A stretch of 64,000 bases of DNA from Thalassotalea marina (GTDB lineage: Bacteria > Pseudomonadota > Gammaproteobacteria > Enterobacterales > Alteromonadaceae), in NCBI RefSeq assembly GCF_014656435.1, contig NZ_BNCK01000004.1, positions 310,001-374,000 of the forward strand, in the 5' to 3' direction. The notes beneath the pieces were generated by a model. That model saw only the letters and a list, made by a program, of their open reading frames with translations, did not search any database and was not told the DNA's origin. Position numbers and translations under genes: made by a program. This document shows, piece by piece, positions 1-64,000 of the stretch. Numbering within the stretch: the stretch's first letter is position 1; each line of letters begins with the position of its first letter.

Positions 1-69
1 AGAAATTACCTTGCTGTAAATTTCAATTGGCTTATCGATAAACAAATTAATTTTACCAAAGGCAAATAA
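1..69 (+). CDS. C-terminal end of an unidentified protein (partial)
   Basis: The window opens inside an open frame that reads 22 codons to a TAA at 67-69. The residues (ending NWLIDKQINFTKGK) look like ordinary protein sequence and the frame is uninterrupted. The start and nearly all of the gene lie outside the window, so no family can be named. It converges on the small membrane-protein gene at 103-429. An open frame this short could occur by chance, so confidence is modest. Confidence 0.35.
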   Translation, partial: RNYLAVNFNWLIDKQINFTKGK

Positions 70-102
70 ACTGTTTTACGCTTTTGAAAGGTTCAACAAA
101 GC

Positions 103-429
103 TCAACGAATAAAATCTAAGTGTTTTTGATAAAAGTCGCCTACCAAAGATAAGTGTGTTCTTTTTCCAGAAATCGCATGGTAAAAACCTTGGCACCATA
201 ACAAAGCAACGCCTAAACTCAGTACCCAACCAATAAAAGGAATTAACAGAAAAAGTGCCGCGGTCAAAATTAACCCTAAGGAATCTCTCAAATGAAAGCG
301 TGCAAAAGAAGATTTATGGTTGCCATAAATAAACGCGGCTACTACCCAGCCAATAACAGTTACATAAGCCAATACTGAAACCAGCTTGGCATCTCCATAA
401 CATAAACGTGAATTAGAATTGATATTCAT
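103..429 (-). CDS. Small membrane protein, DUF4870/Tic20-like
   Basis: A protein of about 108 residues with hydrophobic segments near residues 16-35 and 48-80, the second probably forming two close helices. The pattern (soluble start, SVLAYVTVIGWVVA helix, FHLRDSLGL linker, paired helices) resembles the DUF4870/Tic20-like small inner-membrane proteins, whose function is unknown. The ATG at 429 is preferred over the TTG at 441 because a GGAG ribosome site sits six bases before it. It is monocistronic, with about 270 bases of AT-rich DNA separating it from clpA. The family call is by resemblance only. Confidence 0.6.
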   Translation of the reverse strand: MNINSNSRLCYGDAKLVSVLAYVTVIGWVVAAFIYGNHKSSFARFHLRDSLGLILTAALFLLIPFIGWVLSLGVALLWCQGFYHAISGKRTHLSLVGDFYQKHLDFIR

Positions 430-642
430 AAGCAGCTCCAAGTTTATTACTACAACATAAAGGTAACGCGTTACCTAAAAACATATCCATTGTTTACTAT
501 TTTAAATTTAGAGAATTTTTAAACTGTAAACAAATGTTAAGCTGTTACTTTAATGTTAAAACTTGATAGAAATGAAGCTATACAACTGTATTCATTAGTT
601 AATATTTAATTAGAATTTTTATTTATAGTTTTTGAAGTTTGT

Positions 643-676
643 ATAATTAAAAAGGCATTGCCTAAGCAATGCCTTA
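643..676 (-). terminator. Rho-independent terminator of clpA
   Basis: A perfect 10-bp stem (652-661 with 666-675) and a 4-base loop, followed on the minus strand by a T-rich stretch (TTTAATTAT). It lies just past the clpA stop and should end the clpS-clpA transcript. Confidence 0.85.
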
Positions 677-703
677 ATCAATCACCAAAAAACCTTACTA
701 AAA

Positions 704-2965
704 CTACTGATGTTCAATTAGCTCTTTTTTAGCTTCATAGCTCAAGAAAATTTCGTCCTTTTTAACACAGACTTTAGCGACGCCACCATTAACTAATTCA
801 CCAAAAAGTAACTCATTAGCTAGTGGCTTTTTCAGCTGTTCTTGAATTAGTCTTGCCATAGGTCTAGCCCCCATCGCTTTATCATAACCATGAACTGCTA
901 ACCATTTTTTAGCTTCTTTTGTTAATTCCAGAGATACACCTTTATCATCTAATTGCGCTTGCAACTCTACGATAAATTTATCAACAACTTGCTGAATGAC
1001 TTCATCAGATAGGTGATTAAACCAAATAATATTATCTAAGCGATTTCTAAATTCTGGTGAAAACACCTTGTTGATTTCATTCATTGCATCGAAGCTATGA
1101 TCTTGTTGTTTAAAACCAATTGATTGGCGCGTCGTTTCCGTCACACCAGCATTGGTTGTTAACACAAGAGTAATATTTCTGAAATCTGCTTTACGGCCGT
1201 TATTATCTGTTAAGGTACCGTGGTCCATTACTTGTAGCAAAATGTTGTATACGTCTGGATGCGCTTTCTCAATTTCATCAAGTAAAACCACCGCATGAGG
1301 GTGTTTTATTACAGCATCAGTAAGTAATCCACCTTGCTCGTATCCAACATATCCAGGAGGAGCACCAATTAACCGGCTAACAGCATGTTTTTCCATATAC
1401 TCAGACATGTCATATCTTAGCAACTCGACCCCTAATACTTTAGCTAATTGCTGTGTAATTTCGGTTTTACCTACACCTGTAGGGCCGGCAAATAAGAAGG
1501 AACCAACCGGTTTATTTTCTTGACCTAAGCCAGCTCTTGATAAACGAATAACAGACGTTAATTCATCTATCGCATGATCTTGACCAAATACCACCAGTTT
1601 TAAGTTTCTATCTAATGTATGTAGATTATCTTTCTCGCTACTTGAAACCGATTTTTCCGGAATTCTAGCCATTTTCGCTACGATTGACTCAATATCGATG
1701 TCATTGATCACTTTTTTGCGTTTATCAGCATTAACGAGCTGTTGTTTTGCTCCAGCTTCATCAATTACATCAATGGCTTTGTCGGGTAAAAATCGCTCAT
1801 TTATATATTTAGCTGACAACTGCGCAGCAGCTCTTAGCGCTTTGTTGGTATAACGAATACCATGATGAGCTTCGTATTTTTCTTTCAAACCTTGCAGTAT
1901 TTTGGTTGTATCATCAACACTTGGCTCGACTACATCGATCTTTTGGAAACGTCTCGCCAATGCGCGGTCTTTTTCAAAAATACTTTGGTACTCTTGATAT
2001 GTTGTAGAGCCTAAACAACGCAGTTTTCCAGATGACAACAAGGGTTTGATTAAGTTTGAAGCGTCCATCATGCCGCCAGACGCAGCACCAGCTCCAATGA
2101 TGGTGTGTATTTCATCAACGAATAAAATAGCGTTGCCTTCTTGCTCTAATTCTTTAAGTAAAGACTTAAAGCGTTTTTCAAAATCACCACGGTATTTAGT
2201 TCCCGCTAATAATGCACCTAAATCAAGTGAATAAATGGTGGTGTCAGCAAGAAATTCTGGTACCTTTTCAGACACAATAAGTGACGCTAAGCCCTCAGCA
2301 ATGGCTGTTTTACCTACGCCTGCTTCACCAACAAACAATGGATTGTTTTTTCGGCGTCTACCCAATACTTGTAATGTCCGCTCTAACTCACTTTCACGAC
2401 CGATAAGCGGATCAATTTTGCCACTTTTAGCAACTTCGTTAAGGTTAGTTGCAAAGTTTTCGACGGTGCGCGGTTCTTCCTCATGGTGTGAGGTAGCATC
2501 TTCCAATGCTTTATCCGAAGGATGCATATCCACTTTAGCAATACCGTGTGAAATAAAGTTAACAATATCTAAACGGCTAATATCAGATTTTTTCAGAAAA
2601 TATGCCGCTTGTGATTCTTGCTCGCTAAAAATAGCGACAAGTACGTTAGAGCCATTAACTTCGTTTTTACCCGACGATTGGACATGAAACACTGCCCGCT
2701 GTAAAACGCGTTGAAAACCTAAAGTCGGCTGAGTTTCTCTCTCCTCTTCTCCCTCAGGAATTACAGGAGTCGTTTCAGTAATGAAATCTAACAGCTCTTT
2801 TTTAAGTTTTGCCATATCTGCGCCACAAGCTTTCAACGCTTCAATAGATGAAGGGTTGTCTAATAACGCCAACAACAAATGTTCGACGGTCATAAACTCA
2901 TGACGGGATTCCTTCGCTTGACGGAAGGCCATATTTAAGGAAATTTCTAAGTCTTTGTTTAACAT
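704..2965 (-). CDS. clpA: ATP-dependent Clp protease ATP-binding subunit ClpA
   Basis: A hexameric AAA+ unfoldase that feeds substrates, including N-degron proteins delivered by ClpS, into the ClpP protease in the cytoplasm. The 753 residues show an N-terminal Clp-N repeat domain (about 1-145), a first ATPase module with Walker A GEAGVGKT at 213-220 and a DEIHT Walker B, and a second module with GPTGVGKT near residue 495 and LLDEIEKAHP. The SIGF loop late in the second module matches the IGF/IGL tripeptide that docks ClpP. Length equals the family norm. It lies 29 bases downstream of clpS in the conserved clpS-clpA order. ClpP is not in the window. Confidence 0.97.
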   Translation of the reverse strand: MLNKDLEISLNMAFRQAKESRHEFMTVEHLLLALLDNPSSIEALKACGADMAKLKKELLDFITETTPVIPEGEEERETQPTLGFQRVLQRAVFHVQSSGKNEVNGSNVLVAIFSEQESQAAYFLKKSDISRLDIVNFISHGIAKVDMHPSDKALEDATSHHEEEPRTVENFATNLNEVAKSGKIDPLIGRESELERTLQVLGRRRKNNPLFVGEAGVGKTAIAEGLASLIVSEKVPEFLADTTIYSLDLGALLAGTKYRGDFEKRFKSLLKELEQEGNAILFVDEIHTIIGAGAASGGMMDASNLIKPLLSSGKLRCLGSTTYQEYQSIFEKDRALARRFQKIDVVEPSVDDTTKILQGLKEKYEAHHGIRYTNKALRAAAQLSAKYINERFLPDKAIDVIDEAGAKQQLVNADKRKKVINDIDIESIVAKMARIPEKSVSSSEKDNLHTLDRNLKLVVFGQDHAIDELTSVIRLSRAGLGQENKPVGSFLFAGPTGVGKTEITQQLAKVLGVELLRYDMSEYMEKHAVSRLIGAPPGYVGYEQGGLLTDAVIKHPHAVVLLDEIEKAHPDVYNILLQVMDHGTLTDNNGRKADFRNITLVLTTNAGVTETTRQSIGFKQQDHSFDAMNEINKVFSPEFRNRLDNIIWFNHLSDEVIQQVVDKFIVELQAQLDDKGVSLELTKEAKKWLAVHGYDKAMGARPMARLIQEQLKKPLANELLFGELVNGGVAKVCVKKDEIFLSYEAKKELIEHQ

Positions 2966-2994
2966 AGGCTACTCCACTCAACATCTCGCAAAAA

Positions 2995-3315
2995 TCAGGC
3001 TTGTTCCATGGTACATAACAATGGGTGTTGATTCTCCATTGCATAATCACATACCAGGCTCACTTTAGTTTCTGCTACTTCTGCAGTATATGTGCCACAA
3101 CGGCCCTTCCCTTTATAGTGAACTTCGAGCATAACATCCGTCGCTTTCTCGTCGTTCATCCCAAAAAACTTCTTTAATACCTCTATTACGAAATCCATTG
3201 GCGTATAGTCGTCGTTTAACAGTATTACGTTGTACATTGGCGGTTTTTGATGCTGCTCAGTAACGTCTTCTTCAAGCAGTTCCTGAGAATCAAACATTTC
3301 TTTCCAATTACTCAT
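2995..3315 (-). CDS. clpS: ClpS adaptor of the N-end rule pathway
   Basis: A 106-residue cytoplasmic adaptor that binds destabilising N-terminal residues and hands the substrates to ClpA. The core is typical: [19 protein letters not shown] (an NDDYT-type motif that helps form the amino-acid pocket), then a helix with EVLKKFF and the [13 protein letters not shown] segment ending in CTMEQA. The N-terminal 25 residues are acidic and flexible, as in E. coli ClpS. It is first in the clpS-clpA operon and divergent from cspD, a gene order shared with E. coli. Confidence 0.96.
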
Positions 3316-3526
3316 TCTTTTATATTAGACTCTGTGTGAAAAATTTGCTTCAACAATTTTATGAAATTAACCATTTCAAACGTTAATTATTTGTGAAATG
3401 GACTTGACTATTTAATTTAATTATCTACATTTATGGATGTGACTAAATTTTAGTCACTGGACAATATGTAGTGTGTTTTTGGGGAAGCATACCTAATTAC
3501 CGATGAATTTAGAAGGAAGTTGATGT

Positions 3527-3751
3527 ATGGCTCACGGTAAAGTGAAATGGTTTAATAACGCAAAAGGTTTTGGTTTTATTCGTCCGGATGACGGTGGTGA
3601 AGACATTTTCGCTCATTACTCGACAATTCAAATGGATGGATACCGTACGTTAAAAGCCGGTCAAGACGTGGATTATGAGCTAAATGCAGGTCCAAAAGGA
3701 CATCACGCATCTAGTATCACACCGATTGATTTAGAAGAATCAAACGAATAA
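3527..3751 (+). CDS. cspD: Cold-shock-like protein CspD
   Basis: A 74-residue single cold-shock domain (OB fold) that binds single-stranded nucleic acid. RNP1 (KGFGFI) and RNP2 (DIFAHY) are intact. The string STIQMDGYRTLKAGQ is characteristic of CspD rather than CspA. E. coli CspD inhibits DNA replication in stationary phase; that role is known for the family and only inferred here. An AAGGA ribosome site precedes the ATG. The divergent position opposite clpS-clpA is conserved and supports the specific name. Confidence 0.93.
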   Translation: MAHGKVKWFNNAKGFGFIRPDDGGEDIFAHYSTIQMDGYRTLKAGQDVDYELNAGPKGHHASSITPIDLEESNE

Positions 3752-3763
3752 TTTTGATTCAAA

Positions 3764-3793
3764 AAAACACAGCCTTTGAGCTGTGTTTTTTTA
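3764..3793 (+). terminator. Rho-independent terminator of cspD
   Basis: A 10-bp perfect stem (3764-3773 with 3780-3789) around a CTTTGA loop, followed by a T-run. It directly follows the cspD stop. Confidence 0.88.
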
Positions 3794-3850
3794 TGCCTGA
3801 AATTTAATAAAACGCTTATACCAATTTATTTGCGTATATGTTGTTACGTT

Positions 3851-5086
3851 CTATTCGTATCTTAAAGCATCAATTGGATCAAGGTTTGCTGCTTTAGCTG
3901 CGGGTATTATGCCAAAAAGTAACCCTACACCAGCACTGAAACCAAACGACAACATCACCGCCCACATTGGAACTTGTGCATCGGGTAAGTCAATGGCACT
4001 ACTAACTAATGCGCCAGCGCCGTATCCTAATGCCAAACCAATCAAGCCGCCCAATAGACACAATACAACCGCTTCAACAAGAAACTGTAGCAATATATCA
4101 ACCCTTGTCGCACCTAATGCTTTTTGAATACCAATTTCACGAGTACGTTCAGTCACTGATACCAACATGATGTTCATGATACCAATACCACCTACAAGCA
4201 AAGAAATACCAACAACACCACTTAACACCATAGTAGTATTTGATGTGATTTTATTTACCGTATCTAACATTTGCTCAGCGGTACTTATTTTAAAATCATC
4301 ACTATCATCTTCAGATAGCGTATGCGAGCGACGAAGCAAGTTAGTAATATGTTGCTTAACCTTATCTATGTCATCAGCATTTACTACTTGTAATGAAATA
4401 CTGATATCAGGCTCTTGTGCTCCACCAAGCAAAGCTTGTGTTGTTGAATAAGGTAAAAGCACGTAGTCGTCTTGGTCAAAGCCAAACATTTTGCCCAATT
4501 TTTCAAGCACACCTATGACTTTAAACCACTCACCACCAATTTTGATGTATTGGCCTACAACCTCACCTTTCATCTCTAATTTGTCGACAATCGATGGACC
4601 AAGCACAGCAACACGTCGGCGCGTTTTATCGTCACTTGAATTAAAGAAGCGCCCTTGTTCAGGGTAAATACCATATAAAGCTTGATATGATGCCCCTGTA
4701 CCGATAACCCGTGTAGTGGTTGACTCGCTTTTATACTGAACTAATCCATTAGGTCCAACCGCAGCAACGGTAGGCGTAATATTTTTTATACCTTGTACTT
4801 TATATTTGATTTCCAAGAAATCTCTATAAGTTAACTTAGCAATTTTTCCCTGCAGTCTCTCCTCGAGTGGCGTATGAGAATTAATTGACACTACGTTGGT
4901 GCCCATGCCGTCAAACTGTGCGGTGATGCTACTACTTAACCCTTGCACAACGGATACAACAGCAATAACGGATGCTACACCAATAATAATGCCCAAGGTG
5001 GTAAGAAAACTTCTAAAACCATGCGCTTTTACCGACAATACAGCGGAGCGGCAACTTTCTATCAGCTTAAATGAAAAACTAGACAA
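3851..5086 (-). CDS. MacB-like ABC transporter permease (FtsX type)
   Basis: Inner-membrane permease of a tripartite export system. It has the MacB layout: a first helix at about residues 20-45 (SFLTTLGIIIGVASVIAVVSV), a large periplasmic domain of roughly 200 residues, then three helices in an FtsX domain ending PAAKAANLDPIDALRYE, a typical MacB tail. Unlike E. coli MacB the ATPase is a separate gene (5079-5801). The TTG at 5086 is chosen as start because a full AGGAGG site (5093-5098) lies six bases upstream; an ATG at 5110 is possible. The start overlaps the ATPase stop by 8 bases, so the two are probably translationally coupled. Substrate unknown. Confidence 0.88.
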   Translation of the reverse strand: MSSFSFKLIESCRSAVLSVKAHGFRSFLTTLGIIIGVASVIAVVSVVQGLSSSITAQFDGMGTNVVSINSHTPLEERLQGKIAKLTYRDFLEIKYKVQGIKNITPTVAAVGPNGLVQYKSESTTTRVIGTGASYQALYGIYPEQGRFFNSSDDKTRRRVAVLGPSIVDKLEMKGEVVGQYIKIGGEWFKVIGVLEKLGKMFGFDQDDYVLLPYSTTQALLGGAQEPDISISLQVVNADDIDKVKQHITNLLRRSHTLSEDDSDDFKISTAEQMLDTVNKITSNTTMVLSGVVGISLLVGGIGIMNIMLVSVTERTREIGIQKALGATRVDILLQFLVEAVVLCLLGGLIGLALGYGAGALVSSAIDLPDAQVPMWAVMLSFGFSAGVGLLFGIIPAAKAANLDPIDALRYE

Positions 5087-5801
5087 CTCGAGCCTCCTCG
5101 CCATGTTCATTAGTCAAAGTATCAGAGACTAACTGCCCATCCATTAGCCTGATCACCCGTTTACAACGATCTGCAATATCTTGTTCATGGGTAACAATGA
5201 TCAAGGTTTGTCCCTCGTTATAAAGCTGATCAAACAGTGTCATAATTTCAGCCGTGGTCGATGAGTCAAGATTACCTGTTGGTTCATCGGCTAACAAAAT
5301 TGCAGGTTTAGTTACAAGTGCACGCGCAATAGCTACACGTTGGCGCTGGCCACCAGACAACTGATTTGGCAAGTGATTTACTCTTTCAGCCAACCCAACA
5401 CGGGTTAACGCCTCAATCGCCATGGCTTTTCGCTCTTTTACGTTTAGACCACGATAAATCAAAGGCTGCATTACATTTTGTAATGCAGTAGCTCTAGGCA
5501 ATAGGTTAAAACTTTGAAATATAAAACCAATTTCTAAATTTCTAACCGCGGCCAACTCAGCTTCACTCAACGCAGCGACATTTTGTGACTTCAATATATA
5601 GGCACCACGCGAAGGTGAATCTAAACACCCTAAGATATTCATTAAGGTTGATTTACCTGATCCTGATGGACCTATGATGGCAAGGTAGTCATTTTGAAAG
5701 ATATCTAGCGAAAAGTTATTTAAAGCAAAAAACTCTTCACCGGCCATGTTATAGCTCTTTGCAATATCTTCTAATCGAATAACGGTTTGTTTGTTATCCA
5801 T
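5079..5801 (-). CDS. MacB/LolD-type ABC transporter ATP-binding protein
   Basis: Cytoplasmic ATPase for the permease at 3851-5086. It carries Walker A GPSGSGKST, the Q-loop FQSFNLLPRATALQNV, the LSGGQRQRVAIARAL signature, Walker B ILLADEPTGNLDS and the H-loop VTHE. This is the LolD/MacB subfamily, whose members use ATP for mechanical transmission to periplasmic partners. The ATG at 5801 is chosen because an AGAGG ribosome site precedes it and the ABC domain begins soon after; a longer frame to 5840 would overlap the adaptor gene. It starts one base after the adaptor stop, so it belongs to the same operon. Confidence 0.92.
   Translation of the reverse strand: MDNKQTVIRLEDIAKSYNMAGEEFFALNNFSLDIFQNDYLAIIGPSGSGKSTLMNILGCLDSPSRGAYILKSQNVAALSEAELAAVRNLEIGFIFQSFNLLPRATALQNVMQPLIYRGLNVKERKAMAIEALTRVGLAERVNHLPNQLSGGQRQRVAIARALVTKPAILLADEPTGNLDSSTTAEIMTLFDQLYNEGQTLIIVTHEQDIADRCKRVIRLMDGQLVSDTLTNEHGEEARVV
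5093..5098 (-). promoter_or_regulatory. Consensus ribosome binding site setting a TTG start
   Basis: AGGAGG on the minus strand, six bases before the TTG at 5086. It lies inside the last codons of the ATPase gene. Nothing comparable precedes the ATG at 5110, so it points to the TTG as the permease start. Confidence 0.7.
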
Positions 5802-5802
5802 A

Positions 5803-6984
5803 TTATGCCTCTTGCTCTGATACCTTAACGGCTTGGTCATCCTTTAACTTATCTAGTGCTCGTGCTGGGCCAATGATCACTTTGTCTCCAACATTTATGC
5901 CTTTAGTTACTTCCTGTAACCTATCATTTGAGATACCTAATTCAACAATGCGCTTGTGCGCTTTACCATCAACTAGCACAAACACGTGGCTTTCATGGTT
6001 GTCTTGTTTAGTGGCATCTTTTTCGTTTTCACTAGAAATAACAGACTCTGTTGGTACCGCTACCGTCTCTGATTTTTGTTGAGTATAAATTTCTGCCCGG
6101 CAACTCATACCTGGTCGAACAGCGACGTCTGCAGCATCCTCTAACAATATTTTAACGGTAAAACTTAAACCTTGACGCCCCAACGCCCTCTTCGCCGATG
6201 TTGCTATATTTTGTACTGTTCCTGTTAACGGTGTATCAGGAAATGCCACAGCAAAAATATCTGCGCTTTGGCCGACACTCACATTGGCAATATCAGCTTC
6301 ATCAACTTCAACTTCAATAAGGATGTTTGACGGATCCGCTAAAGTGATCAGATCAGAGCCAACTATATTTGTTGTGCCACTGATTGCCGTTTCACCTTCT
6401 TTAATATCAACAGAAGTGGCGATACCATCAATTGGCGATCTAAATACCGTTTTTGATAACCTTTCTTCTGCTTTATCAAGTGCCGCTCGAGCTTGAGCTA
6501 AAGATTCTTGGCGAGATCTTAAGTCAATTTTTGCCAAAGCGTATTGGTTGTCTATTTGCTCGTAAGCATCTTGATCTAAGATTTTACGTTTAAATAGATC
6601 ATGTTTTCTCTGCCATTGAGCCTTTAAGTTTTCTAACTGTTTCTTTTGACGTTCAATGGCAATAGTCTGAATTCTAACAAATGCCGCTTGTTGTTCTACG
6701 TCAGCTTTAAAGGCTTTTGGCTCAAGTCGCATTAACACTTGGCCTTTTGATACCGGATCACCCTCTTCGATTAACATTTCGCTTACGCGACCTATCACTT
6801 CAGAGCGTAATTGCACTTGTTCTTTGTAAACCAAGGTACCAGAGGCCAAGATTGAGCTTTTTATTTCTTCAAGTTGAACTTCTGCCACCTTTACTTCAAC
6901 ATCAGATGACTGGCCTGTTTTTTTGAAGTAAGCAGTGGCTACAAGAGCCACTGCCACTAAAGTGATAATTATCGCTTTTTTCAT
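5803..6984 (-). CDS. MacA-like periplasmic adaptor (HlyD/RND family)
   Basis: Membrane-fusion protein that would join the MacB-like permease to an outer-membrane channel. It begins with a membrane anchor (MKKAIIITLVAVALVATAYF), then a lipoyl half-motif (VIGRVSEMLIEEGDPVSKGQVLMRL), a coiled-coil hairpin at about residues 85-165, the second lipoyl half (FRSPIDGIATSVDIKEGETA), and beta-barrel and membrane-proximal domains. The ATG at 6984 has a GGTGA site seven bases upstream and starts the signal anchor, so the longer frame to 7026 is rejected. It lies 11 bases after the Yip1 gene. No outer-membrane factor is in this operon, so a shared TolC-type protein is likely. Confidence 0.9.
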   Translation of the reverse strand: MKKAIIITLVAVALVATAYFKKTGQSSDVEVKVAEVQLEEIKSSILASGTLVYKEQVQLRSEVIGRVSEMLIEEGDPVSKGQVLMRLEPKAFKADVEQQAAFVRIQTIAIERQKKQLENLKAQWQRKHDLFKRKILDQDAYEQIDNQYALAKIDLRSRQESLAQARAALDKAEERLSKTVFRSPIDGIATSVDIKEGETAISGTTNIVGSDLITLADPSNILIEVEVDEADIANVSVGQSADIFAVAFPDTPLTGTVQNIATSAKRALGRQGLSFTVKILLEDAADVAVRPGMSCRAEIYTQQKSETVAVPTESVISSENEKDATKQDNHESHVFVLVDGKAHKRIVELGISNDRLQEVTKGINVGDKVIIGPARALDKLKDDQAVKVSEQEA

Positions 6985-6995
6985 AATATCACCGC

Positions 6996-7715
6996 TTAAC
7001 CAGCAAAGGTGATATAAATCGCCCAACAGCTAAAGATGACTGCAGAAGGAATAACAGCAATGGTAAACGATTTATTAGTTTCAATGTTTAAATAGGCTTT
7101 AATACCAACAGTCGTCAGGAAGATACTCCAGAAAGTAAAAACATTGATCGCTTCAGCAAAACCATACCAAGCATTTCCCATGTCTAAACCTAGTAATAAA
7201 CTATTTAACGAAGCTGGCTGTAAATCTTGCATTGCAATTTTGCCGTCAGGTGCAAAAACGATAACTAATATCGACACTAAACTAGCTACTACTAATGGCA
7301 TATTAGCCCACCAAGTGAAACCATACCATTGAGTGAAGGTGTATTCGCTCTTAGTTGAAATTTTGCTAGCAATGTTTAAATACACAGCGAAAATTAAGCT
7401 AACCACAATCAAAGTTAGCGGCCCACCGATTAAAGTACCGTATTTAAGAACATCGATACTCATCGTTTCACGCATGGCTTTGATTTCGTCATCACTCATA
7501 GCGTTGTTTTTGGTTATTTGCTCAATGTTTTGATTTTGTAACCATTCAGCATCTACCACTGAGAAATAGTATGAGTAAGTAGCCAGCATTGCGACTACTA
7601 CAAAAATGAATGGCACCCAAGACCAACCTTTTTTCTCTTTGACGGTATTAAATGCTTGTTCTGGCGAAATTAGCGCATCAATGCTTGCTGCAAATGCATT
7701 AGAAGATTCTTTCAT
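6996..7715 (-). CDS. Yip1-family integral membrane protein
   Basis: A 239-residue inner-membrane protein with about five predicted helices and a cytoplasmic start containing ALISPEQAFNTVKEKKGWSW, the amphipathic entry common in bacterial Yip1-domain proteins. The last helices include FTIAVIPSAVIFSCWAIYITF. Function of bacterial Yip1 proteins is poorly known. It is the first gene of the operon leading into the MacA/MacB-like genes, which suggests a role in assembling or sensing for that exporter (inference). The ATG at 7715 has an AGAGG site eight bases upstream; the longer frame to 7757 lacks one. Confidence 0.8.
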   Translation of the reverse strand: MKESSNAFAASIDALISPEQAFNTVKEKKGWSWVPFIFVVVAMLATYSYYFSVVDAEWLQNQNIEQITKNNAMSDDEIKAMRETMSIDVLKYGTLIGGPLTLIVVSLIFAVYLNIASKISTKSEYTFTQWYGFTWWANMPLVVASLVSILVIVFAPDGKIAMQDLQPASLNSLLLGLDMGNAWYGFAEAINVFTFWSIFLTTVGIKAYLNIETNKSFTIAVIPSAVIFSCWAIYITFAG

Positions 7716-7773
7716 AGTGTTGCCTCTATTATTATTAATTAAATTCCATTCGGACACATTGAGATTATCAATA

Positions 7774-7788
7774 TGACATATTATGTCA
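7774..7788. promoter_or_regulatory. Perfect inverted repeat upstream of the Yip1-MacAB-like operon
   Basis: TGACATA-T-TATGTCA, perfect 7-base arms with a one-base centre, about 60-75 bases before the Yip1 start codon. On the minus strand its edge reads TTGACA, so an operator overlapping a -35 element is plausible, though no convincing -10 box is visible at the right spacing. The binding protein is unknown. Confidence 0.45.
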
Positions 7789-7862
7789 ATTGAAAATTTA
7801 CAATGTTCTGTTTGACGAGGTTAGTCTATGGTGAGTTTTTTTTATTACATTAAATTTACAAA

Positions 7863-10604
7863 TTAAAAAATAAATTCAAAATGTGCTTTAACTGAACGCC
7901 CTAAAATTGGACGAGCAAAATAATAGCTACTTTCCTTTGATTCGTTGTTATTTCTTGGGTTTCCCTCAGTTAACCCAACAGTATTGTTGATATTTTTTGC
8001 CACAAGCTGAAATGTGATTTCTGGTGAAAAAGACCAAGTTATGCCTAGGTTCAATGTTGAATAACTTGGAAGTAAAAACGAATTCTCAATATCAGAATAC
8101 CTTGTTCCGACATAATGAACACTGGCAAAACTAGAAAGTTCTTGCCAATCATATTGTAGTTTTAGTGAAAGCTGCTTTTCTGGTGTACGCGTAAGTTGAT
8201 TACCATTTAATCGGCTTTCTGTGTAACTGTTAGGTATGCCAGTAAAATGAGCGTTTTGCCATACGCCATGCCCCTCTATAGTTACATTTGTACCTAGATT
8301 AGCGTTAAACTCAAGCTCCAACCCTTTAGTTTTTGTATCGATTAAAATGGATGTATGACTATTTTGACCTTGATAAACACTAAATAACAAAGGATCAAAG
8401 CGTGTTTCAAACAAAGTCGCTGTCACTGCAAAATTTTCAGTCGCATAACGTAAACCTAATTCATGAAACTTCAACCTTACTGATTGTTCAAAAGACACTT
8501 CTTGTGGCACAGAATCGGTATAATCGCCCCAACCTATTGCATTAGCATAACTAGACAATCTTGGCATTTCAAAAGCGTTTGCAAAGTGACCATAAAGAGT
8601 TAAATCATCGTTAACCTTCCAGTTAAACCCGATACTCCAGGCAAGTTCATCAAAATTTTTTTCTTCCGTAAAGGTATAACCAGATAAATAATTTATGGCT
8701 CCTTGATAGTGTTCATTTTGATAAATGGCATCCGTTTGTGAGCTAGATTGCAGAGAAAGCCATTCTTGTCGGATCCCTAGATCCAACAACAGTTGCTCTG
8801 AAAGTGCGACATTAACTGTTGAATACAATGACATTGATTTAAATGAGCCTTCACCCGATAAATAAGCTGGACCTTGGTAATCTAAAGCACTTTGCTCTGT
8901 TAACCATTGCTGTGTGCCACTAGCGATATCGGTAAGCTTGATATCAAAACGGCGAGGTTGGTGAGCAACATCGATTAAAAAAGTACCTAACCATTTGTCT
9001 AGCGGCAATTCATCATACTGCCCTTGAACATAAGAGCCGCCAAAGTTAACACTGAGATCTTGGTATTGCCAATCGAGTTCAAGCTTATTAACCCAAAGCT
9101 GCTGTCGATATTGTGAATAAAGTGGATAAGTAAGCATCAGTAGCCCGTTTCCATTGATATTTTCAAGATCTTGAATGGCTTCACCAGAGCTACTGGCGAT
9201 TAATTCTGCTTTCATCGTCGAACTCGAAAGACTATTGAGATAATCTTTTGCATTCAAAATACTATTGTCACCTAAATTTAATAACGCCAGCATGCTGTTG
9301 CTCATGTCTGAATAGCGAGTTTTCAGTGTAAGTAACCAACTTGGCGTTATATGAAGGTCATAGAAGAAGCCCGCAGAAATAAGATTGGTTTGTTGTCCAT
9401 CACGAATATCAAATGTCTTGGTTGTAGAATGATGCGCTCCCTTGGGATAGCGATAAAGAAAGTTGCCAAACTCTTCACTTAACAATGTACCAGTACTCGC
9501 CGGTAGCCCTGAAACTCCCTTAGGGTTATTTCTCCCTTGCATAACGACTGGTGAATAAAATATTGTGGTATCGTTTAGGTATTTTAAAACCACCTTAGCT
9601 TGGCTTATCGCATCTTTTTTTTCTGCTACTACCTTTAATTGCCCACCGTGGTCACCGGTATAACCTGGATCTTTTAAGCCACTACTGTGCCGATAAAAAC
9701 CGCCGACAACATACTGCCAATCAGTGTCTAGTTTAGGTGAATATGAAAAATCTAAGCGGTTGTAATGATAGTTCAAGCCGAGTGAATAACTCAGTCGATT
9801 CTCATTATGCGTTGAGGGTAACATTGAAATAAAATTAATTGCGGCAGCGGGTCCGTTGACACTAATAATGCCACTATTGCCGCCTCTAATAGTTTCTACT
9901 TTATCTATCATTAAATCTTGGCGGATAAAAAAGTCAGCCCAAATACCATCATATGTAACGGGTAAGCCATCTTCCATTAAACTGATAAATCGATATCCTT
10001 CTCCACCGCGCAATCCTCGAGGAGACACATTATTGTTTACTTCACCGCCTGAATCTTCTACCCAAAATCCAGGAACATGTTTAAGCATTTGAGCAGTGGT
10101 AGGTTTACCTTCATTGGTAAAATCAAATCGATCAAAAACAGTTACCGCACTAGAACTTCTTAAGATACTACGGTTGGGGTTGGCATAACCTGTGACTAAA
10201 ATATGCTCATAATTTTCATGAGCCTCCCTGGTTACTGGGTTTGTGTTCTTTTTCTTTTGTTCAAATATTAGAAGACTGCCACTTAGTGGTAACTCAAATG
10301 TAAATTGACTGTTTGTTAGCAGCTGTGTCAAAACCTGTTCAAGAGTACAGTGGCACTTAAACGTAATTTTTGCATTGAGTTGCTTATGGCTTTGCATTAT
10401 CAATTGACGATTATTTGTTTTTGCCACATCAATCAATATATTGGCAAGCGACATGTCAATAAACTGATAATGTCTTTTATTTACCGTGGTATTGGCGTAA
10501 GCGTAAAAAGAACAAAACCACAAAATGGCCAACACATACAAACACGTATTAGCCATTATTTTTTGCCTGTTAACAATTAATCTTTTGTCCTGTTTATTTA
10601 TCAT
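7863..10604 (-). CDS. TonB-dependent receptor with N-terminal STN signalling domain
   Basis: A 913-residue outer-membrane transporter of the FecA signal-transducing type. After a signal peptide (about residues 17-38) comes an STN domain (about 45-110, YQFIDMSLANILIDVAKTNN onward) that would contact FecR. Then follow a plug domain (about 155-260, with VPGFWVEDSGGEVNNNV and LRGGEGYRF) and a 22-strand barrel ending in the aromatic tail HFEFIF. It lies 20 bases after fecR, so the sigma factor/anti-sigma pair upstream very likely controls it. The plug is closely similar to that of the receptor at 14713-17211. The natural ligand is unknown; glycan rather than iron is suggested by the GH20 neighbour. 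Translation may start at the ATG at 10556. Confidence 0.92.
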   Translation of the reverse strand: MINKQDKRLIVNRQKIMANTCLYVLAILWFCSFYAYANTTVNKRHYQFIDMSLANILIDVAKTNNRQLIMQSHKQLNAKITFKCHCTLEQVLTQLLTNSQFTFELPLSGSLLIFEQKKKNTNPVTREAHENYEHILVTGYANPNRSILRSSSAVTVFDRFDFTNEGKPTTAQMLKHVPGFWVEDSGGEVNNNVSPRGLRGGEGYRFISLMEDGLPVTYDGIWADFFIRQDLMIDKVETIRGGNSGIISVNGPAAAINFISMLPSTHNENRLSYSLGLNYHYNRLDFSYSPKLDTDWQYVVGGFYRHSSGLKDPGYTGDHGGQLKVVAEKKDAISQAKVVLKYLNDTTIFYSPVVMQGRNNPKGVSGLPASTGTLLSEEFGNFLYRYPKGAHHSTTKTFDIRDGQQTNLISAGFFYDLHITPSWLLTLKTRYSDMSNSMLALLNLGDNSILNAKDYLNSLSSSTMKAELIASSSGEAIQDLENINGNGLLMLTYPLYSQYRQQLWVNKLELDWQYQDLSVNFGGSYVQGQYDELPLDKWLGTFLIDVAHQPRRFDIKLTDIASGTQQWLTEQSALDYQGPAYLSGEGSFKSMSLYSTVNVALSEQLLLDLGIRQEWLSLQSSSQTDAIYQNEHYQGAINYLSGYTFTEEKNFDELAWSIGFNWKVNDDLTLYGHFANAFEMPRLSSYANAIGWGDYTDSVPQEVSFEQSVRLKFHELGLRYATENFAVTATLFETRFDPLLFSVYQGQNSHTSILIDTKTKGLELEFNANLGTNVTIEGHGVWQNAHFTGIPNSYTESRLNGNQLTRTPEKQLSLKLQYDWQELSSFASVHYVGTRYSDIENSFLLPSYSTLNLGITWSFSPEITFQLVAKNINNTVGLTEGNPRNNNESKESSYYFARPILGRSVKAHFEFIF

Positions 10605-10624
10605 TATTTTTTAGGACATGATGA

Positions 10625-11680
10625 TTATTCTCGTTGCACGATTACTCGGGTATCACCATGTTTTTGAATAGTTAATGGAAATATTCTGGGCAGATCATCT
10701 AACCATACTTCAAGGTTATCAACCACAATATTTCCGGTATATTTCATTTCACTTACACTTTGGTGTTGAATGTAAATGGCTAAATTAGAGTGGCGTTTTA
10801 GATCATAAATAACGTCAGATAGTGGCGCATCAATATAAACTAAATTACCTTGTTGCCAATCCATTTTTGCATGGTAATTGTGTGCCATTACCTGAGACAT
10901 ACTGCCATTTTTAGCAATTCTTATGGCCTCACCTGCAACTAACGTTTTACTGGGTAGTAGATTTTGTGTTTCCGAATCTACTTTTACTTTCCCTTCAAGA
11001 ACATGCACTAATAATTTTCCAGCTGATTCCTTTACATTAAATACAGTTCCAAGGGCCTGTGCAATACGACCTTGGTAATACACAGTAAATGGTCTATTAG
11101 CGTCTTTTGCAACTTCAAATAATGCTTCACCTTTAACTAAATGGATGTTTCGTTGTTGAGAGTTATAGTCAACAGTTACTTCAGAATTAGCCCCTAAATA
11201 CAATTGGCTGCCATCTATCAAACTAACTGTCATATCTTGTGCGATACCACTTTGATAGAAATCGCCTTGTGATCTATTTTCTGTAGACGCTACTTCATTA
11301 GTGAAGCTATGTTGAGGTGCAATACTACCGCCAAAGATAACTAACCAAAGTCCGACAAGTGCACAACACGCAATAGCAATGGATGGTATCCATTTATGCT
11401 CAAAGGCCATGGTTAACCGAGATAACAACGAGTTTTTCTTTTGGTGTACTTCTGAAGGTTCTGTTCCTTCAAGCAGTGCGTCGATATTCACTGCATTAGC
11501 CAAATGCCAAGCATGTGACATCATGTGAAAAATCTTTTCATGCTGTTCACTTTGTTGTAACCAAAGTTTAAATTCATCACTCTCACTTACCTTTGAATTT
11601 TCTTCAAGTGTGAGTAGCCATTCAGCGGCCTGTAACTCTATTTCTTCACTATCGATAGTTTTCATATCAAGGTTTTTCAT
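10625..11680 (-). CDS. FecR-family anti-sigma/signal transducer
   Basis: Inner-membrane protein relaying the state of the STN-type receptor to the ECF sigma factor. The layout is typical: cytoplasmic DUF4880 region (about 10-60, AAEWLLTLEEN and FKLWLQQSEQHEKIF), one transmembrane helix (about 97-117, IPSIAIACCALVGLWLVIFG), the periplasmic FecR domain (about 140-240, QDMTVSLIDGSQLYLGANSEVTVDY), and a short DUF4974-like secretin-type tail (DAPLSDVIYDLKRHSNLAIYI). It lies 29 bases after the sigma factor gene and 20 before the receptor gene, the standard fecI-fecR-fecA order. The symbol fecR is not assigned because the substrate is unlikely to be citrate. Confidence 0.9.
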   Translation of the reverse strand: MKNLDMKTIDSEEIELQAAEWLLTLEENSKVSESDEFKLWLQQSEQHEKIFHMMSHAWHLANAVNIDALLEGTEPSEVHQKKNSLLSRLTMAFEHKWIPSIAIACCALVGLWLVIFGGSIAPQHSFTNEVASTENRSQGDFYQSGIAQDMTVSLIDGSQLYLGANSEVTVDYNSQQRNIHLVKGEALFEVAKDANRPFTVYYQGRIAQALGTVFNVKESAGKLLVHVLEGKVKVDSETQNLLPSKTLVAGEAIRIAKNGSMSQVMAHNYHAKMDWQQGNLVYIDAPLSDVIYDLKRHSNLAIYIQHQSVSEMKYTGNIVVDNLEVWLDDLPRIFPLTIQKHGDTRVIVQRE

Positions 11681-11709
11681 AAATTACTCAAAAGGTTGTT
11701 CATCATTGG

Positions 11710-12291
11710 CTACTTTGCCATCCCTTGATAACAAGCTCTCACAGCTTGTAATACATATTTTCTGACCATGCTTTCTGTAATACACATTAACTGTGCGATA
11801 TCGCCATACCCCATACCTTTAAATTTATACAATACAAAAGCTTGTCTGCATTTTAAGGGTAATTTCATTAAGCGCCGTTCAATATCTTCTACTTGTTGGC
11901 GTGATTGATTAATTTTTTCAGGTGTTCTTGTGTCAGTCAGGTCGCTATATTGTTCATTAGCATAAGAAATAGGACTTCTTGCCTGTCTTCGTAGTTTGTC
12001 TATCGAGAGGTTTGTGGCAATTTTGTACAAATACGCCTGAATGTAGCTTTCTATACTCGGCTGATCTAACCCTAGTAACTTAACAAAAGCCTCTTGAGCG
12101 ATGTCTTCAGCTTCCCTCGACGTTAGCCCTTTATTCATAATATGTCTTAACAGTTTTTGATAATGTTCCTTATAAAGCGTTTTAATCCTCGCTTTATATT
12201 GTTTGTCAAAATCTGATTGTTCTATTTTTTCTAATGTATTTGACATCAACTCGACAACTTTTTTACAAAAAACGCTCTCTTCTAAATACAT
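11710..12291 (-). CDS. FecI-like ECF RNA polymerase sigma factor
   Basis: A 193-residue group IV sigma factor. Region 2 is visible at about residues 38-105 (LYKEHYQKLLRHIMNKG, then AEDIAQEAFVKLL and YLYKIATNLSIDKLRR). Region 4 follows at about 130-190 (LPLKCRQAFVLYKFKGMGYGDIAQLM with the recognition helix ITESMVRKYVLQAV). It is expected to be held by the neighbouring FecR protein until the STN receptor binds ligand, then to transcribe the receptor gene. An alternative ATG at 12246 would remove a non-conserved 15-residue leader; neither start has a strong ribosome site. It sits 45 bases after the GH20 gene. Confidence 0.9.
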   Translation of the reverse strand: MYLEESVFCKKVVELMSNTLEKIEQSDFDKQYKARIKTLYKEHYQKLLRHIMNKGLTSREAEDIAQEAFVKLLGLDQPSIESYIQAYLYKIATNLSIDKLRRQARSPISYANEQYSDLTDTRTPEKINQSRQQVEDIERRLMKLPLKCRQAFVLYKFKGMGYGDIAQLMCITESMVRKYVLQAVRACYQGMAK

Positions 12292-12336
12292 CCAACGAAT
12301 AAAGGGCTCAAATTGGGAATAAAAATTTAAAAAAAA

Positions 12337-14616
12337 CTAAAAAACGGCAATCTCGTCGATATATAAAGGTAATAACGGGATCTGCTTATCAAAAGATTGT
12401 TTTTTGTTTTTGGCAATAACCTTAACATAACGAGCTGAAATCGTATCAAAATTTAAGCGAATTACCGGTTGTTCAACTTCAACGCCATTTATATATTTTA
12501 CTTGTTGCCACTGTTGACCATCATTTGAATAATAAACAGCAATAGAATCTGGTGGTACTAACTGACGGTGGCGCCCCGCATTTACTCCCATAATGATCTG
12601 AGAAACCGATTCGTTGTGTTCAAAATCAATGATGGCTTCCATATCTTCACCATAAAATACCGCAAACTGATTTACATCATAGTATTGGTCGTAAGCAAAC
12701 ACACCATCGTTGATCTTAACTTTTGAGTCACCACTTGGTTGGTTTGTGAAGATGATATTTTTTCCAATAGCTTTATGCGGCGTTACGGTCAGTGTTAGTG
12801 GTAAAGACAGCATATCTTGATATTGCGCTTGCACCTTTATCGTTTTCATTTCATTTAATGCAACATTTCCGTTGTTGTCGATATTAAGGCTTTTTATTTG
12901 TTCTGTATCACTCATAGCATCATAGGCTAATACGTTTAATTTAGACTGGCTTAAACCGGACGTAATGTTGAGCAGCATCCTTGTAGGTGTCGCCTCTTCA
13001 ATACGAATGTTTGGCGTTAAGAACGAGTAACTAGCATTGATGTTCATCGCTTGATATCGACGAATAATGTTTGGTAAGTTTTGTTGAAATCTCGACCAAT
13101 TATCGTTGTTGCCCCATGCAACATTAGCTAAAGCTGATAAGCGAGGAAACACCATGTACTCGGCGTGTCGGGCTGTTTTTATATATTCAGTCCACAATGC
13201 TCCTTGCACCCCAATAATTAATTGTTGTTGCTCAGTTGTTAGATCATCTGGCACAACCTGATAACCATATACCTTGTCAATTGGCAAAAAGCCATGAATT
13301 GCTTTGGGCTCTTCAACTGAGCGAGATTGGTAGGCATCAAAATAAGTAAATTCATACGGTGTCATTATTGCTTTGTGACCACGTTTGCTAGCGTTAATGC
13401 CCCCCTCAATACCTTGCCAAGATGTGATCATTGCATCACTTGGGGCGCCACTGGCCAAAATTTCATCCCAGCCCACTAGCGTTTTATCATACTTATTCAA
13501 CAATTTCGCTACTTGCTGAATAAAGTAACTTTGCACATCATCACCGCTAGTTAAGTTTTCTTTCACCATTAACTGTTGAACAAAGGGACTTTCAAGCCAC
13601 TGCTCTTTAATAACCTCATCACCACCTATGTGTAAAAGTTTTGATGGAAACAACGCAGAAACTTCAGCAAATACTTTATCTAAAAAGCTAAAAGTTTCTG
13701 CTGTTGGACACAGTACTTGAGGAAAAATACCAAATTGCCCTTCTACGTGAACGCTTTGTTTGTGACAAGAAAGTTCTGGGTATGCTGCTAAAATTGCACT
13801 TGAGTGTCCAGGAACATCAATTTCAGGTAATACTTCAATATGACGAGCATTAGCATATTCAATTACGTCTCTAATTTGCTCTTGTGTATAAAAACCTTTG
13901 TGCACTTTTCCGTCAAACAAGGTTTTATAGTCATAGGTATGACCAACAACGGTATGAGCTCGCTTACCGCCAATTGAGGTTAACTTGGGAAAGGCTTTAA
14001 TTTCTATTCGCCAACCTTGATCGTCAGTTAAGTGCCATTGAAACTTGTTAAATTTGTGAAACGCTAGCCAGTCAATATACTGTTTAACAAAAGAAACAGG
14101 ATAAAAATGCCGGCTTACGTCTAAATGCATTCCTCTGTAGGTGAATTTAGGCTGGTCGCTGATATTTACCTGAGGTATAGACCAATAAACCTTGTTAATT
14201 GGCATACGACTCTCTATATCTTTAGGCATTAATTGCCTTAATGTTTGCACACCATAAAACATCCCTTCTTCACTTGAAGACTCTATGACGATTTTGTTTT
14301 CACCGACATGTAATCGATATGCCTCATTTTCCATCCCTTGTACATATTGAAATCGAACTTGGTTTTGAGCTAGGGATTGTGTTTGTTCAAACAAATAGCC
14401 AGTGGGAGGTTGTAAAAAAGAAGACAGCTCTTGGGCAGCATGTTTTCCAATATTAGATGATAGATAAATTTTTGTTTGGCTGTCGAGCTTGAATTGACCT
14501 TGTTGCCATTCAACTTGCGTTGGGTAGGGAAACAAAGGTGGATAATGAGTTTTAGCGAAGGCACTAGTAAAAATAGTCACACCAAAAATCATCAATAGTA
14601 ATAAATAGAACTTCAC
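12337..14616 (-). CDS. Beta-N-acetylhexosaminidase, GH20
   Basis: A secreted or periplasmic enzyme that removes terminal beta-linked GlcNAc or GalNAc, for instance from chitooligosaccharides or glycans. It has a signal peptide (1-21), a GH20b-like domain (about 25-150), and the catalytic barrel from RGMHLDVSRHFYP (161-173) with HLTDDQGWR. The Asp-Glu catalytic pair is D333-E334 in HIGGDEV, for substrate-assisted catalysis. The last 150 residues look like a beta-sandwich carbohydrate-binding domain (F5/8-type or CHB_HEX_C). The start is a GTG at 14616 with AAGGA seven bases upstream. It lies between two TonB receptors, suggesting that the imported ligand is an amino-sugar glycan. Confidence 0.93.
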   Translation of the reverse strand: MKFYLLLLMIFGVTIFTSAFAKTHYPPLFPYPTQVEWQQGQFKLDSQTKIYLSSNIGKHAAQELSSFLQPPTGYLFEQTQSLAQNQVRFQYVQGMENEAYRLHVGENKIVIESSSEEGMFYGVQTLRQLMPKDIESRMPINKVYWSIPQVNISDQPKFTYRGMHLDVSRHFYPVSFVKQYIDWLAFHKFNKFQWHLTDDQGWRIEIKAFPKLTSIGGKRAHTVVGHTYDYKTLFDGKVHKGFYTQEQIRDVIEYANARHIEVLPEIDVPGHSSAILAAYPELSCHKQSVHVEGQFGIFPQVLCPTAETFSFLDKVFAEVSALFPSKLLHIGGDEVIKEQWLESPFVQQLMVKENLTSGDDVQSYFIQQVAKLLNKYDKTLVGWDEILASGAPSDAMITSWQGIEGGINASKRGHKAIMTPYEFTYFDAYQSRSVEEPKAIHGFLPIDKVYGYQVVPDDLTTEQQQLIIGVQGALWTEYIKTARHAEYMVFPRLSALANVAWGNNDNWSRFQQNLPNIIRRYQAMNINASYSFLTPNIRIEEATPTRMLLNITSGLSQSKLNVLAYDAMSDTEQIKSLNIDNNGNVALNEMKTIKVQAQYQDMLSLPLTLTVTPHKAIGKNIIFTNQPSGDSKVKINDGVFAYDQYYDVNQFAVFYGEDMEAIIDFEHNESVSQIIMGVNAGRHRQLVPPDSIAVYYSNDGQQWQQVKYINGVEVEQPVIRLNFDTISARYVKVIAKNKKQSFDKQIPLLPLYIDEIAVF

Positions 14617-14629
14617 TGGCTTTTCCTTT

Positions 14630-14654
14630 AAAAAACCCGCAGATAAGCTGCGGG
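14630..14654 (-). terminator. Rho-independent terminator after the 14713 receptor gene
   Basis: A GC-rich 7-bp stem (14636-14642 with 14648-14654) followed on the minus strand by a T-run. It sits between the receptor stop and the GH20 start, so GH20 may be expressed by read-through or from its own promoter. Confidence 0.75.
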
Positions 14655-14669
14655 GGCAATAATAAAAGT

Positions 14670-14687
14670 GCGCTGCGCAAGCAGCGC
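14670..14687 (-). terminator. Second hairpin after the 14713 receptor gene
   Basis: A perfect 7-bp GC-rich stem (14670-14676 with 14681-14687) with a GCAA-type loop, followed on the minus strand by ACTTTTATT. It lies in tandem with the terminator at 14630-14654. It could be an attenuating or mRNA-stabilising hairpin rather than a second terminator. Confidence 0.5.
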
Positions 14688-14712
14688 TAATATGCCTTAA
14701 ACGTGTGTTTCG

Positions 14713-17211
14713 TTAAAAATTAACAGTTACTGACGCATTAATGGTTCGACCTAAAATTGGTCTCGCATAATAGTACTGGTACCCTGCTTGTTGATCATTG
14801 ATCGCTCGAGGGTTACCTTCGGTTAATCCAATTTCGTCTGTAATATTAGTCCCTTTAACATGAAGATTAATATTGTTACTAAGTTGATAGTTCACACCCG
14901 CATCAATGGTTGTGTATGCCGGTAATTCAAACTGGTTTTGTCCGTCAGAAAAACGATCGCCAATATGGTGTACAGTTAAATAAAGATTACCTTGGTCAAA
15001 GTAGTAAGTGGGCGTTACCCTCAATTGTACTTTTGGCGTGCGTTTAACTTGGTTTCCTTCCCATGCCGAAAAGTTACCATCAAACCCTTCCATTTCAGGG
15101 TTTTGAATAACACCAGCTACTTCAACATCTACACTGTCCATAGGTCGCCAACTTGCTTCAAACTCAAGCCCCTGAGTCACAGTATCAATAGTTTGATTCG
15201 ACAATGAGCCGTCTGCGCCAGTAAAGTTGCGCTCAGTAAGATCTTTAAACTTGGTATTAAAAAGTGTTAAAGACGTTCCAAATGATTGGCCTGAATAACG
15301 CATACCCACTTCGTTAAACGTTAAGTTTATGGTGTCATTAAAACTTGCATTTTCACCTGCATGAATAGTTTGTCCATGGCTCATTAAACGTGGCATTTCA
15401 AAAGCGTCAGCATAACGACCAAACACCGAAAAGTTGTCGTTTATTTTATAGTTAAAACCAATAGTCCAAGCTGTCTCGGTTTCGTCTTTTGACTTTTTAA
15501 AATATTGGCTTGATGGCATATCGGCGTAATTATTTGCCAAATTGTTGTCAACATCATTGCCAAATTCGTCAAAAGCACCAGCCACAGGCTGAGCAAAAGC
15601 CGTTCCCGAAGCAGTGCTATCTAACGATAACCATTCGATTCGAAAACCCGCATCAAGTCGCAACTTATCTGTTGCTTGAAATTCTTCGTTGACGATAATC
15701 GAATGTGAGCTAGACTTACCGTAAGCCGTTGCTTGCCCCCAACCTGGCGCATAACCTGTAGAACCACCATCGGTTAACTGACCAATCACTTGTTGCTGCT
15801 CATTGACGGCGACAACATCTAATAACCGTACATTTTCAGCGACTTCTGTTAAGAAAAACGACTCCCACTTATCAACAGGTAAATCGTCGGCGTCTACGTG
15901 CGCATATAACCAACCAACCGTTAAACTATGCTGCTCATTTTCATAAGTTAAACTGAGTTTAGAAACAAATTGATCTGCTTCATATCGAGAATATAAGGGA
16001 TAGCTTGTGGTGACTAAGCCATTGCCGTTTAGTTGGCTAGGATCTGCAATTAACTCGCCGGTATCAACATATTGATACATCGCAGCAACAGCACCTTGAT
16101 CAGCAAACATATCAACCATTTGTTGTGCATCGGCGGCGAGTAGTCGTTGCTCTGCTTCAACCAATGTAGAGTTGTCAAAGTTAAGTAAAATGTACATGTC
16201 ATTTTCAAACTGTGAATAACGAGCAGCAGCGGTTAAAAACAAGTTATCATTAAAATCCCATTCTAAATTTGCGCCCAAATGGCTGTATTTAGTGTGCTGT
16301 CCATCTTTTAAGTCACGTGTAAGATAACTGCCATCTTGCTTGAGGTATTTTAAATGTTGCTGTCCTTTGCCTATCATAGTGCCAGTTTGAGGGTCTAAAC
16401 CAGGTATACCTTTTGGATCTTTTTGATCCTGCAATGGAATTGGTACAAAAAACGTCGTGTGATCGTCTAAATGTTTAGCAGAAAGTGTCAATTGGCCTTG
16501 GCTAAGGTCGCGTACTAAGTTAACCCTTAGTTGCCCACCTTTATCGGCAGTAAATTGTGTATCCCTTACGCCATCAGATTGTCGATAGAAACCACCAACG
16601 AGCATTTTCCAATCATCATTAAGCGGTGTGCTATAGTAGCCGTCCATTCGATACATGCCATAATCCGCGGCGCTGAGTTTAATAGCCCCCTCTTTGATAT
16701 CATCAGGCTTTTTAGTGATAAAGTTCACAAGCGCCGCTGGGCCATTTGTTGTCAATAAACCACTAGTTCCGCCACGAACAGCTTCCATCGACTGTGTAGT
16801 AATGTCTTGTCGTTGATAGAAATCAACCCAAATACCGTCATATACTACAGGTAAACCATCTTCTTGAACTCCAATATATCTAAACCCTTCACCTCCTCTT
16901 AACCCTCGAGGTGCCACATTGTTGTTTGTTTCACCACCTGAATCTTCTACCCAAAATCCTGGGATGACTTCTAACAAATCGGCAGTACCCAACGGCATTT
17001 CGCGAGCCAATTGATCTTCATTTAATGTGGTAATTGATACAGAAGATTCTAATTTAGTTACTCCGCGCCCTGTTGCTCCTGTAACAACGATACGTTCGAG
17101 GTCTAACAATTCTTTTTCTGCTTGTTTTTGCTCAGCATAAGCAGTATTGCTTGTTGTAATTAAAGCAGCTAAAGCGATTGATACTTTAGTTCTTGATAAT
17201 GTTTTATTCAC
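14713..17211 (-). CDS. TonB-dependent receptor, GH20-associated
   Basis: An 832-residue outer-membrane transporter without an STN domain. It has a signal peptide (1-26, ending TAYA), then a plug (about 45-150) with VIPGFWVEDSGGETNNNV and RGLRGGEGFRYIG, and a barrel ending RTINASVTVNF, with the usual C-terminal aromatic. The plug and many barrel segments match the STN receptor at 7863-10604 (for example the GFNWKVNDDL/GFNYKINDNF and YADAFEMPRL stretches), so the two are paralogs. It precedes GH20 and diverges from the ToxR-like regulator at 17539, which may control it. Import of a GlcNAc-containing oligosaccharide is an inference from context. Confidence 0.92.
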   Translation of the reverse strand: MNKTLSRTKVSIALAALITTSNTAYAEQKQAEKELLDLERIVVTGATGRGVTKLESSVSITTLNEDQLAREMPLGTADLLEVIPGFWVEDSGGETNNNVAPRGLRGGEGFRYIGVQEDGLPVVYDGIWVDFYQRQDITTQSMEAVRGGTSGLLTTNGPAALVNFITKKPDDIKEGAIKLSAADYGMYRMDGYYSTPLNDDWKMLVGGFYRQSDGVRDTQFTADKGGQLRVNLVRDLSQGQLTLSAKHLDDHTTFFVPIPLQDQKDPKGIPGLDPQTGTMIGKGQQHLKYLKQDGSYLTRDLKDGQHTKYSHLGANLEWDFNDNLFLTAAARYSQFENDMYILLNFDNSTLVEAEQRLLAADAQQMVDMFADQGAVAAMYQYVDTGELIADPSQLNGNGLVTTSYPLYSRYEADQFVSKLSLTYENEQHSLTVGWLYAHVDADDLPVDKWESFFLTEVAENVRLLDVVAVNEQQQVIGQLTDGGSTGYAPGWGQATAYGKSSSHSIIVNEEFQATDKLRLDAGFRIEWLSLDSTASGTAFAQPVAGAFDEFGNDVDNNLANNYADMPSSQYFKKSKDETETAWTIGFNYKINDNFSVFGRYADAFEMPRLMSHGQTIHAGENASFNDTINLTFNEVGMRYSGQSFGTSLTLFNTKFKDLTERNFTGADGSLSNQTIDTVTQGLEFEASWRPMDSVDVEVAGVIQNPEMEGFDGNFSAWEGNQVKRTPKVQLRVTPTYYFDQGNLYLTVHHIGDRFSDGQNQFELPAYTTIDAGVNYQLSNNINLHVKGTNITDEIGLTEGNPRAINDQQAGYQYYYARPILGRTINASVTVNF

Positions 17212-17538
17212 AATCTATCCCTTATATTTCTTTTTTTTTTAACAACACATTTTTTGTGCCTGTCTTTACAACGAAATCACAATGAAATTTGGGAATATTT
17301 ATTTTTATTAACAAAAGGTGATACTAGAAATTAAGCCTGCAATACTCACGTCAACGTTTAGCTTTTGGTATTAATTGCAACCGAGTAAATTAGTTTAATA
17401 CTTTTTTACCTTTTAAGTATTTTTATCGCAGTACAATGTTGACTAAAATGCAGTGTAATATGATGCATAAAAACAAGAGTCTGATCGTCATTAATGATGA
17501 TTAATTCGATGAGATAATAAAATCAACAAGGTCTAATT
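17212..17538. other. Divergent regulatory region between TonB receptor and ToxR-like regulator
   Basis: 327 bases without a gene, AT-rich, holding the start regions of two divergent genes. The clearest structure is an inverted repeat at 17484-17501. A poly-T stretch lies at 17230-17240. No other strong motif or small ORF was seen. Confidence 0.6.
17484..17501. promoter_or_regulatory. Inverted repeat, candidate operator
   Basis: ATCGTCATTAATGATGAT, an 18-base inverted repeat with one mismatched pair. It is 38 bases before the TTG start of the ToxR-like regulator and about 270 bases before the receptor start. It could be an autoregulatory site; the protein that binds is not known. Confidence 0.4.
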
Positions 17539-19506
17539 TTGACTACAACAATTTATACTTTTAGTCACTGGCAATTTGATCCACACAATGGTACTTTGCG
17601 AAATGGTGACGATGTTATAGCGATTGAGCCACAACAAGCCAACCTACTGTTACTATTAATAAATAACAAAAACAAAGTGGTAACGCGTGACCAAATCACA
17701 TCAAGTATTTGGCACAATATCATTGTTGAAGACAACACAATAAGCAAAGCAATTACACGTTTACGCCAGCTATTAAATGACAATGCAAAATCTCCTATTT
17801 TTATCAAAACTGTGCCAAAACGTGGCTACCAATTTATAGCGCATGTAACTAACGTCCAAGCTTCTGTGGAAAGTTCTTCCAATGTTACTGCAAAGTTATT
17901 CACTCGATTGAGTTTCATCTTTGCTATTTGTCTGTTAGTTGTTTTGATCTTGGTATTTCTCCCTGTTCAACTTTCTCATAATCAAGGTTTAACGACGTTA
18001 AACACTATTGGCACACCGGTAACTTTTCGTGAAGGGCGAGATCAAAATGCCAACTTTCATCCATTTGAACAGCGCATTGTATTTAATGGTCGTGTTGAAA
18101 ATCGCTTTGCCATTTTTGAAAAGCAACTCAACGACGCAAGCGCAAGAGAAGTCATTGAAGTTAACTCGCCGTTAATTTCACCAATATGGCTACCTGATGG
18201 TAAACATGTTGTTTTTTCTAGTGTTGACCAACAAGGAAACTGTAAGCTTTTTAAAACCACATTAACGAATCCGCAGGCCAAAGAAATTACACAATGTTTA
18301 TCAGATAAGCCGCTGACGGTATCACTTATATCAAAAATTAACGCACTATTTTGGCAGGATAATGCCGGCTTGTGGCTCTATTATTGGCACGAGAAACGAA
18401 AAGAGCCCTTAAATATAGGCATTGATAATTCGTCACATACAAGGCTTTCACCTGACGGAAACTTATTCGCCACTTTATACAAACAAGGCGCTCACTCCAA
18501 AATCAGTATCTTTGATAGAAATGGTAATGAGCTTTCTAGTAAAACGCTTAACCACAGCATTGACTCTTTGTTATGGGATCAAACCTCCAAGTCAATTTAT
18601 TTTCTTGGCCAACATCCAGCCAAAGAGATTCTTCAGTGGGATTTATCAGATACAACACAAGTTATTACTACGACAGCGTACGGGACAATTTCTCAGATTG
18701 ATGACATTAACCATCAAGGACAACTGCTCTTTACATTGAGCGCTATAGATATTGATATCGCTCTGTTTAATCACGATAAGTCCACTACGATAGTAAATTC
18801 AGCATTTGCCGATTACAACGCTGCAATGTCACCAGATTCCAACACAATTGCTTTTGCTTCAAAACGTTCTGGTTTAGCTCAAATATTGTTAAAGAAAGGC
18901 GAAAGCACGGTTCAACTATCTAATTACAAAAAGGCCAGTTACATTTATGACCTGACTTGGAGTCCCGACGGTAAAAAGCTCCTAGTTAAACGTAATAATC
19001 AGATATATCTTTATGATCTTATTGAAAACACCGAAACCACACTTCCCTTTGATGCAGAACAAACTAAACAGTGGCAATGGCTATCAAATACGCAAATCGC
19101 CTATGTTAATAAAGAAACCAATACATTGTTTTTGCACGATTTAACATCAGATAATACTGAGCTTTTAAAAACCCATGTATCAAATGCGCAGCTGGTAGAT
19201 AAAAGTTGGTATATTTCAGATGAACAAGGCTCAAGTGTATTTAGCACTGATTCAAATTTTCAAGCACAAACGCTGATAGCAGATAATTTAGCGGGTCGAG
19301 ATTGGCTAGTTTATCAAAACGAACTTTATGTTTTTAATATAAATCCATCTCGCGTATCAAAACTCACTTCGAACGGCGAACTAGACATTTTGTTTGGACG
19401 ACTCAATCCGTTATCCTTTAAAGCGACTTCTGACTTTGGGTTTGTATTTAATCAAATCAATAGTAATGAAGCGAATATCTATATGATTGATCTTAATATG
19501 AATTAG
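17539..19506 (+). CDS. Membrane-bound ToxR/CadC-like regulator with periplasmic beta-propeller
   Basis: A 655-residue one-component transmembrane regulator. Residues 1-105 form a winged-helix DNA-binding domain of the OmpR/ToxR C-terminal type (WQFDPHNGTLRNGD, then ITRLRQLLNDNAKSPIFIKTVPKRGYQFIA). A single membrane helix lies at about 128-148. The rest is periplasmic and made of TolB/WD40-like blades with repeated SPDSN, SPDGK and PDGKHVVF motifs. The start is a TTG at 17539 with AAGG upstream; it begins the domain, and no ATG fits. Such proteins sense periplasmic signals directly, with no phosphorelay. It diverges from the GH20-associated TonB receptor, the probable target. Confidence 0.85.
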   Translation: MTTTIYTFSHWQFDPHNGTLRNGDDVIAIEPQQANLLLLLINNKNKVVTRDQITSSIWHNIIVEDNTISKAITRLRQLLNDNAKSPIFIKTVPKRGYQFIAHVTNVQASVESSSNVTAKLFTRLSFIFAICLLVVLILVFLPVQLSHNQGLTTLNTIGTPVTFREGRDQNANFHPFEQRIVFNGRVENRFAIFEKQLNDASAREVIEVNSPLISPIWLPDGKHVVFSSVDQQGNCKLFKTTLTNPQAKEITQCLSDKPLTVSLISKINALFWQDNAGLWLYYWHEKRKEPLNIGIDNSSHTRLSPDGNLFATLYKQGAHSKISIFDRNGNELSSKTLNHSIDSLLWDQTSKSIYFLGQHPAKEILQWDLSDTTQVITTTAYGTISQIDDINHQGQLLFTLSAIDIDIALFNHDKSTTIVNSAFADYNAAMSPDSNTIAFASKRSGLAQILLKKGESTVQLSNYKKASYIYDLTWSPDGKKLLVKRNNQIYLYDLIENTETTLPFDAEQTKQWQWLSNTQIAYVNKETNTLFLHDLTSDNTELLKTHVSNAQLVDKSWYISDEQGSSVFSTDSNFQAQTLIADNLAGRDWLVYQNELYVFNINPSRVSKLTSNGELDILFGRLNPLSFKATSDFGFVFNQINSNEANIYMIDLNMN

Positions 19507-19523
19507 GCCAATTATAGGCCTAA
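19503..19523. terminator. Hairpin between convergent genes
   Basis: TTAGGCC (19503-19509) pairs with GGCCTAA (19517-19523) across a 7-base loop; the stem begins at the stop codon of the ToxR-like gene. No long T-run follows, so it is a weak, possibly bidirectional, terminator. Confidence 0.45.
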
Positions 19524-19540
19524 TTCATCATGGGCAGTTG

Positions 19541-21751
19541 CTAGAATAACCAGTTCAATTTCGCAGTTAATGATTTTTGTTGAGGATTAGCGATTGCGTT
19601 AGATAACATATCTAAACCATTATTCCCCAACTCTGTATCTATTCCATTATGAGCGTACACTAAGTAAAACCGAGCACGTTGTGCAAATTTATAACGATAT
19701 CTCGCTTGTAGCGCAAACTGACTGTGAGAAAAATCTTCAATTTTGCTTAACCCTGTTGCAGCGGGTTTAAAAATAGCTTCAGCTTTGGCTTTCAGTCCAA
19801 ACCATTGAGTCGTCAAAGTAAAATCTGATTGTTGATTAATTTTGGCTACAAATTTTGCGTAAATCTTATTAAATTGTCTTCGATATTGATTAACCCCACC
19901 TTCATTATTACCAATGAGCCAATCTCTACTGTCTAAATATTGGTAATTAAGGTCTAATCTTAATTCATCGCTAAAGTACTGGCGGTACGTCAGTAATATG
20001 CTATCAGCCCAATCGTTTTTACCTTCTTGAAAATAGTTGTATTTGGCGGTGAATGAAATGTCAGCGGGCGTTGGAGAGGCATAATAAAGGTGAACATCTT
20101 TTCTTGGTGACAAATATACATTACCAAAACCTCGTGATATTCGATCATCAAATCCTGCCGAAGTAAATTTGGCACCTATTCGAAATTTATGTTGTGACTT
20201 TAAGCGAGCAAAAGCACTTAGGTATATAGAATCTCTTAAAGCTTGACCTTGCGTATTTCGTTCAACTTGATACTCGCCATAATAACGTGTGTTAAGTATT
20301 GGGCTAGCAGAGGAAAACTGATATTGGTCATATTCACTAGATAATTTAACACTCGATAAATCATTGCGTTGCATGTAGCCAAAGTCATTGATGTTAACTT
20401 TATCATCGAGTAACGACCACTCAATGTAATTTTTCCAATGACGCACAGGCAAGTAGTTGGCAGCAAGTGTTATCCCCTTACCAGATTGAGCACCATTATC
20501 AGATTGAACATCACTGTAAATTAGATTAGCGAATACCCTAGAGTTGGCACTAAGTTGAACTTGGCCATCATGATTTACCACTAGCGCTTGGCGATTGCCA
20601 ATAGGATCGTCGACCCAGTTAATCAGTTGACCGAATGAATGATTGGCAACATTTTTATACCACCGAGTGCTAGCAAAAAATTTACCGTCATCACTTTTAG
20701 CATCATTTTCTTGAGCAACTAATACACCTGCATTAATTTCTTCACTGTTTAGAATATATTTAGTCGCAAAGTCGATGTCATGTACTTTTGTCGTGTCTAA
20801 GCGCGTATTGGAACCTATTCGCCGTGTGTGAACAAGTTTGAGATTTTGTGGTCCTCTTACATCAAAAAGAGACTGATTTTCAGTAAAAAACGGGCGTTTA
20901 TCTGTTTGCAACGTCTCAACCGCACTATAGTTGATCACCAGTTCATCTGATTCCACTTGACCAAAGTCAGGGTTGATAGTTGCAATGACTTGTTGATTAC
21001 CAGTTGGTTTAAATACTACATCTAAGCCAATATCGGCATTGTCTTTTTTATTGATAAAATCATACTTTTCGACAGCATAAATATTACCTCGATTGCTTAG
21101 TTTATCGATATTAGTCACTTCAATTGGGGCAAATTCGTAGGTAAACGCCTTTCTACCTCGATGAGTATCTGGAAATGAATAAGCTTGATTATCGATGACA
21201 TTCTGTCGTTGAAAATAAACACTGACCTTTCTTATGTCACCTGATACCTGTTTAAATGTTGCCGTTGTCCAAGGAATAAAAAATTCGCTGTACCAGTAGT
21301 CGCCTGTTTCGCTAACTTGTACTTGCCACAATCCATCCCAATCACGATTGGATTGATTTCCGCGGCTGTAGGTACCGTCCATAGTACCACCACCTAATGT
21401 TGCAACAAATTCATATGCGGTGTTGCCATCATTATTAAAATCAACAAACACCATATTAAAATCAGCACTTGTATACTGGTCGTGTCCACTATATCGCCTT
21501 GAACGCTCTGGTTGGTAATTTTCAAACGCAAAGTACAGACCTTTATCATCACTTTTTATATAAGTTTTAGTTGAATATTTAGGGCGTTCACCGGTATTTG
21601 GCCAGCTCTGTGTAAATTCATTGATTTCTTGGGCGCCTGCCCATTCAGCTTTGTTAATCACACCATCAATGACTATCTGATCTGCATAAACACAAAATGT
21701 AAACGTTAAATAAAGTACTAATAATTTATTGGTAAAAGTTTTTATTATCAT
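19541..21751 (-). CDS. DUF5916/CBM9-like outer-membrane protein
   Basis: A 736-residue secreted protein with a signal peptide (1-23, ending CVYA). An N-terminal CBM9-like beta-sandwich spans about 24-210 (IVIDGVINKAEW, then DFNMVFVDFNNDGNTAYEF and WYSEFFIPW). The remaining 500 residues alternate strands rich in aromatic residues and match the DUF5916 barrel-like C-terminus, ending in the aromatic tail LNWLF. Such proteins occur near TonB receptors and peptidases or glycosidases, but their function is unknown. It converges on the ToxR-like regulator. A role in binding a carbohydrate at the outer membrane is inferred. Confidence 0.82.
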   Translation of the reverse strand: MIIKTFTNKLLVLYLTFTFCVYADQIVIDGVINKAEWAGAQEINEFTQSWPNTGERPKYSTKTYIKSDDKGLYFAFENYQPERSRRYSGHDQYTSADFNMVFVDFNNDGNTAYEFVATLGGGTMDGTYSRGNQSNRDWDGLWQVQVSETGDYWYSEFFIPWTTATFKQVSGDIRKVSVYFQRQNVIDNQAYSFPDTHRGRKAFTYEFAPIEVTNIDKLSNRGNIYAVEKYDFINKKDNADIGLDVVFKPTGNQQVIATINPDFGQVESDELVINYSAVETLQTDKRPFFTENQSLFDVRGPQNLKLVHTRRIGSNTRLDTTKVHDIDFATKYILNSEEINAGVLVAQENDAKSDDGKFFASTRWYKNVANHSFGQLINWVDDPIGNRQALVVNHDGQVQLSANSRVFANLIYSDVQSDNGAQSGKGITLAANYLPVRHWKNYIEWSLLDDKVNINDFGYMQRNDLSSVKLSSEYDQYQFSSASPILNTRYYGEYQVERNTQGQALRDSIYLSAFARLKSQHKFRIGAKFTSAGFDDRISRGFGNVYLSPRKDVHLYYASPTPADISFTAKYNYFQEGKNDWADSILLTYRQYFSDELRLDLNYQYLDSRDWLIGNNEGGVNQYRRQFNKIYAKFVAKINQQSDFTLTTQWFGLKAKAEAIFKPAATGLSKIEDFSHSQFALQARYRYKFAQRARFYLVYAHNGIDTELGNNGLDMLSNAIANPQQKSLTAKLNWLF

Positions 21752-21875
21752 AAAACAACATCCTCAAAATAAGAGGTTGTAGCATGATAAATTTACTCGA
21801 AATAAAGGTGACCAAAAGGTGACAAAGCCCTGAAATTAAGTGACACAGGGCTTTTAGATTGAATGATGGTAAAAA

Positions 21876-23165
21876 TTAAACTTTAGGCAAAGAGATGCTA
21901 ACTACCAAGCCGCCTTGATAATGATTGGCTAATTGGATGTTACCCTTATGCACTTCAACAATATCTCGACAAATGGTTAAGCCAACACCACTACCGTTTT
22001 CCTTAGTCGAAAAATAAGGCAAAAATGCTTGAGTCATTACTTTCTCAGGCATGCCAGGACCAAAATCACGTACTTTTATATAAACGTTTTCTAAGTCTTC
22101 ATTGACCTGAATTTGCACGGGTTGCTCACTTTGCTCACTTGCTTGCTGTGCATTTTTTAATAAGTTGATAAAAAGCTGTTCCAGTTGGCTAATATCCGCC
22201 TGGATACTAACCACATTATTTTCACTATGTAATGAAAAGTCATACAAGTTTTTTAAGCCCTCTAAACACTGGATCAGGTTTAATGGTGTTTTTTGTGGTG
22301 TCGATATTTTTGCTAGCTGACTGTAGCTAGTTATGAAGTCTGATAGCTTGCTAATTCGTGTAGACACTGTATCAAAGATCATACTCAGTCGGGGATCTTG
22401 ATGTTTTTCGGCGAGCATTAAGCCACTGTGACACATACTGCTGATCGGCGCAATTGAGTTGTTCAATTCATGATTAATCACGCGAATAACCTTTTTCCAC
22501 GTTTGCAGCTCTTGGCGATATAAAGCTTCCGTTATCGGTTTAACTAGGTATAACCGGTGATTAACACCATGTAGTTTAAGTCGGTGCTGTGAAAAGTGAA
22601 AACTTTGCTCTTCACCACTTTCACTGTTTTTTTGCACGATAGCGTGTTCTGTTGATACGTGTTGCAATAAAAACTCGCCATGGTGTTGCAACATATGCGT
22701 TAAATCATTGCCAATAAGATCCGTCGTATCAAAAAGCTGCTTGGCAGCCAAATTGGCAAAGACGATGGTATTTCTATGGTTTACTAATAAAGTGACAACG
22801 TTTGATGCATTTACGACTTTGTCTAACATTAACTCCCGTTGATACAAAGATTGGCGTTCAACCCTAAGCTTGTCAGCAACCTCATTAAACAGCTGTAAAA
22901 TATGTAAATTTTTAGCTTCAATATCTTCAGGCAAACTGATAGAAAAGTCATTATCCTGAAGGCTTAATAGACCATCATAAATTAAGACCTGTAGCCTTTC
23001 TTGCTTTCGGTATGTATATACTGCTAAATAAATCACTGCAGCCATGACCAAAATGCAACTGATATAAAAATAGACTGGGTTCGTGGGAAAGATCCAATAA
23101 AAACTAGCCCAAATCGCTACATGACTTAGTAGCAACATCAAAATAAACTTGGCCATATTATTCAC
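21876..23165 (-). CDS. Sensor histidine kinase, NtrY-like, with PAS domain
   Basis: Inner-membrane kinase of 429 residues that should phosphorylate the sigma-54 activator at 23158. Two membrane helices lie within residues 5-50, with almost no periplasmic loop, so it probably senses within or near the membrane. A HAMP-like linker and a PAS domain (about 110-215, VVNASNVVTLLVNHRNTIVFANLAAKQLF) follow. The H-box is VINHELNNSIAPISSM, then N-box LLKNAQQAS, G1 DFGPGMP and G2 GSGVGLTICRDIV. The start overlaps the regulator stop: either ATG 23165 or ATG 23156 is possible. It is the last gene before the region of 21751. Confidence 0.9.
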   Translation of the reverse strand: MNNMAKFILMLLLSHVAIWASFYWIFPTNPVYFYISCILVMAAVIYLAVYTYRKQERLQVLIYDGLLSLQDNDFSISLPEDIEAKNLHILQLFNEVADKLRVERQSLYQRELMLDKVVNASNVVTLLVNHRNTIVFANLAAKQLFDTTDLIGNDLTHMLQHHGEFLLQHVSTEHAIVQKNSESGEEQSFHFSQHRLKLHGVNHRLYLVKPITEALYRQELQTWKKVIRVINHELNNSIAPISSMCHSGLMLAEKHQDPRLSMIFDTVSTRISKLSDFITSYSQLAKISTPQKTPLNLIQCLEGLKNLYDFSLHSENNVVSIQADISQLEQLFINLLKNAQQASEQSEQPVQIQVNEDLENVYIKVRDFGPGMPEKVMTQAFLPYFSTKENGSGVGLTICRDIVEVHKGNIQLANHYQGGLVVSISLPKV

Positions 23166-24417
23166 TTATTTGGTACTTTTCTATACGGCGATAAAGGGCT
23201 TGGCGACTTAAACCGAGTTCTTGTGCAGCATGTTTTATCACGCCATTGTGTTTCTTTAACGTTTCAACAATTATTGACTTTTCATCACGGTTTATTGGCT
23301 GTGCTTCACTTAAATTAAAGTCTATTGCCTGTAGTTCGTTGCTTTCAGCAAACACTAACGCCCTTTTACAAGCATTTTCCAATTCTCGGACATTGCCCGG
23401 CCATTGATGTGCTAACAAAGACGCTGTCGCTTGTGATGATAATAGATACTCTGAACCTATAAAGTGTTTGGCAAGAGGAATGATGTCATCTATACGTTGT
23501 TTCAACGGCAATAAATCAAGATTCACGACGTTGAGCCGATAGAATAAATCTTCTCGAAAACTCCCCTGTTGAACAGCAAGTTGCAAATTTTCATTAGTGG
23601 CACTGACAACGCGGACATTTACTTTTATCGTCTCATTTGAACCTAATCGTTCAAACTCTCCAGTTTGTAACACCCTAAGCAATTTCATCTGACCTGATAA
23701 TGGTAAATTACCTATTTCATCTAAAAATAAAGTGCCACCGTCTGCGGCTTCAAATCTACCGATGCGTTTTTGGTTTGCCCCGGTAAATGCTCCTTTTTCA
23801 GCCCCGAAAAGCTCAGCTTCCATTAATTGTGCGGGTAAAGCCCCCATATTAACTTTAACAAATGGCATTGCTTTACGTTTACTATGTTGATGAATGTGAT
23901 CTGCAATTTTTTCTTTACCTGAACCGTTAGGCCCTGTGATCAAGACATTAACATCTGAGTCAGCAACTTTTTCAGCCAATTGACAAAGATTTTTCATTGC
24001 TGCGCTTTCTGCTACTAAGGTTACAGGTTCTGGTTTTTGCAAAGTTGAACCGACATGAGCTGAGATTAACTCAAGCAGTTTTCCATCATTCCAAGGTTTA
24101 GGGAGGTAATCAACAGCACCTTGTTTTACTAATTCAATTGCAGTTTCAAGTTGTGTCCAAGCAGTGATTAAAATGATGGGTAAATCAGGTTTCACCTGCC
24201 TTAATTGATAAAAAAGGGTTTTACCTTCATTGCCAGAGGTTAGACCCTGACTAAAGTTCATATCTTGAATAACGAGTGATATTTGTAGACGCTCCACTGC
24301 AAATAAAGCGTCTTTATAGGTGTTTGCCGTAATGACCTCATACTCATGTAATGAAAGCAGTAGTTCAAGTGCTGCAAGTATATCAGGGTTATCATCAACA
24401 ATGAGTATTTTGGTCAT
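23158..24417 (-). CDS. Sigma-54-dependent response regulator (NtrC family)
   Basis: A bacterial enhancer-binding protein. Its receiver domain (1-120) has DD8-9, phospho-acceptor D52 in VIQDMNF and LPKPW. The AAA+ domain has Walker A GPNGSGKE, the sigma-54 contact loop GAFTGA and DEIGNLPLSGQMKLLRVL. The C-terminal Fis-type helix-turn-helix is GVIKHAAQELGLSRQALYRRI. The ATG at 24417 begins the receiver domain; an upstream extension to 24453 would run into the permease gene. It overlaps the kinase by about 8 bases and follows the ABC exporter genes by 16. The exporter promoter carries a -24/-12 box and upstream repeats, so it is the likely target. Confidence 0.94.
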   Translation of the reverse strand: MTKILIVDDNPDILAALELLLSLHEYEVITANTYKDALFAVERLQISLVIQDMNFSQGLTSGNEGKTLFYQLRQVKPDLPIILITAWTQLETAIELVKQGAVDYLPKPWNDGKLLELISAHVGSTLQKPEPVTLVAESAAMKNLCQLAEKVADSDVNVLITGPNGSGKEKIADHIHQHSKRKAMPFVKVNMGALPAQLMEAELFGAEKGAFTGANQKRIGRFEAADGGTLFLDEIGNLPLSGQMKLLRVLQTGEFERLGSNETIKVNVRVVSATNENLQLAVQQGSFREDLFYRLNVVNLDLLPLKQRIDDIIPLAKHFIGSEYLLSSQATASLLAHQWPGNVRELENACKRALVFAESNELQAIDFNLSEAQPINRDEKSIIVETLKKHNGVIKHAAQELGLSRQALYRRIEKYQISE

Positions 24418-24433
24418 AACAGTTGGGTTTTCC

Positions 24434-25636
24434 TTAAACAGTTTTAGTTGCAATTACCGGTGGGATATTGCTGGTTTTTATCGCTGGTAACCAAGTCGCC
24501 AGTGTGCCTATGACAGCTAGAACACAAATCGCGATTATTGTAGGTAATATTTCTGGTTTGGCAATTTCTAAGTGATTGCTTAACATAATATTAATTCCCA
24601 TAATTGCTAAGATACCAAAAAACGACCCCATAAGACATACAAGCCAGTTCTCTGCTAAAACATAAATTAACACATCTTTTTTTCTAGCACCTAGCGCTCG
24701 ACGAATACCAATAATCTTGCGTTGTTTAGATACATGAAACTGAGCATTGGCATAACTACTTATAATAGTAACCAGAACCATTAACACACATAACATAATA
24801 AACAAGTTAGCTAATCCTTGATCTTGTTGATAAAACTTTTCTAAATGATCAGCCATCGAATATACACGTCGAATGTCACGCTCTGGTTGAACAGACAAAA
24901 TAACGTCTGAAATTTGATTCTTGATTGTATTAAATTGTCCAGGTTCAACTTTAACTAAATAGTGATATGAGTTAGGGATGATATAAGGTTTAAATACGGC
25001 GTATTGTTTATCATCTGGTTTTAATGGGCTAATGTTAAAATCTTTAACCACACCAACGATGATACCGTTATTAGTTTCACGGCCAATAGCTGAGTCTTCT
25101 CCATATAGATCATGTTTCAACGATTGAGTGATGACGATGTTCATTTTTTCATCACCATCTTTGAACATATCACTTGATGACAATAAACGACCTTCAATTA
25201 ACTCTAAATCAAAGACTTGTTGAATTTTTTCTGTTGCGAAGAAAAAAGGTACATAAGACAAATACTTATTTGTTAATTCAATATCAGGATTGTCAATATC
25301 ATGCATATTTCCATTGGTTCCACCGCTTTGGATTGGTAACTGAATTGATGGAGTAGCGGCGATTACACCTGGTAAGGCTTCTATTTTAGCCATGTCCTCA
25401 AGTGTAATAGCATTGGCATAATCATCGTCGCGATAAGCACCTGAAGTAGCGACTAAATCCACTATCAAAATGTTGTCTATATCGATACCCATAGGCTCTT
25501 CAAGCTTTTTGATAGTATCTAAGGCAAGAATAGAACTGTTTACAATCAGGCCTAGAGTCAATGCTAATTGTATTACAAGTAATCCCACTGCAAATTTTCG
25601 CAGCATCAAAGATTTTAATAACGCTTTAAAGTTCAT
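24434..25636 (-). CDS. FtsX/MacB-like ABC permease, second subunit
   Basis: A 400-residue membrane protein with a first helix at about residues 13-38, a periplasmic domain of some 230 residues and three C-terminal helices (from NLFIMLCVLMVLVTIISSYANAQF) with the FtsX-type loop KIIGIRRALGARKKDVL. The family moves lipids, peptides or proteins out of the inner membrane by mechanotransmission. It lies 9 bases after another permease gene, so the exporter likely uses a heterodimer of permeases with one ATPase. Substrate unknown. Confidence 0.88.
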   Translation of the reverse strand: MNFKALLKSLMLRKFAVGLLVIQLALTLGLIVNSSILALDTIKKLEEPMGIDIDNILIVDLVATSGAYRDDDYANAITLEDMAKIEALPGVIAATPSIQLPIQSGGTNGNMHDIDNPDIELTNKYLSYVPFFFATEKIQQVFDLELIEGRLLSSSDMFKDGDEKMNIVITQSLKHDLYGEDSAIGRETNNGIIVGVVKDFNISPLKPDDKQYAVFKPYIIPNSYHYLVKVEPGQFNTIKNQISDVILSVQPERDIRRVYSMADHLEKFYQQDQGLANLFIMLCVLMVLVTIISSYANAQFHVSKQRKIIGIRRALGARKKDVLIYVLAENWLVCLMGSFFGILAIMGINIMLSNHLEIAKPEILPTIIAICVLAVIGTLATWLPAIKTSNIPPVIATKTV

Positions 25637-25645
25637 GTGCTGCTC

Positions 25646-26929
25646 CTATTTTAATTCTGCAGAAATAGTGTATCGATTTGCACGTATAAGTGGGTATATA
25701 ACGCTGATATTTGAAGCGATAATTGCAATACCTACTCCCCATGCCAACACTTCAATATCAAGTACAGCGATATTAGTTAACATAGGTAAAAATTCGATAG
25801 ACGCTTTTAAAAATAACCAGCTGAATACTAACGCAATGGCGCTCGCTATCACTCCAACAATAGTGCTTTCTACTAGGCCTTGGACTAACATCTGTTGATT
25901 ACTTGCTCCAATAGCGCGTCTTAATCCAATTTCAAACTTAGCAGCATGAAATTTTGACAGTAATAAACTGCTTGCATTAAACACACATACACATAAAAAC
26001 AGTAAAGTAGCGATGGTAAAGGCAATAATACGTTGATCTACTACATTATTTTTTTCCATCCACTCATTAACATCATGTAAATCGTTAATGATTTCATTAG
26101 GGTGTTCACCACTTTCTTTAAGAGATTGGCTGTAGTTTTTTAAATAATTTTCAAAAGCACTTTTGTCACTTGGTTTTTCAAGTTCAACCCACGCTTGCAT
26201 GTAAAACACGTTGCGCTCACGAGTATCACTCGATACGCGCCAGTTGTCAGTTGAAGAAGAGCGTGCGCCAATACTCATGTCGTTATCTAACGCAGTTTCC
26301 AGCGGAAGAAATACATCTTCAGTCGGGTTAAATGCGTTATTTTCTGTTACATGATAAAAAAGAGGTCTTAAGTCCCATGGCTTTAATATTCCTACTACAG
26401 TGAATATTTCACCCGCCAATTCGATAGACTTACCTACGTTATTACCGCCCCCAAATACTTTATTATTCAAGTCATCACCAATAACTACTTCTTTAGCGTT
26501 AATGTGTGTAAAGGCATTTCCATAAGCAAAAGGCGCGTCAGTTAACTTAAAAAAGCCAGGATTAGTAGCCCTGATCACTGCTCTACTTCTTGATAGATCC
26601 GCTGCATTTGCATCTCTCGCATAAGCATTACTAACAAAAAATATCGCGGTATTGACTGGAATGTCTGACTTTAAAATCTGCATCGCATCTCGATAACGAA
26701 TAATATGTAGTGGCTGTACATGTGGATTTTCATTAACCCAAGTATTCATACTTACGTGAAATAAACGATCACTTTTATGCGGAATTGGATCGCTGGCCAT
26801 AGAATTGACTAACGCCAAGTTTGCACATAATAATCCAACACCTAGTGATAAAGTTAAAATAACAAGTAGATATAAAGTTGGTGCCCTTTTGATATTCTCA
26901 AAAGCCAATTGAACGTAATATTTAAGCAT
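25646..26929 (-). CDS. FtsX/MacB-like ABC permease, first subunit
   Basis: Permease of about 427 residues with the same plan as its downstream partner: a helix at about 18-42 (TLYLLVILTLSLGVGLLCANLALV), a long periplasmic MacB_PCD-like domain with GDDLNNKVFGGG, then three helices with FEIGLRRAIGASNQQML. The ATG at 26929 has AAGGAG seven bases upstream and overlaps the ATPase stop by 8 bases, indicating coupling; the frame could extend to 26950. The two permeases differ markedly in sequence, consistent with an obligate heterodimer (inference). Confidence 0.88.
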   Translation of the reverse strand: MLKYYVQLAFENIKRAPTLYLLVILTLSLGVGLLCANLALVNSMASDPIPHKSDRLFHVSMNTWVNENPHVQPLHIIRYRDAMQILKSDIPVNTAIFFVSNAYARDANAADLSRSRAVIRATNPGFFKLTDAPFAYGNAFTHINAKEVVIGDDLNNKVFGGGNNVGKSIELAGEIFTVVGILKPWDLRPLFYHVTENNAFNPTEDVFLPLETALDNDMSIGARSSSTDNWRVSSDTRERNVFYMQAWVELEKPSDKSAFENYLKNYSQSLKESGEHPNEIINDLHDVNEWMEKNNVVDQRIIAFTIATLLFLCVCVFNASSLLLSKFHAAKFEIGLRRAIGASNQQMLVQGLVESTIVGVIASAIALVFSWLFLKASIEFLPMLTNIAVLDIEVLAWGVGIAIIASNISVIYPLIRANRYTISAELK

Positions 26930-27659
26930 CAACCAACTCCTTTTTTTCATTTTCTGTTAATGTCGTTTGAATTGCACTTTCAGGTGCATAAACTTTTGCG
27001 TCAGTGATCTGTCCATCAATAATTTGCACACTACGTTTAACTTCACGCGCTTGATCCGGATCATGAGTAACCATAATGATGGTTGCGCCATCTTCGTTTA
27101 GTGAATGTAAAAGTTCCATGACTTGGCGAGCCATTAAGGAATCTAGGTTTCCTGTTGGTTCGTCAGCTAGCAAAATCTTAGGCTCTCCAGCAAGTGCTCT
27201 GGCAATTGCCACACGTTGTTGTTGACCACCAGATAATTGGCTTGGCAAGTATCCATGCCTAGAGGCAAGCCCTACTTTTTCTAGTGCGTGTTCAATACGA
27301 CGTTTACGCTCTGCGGCATTAAAGCCTCGATATCTCAGTGGCATATCAACATTATCGTAAATACTGTAATCAGGAATTAAGTTGTAGTTTTGAAAAATAA
27401 AACCAATTTTTTCATTTCGAAGCTTAGAAAGATCGTTATCATTCAGTCCGCTAACATTGACACCATCTAATTGATATTCACCTTGGCTAAAGTTATCTAA
27501 CAAACCAGCTACGTTTAAGAAGGTCGACTTACCTGAGCCTGAAGGGCCTGTTACTGCGACAAATTCACCTGATTCAACTGTTAAAGAAAAATCTCTTAAT
27601 GCATGTGTTTGAATTGTTTCACTTTTAAAGATTTTTGAAATGTTCGTCATTTTTAACAT
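26922..27659 (-). CDS. LolD/MacB-type ABC ATPase
   Basis: Cytoplasmic ATPase of the exporter, 245 residues. It has Walker A GPSGSGKST, Q-loop FQNYNLIPDYSIYDNV, signature LSGGQQQRVAIARAL, Walker B ILLADEPTGNLDS and the H-loop VTHD. A GAGG ribosome site precedes the ATG at 27659. It follows the adaptor gene by 13 bases and overlaps the first permease gene. The set adaptor-ATPase-permease-permease-regulator-kinase forms one apparent transcription unit. Confidence 0.92.
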   Translation of the reverse strand: MLKMTNISKIFKSETIQTHALRDFSLTVESGEFVAVTGPSGSGKSTFLNVAGLLDNFSQGEYQLDGVNVSGLNDNDLSKLRNEKIGFIFQNYNLIPDYSIYDNVDMPLRYRGFNAAERKRRIEHALEKVGLASRHGYLPSQLSGGQQQRVAIARALAGEPKILLADEPTGNLDSLMARQVMELLHSLNEDGATIIMVTHDPDQAREVKRSVQIIDGQITDAKVYAPESAIQTTLTENEKKELVDA

Positions 27660-27672
27660 AGTGCCACCCTCT

Positions 27673-28944
27673 TTATTGTGTAATTTCTATTTGTTGAGCT
27701 GAGTTAAATGTTTCATAGTCAGAGATGATTATCGTGTCTCCTTCTTGAACACCTGAGATTAGTTCAATGTAATCAACACTGTATAATCCTGTGCTAATTG
27801 GTATTTGTACTGCTGAGTTAAGATCATTTAGTTTGTAGGCAATGGTTCCATTTGAACTACTTAGAAACTGACCACGTTTTACCATTAAGACATTGTCTTT
27901 TTTCTCAAACTCTATGCGTGCGTTTAAACGCTGGTTTTGTCTAAGCGATAATGCATCCATATTTTTTACATTCGCTCTTACTTGAACCTGGCCACCTTTA
28001 ATTTCTGGGGAAATTGCGATGATACTGCCTTCAACATTCTGCCCAGCAATAGTCATCGCTACTTGTAAGCCAATGCCTAAGTCATCTGCGTAGAATTCTG
28101 GTACATTTAATTCGGCTTCATATTCGGACAAATCAACAACAGTCATAATTGGTGTGCTAGGAGATACTTTGTCTTTTTGGGCAATTAACCAGTTTCCGAC
28201 AATGCCAGATACAGGAGCCGCAATTTCAAGTGCTTGTTGTCTTCGTTTTAGTTCATTAACAACAAGCAATTGTTTTTCAACGACGTATTCGCGATTTCGA
28301 TTTTCAAAAACTAATCTTTCTTTTGCTAAAGCAACTCGCTTTTTAGCCGTAGTCAGCAACATTTCGGCCTCTAGTAGGTTATCCTGACTTTGCGCCCACT
28401 CCTTCTCGCTAATAACTTGTTTTTCAATTGACTCATCAGCACGCTGTTTTTCTCTGGTTGCAACATTCATCCTAATTTGCGCAGAGTTTAATTCACTTTC
28501 TAAATTTAACAGCGCCTCTTTGTTTGACCATTCACCGCGGCTTGCTTCAATTTTTAACTGCTCTAAAGTGGATTCTTGTTGTTCAATTAGTGCTGACAAC
28601 TCAGGGCTTTGAACCTGAGCAACAATTTGTCCTTTTTCAACACTTTCACCTGGTTTTGCAAACATAGTTACTTGGCCAGGCTCAGTGCTATATAGCTGAG
28701 GAGCGTTCGCTGCTACTATTTTTCCGTTAACAGCAACATCTCGAATCAAATCACCTCGGGTGACTTGAGCCATTCTTAATGATTCTTTATCAATGCTTGG
28801 AATAGATTTATACCAACGTTCTATTGTTGGCAGTAACAAAGCTGAGACTGCGACTGCTCCAGCTATTGCAATTACAGCTTTAAGCGATACTTTTTTCTTA
28901 GTTGTTACAATCGCTTCGTCTTGTCCTTGAGTTCCTATAATCAT
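27673..28944 (-). CDS. HlyD-family periplasmic adaptor of the ABC exporter
   Basis: Membrane-fusion protein, about 423 residues, first gene of the exporter operon. An anchor helix lies near residues 22-40 (AVIAIAGAVAVSALLLP), followed by a lipoyl half (EPGQVTMFAKPGESVEKGQIVAQV), a coiled-coil hairpin (about 115-215) and barrel domains ending in VQEGDTIIISDYETF. Two starts are possible, GTG 28956 and ATG 28944; the ATG is used here because AGTGAG precedes it. Its transcription should begin near 28970 from the sigma-54 promoter at 28981-28997. Confidence 0.88.
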   Translation of the reverse strand: MIIGTQGQDEAIVTTKKKVSLKAVIAIAGAVAVSALLLPTIERWYKSIPSIDKESLRMAQVTRGDLIRDVAVNGKIVAANAPQLYSTEPGQVTMFAKPGESVEKGQIVAQVQSPELSALIEQQESTLEQLKIEASRGEWSNKEALLNLESELNSAQIRMNVATREKQRADESIEKQVISEKEWAQSQDNLLEAEMLLTTAKKRVALAKERLVFENRNREYVVEKQLLVVNELKRRQQALEIAAPVSGIVGNWLIAQKDKVSPSTPIMTVVDLSEYEAELNVPEFYADDLGIGLQVAMTIAGQNVEGSIIAISPEIKGGQVQVRANVKNMDALSLRQNQRLNARIEFEKKDNVLMVKRGQFLSSSNGTIAYKLNDLNSAVQIPISTGLYSVDYIELISGVQEGDTIIISDYETFNSAQQIEITQ

Positions 28945-28980
28945 GCATATTCTCACTTTAAAACATCTTACTAATGTAAA

Positions 28981-28997
28981 AGCGAATTAAATGCCAA
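28981..28997 (-). promoter_or_regulatory. Sigma-54 (-24/-12) promoter of the exporter operon
   Basis: On the minus strand the sequence reads TTGGCATTTAATTCGCT. It holds the invariant GG and GC dinucleotides exactly ten bases apart, as sigma-54 RNA polymerase requires. It is about 40-50 bases before the adaptor start codon. The neighbouring operon encodes a sigma-54 activator with a GAFTGA loop, which makes the assignment likely. Confidence 0.72.
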
Positions 28998-29070
28998 CTT
29001 TAAAATAAAAGATATACCTTTGTATTTATTAGATTTTATTAAATTAAAAACATTAAAACCCAATGCTAAA

Positions 29071-29127
29071 GTGTCCGAACGGACACATTGCGTGTCCACG
29101 ACTGTCCGTTATGGACTAAGCGGACAC
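29071..29127. promoter_or_regulatory. Enhancer region: TGTCC/GGACA inverted repeats
   Basis: Site 1 is GTGTCCG-AA-CGGACAC (29071-29086), a perfect 7-base inverted repeat. Site 2 runs from GTGTCC (29092-29097) to GGACAC (29122-29127) and encloses a further TGTCC...GGAC pair (29103-29116). These lie about 100-160 bases upstream of the predicted start of transcription, the usual place for activator dimers at sigma-54 promoters. Binding by the regulator at 23158-24417 is inferred. Confidence 0.65.
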
Positions 29128-29185
29128 AACATAAAGAGTGTTATATTTTTATGCTAAAAAAGGAAATACAGACTTAAACTGACAA

Positions 29186-29392
29186 GCTGCTGCCAGCGAG
29201 GGATTTTAAATTTTATCTTGTATGTGCGTCTACCAAAGGTAGACCGAGATTTAAAATTCTAAAACCATCTTAAATTTATTGTTTAACGTGTTTAGTTTTT
29301 AAAAGCCAGAAACAAAAAAACTAGCCTTAAGCTAGTTAATGTTTATTTCCTAAATAAGGAAATGGTACCCGGGGCCGGACTTGAACCGGCAC
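29186..29392 (-). repeat. 207-bp tandem duplication, first copy
   Basis: This stretch repeats at 29393-29599 with a period of 207 bases; the match is nearly exact from about 29215 on. A third partial copy begins at 29600 inside the intact tRNA-Leu. The unit holds the 3' half of a tRNA-Leu gene and the terminator of the tRNA transcript. The start of this copy is a further decayed tRNA-Leu fragment. Confidence 0.88.
29314..29337 (-). terminator. Terminator, duplicated copy (distal)
   Basis: A 7-bp stem (29319-29325 with 29331-29337) followed by T's on the minus strand. It is the second occurrence of the tRNA-operon terminator, created by the 207-bp duplication. Confidence 0.8.
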
Positions 29393-29442
29393 GCTGTTAC
29401 CAGCGAAGGATGTTAAATCTTATCTTGTATGTGCGTCTACCA
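29363..29442 (-). pseudogene. Decayed tRNA-Leu copy
   Basis: The 3' part (29363-29406: CCA end, acceptor 3' strand, T arm, variable arm) is identical to the intact tRNA-Leu genes. The anticodon arm and 5' half are degenerate and the 5' acceptor strand is missing. It lies downstream of the terminator at 29521-29544, so it is probably not transcribed. Confidence 0.85.
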
Positions 29443-29599
29443 AAGGTAGACCGAGATTTAAAATTCTAAAACCATCTTAAATTTATTGTTTAACGTGTTT
29501 AGTTTTTAAAAGCCAGAAACAAAAAAACTAGCCTTAAGCTAGTTAATGTTTATTTCCTAAATAAGGAAATGGTACCCGGGGCCGGACTTGAACCGGCAC
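29393..29599 (-). repeat. 207-bp tandem duplication, second copy
   Basis: Second copy of the unit described at 29186-29392. The two copies differ at only a few positions near their starts, pointing to a recent event. Confidence 0.88.
29521..29544 (-). terminator. Rho-independent terminator of the tRNA operon
   Basis: A perfect 7-bp stem (AACTAGC with GCTAGTT) with a 5-base loop and a T-run on the minus strand. It lies 26 bases past the last intact tRNA-Leu. Confidence 0.88.
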
Positions 29600-29656
29600 G
29601 CTGTTACCAGCGAGGGATTTTAAATCCCTTGTGTCTACCAATTCCACCACCCGGGC
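29570..29656 (-). tRNA. tRNA-Leu (UAA), copy A
   Basis: An 87-base class II tRNA with encoded CCA, long variable arm, anticodon loop TTTAAAA (anticodon TAA) and a complete acceptor stem starting GCCCGGG. It is identical to the copies at 29944 and 30535 as far as read. Confidence 0.96.
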
Positions 29657-29714
29657 ATTTCAGGGGTTTTTTATCGTAGATATTGGTAACCTACGCTCTC
29701 ACATAGTGAGAATT

Positions 29715-29790
29715 TGGAGCGGCTAACGAGACTCGAACTCGTGACATTCACGTTGGCAACGTGATGCTCTACCAACTGAGCTACAGCCGC
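29715..29790 (-). tRNA. tRNA-Gly (GCC), copy A
   Basis: A 76-base tRNA with encoded CCA; anticodon loop TTGCCAA and a full cloverleaf (acceptor GCGGCTG with its complement). Part of the 374-bp repeat. Confidence 0.96.
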
Positions 29791-29823
29791 TTTATATTAA
29801 TTAGTTTTACATCTTAATTTAGA

Positions 29824-29910
29824 TGGCGTGAGCAAATCACGAGACTCACTCTCTGTACCTAAGTGACATTCACATCGAAAACAATGCTCTACCAACTGAG
29901 CTACAGCCCC
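29824..29910 (-). pseudogene. Degenerate tRNA-Gly-like element 1
   Basis: 87 bases. The first 26 bases (acceptor 5' strand, D arm) match tRNA-Gly except G at base 2. The anticodon arm is two bases shorter and unpaired, and the 3' half is rearranged though it still ends in CCA. The acceptor strands no longer pair. Probably a pseudogene. Confidence 0.75.
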
Positions 29911-29943
29911 TTTATACTAATTAGTTTTACATCTTAATTTAGA

Positions 29944-30030
29944 TGGTACCCGGGGCCGGACTTGAACCGGCACGCTGTTACCAGCGAGGGATTTTAAATC
30001 CCTTGTGTCTACCAATTCCACCACCCGGGC
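29944..30030 (-). tRNA. tRNA-Leu (UAA), copy B
   Basis: 87 bases, encoded CCA, anticodon TAA; second copy in the 374-bp repeat. Confidence 0.96.
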
Positions 30031-30088
30031 ATTTCAGGGGTTTTTTATCGTAGGTATTGGTAACCTACGCTCTCACATAGTGAGAATT

Positions 30089-30164
30089 TGGAGCGGCTAA
30101 CGAGACTCGAACTCGTGACATTCACGTTGGCAACGTGATGCTCTACCAACTGAGCTACAGCCGC
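30089..30164 (-). tRNA. tRNA-Gly (GCC), copy C
   Basis: 76 bases, encoded CCA, anticodon GCC; second copy within the 374-bp repeat. Confidence 0.96.
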
Positions 30165-30197
30165 TTTATATCAATTAGTTTTACATCCTAATTTAGA

Positions 30198-30284
30198 TGG
30201 CGTAAGCAAATCACGAGACTCACTCTCTGTACCTAAGTGACATTCACATCGAAAACAATGCTCTACCAACTGAGCTACAGCCGC
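30198..30284 (-). pseudogene. Degenerate tRNA-Gly-like element 2
   Basis: Same 87-base element as 29824-29910, here with the intact GCGGCTG 5' end. The anticodon arm is destroyed and the 3' strand (TGCTTAC) does not pair with the 5' acceptor strand. A GTGAG...CTTAC hairpin is possible near the 3' end. Confidence 0.75.
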
Positions 30285-30316
30285 TTTATTTACTTTTATT
30301 AAGTTAACTTGGAATT

Positions 30317-30392
30317 TGGAGCGGCTAACGAGACTCGAACTCGTGACATTCACGTTGGCAACGTGATGCTCTACCAACTGAGCTACAGCCGC
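30317..30392 (-). tRNA. tRNA-Gly (GCC), copy D
   Basis: 76 bases, encoded CCA, anticodon GCC. It is flanked by similar AAGTTAACTT spacers shared with copy E, a sign of another local duplication. Confidence 0.96.
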
Positions 30393-30424
30393 TTTAATTA
30401 CTTCTATGAAGTTAACTTGAAATT

Positions 30425-30500
30425 TGGAGCGGCTAACGAGACTCGAACTCGTGACATTCACGTTGGCAACGTGATGCTCTACCAACTGAGCTACAGCCGC
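30425..30500 (-). tRNA. tRNA-Gly (GCC), copy E
   Basis: 76 bases, encoded CCA, anticodon GCC; 108 bases upstream of copy D in transcription order, with similar spacer sequence. Confidence 0.96.
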
Positions 30501-30534
30501 TTTATATAATATTCAACTACTACGTAGGATGAAA

Positions 30535-30621
30535 TGGTACCCGGGGCCGGACTTGAACCGGCACGCTGTTACCAGCGAGGGATTTTAAATCCCTTGTGTC
30601 TACCAATTCCACCACCCGGGC
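30535..30621 (-). tRNA. tRNA-Leu (UAA), copy C
   Basis: 87 bases, encoded CCA, anticodon TAA. It follows tRNA-Cys by 4 bases; with copy F of tRNA-Gly and tRNA-Cys it forms the ancestral Gly-Cys-Leu trio found next to pgsA in E. coli (glyW-cysT-leuZ). Confidence 0.96.
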
Positions 30622-30625
30622 AAAG

Positions 30626-30699
30626 TGGAGGCGGGTCCCGGAGTCGAACCGAGGTCCACGGATTTGCAATCCGCTGCATAGCCACTCTGCCAACCCGCC
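30626..30699 (-). tRNA. tRNA-Cys (GCA)
   Basis: 74 bases, encoded CCA, anticodon loop TTGCAAA, acceptor GGCGGGT pairing with its complement. The only Cys tRNA in the array, which was not multiplied. Confidence 0.96.
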
Positions 30700-30746
30700 G
30701 TTTCATCAACCACGTTGGGTAGTCAAATTATTAATCCTTTAAAGTT

Positions 30747-30822
30747 TGGAGCGGCTAACGAGACTCGAACTCGTGACATTCACGTTGGCAACGTGATGCT
30801 CTACCAACTGAGCTACAGCCGC
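30747..30822 (-). tRNA. tRNA-Gly (GCC), copy F (promoter-proximal)
   Basis: 76 bases, encoded CCA, anticodon GCC; first gene after the array promoter at 30857-30884. Confidence 0.96.
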
Positions 30823-30856
30823 TTTCCTGCGTTGACTCCCTGTCAACTGGTGGTGC

Positions 30857-30884
30857 ATTCTACATTGAAATTATTGGGAGTCAA
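30857..30884 (-). promoter_or_regulatory. Sigma-70 promoter of the tRNA array
   Basis: On the minus strand TTGACT and TAGAAT are separated by 16 bases and followed by a GC-rich discriminator (GCACCACC), as in stringently controlled stable-RNA promoters. It lies 35 bases before the first tRNA. A GTTGAC-TCCCT-GTCAAC inverted repeat follows at 30831-30847. Confidence 0.72.
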
Positions 30885-30972
30885 CACTTTAATTTCAAAT
30901 TTATTTCAAGTGGTTAAAAACCGACTAATCTGACGAATATTTATAAAAAAAATGCTTATTTTGTGTTTTTAC

Positions 30973-31551
30973 TTAGCTTTTTAATTCTGGCCAAGCCGCT
31001 TTAAAGTACATCAACATAGTCACAACGGTCAAAATTGTCGCAACAAAATAGAAGCCATATGCAGCAAACATTAAAATTTCATGAGGGAAATTAAATAAAA
31101 TAAGAGGAATATCATAAGTTGGTTGCCAAATTAGCCCCATAATCCCTAACATTTGAGTTGCTGTTTTGTATTTGCCTAAAGTTGAAACAGCGACTAAGTC
31201 CCTTTTTCCTTTAGACGACATAAATTCTCTTAATGCACTTATAAAGATTTCTCGAGCGATCATGATCATCGCAGGCACTGCGATGTACCAAACTTGAAAA
31301 TCTGCTGCGATCATAATTAATGCTGCAGCCACCATTAGTTTATCTGCAACGGGATCAATAAAAGCACCAAACGCTGACGACTGATTTAATTTTCTTGCTA
31401 AATAACCGTCAAGAGCATCGCTGATCGAAGCTAACCAAAACACGGCAAATGCACCAAAGTGGTTCCAACTGATAGGTAAATAGAAAACAATAATGAAAAC
31501 GGGGATTAAAATAATTCTAAAAAGAGTAATTTGATTTGGGATTGTCCACAT
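30973..31551 (-). CDS. pgsA: CDP-diacylglycerol--glycerol-3-phosphate 3-phosphatidyltransferase
   Basis: Inner-membrane enzyme that makes phosphatidylglycerophosphate from CDP-diacylglycerol and glycerol 3-phosphate, the committed step to phosphatidylglycerol and cardiolipin. The CDP-alcohol phosphotransferase motif is complete (SDALDGYLARKLNQ, then FGAFIDPVADK). The MIAREIFISALREFM stretch is typical of PgsA, and there are about four to five membrane helices. The ATG at 31551 is preferred to the TTG at 31560. It follows uvrC and precedes the tRNA array, the same order as in E. coli. Confidence 0.95.
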   Translation of the reverse strand: MWTIPNQITLFRIILIPVFIIVFYLPISWNHFGAFAVFWLASISDALDGYLARKLNQSSAFGAFIDPVADKLMVAAALIMIAADFQVWYIAVPAMIMIAREIFISALREFMSSKGKRDLVAVSTLGKYKTATQMLGIMGLIWQPTYDIPLILFNFPHEILMFAAYGFYFVATILTVVTMLMYFKAAWPELKS

Positions 31552-31636
31552 ATACTTCAAGGCTCGTTATTATAACGGCTTACTACAGTGATGTGATTGC
31601 AGTAAACGCGGTTTGACTCATTGTACACAACTTCTA

Positions 31637-33463
31637 CTAATTGTCATGTAAAGCATCATAAATTGTTTGCGCTAAAGCGTCACTGATGCCGGGTACTTTA
31701 GCTAGGGTATCTTTGTCAGCAGCATGCACTTCTTGTAAGCCCCCTAAGTACTTAAGTAAGCCTTGCCTTTTTTTAGCTCCAATGCCGGGTATTGACTCGA
31801 GTGTCGACTTTTTACTGACCTTTTGACGTTTAGCCCTGTGTCCAGCAATAGCAAACCGATGTGATTCGTCTCTAATATGTTGAACTAAGTGTAATGCTGG
31901 TGAAGTGGCTGGCAAATTAATTAGCTGGTGTGAACCTGCTAAAATTAACGTTTCAAGACCAGGCTTTCTCGACTCACCCTTTGCAACACCAACTAATAAA
32001 GGTGTCTTAACATTTTCTAACTCGGCGAAAAACGCTTCTGCCTTTGCTAACTGCCCTTTTCCACCGTCAATAAAAACAATATCAGGCATGTTTTCATTAT
32101 TACTAACCTTGCCATAACGCTTGTTTAGAGCAAATGCCATAGCAGCATAATCGTCACCAGGTGTAATACCAACAACGTTGTACCGCCTGTAATCGCTTTT
32201 CAGTGGGCCTTCTCGATTAAAAACAACGTTAGAGGCTATAGTTTGCTGCCCCATCGTATGACTGATATCAAAACATTCAATGCGATTAATACCGTTTGAA
32301 AGTTCAAACACCTCATTTAAGGCTTCAAAACGATTTAACATCGATTCTTTATGACTATTTTTACTGGCCAAAGCATGTTCAGCATTGGTATTGGCTAACT
32401 TTATATATTTCGCTCGCTCTGTTTTAACCTTGTGTGAAAGCTTTACATCAAATCCTGCTTGCTCTGACAGTAAGCCCGCTATGTGCTCAACATCGGGCAA
32501 AGCAAAAGGCAAAACTAATTCTTTAGGTGTGTTACCCGTTTGCAAATCATGACCAAAATAATGTTGCTCTATAAAAGCTTGTACAATTTCTTCGTCACTA
32601 GTATCTGCCGGCACGGTGGGAAAATAACTTTTACTACCAAGCACTTTATGATCACGGATAAACAACAAGTGCAAACATACTTGAGATTTTTGTCGGTAAA
32701 ACCCAACAACATCTAATTCAGCGACAACACCACTGACGTACTGCTGTTGCTGTACCTTTCGTAGAGTTGCTATTTGATCGCGCAGCTTTGCCGCTTTCTC
32801 AAATTCAAGCGCCATACTGGCGGCTTCCATCTTAGTGACTAGGCCAGCAATAACATCAGAACTTTTTCCGCGTAAAAACAACTTCGCTAAAGACACTTGT
32901 TCGTTATATTCTTCATCAGACACTTTATTAACACAGGGTGCCGAGCAGCGTCCAAGTTGATACTGCAAACAAGGGCGACTTCTGGCTCGATAATAACTGT
33001 CTTCACATTGTCTGATGGGAAACAACTTTTGCATTAAACGCAAACTTTCCCAAACAGCACCCGCACTAGGATATGGGCCAAAATATTCGCCTTTTACTTT
33101 TCTGCCGCCACGATGCAACCCCAATTTTGGGTGGCGATGATCGGTAATCAGTAAATATGGATATGATTTATCATCTCGTAACAGAATATTGTATTTTGGC
33201 AGGTATTTTTTTATATAGTTGTTTTCGAGAATTAACGCCTCACCTTCAGTGTGAGTCACAGTAACATCAATGGCCAGTATTTGTTTTACCAGCGCACGTG
33301 TTTTGTTACTACCGACGTCTTTTCTAAAATAACTAGCGAGGCGTTTTTTAAGATGTTTAGCTTTTCCAACATAGATAACGGTCTGGTGCTCATCGTACAT
33401 ACGGTAAACACCAGGTTGTTCAGTAACAGATGCTAAAAAAGCTTTATGATCAAATTCAGACAA
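31637..33463 (-). CDS. uvrC: Excinuclease ABC subunit C
   Basis: Nucleotide excision repair nuclease that makes both incisions around a lesion handed over by UvrB. The 608 residues show the GIY-YIG domain (PGVYRMYDEHQTVIYVGKAKHLKKRL, about 15-45), a UVR motif (MEAASMALEFEKAAKLRDQIATL, about 210), the RNase H-like endonuclease core (ECFDISHTMG, VFIDGGKGQL) and two helix-hairpin-helix motifs at the end (STLESIPGIGAKKRQGLL and LAKVPGISDALAQTI). It is 18 bases downstream of uvrY, a conserved gammaproteobacterial arrangement. Confidence 0.97.
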   Translation of the reverse strand: MSEFDHKAFLASVTEQPGVYRMYDEHQTVIYVGKAKHLKKRLASYFRKDVGSNKTRALVKQILAIDVTVTHTEGEALILENNYIKKYLPKYNILLRDDKSYPYLLITDHRHPKLGLHRGGRKVKGEYFGPYPSAGAVWESLRLMQKLFPIRQCEDSYYRARSRPCLQYQLGRCSAPCVNKVSDEEYNEQVSLAKLFLRGKSSDVIAGLVTKMEAASMALEFEKAAKLRDQIATLRKVQQQQYVSGVVAELDVVGFYRQKSQVCLHLLFIRDHKVLGSKSYFPTVPADTSDEEIVQAFIEQHYFGHDLQTGNTPKELVLPFALPDVEHIAGLLSEQAGFDVKLSHKVKTERAKYIKLANTNAEHALASKNSHKESMLNRFEALNEVFELSNGINRIECFDISHTMGQQTIASNVVFNREGPLKSDYRRYNVVGITPGDDYAAMAFALNKRYGKVSNNENMPDIVFIDGGKGQLAKAEAFFAELENVKTPLLVGVAKGESRKPGLETLILAGSHQLINLPATSPALHLVQHIRDESHRFAIAGHRAKRQKVSKKSTLESIPGIGAKKRQGLLKYLGGLQEVHAADKDTLAKVPGISDALAQTIYDALHDN

Positions 33464-33481
33464 AATTACACATTTAACAGA

Positions 33482-34126
33482 TTAGAGTTTTTCTGTTTTT
33501 AGCATACCATGTCGAATTGCAAGATGGGTAAGTTCCACATCGTTACTCACATTTAATTTTTCAAACATTCGGTAACGATAACTGTTGATGGTTTTTGTAC
33601 TTAGCATCAACTGCTCAGAAATATCAGGTACTTTTTCTCCACGAGTGATCATCAACATAATTTGCAATTCACGCTCAGACAACACATTAAAAGGGTTTTC
33701 TTCTGGAGACTTAAATTGGTTTAGTGCCATTTGCTGCGCTATTTCAGGAGTCAAATAACGTTGACCACTGTTTACCGCTCTGATGGCATTAATCATTTCA
33801 TCTGGGCCAGCACCTTTTGTTAGGTAACCAGCAGCACCAATTTGCATGACTTTAGTTGGAATAGGATCTTCGCAATAGACAGTTAATACAATGACTTTAA
33901 CATCAGGCGAATATCTGATAATTTTTTTAGTCGCCTCTAAACCACCTATGCCCGGCATGTTCATGTCCATTAAAACAACATCAGGCTCATTTTTACGACA
34001 AAATGCGACGGCCTCTTCCCCTGTTTGACATTCACCAACAACCTTAAGCCCTTTAACGTCGTCTAGTATCTTCCTAATACCAGTACGAACTAACTCATGA
34101 TCATCTACTAACAAAACATTTATCAA
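33482..34126 (-). CDS. uvrY: Response regulator UvrY/GacA
   Basis: A 214-residue NarL-family regulator. The receiver domain has DD8-9, D54 in LMDMNMPG and K near 104. The C-terminal LuxR-type helix-turn-helix runs from LSERELQIMLMITRGEKVPDI to FEKLNVSNDVELTHLAIRHG, closely like UvrY/GacA/VarA. In relatives it is phosphorylated by BarA and switches on small RNAs that sequester CsrA. The kinase is not in the window. The position immediately before uvrC supports the name. Confidence 0.94.
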   Translation of the reverse strand: MINVLLVDDHELVRTGIRKILDDVKGLKVVGECQTGEEAVAFCRKNEPDVVLMDMNMPGIGGLEATKKIIRYSPDVKVIVLTVYCEDPIPTKVMQIGAAGYLTKGAGPDEMINAIRAVNSGQRYLTPEIAQQMALNQFKSPEENPFNVLSERELQIMLMITRGEKVPDISEQLMLSTKTINSYRYRMFEKLNVSNDVELTHLAIRHGMLKTEKL

Positions 34127-34428
34127 CGGAAATTACCTTCAACTTATTTTTATCGTTTATTTGAATAGAAACTACCACTTAGGAAGTCACGTAAGAATAT
34201 AGCTAATTGTTCTTCAACACAATCAGAAAACATACCCAAAGAATATTTTTATCACCAGAATCGATGCAACTAGGTTAATTTACCTGCAATCAGAACAAGA
34301 TATCTTCATATTGGCACGATGAAAAACCCAATAACCTTTGATAAAGAATAGTTTTCTATAGCGAATATGCAACATTGGTAAATAAAAAACTACAAGAAAG
34401 CGCTCCCACTGAGCAACAAAGTTTTCAT
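34127..34428. other. Intergenic region upstream of uvrY
   Basis: 302 bases without a gene, expected to carry the uvrY promoter. The only motif noticed is GAAAGCGCTCCC at 34396-34407, which resembles a LacI-family operator core. No clear promoter boxes, terminator or small ORF were identified. Confidence 0.4.
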
Positions 34429-34686
34429 TTACAATTTATTCTTGGTAAGCCAGCTGTTTAATAAAGCTATTTGACCATTTTTGTACGCAGCATAAGTTAA
34501 CCTAATAGCATTACTCATAATAACACTATCACTCCATCCTGTTTGTTCGGCGATTAATCGATAACATTCTTTTGCTTCTGGCGTCATATAACCACGAAGT
34601 TCTTGTTTACCTCGCTCTTTTTGACGCTCTCGGTATCTTTTTTGTTTCTCTGCATTACTTAATGCTTGCTTTTTCTTATCTGACAA
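34429..34686 (-). CDS. Small basic protein, possible ribbon-helix-helix type
   Basis: An 85-residue protein, not confidently recognised. The first 30 residues are highly basic (KKQALSNAEKQKRYRERQKER), followed by MTPEAKECYRLIAEQTGWSDSVIMSNAIRLTYAAY. The second part could form a strand and two helices, as in ribbon-helix-helix DNA-binding proteins such as the SeqA/YbfE-like group. It appears monocistronic, transcribed away from fabA and towards uvrY. A DNA- or RNA-binding role is only suggested by charge and predicted fold. Confidence 0.6.
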   Translation of the reverse strand: MSDKKKQALSNAEKQKRYRERQKERGKQELRGYMTPEAKECYRLIAEQTGWSDSVIMSNAIRLTYAAYKNGQIALLNSWLTKNKL

Positions 34687-34798
34687 TGTGTTACTCCAAT
34701 ACTTACCTACAAAAGCCTTGGTTACGTGTTACCAAATATAGTGGTTTCATGAATGTTTAACAATCAATAATTACAATTATTTAACTGTTCAGAGTTGT

Positions 34799-34820
34799 TT
34801 AGTGTACAAGTGTTAGCTAA
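34799..34820. promoter_or_regulatory. FabR-like operator upstream of fabA
   Basis: The core AGTGTACAAGTGTTAGCT (34801-34818) with TT/AA flanks resembles the gammaproteobacterial FabR site AGCGTACA-NN-TGTTCGCT, with two mismatches. It lies 43 bases before the fabA start codon. FabR represses unsaturated fatty acid synthesis genes; fabR itself is not in the window. Confidence 0.55.
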
Positions 34821-34862
34821 AGTAGCGCCTTTAAATTTATGTCTTAGAGTTTTATTTACCCA

Positions 34863-35378
34863 ATGACAATACAAAATTCCTATTCAAAAGAAGAATTAAT
34901 TTTAGCAGGTACCACAGACTTTTTCGGTGAAGGAAACAGTAAGCTTCCTGCTGATAACATGTTAATGATGGATCGTATCAACTTAATCACTGAAGAAGGT
35001 GGTTTATACGGCAAAGGTGAGATCATTGCTGAACTTGATATCACACCTGATCTGTGGTTCTTTGATTGCCACTTTAAAGGTGACCCGGTAATGCCTGGTT
35101 GTTTAGGTCTTGACGCTATGTGGCAACTAGTAGGTTTTTACTTAGCATGGTCTGGTGGCCCAGGTAGAGGTCGAGCGTTGGGTGTAGGTGAAGTTAAATT
35201 TACTGGTCAAATTTTGCCAACGGCCAAAAAAGTAACATACAAAATTAATTTGAAACGTGTAATTAAGCGCAAGTTATTTATGGGTATTGCTGATGGCAGC
35301 GTATTGGTAGATGGCAAAGAAATTTACACAGCGAAAGATTTAAAAGTAGGTTTATTCACAGACACTTCAGCGTTCTAA
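34863..35378 (+). CDS. fabA: 3-hydroxydecanoyl-[ACP] dehydratase/isomerase
   Basis: A 171-residue cytoplasmic enzyme that dehydrates 3-hydroxyacyl-ACP and isomerises trans-2- to cis-3-decenoyl-ACP, the branch point to unsaturated fatty acids. Catalytic His70 (FDCHF) and Asp84 (GLDAMWQ) are present at the same numbers as in the E. coli enzyme. The hotdog-fold motif GDPVMPG is intact, and length and ends match the family. It stands alone, with its own terminator and a FabR-like operator upstream. Confidence 0.97.
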
Positions 35379-35397
35379 CCCCTACTTTCTTATCTGT

Positions 35398-35423
35398 AAA
35401 AGGTCAGCTTCGCTGGCCTTTTT
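35398..35423 (+). terminator. Rho-independent terminator of fabA
   Basis: A 10-bp stem with one G-T pair (35398-35407 with 35413-35422), CTTCG loop, T-rich tail. Confidence 0.88.
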
Positions 35424-35485
35424 CATTTTAATGTCATAATTTACCAGCAAAATAACGCGCTATTGTACGTAATCCTTTCATTAAT

Positions 35486-36547
35486 ATGATCTTTAAGTCT
35501 ATTTTAGCGCTAATGGTATTGTTACCGCCTTTTACATTTGCAAACCAGCCTCTAGTTATTGCTCATCGAGGCGCTAGCGGTTATTTGCCAGATCACACAC
35601 TTGCCGGTAAAGCTATGGCACATCAAATGTCGCCCGACTTTATTGAACAAGATGTTGTCATGACCAAAGATGACCAATTGGTTGTTCTACATGATCTGTA
35701 TTTAAACCATAATTCGGATGTCGCTGAAAAGTTCCCCAACAGAGCAAGAGCTGATGGCAAGTTTTATGTCATAGATTTCACTTTTGATGAGTTAAAAACG
35801 CTGCGCATTTCCTCAGCATTTTATAATGATGCGAATCAAATTAAAGCTAAATACCCTCGCCGATTCCCCTTATTTAGTAGCGTTTTTTCAGTACACACTT
35901 TTGCACAGGAAATAGAATTAATACAAGGCCTGAATCAAGTAACTGGTAAACAAATTGGCATATATCCAGAAATTAAAGCACCTTGGTTTCATCAACAACA
36001 GGGGAAAGATATTACAAAAGCCGTGTTAATGGAGTTAAAAAAGTACGGTTATCAATCAAAACAAGACAACATCTATTTACAGAGTTTTGATCCCGTCGCG
36101 CTTAAAAGAATAAAAACTACGTTGTTTGCAGAATTAAACATGCAGGTAAAACTAGTTCAACTTGTAGCTGAAACTAACTGGCAAGAAACTCAGGTGCTAA
36201 ATAACAACACATGGACAAATTATAACTACGATACCATGTTAACCAAACAAGGTTTACAGCAAGTAGCGCAATACGCTGACGGCATTGGCCCTTGGCATGG
36301 CAGTTTAATCATTGAAGGACGTGACAAAACGCAAGCCATCAAACAAGCTAAAAAGATCGTTAGCAACGCCCAAACATTGGGGTTAGTGGTGCATCCTTAT
36401 ACCTTTCGAAAAGACGACTTACCTTGGTATGTTAACTCATATAAAGATTGGGTGATCATGTATAAAGAAAAAATCCATATTGATGGTATTTTTACTGATT
36501 TCACTGCCGAAACTATCGATATTTTAAAGGCTAGTTCCGATCAATAA
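35486..36547 (+). CDS. glpQ: Periplasmic glycerophosphodiester phosphodiesterase (GlpQ-like)
   Basis: Hydrolyses glycerophosphodiesters (deacylated phospholipids) to glycerol 3-phosphate and an alcohol. It has a signal peptide (1-19, ending FA), then the catalytic HRGASGYLPDHTL (His-Arg-Gly at the first strand), EQDVVMTKDDQLVVLHD with the acid pair and second His, PEIK, and LQSFD. The 353-residue length and the long insert after LRISSAF match periplasmic GlpQ rather than cytoplasmic UgpQ. It is followed by a convergent hydroxylase gene with only 5 bases between stops. No glpT transporter is adjacent. Confidence 0.9.
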   Translation: MIFKSILALMVLLPPFTFANQPLVIAHRGASGYLPDHTLAGKAMAHQMSPDFIEQDVVMTKDDQLVVLHDLYLNHNSDVAEKFPNRARADGKFYVIDFTFDELKTLRISSAFYNDANQIKAKYPRRFPLFSSVFSVHTFAQEIELIQGLNQVTGKQIGIYPEIKAPWFHQQQGKDITKAVLMELKKYGYQSKQDNIYLQSFDPVALKRIKTTLFAELNMQVKLVQLVAETNWQETQVLNNNTWTNYNYDTMLTKQGLQQVAQYADGIGPWHGSLIIEGRDKTQAIKQAKKIVSNAQTLGLVVHPYTFRKDDLPWYVNSYKDWVIMYKEKIHIDGIFTDFTAETIDILKASSDQ

Positions 36548-36552
36548 ACTGT

Positions 36553-37371
36553 TTATTTGTTTTTATGGCTTGGATAACCAAATACAACCTTAAATCTTCC
36601 ACGCCATGATGGCTGTTTACTTACCTCAGTGATCATATGCTGCCATTGGTGAAAGTTCGTACTTATTGGGTTTGCTTTTGGTAACTGGCCAACAATGCCG
36701 AACTTAGTAGTAAGGTCGGCACGCTCAGCTACAAAAGTGCCAAAAAGCTTATCCCAAATAATCAAAACACCTGCGAAGTTTTTGTCGATATATTCACTAT
36801 TTGTGGCGTGGTGCACTCTATGATGGGAAGGCGTGTTAAAAATATAATCTAAAATACCTAGGCTTTTAACCCAACGAGTGTGAACAAAAAACTGAAAGGC
36901 CAAATTTATTGCCACAATAGCAAACACTAATTGCGGCTCAAAGCCAATCAAAACAAGTGGCAACCAAAACAACCACATACCAACTATTGGGTACATTACA
37001 CTTTGCCTAAATGCGGTTGAAAAGTTCATATACGTTGAACTGTGATGTACAACATGAGCAGCCCAAAGCCAATGCACTGTATGTGAAGCGCGGTGAAACC
37101 AATAATAAAGAAAATCTTGGGCGATAAAAGCAAATGCTAACGTTAACCAATTTAGCTTAATATCCAGCAGAGCAAACTGATGTAACCAATTAAAAAATGG
37201 CATTAAAAGTAATAGAGCAACAGCATCACTCGCCTGATGTAATAGCGCTAACAAGGCATTGTTTAATGTATCTTTAATTCGATATGCCGCGCTATTGAAA
37301 TAGTATTCAATGACGACAAACAAAAGAAATATAGGACTTAACACCAACAAGATTAATTCAACAGGTATCAT
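36553..37371 (-). CDS. Sterol desaturase/fatty acid hydroxylase family protein
   Basis: A 272-residue membrane di-iron enzyme. Histidine clusters typical of the superfamily are visible: FHRASH (about residue 92), HVVHHSS (about 105), and HHRVHH (about 185), which ligate the two irons on the cytoplasmic face. At least four hydrophobic segments surround them. The exact reaction (hydroxylation or desaturation of a lipid) cannot be read from sequence. It diverges from an AraC-type regulator across 135 bases, which may control it. Confidence 0.85.
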   Translation of the reverse strand: MIPVELILLVLSPIFLLFVVIEYYFNSAAYRIKDTLNNALLALLHQASDAVALLLLMPFFNWLHQFALLDIKLNWLTLAFAFIAQDFLYYWFHRASHTVHWLWAAHVVHHSSTYMNFSTAFRQSVMYPIVGMWLFWLPLVLIGFEPQLVFAIVAINLAFQFFVHTRWVKSLGILDYIFNTPSHHRVHHATNSEYIDKNFAGVLIIWDKLFGTFVAERADLTTKFGIVGQLPKANPISTNFHQWQHMITEVSKQPSWRGRFKVVFGYPSHKNK

Positions 37372-37506
37372 TTTATTGCCTCTATTGATGTATATTTTTC
37401 GTTAAGTTAAGTGTGCTGATTTAAGCAAAATGTTTTGATAGCTTAGTGCTGATTTTTCTGGCAATCTTGCTTAGAAACGTCAACTTTTTGTTTAAATGCG
37501 ACAATA

Positions 37507-38514
37507 ATGAAAACAACCTCTGCGTTATACGCACAAAGCGTCATTTACTATTTACGACACATTGCTCAAATTGCGCCAAAAGCCATCTATTGCATTGAGC
37601 AAAGATATTCGCTTACAAAACAACAGAGAATTACCATTGATAATTACGCCGCCTTATTGCGAGAAGGAGCAAAGGCGACACAAGACACGTTATTTGGCTT
37701 TTCTTTAGGACAGCATATCCAAACTACGGATTATGGGGTTTTAGGATATCTCATAGAGAGCTGTGAAAACTTGCAGCAAGCTGTCACAAGTTTGCTAGCT
37801 TTTGATTCGTTAGTTGCTGAACTTGGCAATGCACAATTTGAAACTGATGGTGACACTGCCAAAATCTTATGGTTTCCGTTTCAACCGCTTGAAAAACAAG
37901 TTATTTTGCGTAATATGACTGCATGGGTAACAACAACACGAAAGCTGCTTAATTCTGCTTTAACAGCTAATCAGGTTTCGTTTACTTTTGCGCTTTGCAA
38001 AAAAGAGCAGTTGGCTTTAGAGCAATGGTTTAATTGCCCTGTTGAATCGAACCATAAATTGAACTGCATTAGTTTTCCCAGTGAATTTTTAACACTACCG
38101 TTTCGCTCTAATGATCAAAGCCTATTTCAAGCGCTAACCCTTGAATCTAAAAAACAACTTGTACAATTTAGTACCCACAAAAACAATCTTAAACAGCAAG
38201 TTGAAAGCTTGTTATCAGCAAAGCCTAATTTAATACAGTGCGATCAACTACGTGTCGCAAGTGCTCTAAACATGAGCGTGAGAACAATGCAAAGAAACCT
38301 AAAACAAGATAATGTAACGTTTATGACATTGCTTAATAACGAGCGGAAAAAGCGAGTCAAATCACTCATCATTCAGCACAATCTGATCCAGGTTACTAGT
38401 TTATTGGGTTATATAGAGCAAGCGACACTAAGCAAAGCATTTAAAACATGGTTTGGCATTACGCCAAGCCAATTTAAAGCTTCTGTCAAACAAGTTCCTG
38501 AGGATGAGTTTTAA
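37507..38514 (+). CDS. AraC-family regulator with N-terminal arabinose-binding-like domain
   Basis: 335 residues. The N-terminal two thirds match the OruR/ArgR-type ligand domain (TTDYGVLGYLIESCENLQQAVTSLLAFDSLV). The C-terminal 85 residues form the paired AraC helix-turn-helix (LRVASALNMSVRTMQRNLKQDNVTFMTLLNNERKKR, then LGYIEQATLSKAFKTWFGITPSQFK). The inducer is unknown; family members respond to amino acids or fatty acids. It diverges from the hydroxylase at 36553 and overlaps the ClbS-like gene tail-to-tail by 29 bases. Confidence 0.88.
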   Translation: MKTTSALYAQSVIYYLRHIAQIAPKAIYCIEQRYSLTKQQRITIDNYAALLREGAKATQDTLFGFSLGQHIQTTDYGVLGYLIESCENLQQAVTSLLAFDSLVAELGNAQFETDGDTAKILWFPFQPLEKQVILRNMTAWVTTTRKLLNSALTANQVSFTFALCKKEQLALEQWFNCPVESNHKLNCISFPSEFLTLPFRSNDQSLFQALTLESKKQLVQFSTHKNNLKQQVESLLSAKPNLIQCDQLRVASALNMSVRTMQRNLKQDNVTFMTLLNNERKKRVKSLIIQHNLIQVTSLLGYIEQATLSKAFKTWFGITPSQFKASVKQVPEDEF

Positions 38515-39007
38515 TAAATTTGCGTACTTTTGTCCGCATATTTTTCATTGGTGCTGATGAATTAAATTGGATCATACGACCCAAAGTGTATGTCTTATAC
38601 CAAGGTTGTCCATACAACGCTTCATTTTCCAATGAGTTGACTAGCGTAATTAATCTCTCAGTGGTTGCTTTAAATTCGCTAAATAGCGCATCATACGTCC
38701 AGTCTTGATACTGTTGATAAAAATGTTGTGCTAACTCACCTAATTGTTGCCAATTAAATCCTTCTTCAGGAAAATTTACAGGTAAAGAATGTTCTGTGTG
38801 GTAATGCCATTTTAATACCAAATTTTGCCAGCCAATAAGGTAAGCCAAAGTATCACAAACGGAAATTTGACTTCCCTTTTTATTTCCTTCTACCCCAAGT
38901 ACTCGAGTAGCATTAGGGGCTATTTTGTTGTAGTCAATACATAACTTTTCAAACGCACTGTGAATTGCTAAAAGTAATTCAACTTTGTTTTTCGAAATTG
39001 TTGACAT
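38486..39007 (-). CDS. ClbS/DfsB-like four-helix bundle protein
   Basis: A 173-residue cytoplasmic protein. The motif order MSTISKNKVELLLAIHSAFEK, GSQISVCDTLAYLIGWQNLVLKWH, FNWQQLGELAQHFYQQYQDW and GRMIQFNSSAPMKNMRTKVRKF matches the ClbS/DfsB family (DinB-like fold). ClbS protects colibactin producers from their own genotoxin by hydrolysing its cyclopropane; most homologs in non-producers have unknown roles. No colibactin-type genes are nearby. Its 3' end overlaps the convergent AraC gene. Confidence 0.82.
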   Translation of the reverse strand: MSTISKNKVELLLAIHSAFEKLCIDYNKIAPNATRVLGVEGNKKGSQISVCDTLAYLIGWQNLVLKWHYHTEHSLPVNFPEEGFNWQQLGELAQHFYQQYQDWTYDALFSEFKATTERLITLVNSLENEALYGQPWYKTYTLGRMIQFNSSAPMKNMRTKVRKFIKTHPQELV

Positions 39008-39036
39008 GCTTACCCTTTTTATTGGCTGCTAATCCA

Positions 39037-39483
39037 TTAAATCCAACGCCTAACCTGCATACAATAGTGTTGATAATCAGATCCAAACGTTTCCAACATT
39101 ATTTTTTCTTCGAAGGCAATATACCAATAACGAACGATGAGAATAAACAAAAATTGCATTGCTAAATGTTCAATTGCTAATCCATTTAATATGCACACAC
39201 CCAATAATGCAATGACAAACCCTAAGTACATTGGATTTCTTGAATAATTAAACATACCTGTGGTGACCAATTTATTTGGTTGTCCAAATGTGTGTATATT
39301 GCTGTTGTTTTCAGCAAAATAGCGCTTCCCTTTTGCCGCTATTGCAATACCGAATATCAAGACAAAAAAGCCAACACCTGAATAGGGTAATGAAATATAA
39401 AGTGTTGGACTATTTGCGTATGAATAAAACGTCATCATCAAGGCAAACAAAACAAACAAATATGGAGGTAAAATATAATTCAT
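39037..39483 (-). CDS. Isoprenylcysteine methyltransferase-like membrane protein
   Basis: A 148-residue inner-membrane protein with four predicted helices. The C-terminal half has the ICMT/PEMT signature: VTTGMFNYSRNPMYLGFVI, then FEEKIMLETFGSDYQHYCMQVRRWI, which binds S-adenosylmethionine. Bacterial members methylate small lipids or are uncharacterised. It lies 29 bases upstream of the ClbS-like gene on the same strand, so the two are probably cotranscribed. Substrate unknown. Confidence 0.82.
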   Translation of the reverse strand: MNYILPPYLFVLFALMMTFYSYANSPTLYISLPYSGVGFFVLIFGIAIAAKGKRYFAENNSNIHTFGQPNKLVTTGMFNYSRNPMYLGFVIALLGVCILNGLAIEHLAMQFLFILIVRYWYIAFEEKIMLETFGSDYQHYCMQVRRWI

Positions 39484-39544
39484 GTAGTTTTCTCAGTAAG
39501 TTAAAGACTATACACTACTGAGAAATCAATAAGCTGACATTATC

Positions 39545-40141
39545 CTATGTTAAGCCGAGCTGTTTTCTGATCCTAGACAAGCTCACATCCGTTACGCCTA
39601 TATACATAGCCACATGTTTTAAGGGAATTTTCTGACTTTCTTCACCAAACTCTTTGATAAACTCTTGATATCGTTGCGTTGCATCAAGTAATAAAAAATC
39701 TGCTTCTCGCTTTTCTTTTTTTAACACTAACACTTCATAAGCGCTACGAACAAACCTTGCCCAACCAACAAATTGCTCCGACAACTCAATAAGTGATTGA
39801 TAATCAACATTTAAGGTAACACATGAAGTCAATGTTTGAGCATAAAATGGACTTTTATGATGGTGAATCAACGAACTTAGACTGGTAAATGCGCCACCAG
39901 CTTTTACCAAAGATTTATTTTTTTCATTGCCATTTTCGTCAATGTAGTAATAACGCCCAACACCTTGAACGAGGAAATTTACTTTTTTTACCTCATCACC
40001 CGCTTTAAAAATTGTTTGGTGACCTGGGATATTTTCAACTGTAAATACCGCTTTACCTGCAGCCAGTTCCTTTGGGTTTAATTGTACCATTGCAGAGGTA
40101 AACTGCTTAAGAAGGTTATCTGTTTCCATTAATGCTTCCAT
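39545..40141 (-). CDS. Crp/Fnr-type transcriptional regulator
   Basis: 198 residues with an N-terminal cyclic-nucleotide-binding-like beta-roll (about 25-125, GHQTIFKAGDEVKKVNFLVQGVGRYYY) and a C-terminal helix-turn-helix (IPLKHVAMYIGVTDVSLSRIRKQLG). The phosphate-binding cassette of true Crp is not evident, and the group resembles the small Crp-like regulators near methyltransferases and transporters. It precedes the ICMT-like gene by 61 bases on the same strand and may regulate it. ATG 40129, preceded by GGAAG, is an alternative start. Confidence 0.82.
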   Translation of the reverse strand: MEALMETDNLLKQFTSAMVQLNPKELAAGKAVFTVENIPGHQTIFKAGDEVKKVNFLVQGVGRYYYIDENGNEKNKSLVKAGGAFTSLSSLIHHHKSPFYAQTLTSCVTLNVDYQSLIELSEQFVGWARFVRSAYEVLVLKKEKREADFLLLDATQRYQEFIKEFGEESQKIPLKHVAMYIGVTDVSLSRIRKQLGLT

Positions 40142-40295
40142 TTATAGTATGAAATGAAAAAACAAGCACAGTAATTCTACTCAAAACTTTAATCAAAACA
40201 GCACGGAAGTCGCAAATAACAGACATTTTAACGGATCAAATAGTGACTAAATATTTCAATTGCAACATTTGTCAAAGTTCCGTTAGGTTAATAGT

Positions 40296-40328
40296 TCAAA
40301 AAAAAGGCACTTTCGAAAAAGTGCCTTT
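40296..40328 (-). terminator. Rho-independent terminator of the collagenase-cohesin operon
   Basis: A perfect 11-bp stem (40303-40313 with 40318-40328), CGAA-type loop, and a T-run on the minus strand. It follows the cohesin-like gene by about 20 bases. Confidence 0.9.
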
Positions 40329-40349
40329 AACTAACCTAAAATTTTTCAC

Positions 40350-40922
40350 TTATAGTAAAGTTCTACGCCTCGACCTTGAAAAGAAAACAGCTACCAACGT
40401 TAAGGCAAATAATAAACCAACATGTGGCTCGTCAACTGTTACAACAGAAAAGTTTGTGCTCATCTGTGAAAAGCTCTCTATTGTTGCGTTATCGAAGCTA
40501 ATCAACTCTAAGCCATTTAACAAACTAACACTGTGTACACCTAAAGTCACTGCGGTAAACGTAAAGCTCGCTAAAACAAAACTTGTACCTTGTTTGCTTG
40601 CAATCACCACTTCATCAGCAAAAAAATCCGCATAATCTTCTAATGATAACCTGCCTGAAATGCTGTCATCAGCAAACGAATAACTACCAAAGCCATCATC
40701 AAAACCGGATCCAAATTGCCAAGTTTCAAGCGCCAATTGATTATGGTCAAAAGCTATTTCACCAGCAAAGCCGCCTAAAGTATCATTTAAGTCATGCGCA
40801 ATAAGTTGCCCTTGAATTAGTTCTCCTTGCTGATATTGAGCTTTATCAAAAGTTAATGTGATTAATGTAGCTTGACTGCAAAAGCTTATAAACAATACCA
40901 ACATGCCTATTAGTTTTTTCAT
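40350..40922 (-). CDS. Cohesin-like domain protein with PEP-CTERM-type anchor
   Basis: A 190-residue exported protein. It has a signal peptide at 1-18 (ending SQA), then a cohesin-like beta-sandwich at about 19-160: TLTFDKAQYQQGELIQGQL, LGGFAGEIAFDHNQLAL (the strand pair typical of cohesins, followed by the value-of-property strand), and VLASFTFTAVTLGVHSVSL. The C-terminus is a PEP-CTERM-type sorting signal: DEP at 164-166, a hydrophobic helix at 168-181 and RSRRR at 183-187; the canonical VPEP is VDEP here. It is 19 bases downstream of a collagenase that ends in a dockerin, so it may hold that enzyme on the cell surface. The domain calls rest on visual pattern; no exosortase is in the window. 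Confidence 0.75.
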   Translation of the reverse strand: MKKLIGMLVLFISFCSQATLITLTFDKAQYQQGELIQGQLIAHDLNDTLGGFAGEIAFDHNQLALETWQFGSGFDDGFGSYSFADDSISGRLSLEDYADFFADEVVIASKQGTSFVLASFTFTAVTLGVHSVSLLNGLELISFDNATIESFSQMSTNFSVVTVDEPHVGLLFALTLVAVFFSRSRRRTLL

Positions 40923-40941
40923 TTTATTCTCCTAATTATAT

Positions 40942-43278
40942 TTATTGTGAGATCACACAACGTGGTAAATCACATGTCGCCATCATTGCTCTTACGTCAC
41001 GTCTATCAACGAGCCCGTCTTGATTAAAATCATATTGCAGATCAATATCTGATGAGGTTTTTAATAAAGAAATGAACAGGTTAATATCTCGTATATCAAC
41101 CTGATTGTTACCGTCTAAATCGGCTGGGTTTGGCTCGATGCCAGAACAAATGCCTTCGCCTTCAACCAGACACACCAACCATTGTGTAAATTCATTGTCA
41201 AATGACGTACCCCAAGATTCTAGAATTTCACTATAAGGGGTAAAACTTGGAACCTCAGTATCTTCAGGCTCTGGTTGACCGCACGTCCATACCCAACTTC
41301 CTGACGACCATTCACTATCGTCATACGCCCAATACCAACTATTTTCAATGGCTTCTTGTTTTAACTTCCAACTCCATTCAAATTGACATTCCCCTGTCGC
41401 AACAACATATTTAGGAGCACGAAAGTTGGCTAGTAAGTCACCTTCCACAGCAGACGCTTTGTTTTCCATCATAAAGCGCGTAGCTAAATACCCCCAATAA
41501 TAGGTTCTGCTGGTATCGCTATTTTCGTAAGTTGTTTGGAATAACTCACTTAGAGAATATGTGCCTTGAGTTGCTACTGCTAACGCGTTTGGATTGTTGT
41601 TGGGCTGAGACAAATATTCAGCTAGCCCCTCGCCCCACCAAACGGTATTCGCTGGTTGGTCATTAAATCCGCCCCATTTGTTAAATCGGCCATCTAAATA
41701 GTGAATATATTCATGTTCTAGATTCCAAACTTTAAAATCAGGCAGCCAAGTCGCTTGATGTGCAATAAAACGAGCCTGATTACCGTTAGCCCATGGAGTT
41801 CCTTCTAAATACATGCCTCCGTTGTCAGTATTTATGCCAAAAAAGCTCCCTGCATAATTATCATAATCGGAATATGAACTAAAAATAACTACTTCTAGGT
41901 CTTCATTGTTATCATTGGCAACTGGCGCATTGGATTGTGTATTAAAGAGTTGGTGAAATTCTTGTTCTTGACCCGCTAAACTCGCACAGATTCCAATAAG
42001 ATTCTCGTTACTAATTGGTTTTTGGAATCGCAACTTTAACGTCGTACTACAAACGTGATTACCAGATAAAATTGCAGCCTCTAAATCAAAGCTGCATGCA
42101 TCTCCATACAGTTCACAGTTTTGGGCATCATAGTGAGTGACAGCTGCTTGGGCCTTCAACCAGCCTGAACTTCCAGCTCCCTGATAGGAATAGCTCTCTA
42201 ATACACCTTGAATTGTGGGTCTTACAGATTGTGCAATTGTTCCACCGTATCTTAAGAAACGACTTAACTCATTAACCGCGTCTCCCCATTGATATTCTCG
42301 GGTATGGCCAACTAACCACAATCCTTTATTACTCACAAAATCAACAAGATTTTGAATGATTTTTGGGTTAGCCAATACAGCTTGCTCTAATGCCTGAGTT
42401 TGTTGTTCTGAAGCATTAAACAAGTGTGTTAAAACTTGCGTCAGTCCATTTTCTTCATAATACACACCCCAATCATTATTTGTTGACACGGTTTCCGCGT
42501 AGCCAATCAAAGCATCCGTTAGACGAGGCAAAAATTCAATATTGTTCGTTCCTGAGCTTCTTAACAGAATGAGCATTTCGTAACGAACCATAAAATTTCT
42601 GGATGCCTGGCCTTTAAAATTAGTAAAATGCGTTCCGGCAAAATACAAGTTAAAGGCTTGCTTTAAAGTGTCTTTATATTCCTGAGTAAATTGCCTGTTA
42701 TTGCCCCACTCTGCCCAATGCATTGCTCTAAGGTAAATCACCAACTTTTCTAACTCAGCTGCCCCTGTTTGTTCAGTACCATCATATTCAGCAAGGTGAT
42801 CTACGATTCCTTGGGCAATAGATTGAATACTAGCGTCAGAAAATAATGACGTACCAACAAAGTTCGAGTTAAATAAACCATATAAACAAGTAGTTAAGTT
42901 TCCTGACTTCACAGCTGTAATCAGTGCCTGACCAGTTAAGCCTTCAAGTTCATTGGGCGAGCTACAACCTATCGATACCGCTGTTAAGCTATCACTCGTC
43001 TTAGATTCTAGTGCTGTTTTTGTATGCTTCGTCAGATAAACATCGTCAATAGAATGATTATTTTGCAAAAGTAATTCGAATTGTTTTGGTGAAACTTGTC
43101 TTGGCGGGTTAAATCCAACGGTATCATTTTTACTTAAGCGATGCATATGATCAGCAGATAATTTTTGTCCTGTCGCTTTCGTGATTATGTCTACGCTATC
43201 CTGCATTGCATATGCGTTGCCGTAAGTAACAGCGCTTAGAATAATCGATGGCAACAACAAACGGTTTTTATTTTTCAT
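40942..43278 (-). CDS. Secreted M9 collagenase with C-terminal type I dockerin
   Basis: A 778-residue zinc metalloprotease. It has a signal peptide (1-24, ending AYA) and an N-terminal M9 activator-like domain (about 100-400, helical repeats). The catalytic domain has HEYIH (H522, E523, H526) and the third zinc ligand E554 in WWGEGLAEYL; the 28-residue spacing to E554 equals that of clostridial collagenase G. The expected PKD/PPC tail is absent. Instead residues 720-731 and 750-761 form two dockerin calcium loops (DLDGNNQVDIRD and DFNQDGLVDRRD). The next gene encodes a cohesin-like protein, its probable partner. The 18-bp palindrome at 43331 may control it. Confidence 0.88.
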   Translation of the reverse strand: MKNKNRLLLPSIILSAVTYGNAYAMQDSVDIITKATGQKLSADHMHRLSKNDTVGFNPPRQVSPKQFELLLQNNHSIDDVYLTKHTKTALESKTSDSLTAVSIGCSSPNELEGLTGQALITAVKSGNLTTCLYGLFNSNFVGTSLFSDASIQSIAQGIVDHLAEYDGTEQTGAAELEKLVIYLRAMHWAEWGNNRQFTQEYKDTLKQAFNLYFAGTHFTNFKGQASRNFMVRYEMLILLRSSGTNNIEFLPRLTDALIGYAETVSTNNDWGVYYEENGLTQVLTHLFNASEQQTQALEQAVLANPKIIQNLVDFVSNKGLWLVGHTREYQWGDAVNELSRFLRYGGTIAQSVRPTIQGVLESYSYQGAGSSGWLKAQAAVTHYDAQNCELYGDACSFDLEAAILSGNHVCSTTLKLRFQKPISNENLIGICASLAGQEQEFHQLFNTQSNAPVANDNNEDLEVVIFSSYSDYDNYAGSFFGINTDNGGMYLEGTPWANGNQARFIAHQATWLPDFKVWNLEHEYIHYLDGRFNKWGGFNDQPANTVWWGEGLAEYLSQPNNNPNALAVATQGTYSLSELFQTTYENSDTSRTYYWGYLATRFMMENKASAVEGDLLANFRAPKYVVATGECQFEWSWKLKQEAIENSWYWAYDDSEWSSGSWVWTCGQPEPEDTEVPSFTPYSEILESWGTSFDNEFTQWLVCLVEGEGICSGIEPNPADLDGNNQVDIRDINLFISLLKTSSDIDLQYDFNQDGLVDRRDVRAMMATCDLPRCVISQ

Positions 43279-43330
43279 TACGTATCCTTTCTGTTTTTAT
43301 CGTTGTTTTTTGTTGAGCGAGCAATTTGAT

Positions 43331-43348
43331 TATATTGTATACAATATA
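43331..43348. promoter_or_regulatory. Perfect 18-bp palindrome upstream of the collagenase operon
   Basis: TATATTGTATACAATATA is identical to its reverse complement. It is 53 bases before the collagenase start codon. The core TTGTATACAA resembles operators of FCD-type GntR regulators, but no such gene is adjacent. Confidence 0.55.
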
Positions 43349-43528
43349 TTGATCAACATTTATTTGTGTGATTTTTGTTCATGATAAAAAATGAATGGTT
43401 TCTTGAACGCAACTAGTGACGCTGCAGTGAAGAAATGCATTGAGTTCCAGCCAAAAGTTAACTAAAACTCATGTCTGTCTTAAAGATGACGTTGCAAAGG
43501 ATAAAGTAGCAGGTAACTGTGAACTGGT

Positions 43529-43876
43529 TTAGCTATCAAGTACAACTTGAAAGCCACCAAAAATAATACGTTTGGTATCAAAAGGCATTTCCATCACTTT
43601 CATCAGAGGGTCTGCAACAACGGCTTCCATTCCGCGATCTCTAACATCCTTTGATGGCCAAACAACCCATGAAAAAACCACAGTTTCTTCAGGTTTACAT
43701 TTTACTGCCATTGGAAAGGATGTTAACTTGCCTTCTGGAACATCATCTCCCCAACATTCCACCAGTTTAAGCGCACCATATTTTTTTAATAAATCAGATG
43801 CCTCTTTTGCGTGGGCGATATATTTTTCTTTATTTTCAGTAGGAACCGCTGTAACAAAACCGTCAATATATTGCAT
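43529..43876 (-). CDS. DUF1428 (YbaA-like) protein
   Basis: A 115-residue small cytoplasmic protein. MQYIDGFVTAVPTENKEKYIAHA, ECWGDDVPEGKLTSFPMAV, VVFSWVVWPSKDVRD and FDTKRIIFGGFQ match DUF1428, a ferredoxin-like (dimeric alpha/beta barrel) family including E. coli YbaA, of unknown function. It stands alone between the collagenase and LysE genes. Confidence 0.9.
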   Translation of the reverse strand: MQYIDGFVTAVPTENKEKYIAHAKEASDLLKKYGALKLVECWGDDVPEGKLTSFPMAVKCKPEETVVFSWVVWPSKDVRDRGMEAVVADPLMKVMEMPFDTKRIIFGGFQVVLDS

Positions 43877-43941
43877 GATAGTAACCTAGCTATACCGTGT
43901 TTAATGGCTACTAATTGTAGACTAACATTTATTTAATAGCT

Positions 43942-44547
43942 TTATAGTCGGTTCATATCTAGTAACAGGTTTAGCGCAATTACACATAAAGTGAACCCAC
44001 CTAAGGCATTAATTACTCGGCTTACTTGATGAAGTTGTAACTTATCTTGCAGTTTAATTAACAACATTGCGATGAGTGCTAACCAAGCAGATAAGATGCC
44101 AACGTGAATGGTTGAAAGTATTAAAAAGTTACCAATACTCGCGCCAGCAAAAAGTGGAATTACCGTCATATAAAGAATAATGGCACGTACATTGACAAGA
44201 TTTAAAGTTAACGCAGATCGAATACCAATAACGTCTTGTTGAAGCGCTTTTTGAGCGTCCTTTTTAATATAACTGGCGAATATTAGCTTTACTCCTAAAT
44301 ACGTTAAAAACAGAATTCCCATAAGCTGTAACAATCGGAAAATAAAAGGGTGATGGTTCAACAGCGTTGAAACCCCTACTCCCGCTAACATACTGTGAAT
44401 ACTAATTCCGATACCTGAACCAATTACAACAGGCCAAATACCTTTAAAACCAACTTTAGATACATTGGACATTGCAAGAATAAAACTCGTACCGGGCGAC
44501 AAAGCAATGGGCAAAACCGTGGCAATAAAGCCGCTAAATTCAATCAT
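43942..44547 (-). CDS. LysE/RhtB-family amino acid exporter
   Basis: A 201-residue inner-membrane protein with about six helices. The family start is visible: an N-terminal helix followed by ALSPGTSFILAMSNVSKVGFKGIWPVVIGSGIGI, then LMGILFLTYLGVKLIF. Such proteins export amino acids or homoserine lactones. A second LysE protein occurs at 58019. No partner gene is adjacent. Confidence 0.87.
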   Translation of the reverse strand: MIEFSGFIATVLPIALSPGTSFILAMSNVSKVGFKGIWPVVIGSGIGISIHSMLAGVGVSTLLNHHPFIFRLLQLMGILFLTYLGVKLIFASYIKKDAQKALQQDVIGIRSALTLNLVNVRAIILYMTVIPLFAGASIGNFLILSTIHVGILSAWLALIAMLLIKLQDKLQLHQVSRVINALGGFTLCVIALNLLLDMNRL

Positions 44548-44757
44548 AAGGCGATTATTTTTATCAATTGCTTTGCACGTTTTTACAAAGCATTTATAAG
44601 TTTATAAATCATATCTACACAATTGTTTTTTTTAAATAATCAATTGTAAGCTCATGTTATCCCATGGCCTAGGTTTACAAATCTCATATTGTCGACATTA
44701 ATGCGCCAGATAATAACAAACGAGATAAAACCTATATGTTTTTGTTCTGTGGAAGGG

Positions 44758-46146
44758 TTAATTATCTTCAAGGTTTCCTTTAATAATTTTATATTGAACA
44801 AGTGCACTCTCTAACATGCGAATATCGAATGAATCCTCTAAATTTTTCAACAAAACATTGGCTTGATCTTGCTTGTTGTTCGCCGCTATTTTTACCCAAG
44901 CAAATGCTTTTAAATATGACTCGCTATCATTTTCTGACTGAGCCTTTTTAATAAAGGCCAAACCTAAGTCAAGTTGTGCAACTGGAAGATCTAACATTGC
45001 TGCCTGCTCCAAATAAGGGATTGCTTGTTGATACTTACCCTTTTGAAAGTGTTCCCAGCCCTTTTTATGTAATTCGACCGCTTCCACAGACGTTGTAAAC
45101 ACGACGACTTCACCTTGCTCTGACTGGTTTAAACCGATAATACCTGAGTTTTCATCGCTCGTTTGAGCATACAACTTTTGCCAATAAACAAGTTGTTGTT
45201 CATTTTTCTCGATCAGTTTGCCTTCTTGATATATGGCAATTAATTTTTGTGCTGCAGAACGAGAGCCTTGTTCCGCGATATCACTCAGCACATCAATCCC
45301 TTTTTTGACTTCCTCATGATTGACAGAATCAAGCAAAATGCCGGCGTAATTTTCGCCTGCATCCAAGTTACCTCCACGATAACTTTCTTTAAACCAGTGG
45401 CTTGCTTTAGCAAAATCAACTTTGTGTTCTAGTCCTAACTTATAGATCAGCCCTAAATTGGCTTGTGCATCACTATTTCCCTGCTCCGCCGCTTTTAATA
45501 AATAAGTAAACGCCCTTTTATAATCTTGATAAACATGGTCGCCTTTAAAATACATCCGCCCAAGTAATGCTTGTGCTGGCACGTGGTCATTATCGGCAGC
45601 CATTCTTAACCACCTGATCATAGCATTTACATTGCCTTTAATTCGCTCCTTCTTCATATGTGCATTTGCTAGTTCAAGCATGGCCGGCACATAACCAAGA
45701 AATGCAGACTTTTCTAATGATTTAATATATTCACTGTCATCGTGAGTGAGCATTGCATAGTGGTAGGGAGCATCTGGATACAGAGCTTCGGTAGAAGATT
45801 TACTGGCAATGAAAAAATATTTTTCTGATTTTTTAAGGTTAGTCTCGTGCCCATATTTGCCCATGTTCAAAACCGCCAAAATATAGGCAGACTTGGCACT
45901 AAATTCACTAAAACCCAACTCATGCACCAATCGTTCAAACAACTTAACAGCTTCATTAAGATCCTTATTTACACCATCTTTTCCATGTAAATAAGCTAGC
46001 CCTAATTTATATGCAGAATGTGCACTATATTCCGCTTGTTTGGCAAAGTTTTTCTGATCTTCTTGATTGGTATTAAGTGCAAAAGTTATTGGTGTGTATG
46101 CGATATAACATCCAGTTACTAATAGTGAATATATGAGCTTTTTCAA
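44758..46146 (-). CDS. Sel1-repeat (TPR-like) periplasmic protein
   Basis: A 462-residue protein with a signal peptide (1-23, ending TFA) and a run of Sel1-like repeats throughout. Examples are AYKLGLAYLHGKDGVNKDLNEAVKLFERL, AQALLGRMYFKGDHVYQDYKRAFTYLLKAAEQGNSDAQANLGLIYKLG and PVAQLDLGLAFIKKAQ. Sel1 proteins act as scaffolds for protein interactions, often in envelope maintenance. The substrate partner is unknown. It diverges from the esterase at 46403. Confidence 0.87.
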   Translation of the reverse strand: MKKLIYSLLVTGCYIAYTPITFALNTNQEDQKNFAKQAEYSAHSAYKLGLAYLHGKDGVNKDLNEAVKLFERLVHELGFSEFSAKSAYILAVLNMGKYGHETNLKKSEKYFFIASKSSTEALYPDAPYHYAMLTHDDSEYIKSLEKSAFLGYVPAMLELANAHMKKERIKGNVNAMIRWLRMAADNDHVPAQALLGRMYFKGDHVYQDYKRAFTYLLKAAEQGNSDAQANLGLIYKLGLEHKVDFAKASHWFKESYRGGNLDAGENYAGILLDSVNHEEVKKGIDVLSDIAEQGSRSAAQKLIAIYQEGKLIEKNEQQLVYWQKLYAQTSDENSGIIGLNQSEQGEVVVFTTSVEAVELHKKGWEHFQKGKYQQAIPYLEQAAMLDLPVAQLDLGLAFIKKAQSENDSESYLKAFAWVKIAANNKQDQANVLLKNLEDSFDIRMLESALVQYKIIKGNLEDN

Positions 46147-46206
46147 ACTTTACTTCCTCACATCCCTTGTCAAAACATGGTTTACCCAGTTTTGTTTATT
46201 ATTGTT

Positions 46207-46227
46207 ATGTAAATCGCCAATTTACAT
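46207..46227. promoter_or_regulatory. Inverted repeat in the Sel1/esterase divergent region
   Basis: ATGTAAAT-CGCCA-ATTTACAT, perfect 8-base arms with a 5-base spacer, between two divergent genes (about 60 and 175 bases from the starts). It may be an operator; the binder is unknown. Confidence 0.4.
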
Positions 46228-46402
46228 TGGTTTAACAAAATCATTATAAATAATAATGTGAATCATTAAAGTGTTAAATTAACGTTTTTTTCAAGTAGTG
46301 GCAGCGATTACTTTCAATGGTCAAAAATCACACTTCACTTGTCAATGAATGTGTTTCGTTCTACTATTTTAGATTACAAGCGTAATACTAGATAACAAGA
46401 TC

Positions 46403-47203
46403 ATGCTAAAAATACTGATAGTCAGTTTTTTATATTTCAGCACTCATGCAATGGCAAATATACCTTTAGTCATTGGCGAACAAATACAACTGTACTCAAA
46501 GGTATTAAATGAATCCCGCCGAATTGATATATACCTACCTAGAACCTACCAAGTTAACACCAATAAAAAATATGACGTTTTATATGTACTGGATGGCAAT
46601 GCACATCTGCTGCACGCAGCCGGTAGTCAGTTAGTCTTAGCAGGTTACCAGCAAATGCCAGAATTGCTCATTGTCGGCATCCATAACACCAATAGAAATC
46701 GTGATTTAACGCCTTCAGTAGTAAGTTCTGTTGCCAACTCAGGAGGAGCAAGTCATTTTAGGAGATTCATTGCCGAAGAGCTCATCCCACATGTCGCCCA
46801 AACATATAGAACAAACGACAAACGATATTTGTCAGGTCATTCATATGGTGGGTTATTTGCTATTGATACGTTAGTAGAGCAACCAGATTTATTTGATGCC
46901 TATTTTACTTTTAGCCCGAGTTTACGGTGGGACAATGACTTAGTTCTAAATAAACTATTAGTACAAATTCAGAAAACTCAATTAACTAAATTTTTATACG
47001 TAAATATCGGAGACGAAGGATTTAAGTTAAAAAGACCAATTCTACAACTGCATGAATCATTTAAAGCCAGCACACTTGATGAAAAATTATGGCACTTTGA
47101 TTGGCTTGCTCAAGAAAGTCATGTTACGACACCTGTTATAGGTCAGTTTCTCGCATTTAGAGCATACTTTTCAACCAATCTAATGAACAATAATGCCCGC
47201 TAA
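46403..47203 (+). CDS. Alpha/beta-hydrolase esterase (Fes/IroE-like family)
   Basis: A 266-residue secreted hydrolase with a signal peptide at 1-18 (ending AMA). The fold is that of the esterase D/Fes group: IDIYLPRTYQ, YDVLYVLDGNAHL (oxyanion strand), LIVGIHNTNRNRDLTPS, the nucleophile elbow SGHSYGG with Ser147, and a late His in ESHVTTP. Relatives hydrolyse siderophore esters or feruloyl and acetyl esters; no siderophore genes are adjacent, so the substrate is open. It stands alone. Confidence 0.85.
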   Translation: MLKILIVSFLYFSTHAMANIPLVIGEQIQLYSKVLNESRRIDIYLPRTYQVNTNKKYDVLYVLDGNAHLLHAAGSQLVLAGYQQMPELLIVGIHNTNRNRDLTPSVVSSVANSGGASHFRRFIAEELIPHVAQTYRTNDKRYLSGHSYGGLFAIDTLVEQPDLFDAYFTFSPSLRWDNDLVLNKLLVQIQKTQLTKFLYVNIGDEGFKLKRPILQLHESFKASTLDEKLWHFDWLAQESHVTTPVIGQFLAFRAYFSTNLMNNNAR

Positions 47204-47264
47204 TCAACATACTTAAATGAATAATAAATTTGTAACTTAAACTTTTAACTAATTATCTTGTGGT

Positions 47265-48104
47265 TTAATCAGTTATCAAGTCAGTAAGATCTTCAATCAA
47301 ATTTTCAATTTCACGATTAAATTTACGCTTTTGTTTAGATGAGAGGTTGGTTAACTGGTACAGCATGATGGACTGAGCAACCTTATTGTTAGCATTTGAA
47401 ATTTCTAGGTACTCGTCAGTTCGGTATTTATCTCTACCATTGATCATTAAGTCAGAAAGTGCCAATACATAGTTTTTGCTGAGTTGCTCATTGTCAATTA
47501 AATCGAAAAAGACACCTTGCCATTGTTCTCTATACTCCATCCAGTGAATAAAAGTACGTTGGTAACCTAATGAAAGTTCGTTAATTTTTGCTTTTTGCTT
47601 GTCATCTAGTTTACCTACCCACTCTTTTAAGTCTTGTATTTGTTCATCTTGACGCTCTTTTCGCCATTCTTTCATGGATAAAGCTTCAAACTCACGCCAC
47701 TTCTTTTGGTTGTCTTTTTCAATGTTGCCTTTAAGATCTTTGATTTGTTCTTTGGTCAACATTTTTGAAAGCTTAGCAATTTCGGGGGCAGCTTTTGTCA
47801 TTAATGTTTTCCAATGCACTCTCACTGCTTCTTGATGTTCAACAAGCTCTTGCTCAGTGATGCCACGGTTTACTTGTTCTTTTAGTGATATCAACTGATT
47901 CACGTATTCAGGCAATTGCGTTTCTCTATGCCAATCATGCAGTTCAGTTAATGCAGCATCAAACGCTTTTTGTTGTTGTTTACTTAACTCAACATAATCG
48001 TCAACATACCAATCAATCCACCAATCTATGTTGTTGTACACAAAAGTAGTACTGCAGCCTGTTAGCAATAAAATTAAAGAGATTGTAATTATTATTTTTT
48101 TCAT
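47265..48104 (-). CDS. DUF6279-like lipoprotein
   Basis: A lipoprotein of about 279 residues; lipobox LLTGC gives a Cys near residue 16, followed by STTFVYNNIDWWIDWYVDDYVELSKQQQKAFD. The rest is strongly helical and charged (about 50-270), with many Lys and Glu. The NNIDWWIDWYVDDYVEL start and helical body match the DUF6279 lipoproteins of gammaproteobacteria, of unknown function. The ATG at 48104 is used because it begins the signal peptide; the frame is open to 48122. Confidence 0.8.
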   Translation of the reverse strand: MKKIIITISLILLLTGCSTTFVYNNIDWWIDWYVDDYVELSKQQQKAFDAALTELHDWHRETQLPEYVNQLISLKEQVNRGITEQELVEHQEAVRVHWKTLMTKAAPEIAKLSKMLTKEQIKDLKGNIEKDNQKKWREFEALSMKEWRKERQDEQIQDLKEWVGKLDDKQKAKINELSLGYQRTFIHWMEYREQWQGVFFDLIDNEQLSKNYVLALSDLMINGRDKYRTDEYLEISNANNKVAQSIMLYQLTNLSSKQKRKFNREIENLIEDLTDLITD

Positions 48105-48216
48105 GAAAACCAACCAGATCAAAAAAGGCTACTGTTGTACAGATTAGCCTATTGTAAAACTAAAAAAAGGCTTTTAATGTTACAGTTGTTTTCTTATTTG
48201 TTACAAGGATTTATCC

Positions 48217-49227
48217 ATGGGCAAACGAATTGCTTTATTAACCAGTGGTGGTGACGCTCCCGGCATGAATGCAGCTATTCGAGCTGTTGTATTAGCCGCA
48301 CATAAATTTGATTGTGAAGTCATTGGCTTTATACACGGATTTAACGGTTTAATGCTCAATGAATTTCAGTCACTTTCAATAGCATCGGTCACTAATATCA
48401 TTCACCAAGGTGGGACTATACTTAAAAGTGCCCGTTGTAAAGAAATGCATCTACCATCAGGGATCATAAAGGCAACTGAAACGTTAACTAAACATCAAAT
48501 TGATGCGCTGATTGTTATCGGGGGTGACGGCTCTTTTACTGGAATGTTGGCATTGAGCAATACGTGGAAAGGTCAACTGATCGGTATTCCAGGTACTATT
48601 GATAACGATGTAGATGGTACAGATTTTACCATTGGCTTTTCAACAGCCATTAATACCGCAATTCGTGCGATTGATAAAATCAGGGACACGGCTAATGCCT
48701 TTGATCGCGTGTTTATCGTTGAGTTAATGGGAAGGCACAGCGGACATATTACCTTTAACGTTGGGATAGCTTGTGCTGCTGAACAAGTGATTTCATTTGA
48801 AAATTTCAACTCGGATGAAGAAGAAGCTACTTTAGCGCAATTAACTGACGGCATTGAACAATCGGCTAAGATTAAGCACAGCAGCCATTTAATTGTTATC
48901 GCTGAAAATTTATGGCCAGGTGGAGCACAAAAGCTCGCCGAGCAATTAACACAGCGTTCAGGAGTTGATTGTACTTTATGTACTTTAGGATATATTCAAC
49001 GCGGCGGCTCACCAGTTGCAAAAGATAGGATATTAGCAACTAAAATGGGGGTCAGTGCAGTCCAAGCAGTAATAGACAATCAGCATTTAGTCATGACGGC
49101 TGAATTAAATAATACCATGAACTTAGTACCGCTCAACATTGCCATTTTACATAAAAAACGGGTTAACCCTGCACTTGTTGATGCTCAAGCCAATATTTTA
49201 GCCCTTACGGCACAAACCGAAAATTAA
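48217..49227 (+). CDS. pfkA: 6-phosphofructokinase
   Basis: An ATP-dependent glycolytic enzyme that converts fructose 6-phosphate to fructose 1,6-bisphosphate in the cytosol. The 336 residues contain the ATP site start LLTSGGDAPGMNAAIR, the GGDGSFTGM loop, the catalytic PGTIDNDVDGTD (Asp of TIDND), VELMGRHSGH and the RGGSP substrate loop. Length and motifs match bacterial group I enzymes. It stands alone, converging on the LytTR gene with a shared terminator hairpin. Confidence 0.95.
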   Translation: MGKRIALLTSGGDAPGMNAAIRAVVLAAHKFDCEVIGFIHGFNGLMLNEFQSLSIASVTNIIHQGGTILKSARCKEMHLPSGIIKATETLTKHQIDALIVIGGDGSFTGMLALSNTWKGQLIGIPGTIDNDVDGTDFTIGFSTAINTAIRAIDKIRDTANAFDRVFIVELMGRHSGHITFNVGIACAAEQVISFENFNSDEEEATLAQLTDGIEQSAKIKHSSHLIVIAENLWPGGAQKLAEQLTQRSGVDCTLCTLGYIQRGGSPVAKDRILATKMGVSAVQAVIDNQHLVMTAELNNTMNLVPLNIAILHKKRVNPALVDAQANILALTAQTEN

Positions 49228-49248
49228 GCCGTTAACTGGTAACGGCTT
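49226..49248. terminator. Shared bidirectional terminator of pfkA and the LytTR gene
   Basis: AAGCCGTTA (49226-49234) pairs perfectly with TAACGGCTT (49240-49248) around a 5-base loop. It overlaps both stop codons (49225-49227 on the plus strand, 49232-49234 on the minus strand), and T-rich tails occur on both sides. Confidence 0.7.
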
Positions 49249-50056
49249 GTTTAACTCTTTCTTTGTAACTTCTGCTGACTTTTAGCTCTTTGCCATTACT
49301 CATGACCAGAAAGTATTCACCATTGAGTTGGCTGCAAAATTTATCGACGAAGTTTTTATTGACTATCGTCGAGCGATGACTACGAATAAACATTCGAGGA
49401 TCTAGTGACTCTTCAAGTTGTTTCATCGTTTTACGTAAGATGTGTGTATTGCTATCGGTATGAACACACATGTAGTCACCTGCTGCATCAATCCACAAAA
49501 TATCTTTAACTGGCACTCGACTAACTTCGCCGGCATCTTTTATGGCAAGTACATCAGAATAATGCGATAAACTTACCGGTTTATTGTTTTGTAAGTCATC
49601 CAAAATATTTTCGTAATTGTTGCCAGTTACATCACTGACTAACTTAACTAACTTTTCTTTATGCTCTGCATTTTCACTGTTAAGTATATTATCTCTTACT
49701 TTATTTAACGCCTTTTGCAGCCTTTCTTCATCAACAGGCTTCATCAAATAATCTAATGCATGTACTTCAAAAGCTTTGAGTGCGTATTGGTCGTAGGCAG
49801 TCACAAAAATAACAGCGGGTAATTTCATTCCCTGTTCAACAATAGCGTTCATTACTTCAAAGCCATCTAAACCCGGCATTTGAATGTCTAAAAATACGAG
49901 ATCAGGCTCATACGCCCTAACGGCTTCTATTGCTTCTCTGCCATTACTGCATTCTGTAATGATGTTGATGTCAGAATGGGCTTTTAGCCGAATAGCTAAA
50001 CCTTTGCGCGCTAGTGCTTCATCGTCGACTAAAATCGTACGTAATTCTTTACTCAT
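49232..50056 (-). CDS. LytTR-family response regulator
   Basis: 274 residues. The receiver domain has DD11-12, phospho-acceptor D57 (FLDIQMPGLDGF) and LMKPV. After a linker of some 45 residues the LytTR DNA-binding domain begins near 165 (DAGEVSRVPVKDILWIDAAGDYMCVHT, then FIRSHRSTIVNKNFVDKF and LKVSRSYKERV). It overlaps the kinase gene by 4 bases (ATGA type), so the pair is cotranscribed. Targets unknown; the general type resembles BtsR/YpdB. Confidence 0.93.
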   Translation of the reverse strand: MSKELRTILVDDEALARKGLAIRLKAHSDINIITECSNGREAIEAVRAYEPDLVFLDIQMPGLDGFEVMNAIVEQGMKLPAVIFVTAYDQYALKAFEVHALDYLMKPVDEERLQKALNKVRDNILNSENAEHKEKLVKLVSDVTGNNYENILDDLQNNKPVSLSHYSDVLAIKDAGEVSRVPVKDILWIDAAGDYMCVHTDSNTHILRKTMKQLEESLDPRMFIRSHRSTIVNKNFVDKFCSQLNGEYFLVMSNGKELKVSRSYKERVKQAVTS

Positions 50057-51159
50057 ACATTCGTTCCAACTTCAAAAGGCATTCTGATGTTAACTTTAAC
50101 ACCTTTCGGCGTATTATTGGAAACAACTAGTGAAAAATCATTACCATAAAGCGCTAGTAGCCTTTCTCTAGTATTGGCTAAACCAACCCCATTTTCGCGA
50201 TATAGGTTTCCATTTTTTATTTCCGCACCTGGGCCATCATCTGAAAGTTCGATTAACAAATCATTGCCAAATTTAGAGACATTAACATTAATACTGCCAC
50301 CTTCCTCTTGAACAGCAATCGCATATTTAATTGCGTTTTCAGCAAGAGGTTGCAAAATCATGCTCGGCACTCGTGCGTTTTCACAGTGTTCACCGACATT
50401 AAAATTAACTTGAAGTCGCTCTTCAAACCGCACTTTTTCAATATCTAAATACAACTTTAATGCTTGAAGTTCACTTTCTAATGTCACTTTTTTCATCGGA
50501 TCTTTATCCAATGAATAGCGTAAAAACTCACTGAGTTTTGTCACCATGCCATTAGCCGTTTTGTTATCTTCAATTAAGATCAGTGTCGAAATAGCATTTA
50601 GCGTATTAAATAAAAAGTGTGGATTCAGCTGGTATCGCAGCATTTTTAACTGTGCTTGATGAGCAACAGTATTCGCTTTTAATACGTTTTGTTTTTCTTT
50701 TTGCAGCATTTGGTAGTAGTTAGTACCAAAGTACAACAAACTCCAACTGAGAATAATAGAAAACGAAAACATGGTGTTTCTAGCGTAATAAATTAACTCA
50801 TCGGGACGATAACCGTGTTTATAAATTTCCCAATAGTTAATGTTTTTAATTACTTGCCAAAACAAAGCCGTGATAAAAGAACATAATATGACCCAAAGTG
50901 CTATACGAATGGGTGGTAAATTCCATATTTTTCGATAGATGTATCGAAGTGGAATACTACAAAGCCAGCCGGCATAAGCATTCAAAATAAGGATCACAGT
51001 AAAGATATCACGCAAGTCGTGAAGTAAGGATCCTAAATAGTGTACTAAAGCAAAACCGCACCAGCCTGCTGTATGCATAAACCAGAATAAGCGATTTTTA
51101 TCTTCTAATGATTTCGTCCAACGCACCACTAATACCAATTCGATTAAATGTTTGACCAA
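50053..51159 (-). CDS. LytS-type sensor histidine kinase
   Basis: 368 residues in the longest frame. Four predicted membrane helices span about 25-160 without a large periplasmic loop. The His_kinase motif is LRYQLNPHFLFNTLNAISTLI, with ATPase parts PLAENAIKYAI and SDDGPGAEIKNG and GVGLANTRERLLALYG. The first 10-11 residues of the longest frame are encoded by the inverted terminal repeat of the element at 51131-51443, so the native start is probably a GTG at 51126 or 51129. It is paired with the LytTR regulator by a 4-base overlap. Confidence 0.88.
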   Translation of the reverse strand: MVKHLIELVLVVRWTKSLEDKNRLFWFMHTAGWCGFALVHYLGSLLHDLRDIFTVILILNAYAGWLCSIPLRYIYRKIWNLPPIRIALWVILCSFITALFWQVIKNINYWEIYKHGYRPDELIYYARNTMFSFSIILSWSLLYFGTNYYQMLQKEKQNVLKANTVAHQAQLKMLRYQLNPHFLFNTLNAISTLILIEDNKTANGMVTKLSEFLRYSLDKDPMKKVTLESELQALKLYLDIEKVRFEERLQVNFNVGEHCENARVPSMILQPLAENAIKYAIAVQEEGGSINVNVSKFGNDLLIELSDDGPGAEIKNGNLYRENGVGLANTRERLLALYGNDFSLVVSNNTPKGVKVNIRMPFEVGTNV

Positions 51160-51443
51160 CTTAGAACTTCATTAGCGCGTTGAGAACAAGCTAAATAATT
51201 TAAGCATAGTCACTCTATGGTTCGATTATTTAGGGAAGTTATCAGGGCGCTAAGAGTTCCCAAGGGCGAGTTTAAAAGACTCGTAGACTGTGTTATTGAT
51301 TTTAACAAAGACGCTACACGGATGTAGCTTATTAGAGAACGCAGGAGCATGTTCTCCTGAATAACCAGTCTTTGCAATTAATGCCTTGTCTCTAACCCTT
51401 TTAATTCTCGCTAAGTGGCCAAATATTTATTCGAGTTGGTATA
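51131..51443. mobile_element. MITE-like element, 313 bp
   Basis: The ends are imperfect inverted repeats of about 33 bases: TACCAATTCGATTAAATG at the left and, in reverse complement, TACCAACTCGAATAAATA at the right, both continuing to TTTG-CCA-CTTAG. A TAA triplet flanks both outer ends and may be the target duplication. There is no ORF of note inside. Internal hairpins occur (GAGAAC...GTTCTC at about 51337-51358). This fits a non-autonomous element moved by a transposase elsewhere. Confidence 0.7.
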
Positions 51444-51612
51444 ACAACCGAGTTTGGCCTCATTAACAATAATTATGAATTACCCATTGCAACAACGCAT
51501 TACAGCTAGTCGTAGCTATTAGTCGCTTTATCTCATTTAAGCGTAATGGTAGAGGTTTAAAATTAGAGAAAGGAATAAGGCAAGCATAAATGCTTGCCTT
51601 TTAAGCAGATTT
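51444..51612. other. Intergenic region after the MITE, upstream of the kinase
   Basis: About 170 bases without genes or a clear promoter motif. It holds the hinT terminator hairpin at 51577-51600 and probably the promoter of the kinase operon displaced by the element. Confidence 0.5.
51577..51600 (-). terminator. Terminator hairpin of the RND-hinT operon
   Basis: A perfect 10-bp stem (51577-51586 with 51591-51600) with a TAAA loop, just past the hinT stop. The tail on the minus strand is T-poor (ATTCC), so termination may be weak. Confidence 0.65.
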
Positions 51613-51966
51613 TTAACTTTTTGACAGCATTTTACCTAGTGGCTCCCCACCTACTAAATGCATATGGATGTGATAAACCTCCTGACCACCGTGTCGATTA
51701 CAATTCATAATCAAACGAAAGCCATCTTCAGCAATCCCCTCTTGGGCTGCCAATGTTTTTGCTACGGTAAATAATCTGCCCATCGCTAATTCATCGTCAG
51801 CCTCAATGTCATTAACAGTTGGGATCAATTTATTAGGAATAATCAAAATATGTGTATTGGCTTGTGGTGAAATATCACGAAAAGCCGTTACTAATTCATC
51901 TTGATACAAGAGTTCTGTTGGAATTTCTTGTCTAATAATTTTTGAAAATATTGTTTCTTCTGCCAT
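51613..51966 (-). CDS. hinT: HIT-family nucleotide-binding protein (HinT)
   Basis: A 117-residue purine nucleoside phosphoramidase. The histidine triad is [10 protein letters not shown], with a preceding GGQEVYH; the N-terminal half has [13 protein letters not shown] and [16 protein letters not shown], typical of HinT. Family members hydrolyse AMP-lysine-type phosphoramidates. It follows the RND pump gene by 8 bases and so probably shares its transcript, though hinT is usually unrelated to efflux. Confidence 0.93.
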
Positions 51967-51974
51967 AACCTTCC

Positions 51975-54900
51975 CTATGCAGGTAACATTTTAGTTTTTG
52001 CTAGTTTAACAAAACCTTTGGCATCTTCTACCAATAAATAGTTTACCGGCACTAAAACCAAAGTGATAAAGGTCGCAAAAATGATACCAAAGCCTAAGGA
52101 TACCGCCATGGGGATCAAAAACTGTGCTTGAGTCGCTTTTTCAAATAATAGCGGCATTAACCCAATAAACGTTGTTAAAGACGTTAACATGACCGGCCTA
52201 AATCGAGATTGTCCTGCAGTTAACACCGCTTCCATTAACTCGGCTCCTTCAGCGCGGCGTTTATTAATAAAATCAACTAAAACTAAGCTGTCATTTACTA
52301 CGACACCAATAAGCGCCATCATGCCCAGGAAACTCATGATAGTAAGATCCATGCCCATAATCCAATGGCCGGCTACAGCGCCAATCGCACCAAATGGGAT
52401 CACAGACATCACAATCAACGGCTGAATATAAGACTTAAATGGAATTGCCAATAAACAATAGATTATAAAAAATACAAAGATCAAACCATAGGCCAAACTG
52501 CCAAACGATTCACTTTGCTCTCTCGCCTCACCTTCAAGTGTGTAACTTACACCCGGATATTTAGCAACAAGCTCATCTAAAAACTCAGCCAACTCACTGT
52601 TAATCACCGTCATGTTAGTATTTTGTTTATCAACGTCGGCCGTGACGTTAACTGTTCTAAAACGATCAATTCGATTGATTGCTGAAGGGCTCTTTCCTGG
52701 CTTAAGAGTGGCAACATGAGACAAAGGAACTTGGCCACCTGTTGGTGTATTGATCAACATATCACTTAAATTGGCCAATGATTTACGTTCCGCCAATGGG
52801 AATTTAATGATGACTCGCACATCATCGCGACCACGCTGAATTCGTTGAATTTGCGCGCCAAAAAAGGCATCCCTAACTTGGCGAGTAATTAACGTACGAG
52901 ATATGCCCATGGCATAACCTTGCTCAGTTAATTCAATTTCAATTTCTTCTTTACCGTTAGATAAACTATCTGAAATTTCAAAAGCCGTTGGGTAGGTTCT
53001 TAAATGATCTTTAACTTGCTCTGATACCACTTTAAGTGTTGAAAGTTCATTAGCAGCCAATTGGATATCAATGGGGTTACCACCACGGCCAATTTCAGCT
53101 CTAAAAGTAAGGCTTTCAGCACCCGGCACTCTGCCAATTAGTTCGCGCCACTCTTGAACCAATTGAGGTGTACCGATACCAGAATCATTTTTATCTGCTG
53201 GGGTAATTTCAAATCGTACACGCCCGGTTTCATTTCTCGTGATGGCTAAAATATTAATAATAACGCTGTTGCCATCTTCGTTACGGTATTTATCTTGTAA
53301 TTGCGCGGCAGCATTGGCCATTTTTTCTACGTAGCTATCAACGACTTCATAACTTGTACCAACGGGCATTTCTAAATTAGCTCTCGCGGTTTCACTTGCG
53401 ATGCGAGGGAAAAATACAAAACGCGTCCAGCCACTCATAATGAAAGATAGAATTAAAATAAATACCCCAATAAACAACATCACGGTCATCAAACGGTTTT
53501 TTGTCGCCACGGCTAATACAGGTTTGTAGTATTTAATAATTGCCCCTTCAAACCCATCGGCGAAGCGTTGTTGCCACTGGCTTAACTTAGACGATTTTTT
53601 TTCACCCCTGAGCTTCAAACCTTTTAAATGTGAAGGCAAAACAAACTTAGATTCAATTAATGAAAACAGCAATACAGGTATAACAATTACAGGGATTTGA
53701 CTGAATATTGCGCCACGCATGCCCTCAATAAAACCTAACGGAATAAATGCTGCCACTGTGGTTAAAATACCAAAGGTAACCGGTGTCGCGACTTCCTCTG
53801 TTCCTTTAATCGCCGCTTCTATCCCAGAAGATGCCGTTTGACTGTGCCGATAGATATTCTCCCCCGTGACTATCGCGTCATCAACAACGATACCTAACAC
53901 TAATATAAAGCCAAACAAGCTCATTATATTGATAGATATATCAAACAGTGGCATCACAATAAATGCCCCCATGAAACTCACTGGAATACCAATAAATACC
54001 CAAAAGGCAATGGATGGACGAAGGAATAAAGTCAGTAGCAATAAAACTAAGAAACCACCTTGTAATGCATTAGTAATAAGCGTGTTTAAACGGCTTTTTA
54101 CTATTTCAGAGTCATCATCCCAATAGCTTAGTTCAAAGCCTTGCGGTAAATAAGGTTGTTTATCTTCAATGTAAGCTTTAACCGCATCGGCAACATCAAT
54201 TGCACTTTGGTTACCGATACGATAAACCTCTATCAATGCGCCTTGTTTACCATTAAAACGTGCTCTTAGCGGTGTTTCTTCAAAACCATCATTAACAATG
54301 GCAATATCTCTAAGTGTAATGATTGAGCCATCTGGATTAGTTTTTACGACAATCTTTTCAAACTCGTCTTTTCGATATGCTTGTCCCTTACTTCGCACTA
54401 ATACATCACCGCCATCAGTACGCACGTTGCCCGCAGAAATATCTAGTGAGCTCGATTTCACCGCGTCAGCAATGTTAGATAAGGTTATTTGATATTGACG
54501 TAGTTTTTCTTGGCTTACTTCTATGTTAATTTCATAGTTACGCACGGCATCAAGTGATACTTGAGTTATTTCGGGTAACGTTAACAAATCATCACGAACA
54601 TTCTCTGCAAACTCACGAATTTCTTTTTCGCCATAAATTGAAGCAACCGTTACTGCAATTACTTCCCGCTTGCGTTGCAAAACCGAGATAACGGGTTTTT
54701 CAGCGTCAGCTGGAAACGTATTAACTGCATCGACGCGACTTTTTACATCATTAAGTAACTCTCTTGCATCGTAGCCATTATCAGCTTCAATGCGAACCCG
54801 AGCAGAACCTTCAACTGACGTACTGGAGATCTTCTTTACGCCCTCTAAATCTTGCACTGCTTCTTCGATACGAATAGCAACACCTTGTTCTACGTCTTCC

Positions 54901-55064
54901 GGAGTTGCCCCACGTAAGCTAACTTGAACGTTAACCACATCAGACTCAAACGAAGGGAATACTTCAAGAGGAATGTTACTATTGATGGAAAATACACCCG
55001 CTAACAAAATTGAAATCATTAACAAGTTTGCAGCTACGTGATTTTTAGCAAACCATGCGATCAT
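51975..55064 (-). CDS. RND-family efflux transporter (inner-membrane pump)
   Basis: A 1029-residue proton-driven antiporter of the AcrB/HAE superfamily with 12 helices and two large periplasmic loops. It starts [18 protein letters not shown]. The TM4 region [21 protein letters not shown] carries the two aspartates of the proton relay. TM10-12 include [22 protein letters not shown]. The subgroup, with a short N-terminus and [22 protein letters not shown], is often classed with multidrug or metal-type pumps. It overlaps the adaptor gene by 4 bases. Substrates cannot be read. Confidence 0.93.
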
Positions 55065-56362
55065 GATTGACCTCCGTTAGCAGCGATAGACTGAGGTTGT
55101 GTTTTGTCTGCTTTATCTTTGCCTCGTCTCTCTTTTCCTTCTTTTCCTTGTTTATTCATTCCTCTTTTTTTGAGGTTTTGCGTCACAATCGTGCCATCTT
55201 TCTCATTAATCGCTACTGGGGTGCCCGATGTTACTTGACCTAGTGGTGTTAATACTAAAAGTTGCCCTGCTTCTAAACCTTGTTCAATAATAGCAACTTG
55301 TTCATTTTGCCAAGCTATATCGATGTTTTTACGCATCAACAAGTCATTTTCTACAATGTAGACATAACTGCCCTGATATATGGCTTTGTTTGGCACGGTG
55401 ATCACTTGATCTACCGTTTTGCCGTTTATTTTGGCGCTAACATATTGTCCAATTTTTAATGGCATGCCTTTAGTTGTTTTAACACCGTATGGATCGTCTA
55501 TTTGTGCAACAACATAAAGCTGCTGAGAATTTTCATCATAAGCCCCTTCAGTTCGAACCAGTCGACCCGTCCAGTACTGTCCTTTAATCAAACCCGACTC
55601 AAACGTCACTAATGGTTTATTTTGCTCAGACGCATCGTTGAGCCTTGTGCTTTCAGGCAAAGCCATATAAGGCAAATCTTTATTTTTCAGCGGAAGGCGG
55701 ATCTCTACATAATCAACAGCATAGATTTCAGCCAATCGCGTACTTGGCGAGACTAATTGCCCAATATCCACCTGCTTGTTAAGGACTCGTCCAGAAAAAG
55801 GCGCTAATATTTTAGTGCGCTCAACAGCTAGCTTGGCTTTATCTAAACTTGCTTGGGCTGAAAATACTTTAGCTTCTGCTGCCATTAGTTGAGGCTTTCT
55901 TAACACCAAATCAGGTGCTGTTGCGCTATTTCCTAATCGCTGCCAGTCTTGTTTTGCTTGTTCTACACGCGCTTGCTCTTCACTGTAGGCTTGTTTGGCA
56001 CTTAACAAATTAGCTTGTGCAATTTTCACTTCTGCTTTTAAGTCTCTGTCATCGAGCGTGACTAAGACTTCACCTTTTTCAAAAAAACCACCGTCTCGAA
56101 AGTCTTTTGAAATATCAATAATTTGGCCAGAGACTTGTGGCAGTAATGCGCTTTGTGTTCTGGGTTTTACTGTGCCATAGCTATCGACAACAATAGAAAA
56201 GTTTTTACGTACTATGGTTTGTACATCAACATTTAATTGCGGTGCTTGGCTAGGTCGACCTCGTTTAGACTCTGGAGGGTTTTTCATCACTATCATTGCC
56301 AGCACAATAAATCCCGCTAATACCGCAATCGGCAATATTAATTTTTTCATCGTATTTTTCAT
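55061..56362 (-). CDS. RND periplasmic adaptor (membrane-fusion protein)
   Basis: 433 residues. It has a membrane anchor (about 8-25, LILPIAVLAGFIVLAMIV), a first lipoyl half (LPQVSGQIIDISKDFRDGGFFEKGEVLVTLDD), a short coiled coil (about 115-190), a second half (ILAPFSGRVLNKQVDIGQLVSP), and barrel and membrane-proximal domains. The C-terminal 30 residues are unusually basic and repetitive (KRGMNKQGKEGKERRGKDK), which is not general for the family. It lies 4 bases downstream of the outer-membrane factor gene and overlaps the pump gene by 4, so all three form one operon. Confidence 0.93.
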   Translation of the reverse strand: MKNTMKKLILPIAVLAGFIVLAMIVMKNPPESKRGRPSQAPQLNVDVQTIVRKNFSIVVDSYGTVKPRTQSALLPQVSGQIIDISKDFRDGGFFEKGEVLVTLDDRDLKAEVKIAQANLLSAKQAYSEEQARVEQAKQDWQRLGNSATAPDLVLRKPQLMAAEAKVFSAQASLDKAKLAVERTKILAPFSGRVLNKQVDIGQLVSPSTRLAEIYAVDYVEIRLPLKNKDLPYMALPESTRLNDASEQNKPLVTFESGLIKGQYWTGRLVRTEGAYDENSQQLYVVAQIDDPYGVKTTKGMPLKIGQYVSAKINGKTVDQVITVPNKAIYQGSYVYIVENDLLMRKNIDIAWQNEQVAIIEQGLEAGQLLVLTPLGQVTSGTPVAINEKDGTIVTQNLKKRGMNKQGKEGKERRGKDKADKTQPQSIAANGGQS

Positions 56363-56366
56363 GGTA

Positions 56367-57791
56367 TTAACTCTTCACTTCATACTGGGTTTGGTTTGTG
56401 GAAAACAAAGGGGTATTTGAACCACCCAATGAAACATATAAATTGATTCTGTTTTGTAATAGCTGATTGGTTAGCTGAATGAGTTGTGTTTGTGCATCAA
56501 ATGCTCGGCGCTGCGACTCTAATACTGATGTATAGGACACTAGCCCCTTCATATATTGATCAAAAGCCAATTTTTCTGCTGCCTCAGCATTTTCTTTAGC
56601 TTGTAGAAAATGTTGATAGCGTTGTTTTAGCGCTTGACGATTACCAATTGCATTTTCTACATCTGCAAACGCTTGATAAACTTGTTCTAAATATCGTTGT
56701 TCTTTTTGTCTAAGCGTCAACTCTGCTTGATTTTCAGCGGCTTCTAAACGACCACTATTAAATATTGGCGCGGTAATGTTGCCGAGTAGCGACCAAGCTA
56801 AGGCATTACCGTCGAGCAAGTTACTTAATTTATCAGCGCTATCACCTGTGCTAGCTGTTAAAGTAAAACTAGGAAAACGTTTTTTATGTGCAATAGCGAG
56901 TGAAGCATCACTAGCCAATAAGTCATACCAACTGCTCGCAATATCAAATCGCTGCGTTAGTAACTGAGAAGGTTCACTTAACGCAATATCCTTAGTAATT
57001 AACGGTAAACGGTTTGGCGCAGATAATACGCCTTTTGGATATTCGCCAATTAAAAGTTCGAGTTGTCGTTGTAACTTTTGAACTTGATGCTGTTGATCAA
57101 TAACTCGCGCTTTTTCACTGTTTACGTTGTTTTGCGTTAAATACACATCAAGTGCTTGGTTTAACCCTAACCGATAAGATGATTGAATAATATCGAGATT
57201 ACGCGTTTGGTTGTTTGCTCTTTGCTGATAAAGTGCTAACAGTTGATTAGCTGAAACTAAATCAAACCAGGTACGCGCAACTGTTGCAACAAGGTTCAAT
57301 TCTTGATGTTTGAGTTTGTGTTTTGCTGAAGCGAGAGCCAAGTTTGCTCTACGTTGTTCGTCAGAGAGCTTGCCCCATAAATCAACTTCATAACTGAGCT
57401 TTGCTGAGATATCAGCACTATTACTAATTTTCGTTCCTGTTTCAGTTACTGACTTTTTTCGAGACTGTGTCGCGTTTAAAGAAAGCTCAGGCAATAAACT
57501 TGCGCCGGAAATCACTACTTGTTGTTGAGCCAACTGCATCGCAAATTGATTTGCCTTAAAATCATAGTTATTCGACAAGGCATTTTGAATAAGCGCATTT
57601 AAGGTGTTGTCATTAAACGCCAAAAACCAATCGTTCAGAATTGGCCCATTATCTTTGGCGTTACTACCTTGCCATTGTTTAGGCGTTTCGACATTGACCA
57701 AACTCATGTCTAGAGCATTATTGCTGGTACATCCGACTAAACTCGCCACAAGCAAACTAATGACGGTAGGTTTTACTCTATTTCTCATCAT
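56367..57791 (-). CDS. Outer-membrane efflux lipoprotein (NodT/TolC family)
   Basis: 474 residues. A lipobox (VASLVGCTSN) places a lipidated Cys near residue 21, as in NodT/OprM-type factors. Two OEP repeats follow, each with long helices: IQNALSNNYDFKANQFAMQLAQQQV and the later LEAAENQAELTLRQKEQRYLEQVYQAFADVENAI. TolC-family proteins trimerise to span the outer membrane and the periplasm. It is first in the tripartite operon with the adaptor and pump. Confidence 0.93.
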   Translation of the reverse strand: MMRNRVKPTVISLLVASLVGCTSNNALDMSLVNVETPKQWQGSNAKDNGPILNDWFLAFNDNTLNALIQNALSNNYDFKANQFAMQLAQQQVVISGASLLPELSLNATQSRKKSVTETGTKISNSADISAKLSYEVDLWGKLSDEQRRANLALASAKHKLKHQELNLVATVARTWFDLVSANQLLALYQQRANNQTRNLDIIQSSYRLGLNQALDVYLTQNNVNSEKARVIDQQHQVQKLQRQLELLIGEYPKGVLSAPNRLPLITKDIALSEPSQLLTQRFDIASSWYDLLASDASLAIAHKKRFPSFTLTASTGDSADKLSNLLDGNALAWSLLGNITAPIFNSGRLEAAENQAELTLRQKEQRYLEQVYQAFADVENAIGNRQALKQRYQHFLQAKENAEAAEKLAFDQYMKGLVSYTSVLESQRRAFDAQTQLIQLTNQLLQNRINLYVSLGGSNTPLFSTNQTQYEVKS

Positions 57792-58018
57792 GTTTTATTT
57801 GTCATTCCAATCTTAAACCTCATGACATAAACCTTGAGGGTTTTCTATTCAATATAATAGTACGTTAGCTGAATTTTCCCTTACAATGTCATTTACATAG
57901 CTTTACGCTATAGATTTAACTGTAAGACCAAACAGCAAATAATTAAGACAAACTGCTTTTCGCTTTAATATAAGTTATTTATTATTAGCTCAATTTTTTA
58001 CAGTACGTGTTGCAGTTG

Positions 58019-58642
58019 ATGATAGATCTAACCTTGATAAGCCTCTTTATCCCGACATTTTTTTTGGTCAGCCTCACTCCTGGCATGTGCATGACACTCG
58101 CGATGACATTAGGCATGTCAATTGGTGTTAGAAAAACATTGTGGATGATGTATGGAGAGCTAATTGGTGTGGCGATTGTTGCCACAGCTTCTGTGCTTGG
58201 CGTAGCAACAGTATTGTTAAATTTTCCGAAGTTGTTTTTTGCGCTAAAACTTTTTGGCGCATGTTACTTGGCTTATCTCGGTCTGCAAATGTGGCAAAGC
58301 CGAGGTAAACTAGCATTAAGCGAGCAACAAAATACAAACAATATCCGTCAGCCGTTAACCTTATTTACTCAAGGACTAGTCACGGCCATAGCTAACCCTA
58401 AAGGCTGGGCATTTATGGTTTCTTTATTACCACCTTTTATCAATCAAAGTAACGCGTTACTACCACAACTTACTGTATTGATTGCAATAATATTAATATC
58501 TGAGTTTGTTTGTATGATGATTTACGCAACGGGGGGTAAGACAATTGCTAGAACGCTGACAAGTGTCGACAATGTAAAGCGCTTGAATAAAGTATCTGGC
58601 AGCTTAATGTTGTTAGTTGCATTGTGGTTATTGATTGGTTAA
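58019..58642 (+). CDS. LysE/RhtB-family amino acid exporter
   Basis: About 207 residues with six predicted helices and the family start SLFIPTFFLVSLTPGMCMTLAMTLGMSIGVRKTLWMMYGELIGVA. The middle holds FGACYLAYLGLQMW and GLVTAIANPKGWAFMVSLLPPF. Both ATG 58019 and GTG 58007 are possible; neither has a clear ribosome site. Its stop overlaps that of the lipoprotein gene at 58639 by 4 bases, tail-to-tail. It is a distant relative of the protein at 43942, and the substrate is unknown. Confidence 0.87.
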   Translation: MIDLTLISLFIPTFFLVSLTPGMCMTLAMTLGMSIGVRKTLWMMYGELIGVAIVATASVLGVATVLLNFPKLFFALKLFGACYLAYLGLQMWQSRGKLALSEQQNTNNIRQPLTLFTQGLVTAIANPKGWAFMVSLLPPFINQSNALLPQLTVLIAIILISEFVCMMIYATGGKTIARTLTSVDNVKRLNKVSGSLMLLVALWLLIG

Positions 58643-59067
58643 CGCAAATAGCTAGGCACGGTAAATGAAAGTGATTGCTGTTTATTACCATTAATAAATA
58701 TCCAAACACGCCACGTCATTTCAGGCTGGCCACAACTACCAAACAAGCCATCGGCAATAAATTGGTTTTTGCCTGACTTTTCAAATAACAAGGGGATTTT
58801 CCCCATATACATATCTTCGCCTTCCATATAAGCAGAGATTGAAGTAATCGCTTTTGGAGACTTTACATTGATAAGTAGTTGAAAACCTTGCTCAGCAACC
58901 AGTTTTTCGCGATTAAATGTAATGCTCACTTCTGCATCATCTATAGTAATTTGGCAATGACTTTGCCCTTCTATACAGCGCGGTGAAACAGGCGCAGTTT
59001 GCTCAGCTTTATTACAGCCTCCCAAGAGCATTAATATTAGGAATAATTGGCAGAATTTAGTAAACAT
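58639..59067 (-). CDS. Small lipoprotein of unknown function
   Basis: A 142-residue lipoprotein. The ATG at 59067 begins a signal peptide with lipobox MLLGGCN (Cys near residue 18); an open frame reaches 59226 but its upstream part has no signal character. The mature part is a probable beta-sandwich (QITIDDAEVSITFNREKL, MTWRVWIFINGNKQQSLSFTVP) and contains two Cys. Its family is not recognised. It lies between the LysE exporter and the cbb3 oxidase operon and diverges from ccoN, so a link to oxidase assembly or metal handling is possible but unproven. Confidence 0.6.
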   Translation of the reverse strand: MFTKFCQLFLILMLLGGCNKAEQTAPVSPRCIEGQSHCQITIDDAEVSITFNREKLVAEQGFQLLINVKSPKAITSISAYMEGEDMYMGKIPLLFEKSGKNQFIADGLFGSCGQPEMTWRVWIFINGNKQQSLSFTVPSYLR

Positions 59068-59326
59068 TGAATTGGCTGGTAAGTCATTAAAAACGTGGAA
59101 TTTACACCTATTTGCCGAGAAATTAAACACTTCTCTGGTTTTTTTTGATTTAAAACAAATTTTACCTTTATCAGGGGTGACTTTACCCCCCAAAAATTCT
59201 ATCATTCGCGCGAGTTTAAGACGCATCGTGTGATTGTTTAGTTTTTAGACTATAACTATTACACTAGAGCACTTAATACTCAAAACTTGAAACTATTTAA
59301 ATAATTATAACTGCGGAAAACCAACC

Positions 59327-60751
59327 ATGACTCAAAATGATACGTCAGCAGTAGACTATAACTTCGATGTTGTACGTCAATTTACTGTAATGACCGTAAT
59401 ATGGGGTATTGTAGGTACGTTAGTTGGTGTTATTATTGCCGCGCAGCTTATTTGGCCTGCGTTAAACTTTGATACACCTTGGTTAACCTACTCCCGATTA
59501 CGTCCTCTCCACACCAATGCGGTAATTTTTGCATTCGGTACAAGTGCGTTGTTTGCTACTTCCTACTACGTTGTACAAAGAACGTGTAAAACAACTCTAT
59601 TTGGTGGCTCACTAGCTTCTTTCACGTTCTGGGGCTGGCAAGCCGTTATCGTGTTAGCAGCGATTACATTGCCTCTAGGTTATACGTCAAGTAAAGAATA
59701 TGCAGAATTGGAATGGCCAATTGATATTCTTATTGCTGTCGTTTGGGTTGCATATGCTATTGTGTTTTTCGGCACGTTAGTTAAACGTAAAACGTCTCAT
59801 ATTTACGTAGCTAACTGGTTCTTTGGTGGTTTCATTATCACTGTTGCCGTACTTCACATTGGTAACAGCATGGCAATTCCAGTTTCAATGATGAAATCAT
59901 ACTCATTATACTCTGGTGCTATCGATGCGATGATGCAGTGGTGGTACGGTCATAATGCGGTAGGTTTCTTATTAACTGCTGGTTTCCTTGGCATGATGTA
60001 CTACTTTGTTCCTAAGCAAGCTGAACGTCCGGTTTATTCTTACCGTTTATCGATTGTTCACTTCTGGGCATTAGTTTCATTATATATTTGGGCAGGTCCT
60101 CACCACTTACACTACACAGCACTTCCAGACTGGGCACAAAGTGTTGGTATGGTAATGTCAGTTGTATTATTCCTTCCTTCTTGGGGTGGTATGATTAACG
60201 GTATCATGACGTTATCTGGTGCTTGGCATAAACTTCGTCATGACCCAATTTTACGATTCCTAATCGTTTCATTATCTTTCTACGGTATGTCTACGTTTGA
60301 AGGTCCAATGATGGCGATTAAATCAGTTAACGCATTATCTCACTACACTGACTGGACAATTGGTCACGTTCACTCTGGTGCACTAGGTTGGGTAGCAATG
60401 GTTTCAATTGGTGCTATGTACCACTTAATTCCAGTATTATTCGGTCAAGGCCGCATGTACAGCGTAAAACTGATCAATGTTCACTTCTGGATGCACACTG
60501 CGGGTATCGTTCTTTACATCGTAGCAATGTGGATTTCAGGTGTAATGCAAGGCTTAATGTGGCGCGCGGTTAACACTGACGGTACATTAACATACAGTTT
60601 CGTTGAAAGCTTAACAGCCTCTTACCCGTTCTACTTCATGCGCTTCTTAGGTGGTGTATTAGTAGTAGCTGGTTTCTTGTTAATGGCTTACAACATGTTT
60701 AAAACAATCGCAGCTGAAGACGGTAGTCTTAAGCGTGTAGAACAAGCATAA
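59327..60751 (+). CDS. ccoN: cbb3-type cytochrome c oxidase subunit I
   Basis: Catalytic subunit of the high-affinity terminal oxidase that reduces O2 to water and pumps protons, with heme b, high-spin heme b3 and CuB. The 474 residues form 12 helices. Metal-ligand histidines are visible in [25 protein letters not shown] (CuB and Tyr cross-link region), [13 protein letters not shown] and HVHSGALGW. First of the ccoNOQP operon, with ccoO 11 bases later. A weak FNR-like TTGAA-N4-TTTAA lies at 59287-59300; oxygen control is plausible but unconfirmed. Confidence 0.97.
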
Positions 60752-60762
60752 GGAGACGAAAC

Positions 60763-61407
60763 ATGACTAATAAACATGAAAAAGTCGAAAAAAATGTAGG
60801 CTTGTTCTTTATCATCACTATTTTAGCGATCAGTGTTGGTGGTTTAGTAGAAATTACGCCGCTATTCTTCCAAAAAGAAACAACACAGCCAGTTGAAAAC
60901 TTACGCCCTTATACTGCTCTAGAAATGGAAGGTCGTGACATCTACATTCGTGAAGGATGTAACGTTTGTCACAGTCAAATGATCCGTCCATTCCGTGCAG
61001 AAACAGAGCGTTACGGTCACTACTCGGTTGCCGGTGAACATGTATGGGAACATCCATTCCTATGGGGTTCTAAACGTACTGGTCCAGATCTAGCTCGCGT
61101 TGGTGGTCGTTACAGTGATGACTGGCACCGTGCTCACCTTATTGATCCTCGTTCAGTTGTACCAGAGTCGAACATGCCTGGCTTCCCTTGGTTGGAAGAA
61201 AACAAGCTAGACGGCAACTTAACAGCGAAGAAGTTAGAAACGTTTAATTTCTTAACGAGAAATCGAAGCCACAAAGATGAAAATGGCAATCCGATCCCAC
61301 TTTACTCAGCTGAAGACATCAAGAATGCGAAGTCAGAAGTGAAAGGCAAAACAGAAATGCAAGCCTTGATCGCTTACTTACAGTCTTTAGGTCACGCATT
61401 GAAGTAA
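60763..61407 (+). CDS. ccoO: cbb3-type cytochrome c oxidase subunit II (monoheme cytochrome c)
   Basis: A 214-residue inner-membrane subunit that passes electrons to CcoN. It has one N-terminal helix (about 12-32) and a periplasmic domain with a single CxxCH heme-c site ([17 protein letters not shown]) and the axial Met in ESNMPGFPW. The [22 protein letters not shown] segment is typical of CcoO. The gene follows ccoN by 11 bases and precedes the short ccoQ by 4. Confidence 0.97.
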
Positions 61408-61411
61408 CACT

Positions 61412-61591
61412 ATGGATTACGGAACGCTTAGAGGCATCATTGCCGTAATAATTTTGGCTTTATTTATCATCATTGTGGTGTGGGCCTATAGTAAAAATCG
61501 TAAGTCTGACTTTGATAAAGCAGCAAATTCGATTTTAGAGGACAACCACAAGGAAGAAATTAACAAACAGGAGACTAATAATAATGTCTAG
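61412..61591 (+). CDS. ccoQ: cbb3 oxidase small subunit CcoQ
   Basis: A 59-residue single-helix protein. The sequence starts MDYGTLRGIIAVIILALFIII (helix about 7-27), then a basic WAYSKNRKSDFDKA and an acidic tail. CcoQ/FixQ stabilises the oxidase complex or helps maturation; it is not catalytic. The stop overlaps the ccoP start by 8 bases. Position between ccoO and ccoP, length and the VVWAYSKNRK motif make the call reliable. Confidence 0.9.
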   Translation: MDYGTLRGIIAVIILALFIIIVVWAYSKNRKSDFDKAANSILEDNHKEEINKQETNNNV

Positions 61592-62621
61592 TTTCTGGAG
61601 TATATGGATTACAGTTCTAACACTGGGTACATTGATAGGTTGTTACCTATTATTGCGCTGGTGCTTAAAGAACTTCGCAGGTGTTGAAGAAGGTGCTTCT
61701 ATGGGGCACGAATTCGACGGCATTGAAGAATTAAATAATCCACTACCAAAATGGTGGAGTACGTTCTTCTTAATTACTATCATCTGGGGATTTGGTTATT
61801 TACTAATGTACCCAGGTTTAGGTAGCTGGCAAGGTCTATTCGGCTGGAGTAGTTCTAACCAAGACGTAACAAGTCTTGAAGACTCTCGCGCAAAAGCTGA
61901 ATATGCAAAAGCTAACGGCCTTATCGTTGAATACGATATGGAAGTTAAAGCAGCAGACGAAAAATTTGGTCCAATTTTTAATAACTTCGCTTCTTTTTCA
62001 GTAGAAGATATTGCTGCGGCAAAAAATGAAGAAATCGATTTTGAGATCAATGACAACCTAACAGCAGCGCAAAAAAATCTAGTTGATAGAAAAGAAGCGT
62101 TAAAAGTAGGTCAGCGTCTATTCTTGCAAAACTGTGCACAATGTCACGGCTCTGATGCACGCGGTACAACTGGCTTCCCTAACCTAGCTGACAAAGACTG
62201 GTTATATGGCGGTACACCTGAAGATATCAAGCACACCTTACTATACGGTCGCGTTGCTAACGGTATGATCGCATGGGAAACCATGGTAGGCGGCGACCAA
62301 GGTGTTAAAGATGTGGCTGCATATGTATTGAGCTTAAGTGGACGTGAAGCTAAAGACGGTAACGTTGAAGCTGGCCAAGCTAAATTTGCAATGTGTGCGG
62401 CATGTCACGGTGCTGAAGGTCAAGGTAGTGTTGAAATGGGTATTGCACTTGGTGCGCCTCGCCTTAACGACAATATCTGGCTATATGGCGGCTCTGAACG
62501 TGCTGTTCAAGACTCTATCCGCTATGGTCGTGCTGGTGTAATGCCTGCTTGGAAAGACATTTTAGGTGAGCAAAAAATCCACGTGATCAGCGCTTACGTT
62601 TACAGTCTTTCTCAAGACTAA
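61584..62621 (+). CDS. ccoP: cbb3-type cytochrome c oxidase subunit III (diheme cytochrome c)
   Basis: A 345-residue subunit that accepts electrons from soluble cytochrome c. Two N-terminal helices (about 6-25 and 55-75, with the NPLPKWWSTFFLITIIWGFGYL motif of CcoP) precede a periplasmic part with two heme-c domains. The first site is NCAQCHGSDARG, the second MCAACHGAEGQG, each followed by a Met-containing segment (NGMIAW, VMPAW). Length fits the longer, alteromonad-type CcoP. It ends the operon with a strong terminator. Confidence 0.97.
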   Translation: MSSFWSIWITVLTLGTLIGCYLLLRWCLKNFAGVEEGASMGHEFDGIEELNNPLPKWWSTFFLITIIWGFGYLLMYPGLGSWQGLFGWSSSNQDVTSLEDSRAKAEYAKANGLIVEYDMEVKAADEKFGPIFNNFASFSVEDIAAAKNEEIDFEINDNLTAAQKNLVDRKEALKVGQRLFLQNCAQCHGSDARGTTGFPNLADKDWLYGGTPEDIKHTLLYGRVANGMIAWETMVGGDQGVKDVAAYVLSLSGREAKDGNVEAGQAKFAMCAACHGAEGQGSVEMGIALGAPRLNDNIWLYGGSERAVQDSIRYGRAGVMPAWKDILGEQKIHVISAYVYSLSQD

Positions 62622-62643
62622 CAAACAATAGTTTCAAGCAAAT

Positions 62644-62673
62644 AAAAAGCCCTTCTATATGAAGGGCTTTTTT
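62644..62673 (+). terminator. Rho-independent terminator of ccoNOQP
   Basis: A perfect 12-bp stem (62644-62655 with 62661-62672), TATAT loop, T-run. It also could serve the convergent gene. Confidence 0.9.
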
Positions 62674-62718
62674 ATATCTCTAAATACAATCTCAAGCTTA
62701 TGCTTAATCTAAAAACAA

Positions 62719-63930
62719 TTAAATTACTTCAAATCCAGCCATGTCTATTGCTTTAGTAAGCGGCATGTCTGCAAAACCATGTTCTCTCAAGTGATGGATA
62801 AATTTTAGTGTCCGAAAGGCATCAAACCATACGGTAAATTGTCGTTCAAATTGTTCTTGGTTGCAGGCTTGGTGCGCGTAAACAAACTTCTCTATATCTA
62901 AACTTAACAACGCATTACACGATGCAGTGCTTAACCCATTTAGCCAAGAAGTTAATTGCTCTCGTTGTTGATATAACGCCTTTACATGTACCAGCGTACT
63001 TTTTAACTCTTCAAAAACACCAGGATGATAGTAATAATACAATTCACCAAGCGCTTTACTTGCAAGTATTTTTTCAACTGCTGGCCCTGTACCAAAGGGG
63101 ACTCTATCGGATGTTCTCGCTTGCAGCTTTATTGCCACTTTGTCGAAGGTGACTACCCTACCGAGCTTGGCTAACTTATTGAGCAAATAGAAGTCTTCAC
63201 CGGCACTACGTTTAGGAAACCCTCTTACATTAGCATATGCTTGTGCACTAAAGCTTAATACACTACCAATAGTGAAAAAGCTGTAAGGCGAGTTTGCATA
63301 TTTCAGCCCTGCTACATAATAACGTAAGCTGAGCTCATATTGCGCATTTGCTTGATGAACTGATTCATCATCACTGTGATGATAAAAATTGTAACAGCCA
63401 GCAACGTCTCCCTTGTCCATGGACTTTGTCGCTTCAAAGTAATCTTTGGGTAAGGTTGCATCGGCGTCCGTTGAATGGATCCAAGAGGAAGTTATGTTAC
63501 CCTGCTTGATCAGCTGACAAGCACAATCAGCGCCAATTTTTCTTGCAAGGCCTACTCCTTTTTTTCTGGGTAAACCTTGATTAAATTTATCAATAACTAG
63601 AATGTCACAAACACTGTTTTTGATATTAACTAGCGTAAATGCTTGCCTATTCCAACGAATATCGCCCAAAGAAAGACAATGATTATATAAGTCTTGTTGT
63701 TTAGTCGTTTCAGTTAAATCATCGGGTTGATTAATGACTAAAATAACAAGCGTAGGCGAGGTAAATGTAGATTGTTCCGCAAACTGTGATAAAAAAGCCA
63801 CATGCTCTTTATAAGCTGGAATTACTACAACATTTGGGTAACAAAGAGCCTGAGGAAACTCCGTTAAAATGGCTGTTTCAGGCTCTGCGTATTGGTTTAA
63901 ATATTTGCTAAGGTGGCGACTAATGGCCAT
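62719..63930 (-). CDS. Family 2-type glycosyltransferase
   Basis: 403 residues. The N-terminal half is a GT-A fold: VVVIPAYKEH at the first strand, a nucleotide-sugar aspartate motif STDADATLPKDYF, and GSVLSFSAQAYANVRGFPKRSAGEDFYLLNKLAKLG (the acceptor loop and EDF motif). The C-terminal 130 residues are helical and not assigned. No membrane helix is evident, so it is cytoplasmic. Its start codon overlaps the stop of the preceding gene (TAATG), so the two are coupled. The donor and acceptor are unknown. Confidence 0.82.
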   Translation of the reverse strand: MAISRHLSKYLNQYAEPETAILTEFPQALCYPNVVVIPAYKEHVAFLSQFAEQSTFTSPTLVILVINQPDDLTETTKQQDLYNHCLSLGDIRWNRQAFTLVNIKNSVCDILVIDKFNQGLPRKKGVGLARKIGADCACQLIKQGNITSSWIHSTDADATLPKDYFEATKSMDKGDVAGCYNFYHHSDDESVHQANAQYELSLRYYVAGLKYANSPYSFFTIGSVLSFSAQAYANVRGFPKRSAGEDFYLLNKLAKLGRVVTFDKVAIKLQARTSDRVPFGTGPAVEKILASKALGELYYYYHPGVFEELKSTLVHVKALYQQREQLTSWLNGLSTASCNALLSLDIEKFVYAHQACNQEQFERQFTVWFDAFRTLKFIHHLREHGFADMPLTKAIDMAGFEVI

Positions 63931-64000
63931 TAGTGAAGAGCTGCTCTAAAAGGTAGTTTTTCACAAATTTCTGCTTCAGCAATTAGTATTTCTTCAAGTC
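63930..64000 (-). CDS. C-terminal end of an unidentified protein (partial)
   Basis: Minus-strand open frame entering from the right edge and reading LEEILIAEAEICEKLPFRAALH then TAA (63930-63932). The stop overlaps the ATG of the glycosyltransferase (TAATG), the usual sign of an upstream gene in the same operon. Too little remains for a family call. Confidence 0.55.
   Translation of the reverse strand, partial: LEEILIAEAEICEKLPFRAALH

Follow-up and report, generated by a model that had tools for sequence, protein, structure and literature searches.

The closest described relatives of the unit reported here are cellulosomes, the PEP-CTERM/exosortase (EpsH) system and exoenzymes of the GlyGly-CTERM/rhombosortase type. 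Cellulosomes are anchored by SLH or sortase, and cohesin and dockerin modules are reportedly scattered outside cellulosomes as well. An excerpt of one source states that the function of these modules outside the cellulosome is not known (PMC5244752, citing Peer et al. 2009). Haft et al. 2006 (PMC1569441) portray PEP-CTERM proteins as a varied set that shares little homology with known proteins, and mention neither cohesin nor dockerin. The exoenzymes ExeM of Shewanella (in an excerpt of PMC6085458) and VesB of Vibrio (in a source available in part) are described as carrying a C-terminal device for cell association. We found no description in the open literature of a single-cohesin, exosortase-sorted dockerin-enzyme unit. 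Here we examine a gene pair that is a candidate for such a unit, located in a 64,000-nucleotide stretch of Thalassotalea marina DNA (hereafter the window).

A collagenase gene and its downstream partner

The open reading frame at positions 40942–43278 ((-) strand) encodes P0002, an M9 collagenase of 778 amino acids with a C-terminal type I dockerin and a Cys-x4-Cys tail. By eye, P0002 has a signal-like N-terminal stretch and an HEXXH motif (HEYIH) in its M9 domain. This motif and two domains scoring above their curated cut-offs place the protein in peptidase family M9: Peptidase_M9_N (PF08453; residues 108–293, positions 42400–42957, (-) strand) at 68.5 bits with a cut-off of 23.9, and catalytic Peptidase_M9 (PF01752; residues 360–625, positions 41404–42201, (-) strand) at 285.8 bits with a cut-off of 26. 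Residues 117–611 match the PDB M9 collagenases 7esi and 7wss (E 1e-76), which we take to be Vibrio-type in origin. The M9 collagenase unit is thus common to P0002 and the Vibrio-type enzymes, but the usual C-terminal tails of M9 collagenases are PKD/PPC, whereas P0002 ends in a dockerin.

The dockerin spans residues 719–765 (positions 40984–41124, (-) strand) and includes two calcium loops separated by a spacer of helix length. Loop 1 (residues 720–731, DLDGNNQVDIRD) offers ligands D1, D3, N5, D9 and D12, and loop 2 (residues 750–761, DFNQDGLVDRRD) offers D1, N3, D5, D9 and D12, so that both carry the D or N at positions 1, 3, 5, 9 and 12 that defines a type I dockerin. The Pfam Dockerin_1 profile (PF00404, cut-off 22.9 bits) scores 19.8 bits on the whole protein and 24.8 and 25.7 bits when the dockerin stretch is scored alone. 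Among 39 aligned dockerin tails, 36 match PF00404 at E≤0.1, and N occupies position 3 of loop 2 in at least 90%. The tail CDLPRC (residues 769–774, positions 40957–40974, (-) strand) is a mark of this dockerin subfamily, and both of its Cys columns are invariant across the same alignment.

An intergenic gap of 19 nucleotides (positions 40923–40941, (-) strand) separates P0002 from the gene for P0001, an exported protein of 190 amino acids (positions 40350–40922, (-) strand). This operon-like spacing is accompanied by a terminator-like hairpin just 3′ of the P0001 gene (positions 40303–40328, (-) strand), which has an 11-pair stem, a 4-base loop and a T run; the region holds 4 terminator-like sites, compared with a mean of 2.2 in shuffled sequences. 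A promoter-like site upstream of the P0002 gene (positions 43329–43356, (-) strand; 10 of 12 matches) is weak evidence, because the 12 such sites in the region are not above chance (shuffle mean 10). The initial annotation had read these letters as two open reading frames 19 bases apart and organised as an operon, the first encoding an M9 collagenase with two dockerin calcium loops, and each part of that reading agrees with the results above.

The relationship of P0001 to cohesins emerged with family profiles and not with single-sequence searches. Searched alone, P0001 has zero Pfam matches at E≤10, including PF00963 Cohesin, and a single irrelevant PDB match (E 1.3). Its sole NCBIfam match, NF038118 (CCXG), covers the C-terminal part only at 16.5 of 90 bits and was rejected as its family. 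By contrast, a profile of P0001 and close relatives (A4, 18 sequences) retrieves from the PDB 16 distinct sequences at E≤10, all of which are cohesins (best E 1.5e-8). A profile of 37 diverse family sequences, P0001 included (A1), also finds a cohesin as its best match (E 1.6e-16). For both profiles the best match is 3l8q, a fragment of cellulosomal scaffoldin adaptor protein B that presumably comes from Acetivibrio. Prostaglandin synthase chains among the A1 matches (E≥6e-4, at most 68 profile positions) were dismissed as chance matches, since none of them recurs with A4. Furthermore, 31 of the 37 A1 members, P0001 not among them, match Pfam Cohesin at E≤1 (best 6e-6). These profile comparisons indicate that the P0001 family is homologous to known cohesins, with the cohesin-like domain at about residues 20–160 (positions 40443–40865, (-) strand), where the profile aligns to solved cohesins.

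The C terminus of P0001 (residues 164–190, positions 40353–40433, (-) strand) resembles a PEP-CTERM tail. As in tails of its relatives, a motif (DEP), a hydrophobic helix and a basic end (RSRRR) follow one another, as read by eye. Pfam PEP-CTERM matches 20 of the 37 A1 members at E≤1 but not P0001, and the 18 matches to it in the window's own genome include neither of that genome's two cohesin tails. An exosortase is present in the genome (E 1.4e-73), as the initial annotation had proposed to check. Its cohesin assignment for the 190-residue protein is upheld at the level of the family; its PEP-CTERM-type signal stands as a layout and fails as a Pfam match, the first P of PEP being D.

Recurrence of the pair in related genomes

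We surveyed 196 genomes of the window's family. Among the matches listed, 104 of 150 dockerin matches have a cohesin-like match within 400 nucleotides downstream on the same strand and 117 have one within 5 kb; the remaining 33 have none within 5 kb, and cis pairing is therefore not universal. The adjacency in related genomes on which the initial annotation had staked its reading is thus found. The immediate gene pair occurs in at least 74 of the 196 genomes (among the matches listed), and all 74 have an exosortase, compared with 77 of the 122 others. For M9 enzymes among the matches listed, a cohesin-like match lies within 3 kb of 17 of 17 dockerin-tailed members versus 2 of 133 others (Fisher 1.6e-20, a P value that overstates independence because genomes of one family share ancestry). 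Both exceptions adjoin a dockerin-tailed M9 gene. In other families, the pair was seen in 2 of the 6 genomes with a strong dockerin match (short flanks examined); L114 and L115 are two pair cases from other families of the class.

Depending on how distance is counted, 37–38 cohesin-like matches among those listed at first appeared unpaired. Opening 18 of these loci revealed an adjacent dockerin-pattern gene in 15 and, by eye, in a 16th; of the last two, G021 is a truncated copy lacking a dockerin-like loop, and at G074 the gene that follows bears one dockerin-like loop close to its start. The 104 pairs gave 103 regions, because two dockerins share one gene (G112:C3), and 100 of these were parsed (L171, L174 and L204 were left out). 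Across 50 loci we also assigned each of 43 dockerin-tailed genes its closest short gene as partner, some genes falling in two overlapping loci. At one of these loci (L056) the cohesin-like gene lies upstream of the dockerin gene with another gene between them. Locus L061 brings several plugs together: its dockerin-tailed genes number four, beside a single cohesin-like gene and an additional short gene of the PEP-CTERM type.

A C-x(3-7)-C tail ends 100 of 100 parsed pair enzymes, a count that is partly selected because this tail was part of the search profile. The loose pattern of motif, helix and basic end is found in 98 of the 100 parsed partner proteins. Dockerin and cohesin distances correlate across the 100 pairs (r 0.60) and, for 50 nuclease pairs, still do so when catalytic-domain distance is allowed for (partial r 0.44), although genes of one operon can show such correlation without contact.

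The partnered enzymes vary and include an ExeM-like nuclease, M9, M43, porphyranase, lambda-carrageenase and GH98. The window's genome carries a second unit whose dockerin enzyme is an ExeM/NucH nuclease (619 bits with NF033681) and whose cohesin protein (G000:C8) has 164 amino acids. A nuclease unit is also present in Rheinheimera baltica DSM 14885 (locus L006). Among 30 nuclease homologues that were opened, 14 end in a dockerin and 16 have other endings. A short PEP-CTERM-type gene comes next in 13 of the 14 and in 0 of the 16, and an exosortase is present in 14 of 14 versus 5 of 16 genomes. Four nuclease homologues bear anchor-like tails, all in genomes without an exosortase. The corresponding contrast for rhombosortase is uninformative, since TIGR03902 scores above its cut-off in 192 of the 196 genomes and its presence or absence therefore says nothing. 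The initial description of the locus as a protease-tethering unit is too narrow a frame: nucleases and polysaccharidases are arranged likewise, and some loci have several plugs.

A model for enzyme display and its alternatives

We propose that a single-cohesin socket, sorted by exosortase, probably retains exoenzymes bearing a dockerin plug, either on the cell surface or within the matrix. The proposal builds on features shown here, namely the sequence families involved, the order of the genes, conservation, the co-occurrence of an exosortase and the other tails that replace the dockerin in homologues. From these sequence patterns we infer dockerin-cohesin binding, its calcium dependence, exosortase processing and the final location. 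If this model is correct, the collagenase would be exported and would fold with its C-terminal, calcium-loaded dockerin as a plug. The downstream gene would yield a small exported protein consisting essentially of one cohesin (the socket) with a PEP-CTERM-like sorting tail; the exosortase encoded in the genome would process this tail and hand the socket to the envelope or to exopolysaccharide. Socket binding to the plug would then keep the collagenase at the surface or in the matrix, and its products could be taken up where the enzyme is held. The same design may serve many enzymes, with most plug genes adjoining a socket gene.

A broader reading, towards which we lean with less assurance, is modular exoenzyme display across the bacterial family, in which any secreted enzyme might acquire a dockerin plug and be served by a dedicated exosortase-sorted single-cohesin socket encoded beside it, which would put it on the envelope or into the matrix, the socket perhaps also acting as the sorting adaptor that delivers the enzyme. 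Because the pairs co-diverge, sockets that share a cell may be orthogonal to one another.

The socket could instead be bound for the exopolysaccharide or biofilm matrix, with the enzyme held there and not on the envelope. Being a variant of the preferred model, this reading does not exclude it, and we consider it possible, though less likely than not. Haft et al. 2006 (PMC1569441) propose export of PEP-CTERM proteins across the outer membrane to supply a protein part of the extracellular material, and report that 90% of EpsH homologues lie near exopolysaccharide genes. This variant alters the place of the enzyme but not the plug-and-socket mechanism.

Display by a socket was also weighed against a role for the partner as a sorting or secretion carrier, in which the enzyme would bind the cohesin in the periplasm, exit through the exosortase route and perhaps then be released. 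The presence of exosortase in every genome with an immediate pair (74 of 74, among the matches listed) fits this reading, as do the four nuclease homologues that bear their own C-terminal anchor-like tail in exosortase-less genomes and the 100 parsed pair enzymes, which have no such anchor because a dockerin and Cys tail end them. However, the dockerin enzymes without a nearby cohesin-like match (33 of 150, among the matches listed) argue against it, and enzymes such as these collagenases and nucleases generally leave the cell by routes other than exosortase, making a carrier role unlikely.

Slightly less likely still is that the two proteins do not bind: the dockerin would then be a calcium domain that lends stability, and the partner would have another role, such as inhibiting its exoenzyme or helping it to fold. 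The absence of a Pfam Cohesin match to P0001 alone would suit this explanation, but one partner family stands beside the unrelated enzymes named above, whose common element is the dockerin and not the catalytic domain, and the only dockerin-less M9 genes with a partner within 3 kb (2 of 133, among the matches listed) adjoin a dockerin-tailed M9. Finally, that EF-hand-like acidic repeats happen to lie beside a beta-sandwich protein, by chance or through annotation, would agree with the weak single-sequence scores but is extremely improbable given recurrence in at least 74 genomes of one family and two more cases in other families of the class, and is contradicted by the linkage counts for dockerin and M9 matches given above.

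The plug-and-socket model gives non-cellulosomal cohesins and dockerins, and PEP-CTERM proteins, a concrete and testable role in one-socket enzyme display. Collagenase, DNase and polysaccharide-degrading enzymes might in this way be retained close to such bacteria, and the recurrence of the two-gene design with many secreted enzymes suggests a general, putative way to hold enzymes at the surface. For protein engineering, the family may also be a source of many natural cohesin-dockerin pairs, which are perhaps orthogonal.

Comparison with described systems

As in type I and type II cellulosomal systems, the window's unit combines an enzyme-borne dockerin having two calcium loops with a cohesin on a protein that appears surface-directed. 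Cellulosomes are built on a scaffoldin that bears several cohesins and, usually, a CBM. In the window's own genome Pfam Cohesin retrieves nothing at E≤0.001, which argues against a classical scaffoldin. In contrast to a scaffold of repeated cohesins, each partner protein here has one cohesin and no repeat scaffold was seen, the parsed partners (160–234 amino acids) having room for one domain. A Gram-negative-type sorting tail takes the place of SLH or sortase anchoring, the dockerins carry a Cys-x(3-7)-Cys tail, and the enzymes include nucleases, collagenases, other peptidases and algal polysaccharidases. If the broader reading of modular display holds, the system would be a Gram-negative counterpart of the cellulosome that relies on exosortase and dispenses with a scaffold.

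Whereas non-cellulosomal cohesin and dockerin modules are scattered, those described here are adjacent, matched and tied to probable exosortase sorting. With the PEP-CTERM/exosortase system the unit shares a signal-like N terminus, the succession of motif, helix and basic end, and a genomic exosortase; it differs in its DEP variant, which Pfam PEP-CTERM misses, and in that the sorted module is probably a dockerin-binding one. The second-unit nuclease belongs to the ExeM/NucH family and thereby links the unit to GlyGly-CTERM exoenzymes. In those enzymes the anchor lies within the enzyme itself, whereas the unit described here has a dockerin on the enzyme and a sorting tail on a separate cohesin protein.

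The collagenase gene and its cohesin-like partner

The two open reading frames of interest lie on the minus strand, separated by 19 nt, just as the initial annotation had placed them: P0002 (40942–43278; 778 amino acids) and the downstream P0001 (40350–40922; 190 amino acids), which is followed by a terminator-like hairpin at 40303–40328. That P0002 is an M9 collagenase is borne out by the Pfam models PF08453 and PF01752, both of which exceed their cut-offs, and by its top PDB match, the M9 collagenase unit 7esi (E = 1e-76). Its dockerin has loops at residues 720–731 and 750–761, the second followed by a short two-cysteine tail (CDLPRC). This dockerin scores 19.8 bits in Pfam when the whole protein is used (cut-off 22.9); scoring the stretch by itself gives 24.8 and 25.7 bits.

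P0001 consists of a signal-like N-terminus, a middle part of roughly 140 residues and a tail formed by DEP, a hydrophobic helix and RSRRR. A search with this single sequence gives no known type for the middle part, P0001 has no Pfam Cohesin match at E ≤ 1, and it cannot be assigned as a cohesin from its own sequence. A profile of 37 diverse cohesin-like members retrieves solved cohesins from the PDB (best E 1.6e-16). With a closer profile of 18 members, 16 of them collagenase-linked, the search at E ≤ 10 returns 16 PDB sequences, all cohesins, the best (E 1.5e-8) being a two-cohesin fragment of scaffoldin adaptor protein B. Pfam Cohesin at E ≤ 1 is matched by 31 of the 37 diverse and 16 of the 18 close members. 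The earlier naming of P0001 as a cohesin is supported by its family profiles, but not by P0001 itself, which Pfam Cohesin leaves unmatched.

Further dockerin and cohesin genes were sought in the same genome, as the initial annotation had proposed, and a second unit was found on contig 8. Here an 845-amino-acid LTD and endonuclease/exonuclease/phosphatase protein with a dockerin (ExeM/NucH family by NCBIfam, 619 bits) is separated by 12 nt from a 164-amino-acid cohesin-like partner. P0001 matches this counterpart (E 4.7e-5), which in turn matches Pfam Cohesin with E 0.0016, below that model's cut-off. The proposed search for an exosortase likewise revealed one in this genome. At E ≤ 0.1 the genome yields 18 PEP-CTERM matches, of which 14 exceed the cut-off; neither of its two cohesin tails, both of which use DEP, is among the 18. 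In two genomes of the same genus, nuclease and collagenase units share one neighbourhood (L045, 3128–14879; L046, 4817–16557) with the two dockerins about 8.4 kb apart, whereas in the genome studied here they occupy separate contigs.

Pairing of dockerin and cohesin-like genes across genomes

P0001 homologues at E ≤ 0.001 occur in 47 of the 196 genomes of its family, Alteromonadaceae. The expected adjacency in related genomes is upheld: in 28 of the 30 loci retrieved for P0001 matches (L007–L036), the match immediately follows a gene whose product carries a dockerin at its C-terminus. In a same-genus genome (G021; L024/L054), a truncated, signal-less cohesin remnant (L054, 5423–5755) is present and an M9 match is absent among the matches listed, a combination that suggests joint loss of enzyme and partner. 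In another genome (G074; L029/L057), the gene after the match bears one dockerin-like loop near its N-terminus.

A dockerin-tail profile has matches in 106 of the 196 genomes and the diverse cohesin-like profile in 141, although weaker matches to the latter may include other PEP-CTERM proteins. When the two sets were intersected by coordinates, a listed cohesin-like match followed 104 of the 150 dockerin matches listed on the same strand, no more than 400 nt downstream, and 117 of the 150 had one within 5 kb. Among the 150 cohesin-like matches listed, 38 remained without a dockerin partner. We opened 18 of these, namely the G021 and G074 loci and 16 further regions; a gene with the dockerin pattern adjoins the short gene in 15 of the 16, and in the last (L236) it was recognized by eye. 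Across these 16 regions, 16 of 116 open reading frames carry the pattern; in the window it is carried by 1 of 49, the collagenase. Among 150 M9 matches listed, all 17 with a dockerin tail have a cohesin-like match within 3 kb, compared with 2 of 133 without a dockerin, and both of these adjoin a dockerin-tailed unit.

Exosortase is found in 151 of the 196 genomes: in 74 of 74 with an immediate pair among the matches listed, versus 77 of 122 others, and in 47 of 47 with a direct P0001 match. Five dockerin-positive genomes lack exosortase; in the three of them that were opened (L058–L060), the dockerin is non-terminal and no such partner adjoins it.

Distances between dockerins correlate with those between their cohesin-like partners across 100 pairs (Mantel r 0.60, with 0 of 2000 permutations as high). 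The correlation is 0.80 for 16 M9 pairs and 0.69 for 50 nuclease pairs, falling to 0.44 after allowing for catalytic-domain distance. This pattern fits dockerin–cohesin contact, although it falls short of proof because both genes are co-inherited. Positions 10 and 11 are recognition positions in type I dockerins; 14 of 16 M9 dockerins have R at position 11 of each loop, and nuclease dockerins vary, which hints at separate specificities.

The wider search covered 369 genomes of the class, three of which were shown as belonging to the family. Dockerin matches at E ≤ 1e-8 occur in six class genomes from outside the family, and two (L114 and L115) have the pair; their partners match the Pfam Cohesin model with E-values of 0.0086 and 0.00044. 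The available flanks of the other four hold no partner, and those of L112 stop at a contig end. A P0001 relative occurs in the gammaproteobacterium Rheinheimera baltica DSM 14885, where an LTD/EEP dockerin nuclease and a cohesin-like gene lie 4 nt apart as longest open reading frames (L006, 3426–6570). This cultured strain is convenient for experiments.

Enzymes that carry the dockerin

The initial annotation described a collagenase-tethering unit. The pair was observed as described, but this scope is too narrow, since the design is far more general: the enzymes of the 100 parsed pairs fall into 17 groups, named from representatives, with other members labelled through blastp links only. These comprise 50 nuclease-like proteins, 16 M9 enzymes, 8 BNR_4 proteins, 5 of a porphyranase group, 4 M43 enzymes, a group of 4 whose single scanned member has no catalytic match, two groups of two and nine singletons, including GH98, lambda-carrageenase, a metallophosphoesterase and an IgGFc-binding-domain protein. 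Partners are 160–234 amino acids long. All 100 enzymes end in C-x(3-7)-C, located no more than 8 residues before the stop, a count that is partly selected because the tail formed part of the search profile.

Several other arrangements were seen. Four dockerin-tailed BNR_4 proteins cluster with one cohesin-like gene (13251–13784) in L061 (G176:C9, 2961–16163), possibly as a multi-enzyme surface complex; another short PEP-CTERM-type gene there (6107–6619) has no Pfam match. A 396-amino-acid protein with two tandem dockerins (two Pfam stretches) precedes a cohesin-like gene in L159 (G112:C3, 957–2147) and could bridge two cohesin-like partners. A recurring cassette (L221, L222, L227, L228, L231 and L235) combines a dockerin-tailed protein of about 580–620 amino acids, which in L221 matches a two-component-regulator-type propeller, with a short PEP-CTERM-type cohesin-like gene, a gene that by eye resembles a TonB-dependent receptor at its C-terminus and, in five of six loci, a gene of about 360–390 amino acids (a PD40 propeller in L222). 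Reversed arrangements (L223, 2–4927; L230, 3760–10317 and 12862–18477; L057, 2976–5369, with a single loop matched) contain, next to a short PEP-CTERM-type gene, proteins of 797–2185 amino acids whose dockerin-like stretch lies close to the N-terminus. In proteins of 1440–1538 amino acids from L064, L073, L074 and L076, the dockerin lies at the C-terminal end or close to it, and no cohesin-like gene adjoins; these proteins are candidates for using a partner encoded elsewhere in the genome.

The best argument that tethering is the job of the dockerin is that it lies at the position used by a direct anchor in some homologues. Among 30 nuclease homologues opened from the best matches, 14 end in a dockerin, and a short PEP-CTERM-type gene lies next door in 13 of these versus 0 of the 16 others. 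Exosortase is present in all 14 corresponding genomes versus 5 of 16 (Fisher 9e-5). Four of the 16 instead bear their own anchor-like tail at the same C-terminal place (three by a GlyGly-CTERM-like pattern and L099 by eye), and exosortase is absent from all four genomes; the other 12 have different C-terminal ends. According to PMC6085458, Shewanella ExeM with a tail of this anchor-like kind is in the cytoplasmic-membrane fraction and partly remains there after tail removal.

A proposed cohesin–dockerin unit with a sorting tail

The observation of a dockerin collagenase with a cohesin-like neighbour stands. The best-supported mechanism, which we regard as quite probable, is that a single-cohesin socket, sorted by exosortase, would hold the enzyme plugged in through its dockerin; we infer both the binding and the location. 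In the open literature searched we found no paper joining PEP-CTERM with dockerin or with cohesin, or uniting all three; Peer et al. 2009 and Haft et al. 2012, which lie outside that scope, may hold an earlier mention. The one paper there with both exosortase and dockerin, PMC5244752 on methanotrophic archaea, treats each separately in its relevant passages. Cohesin, dockerin and collagenase together yielded only papers that appear unrelated from their listing, and a word search of PMC11557425, on cellulosome diversity, returned no words for Proteobacteria, protease or marine. As a cohesin–dockerin system, the unit would be scaffold-free and linked to sorting through a PEP-CTERM-type C-terminus.
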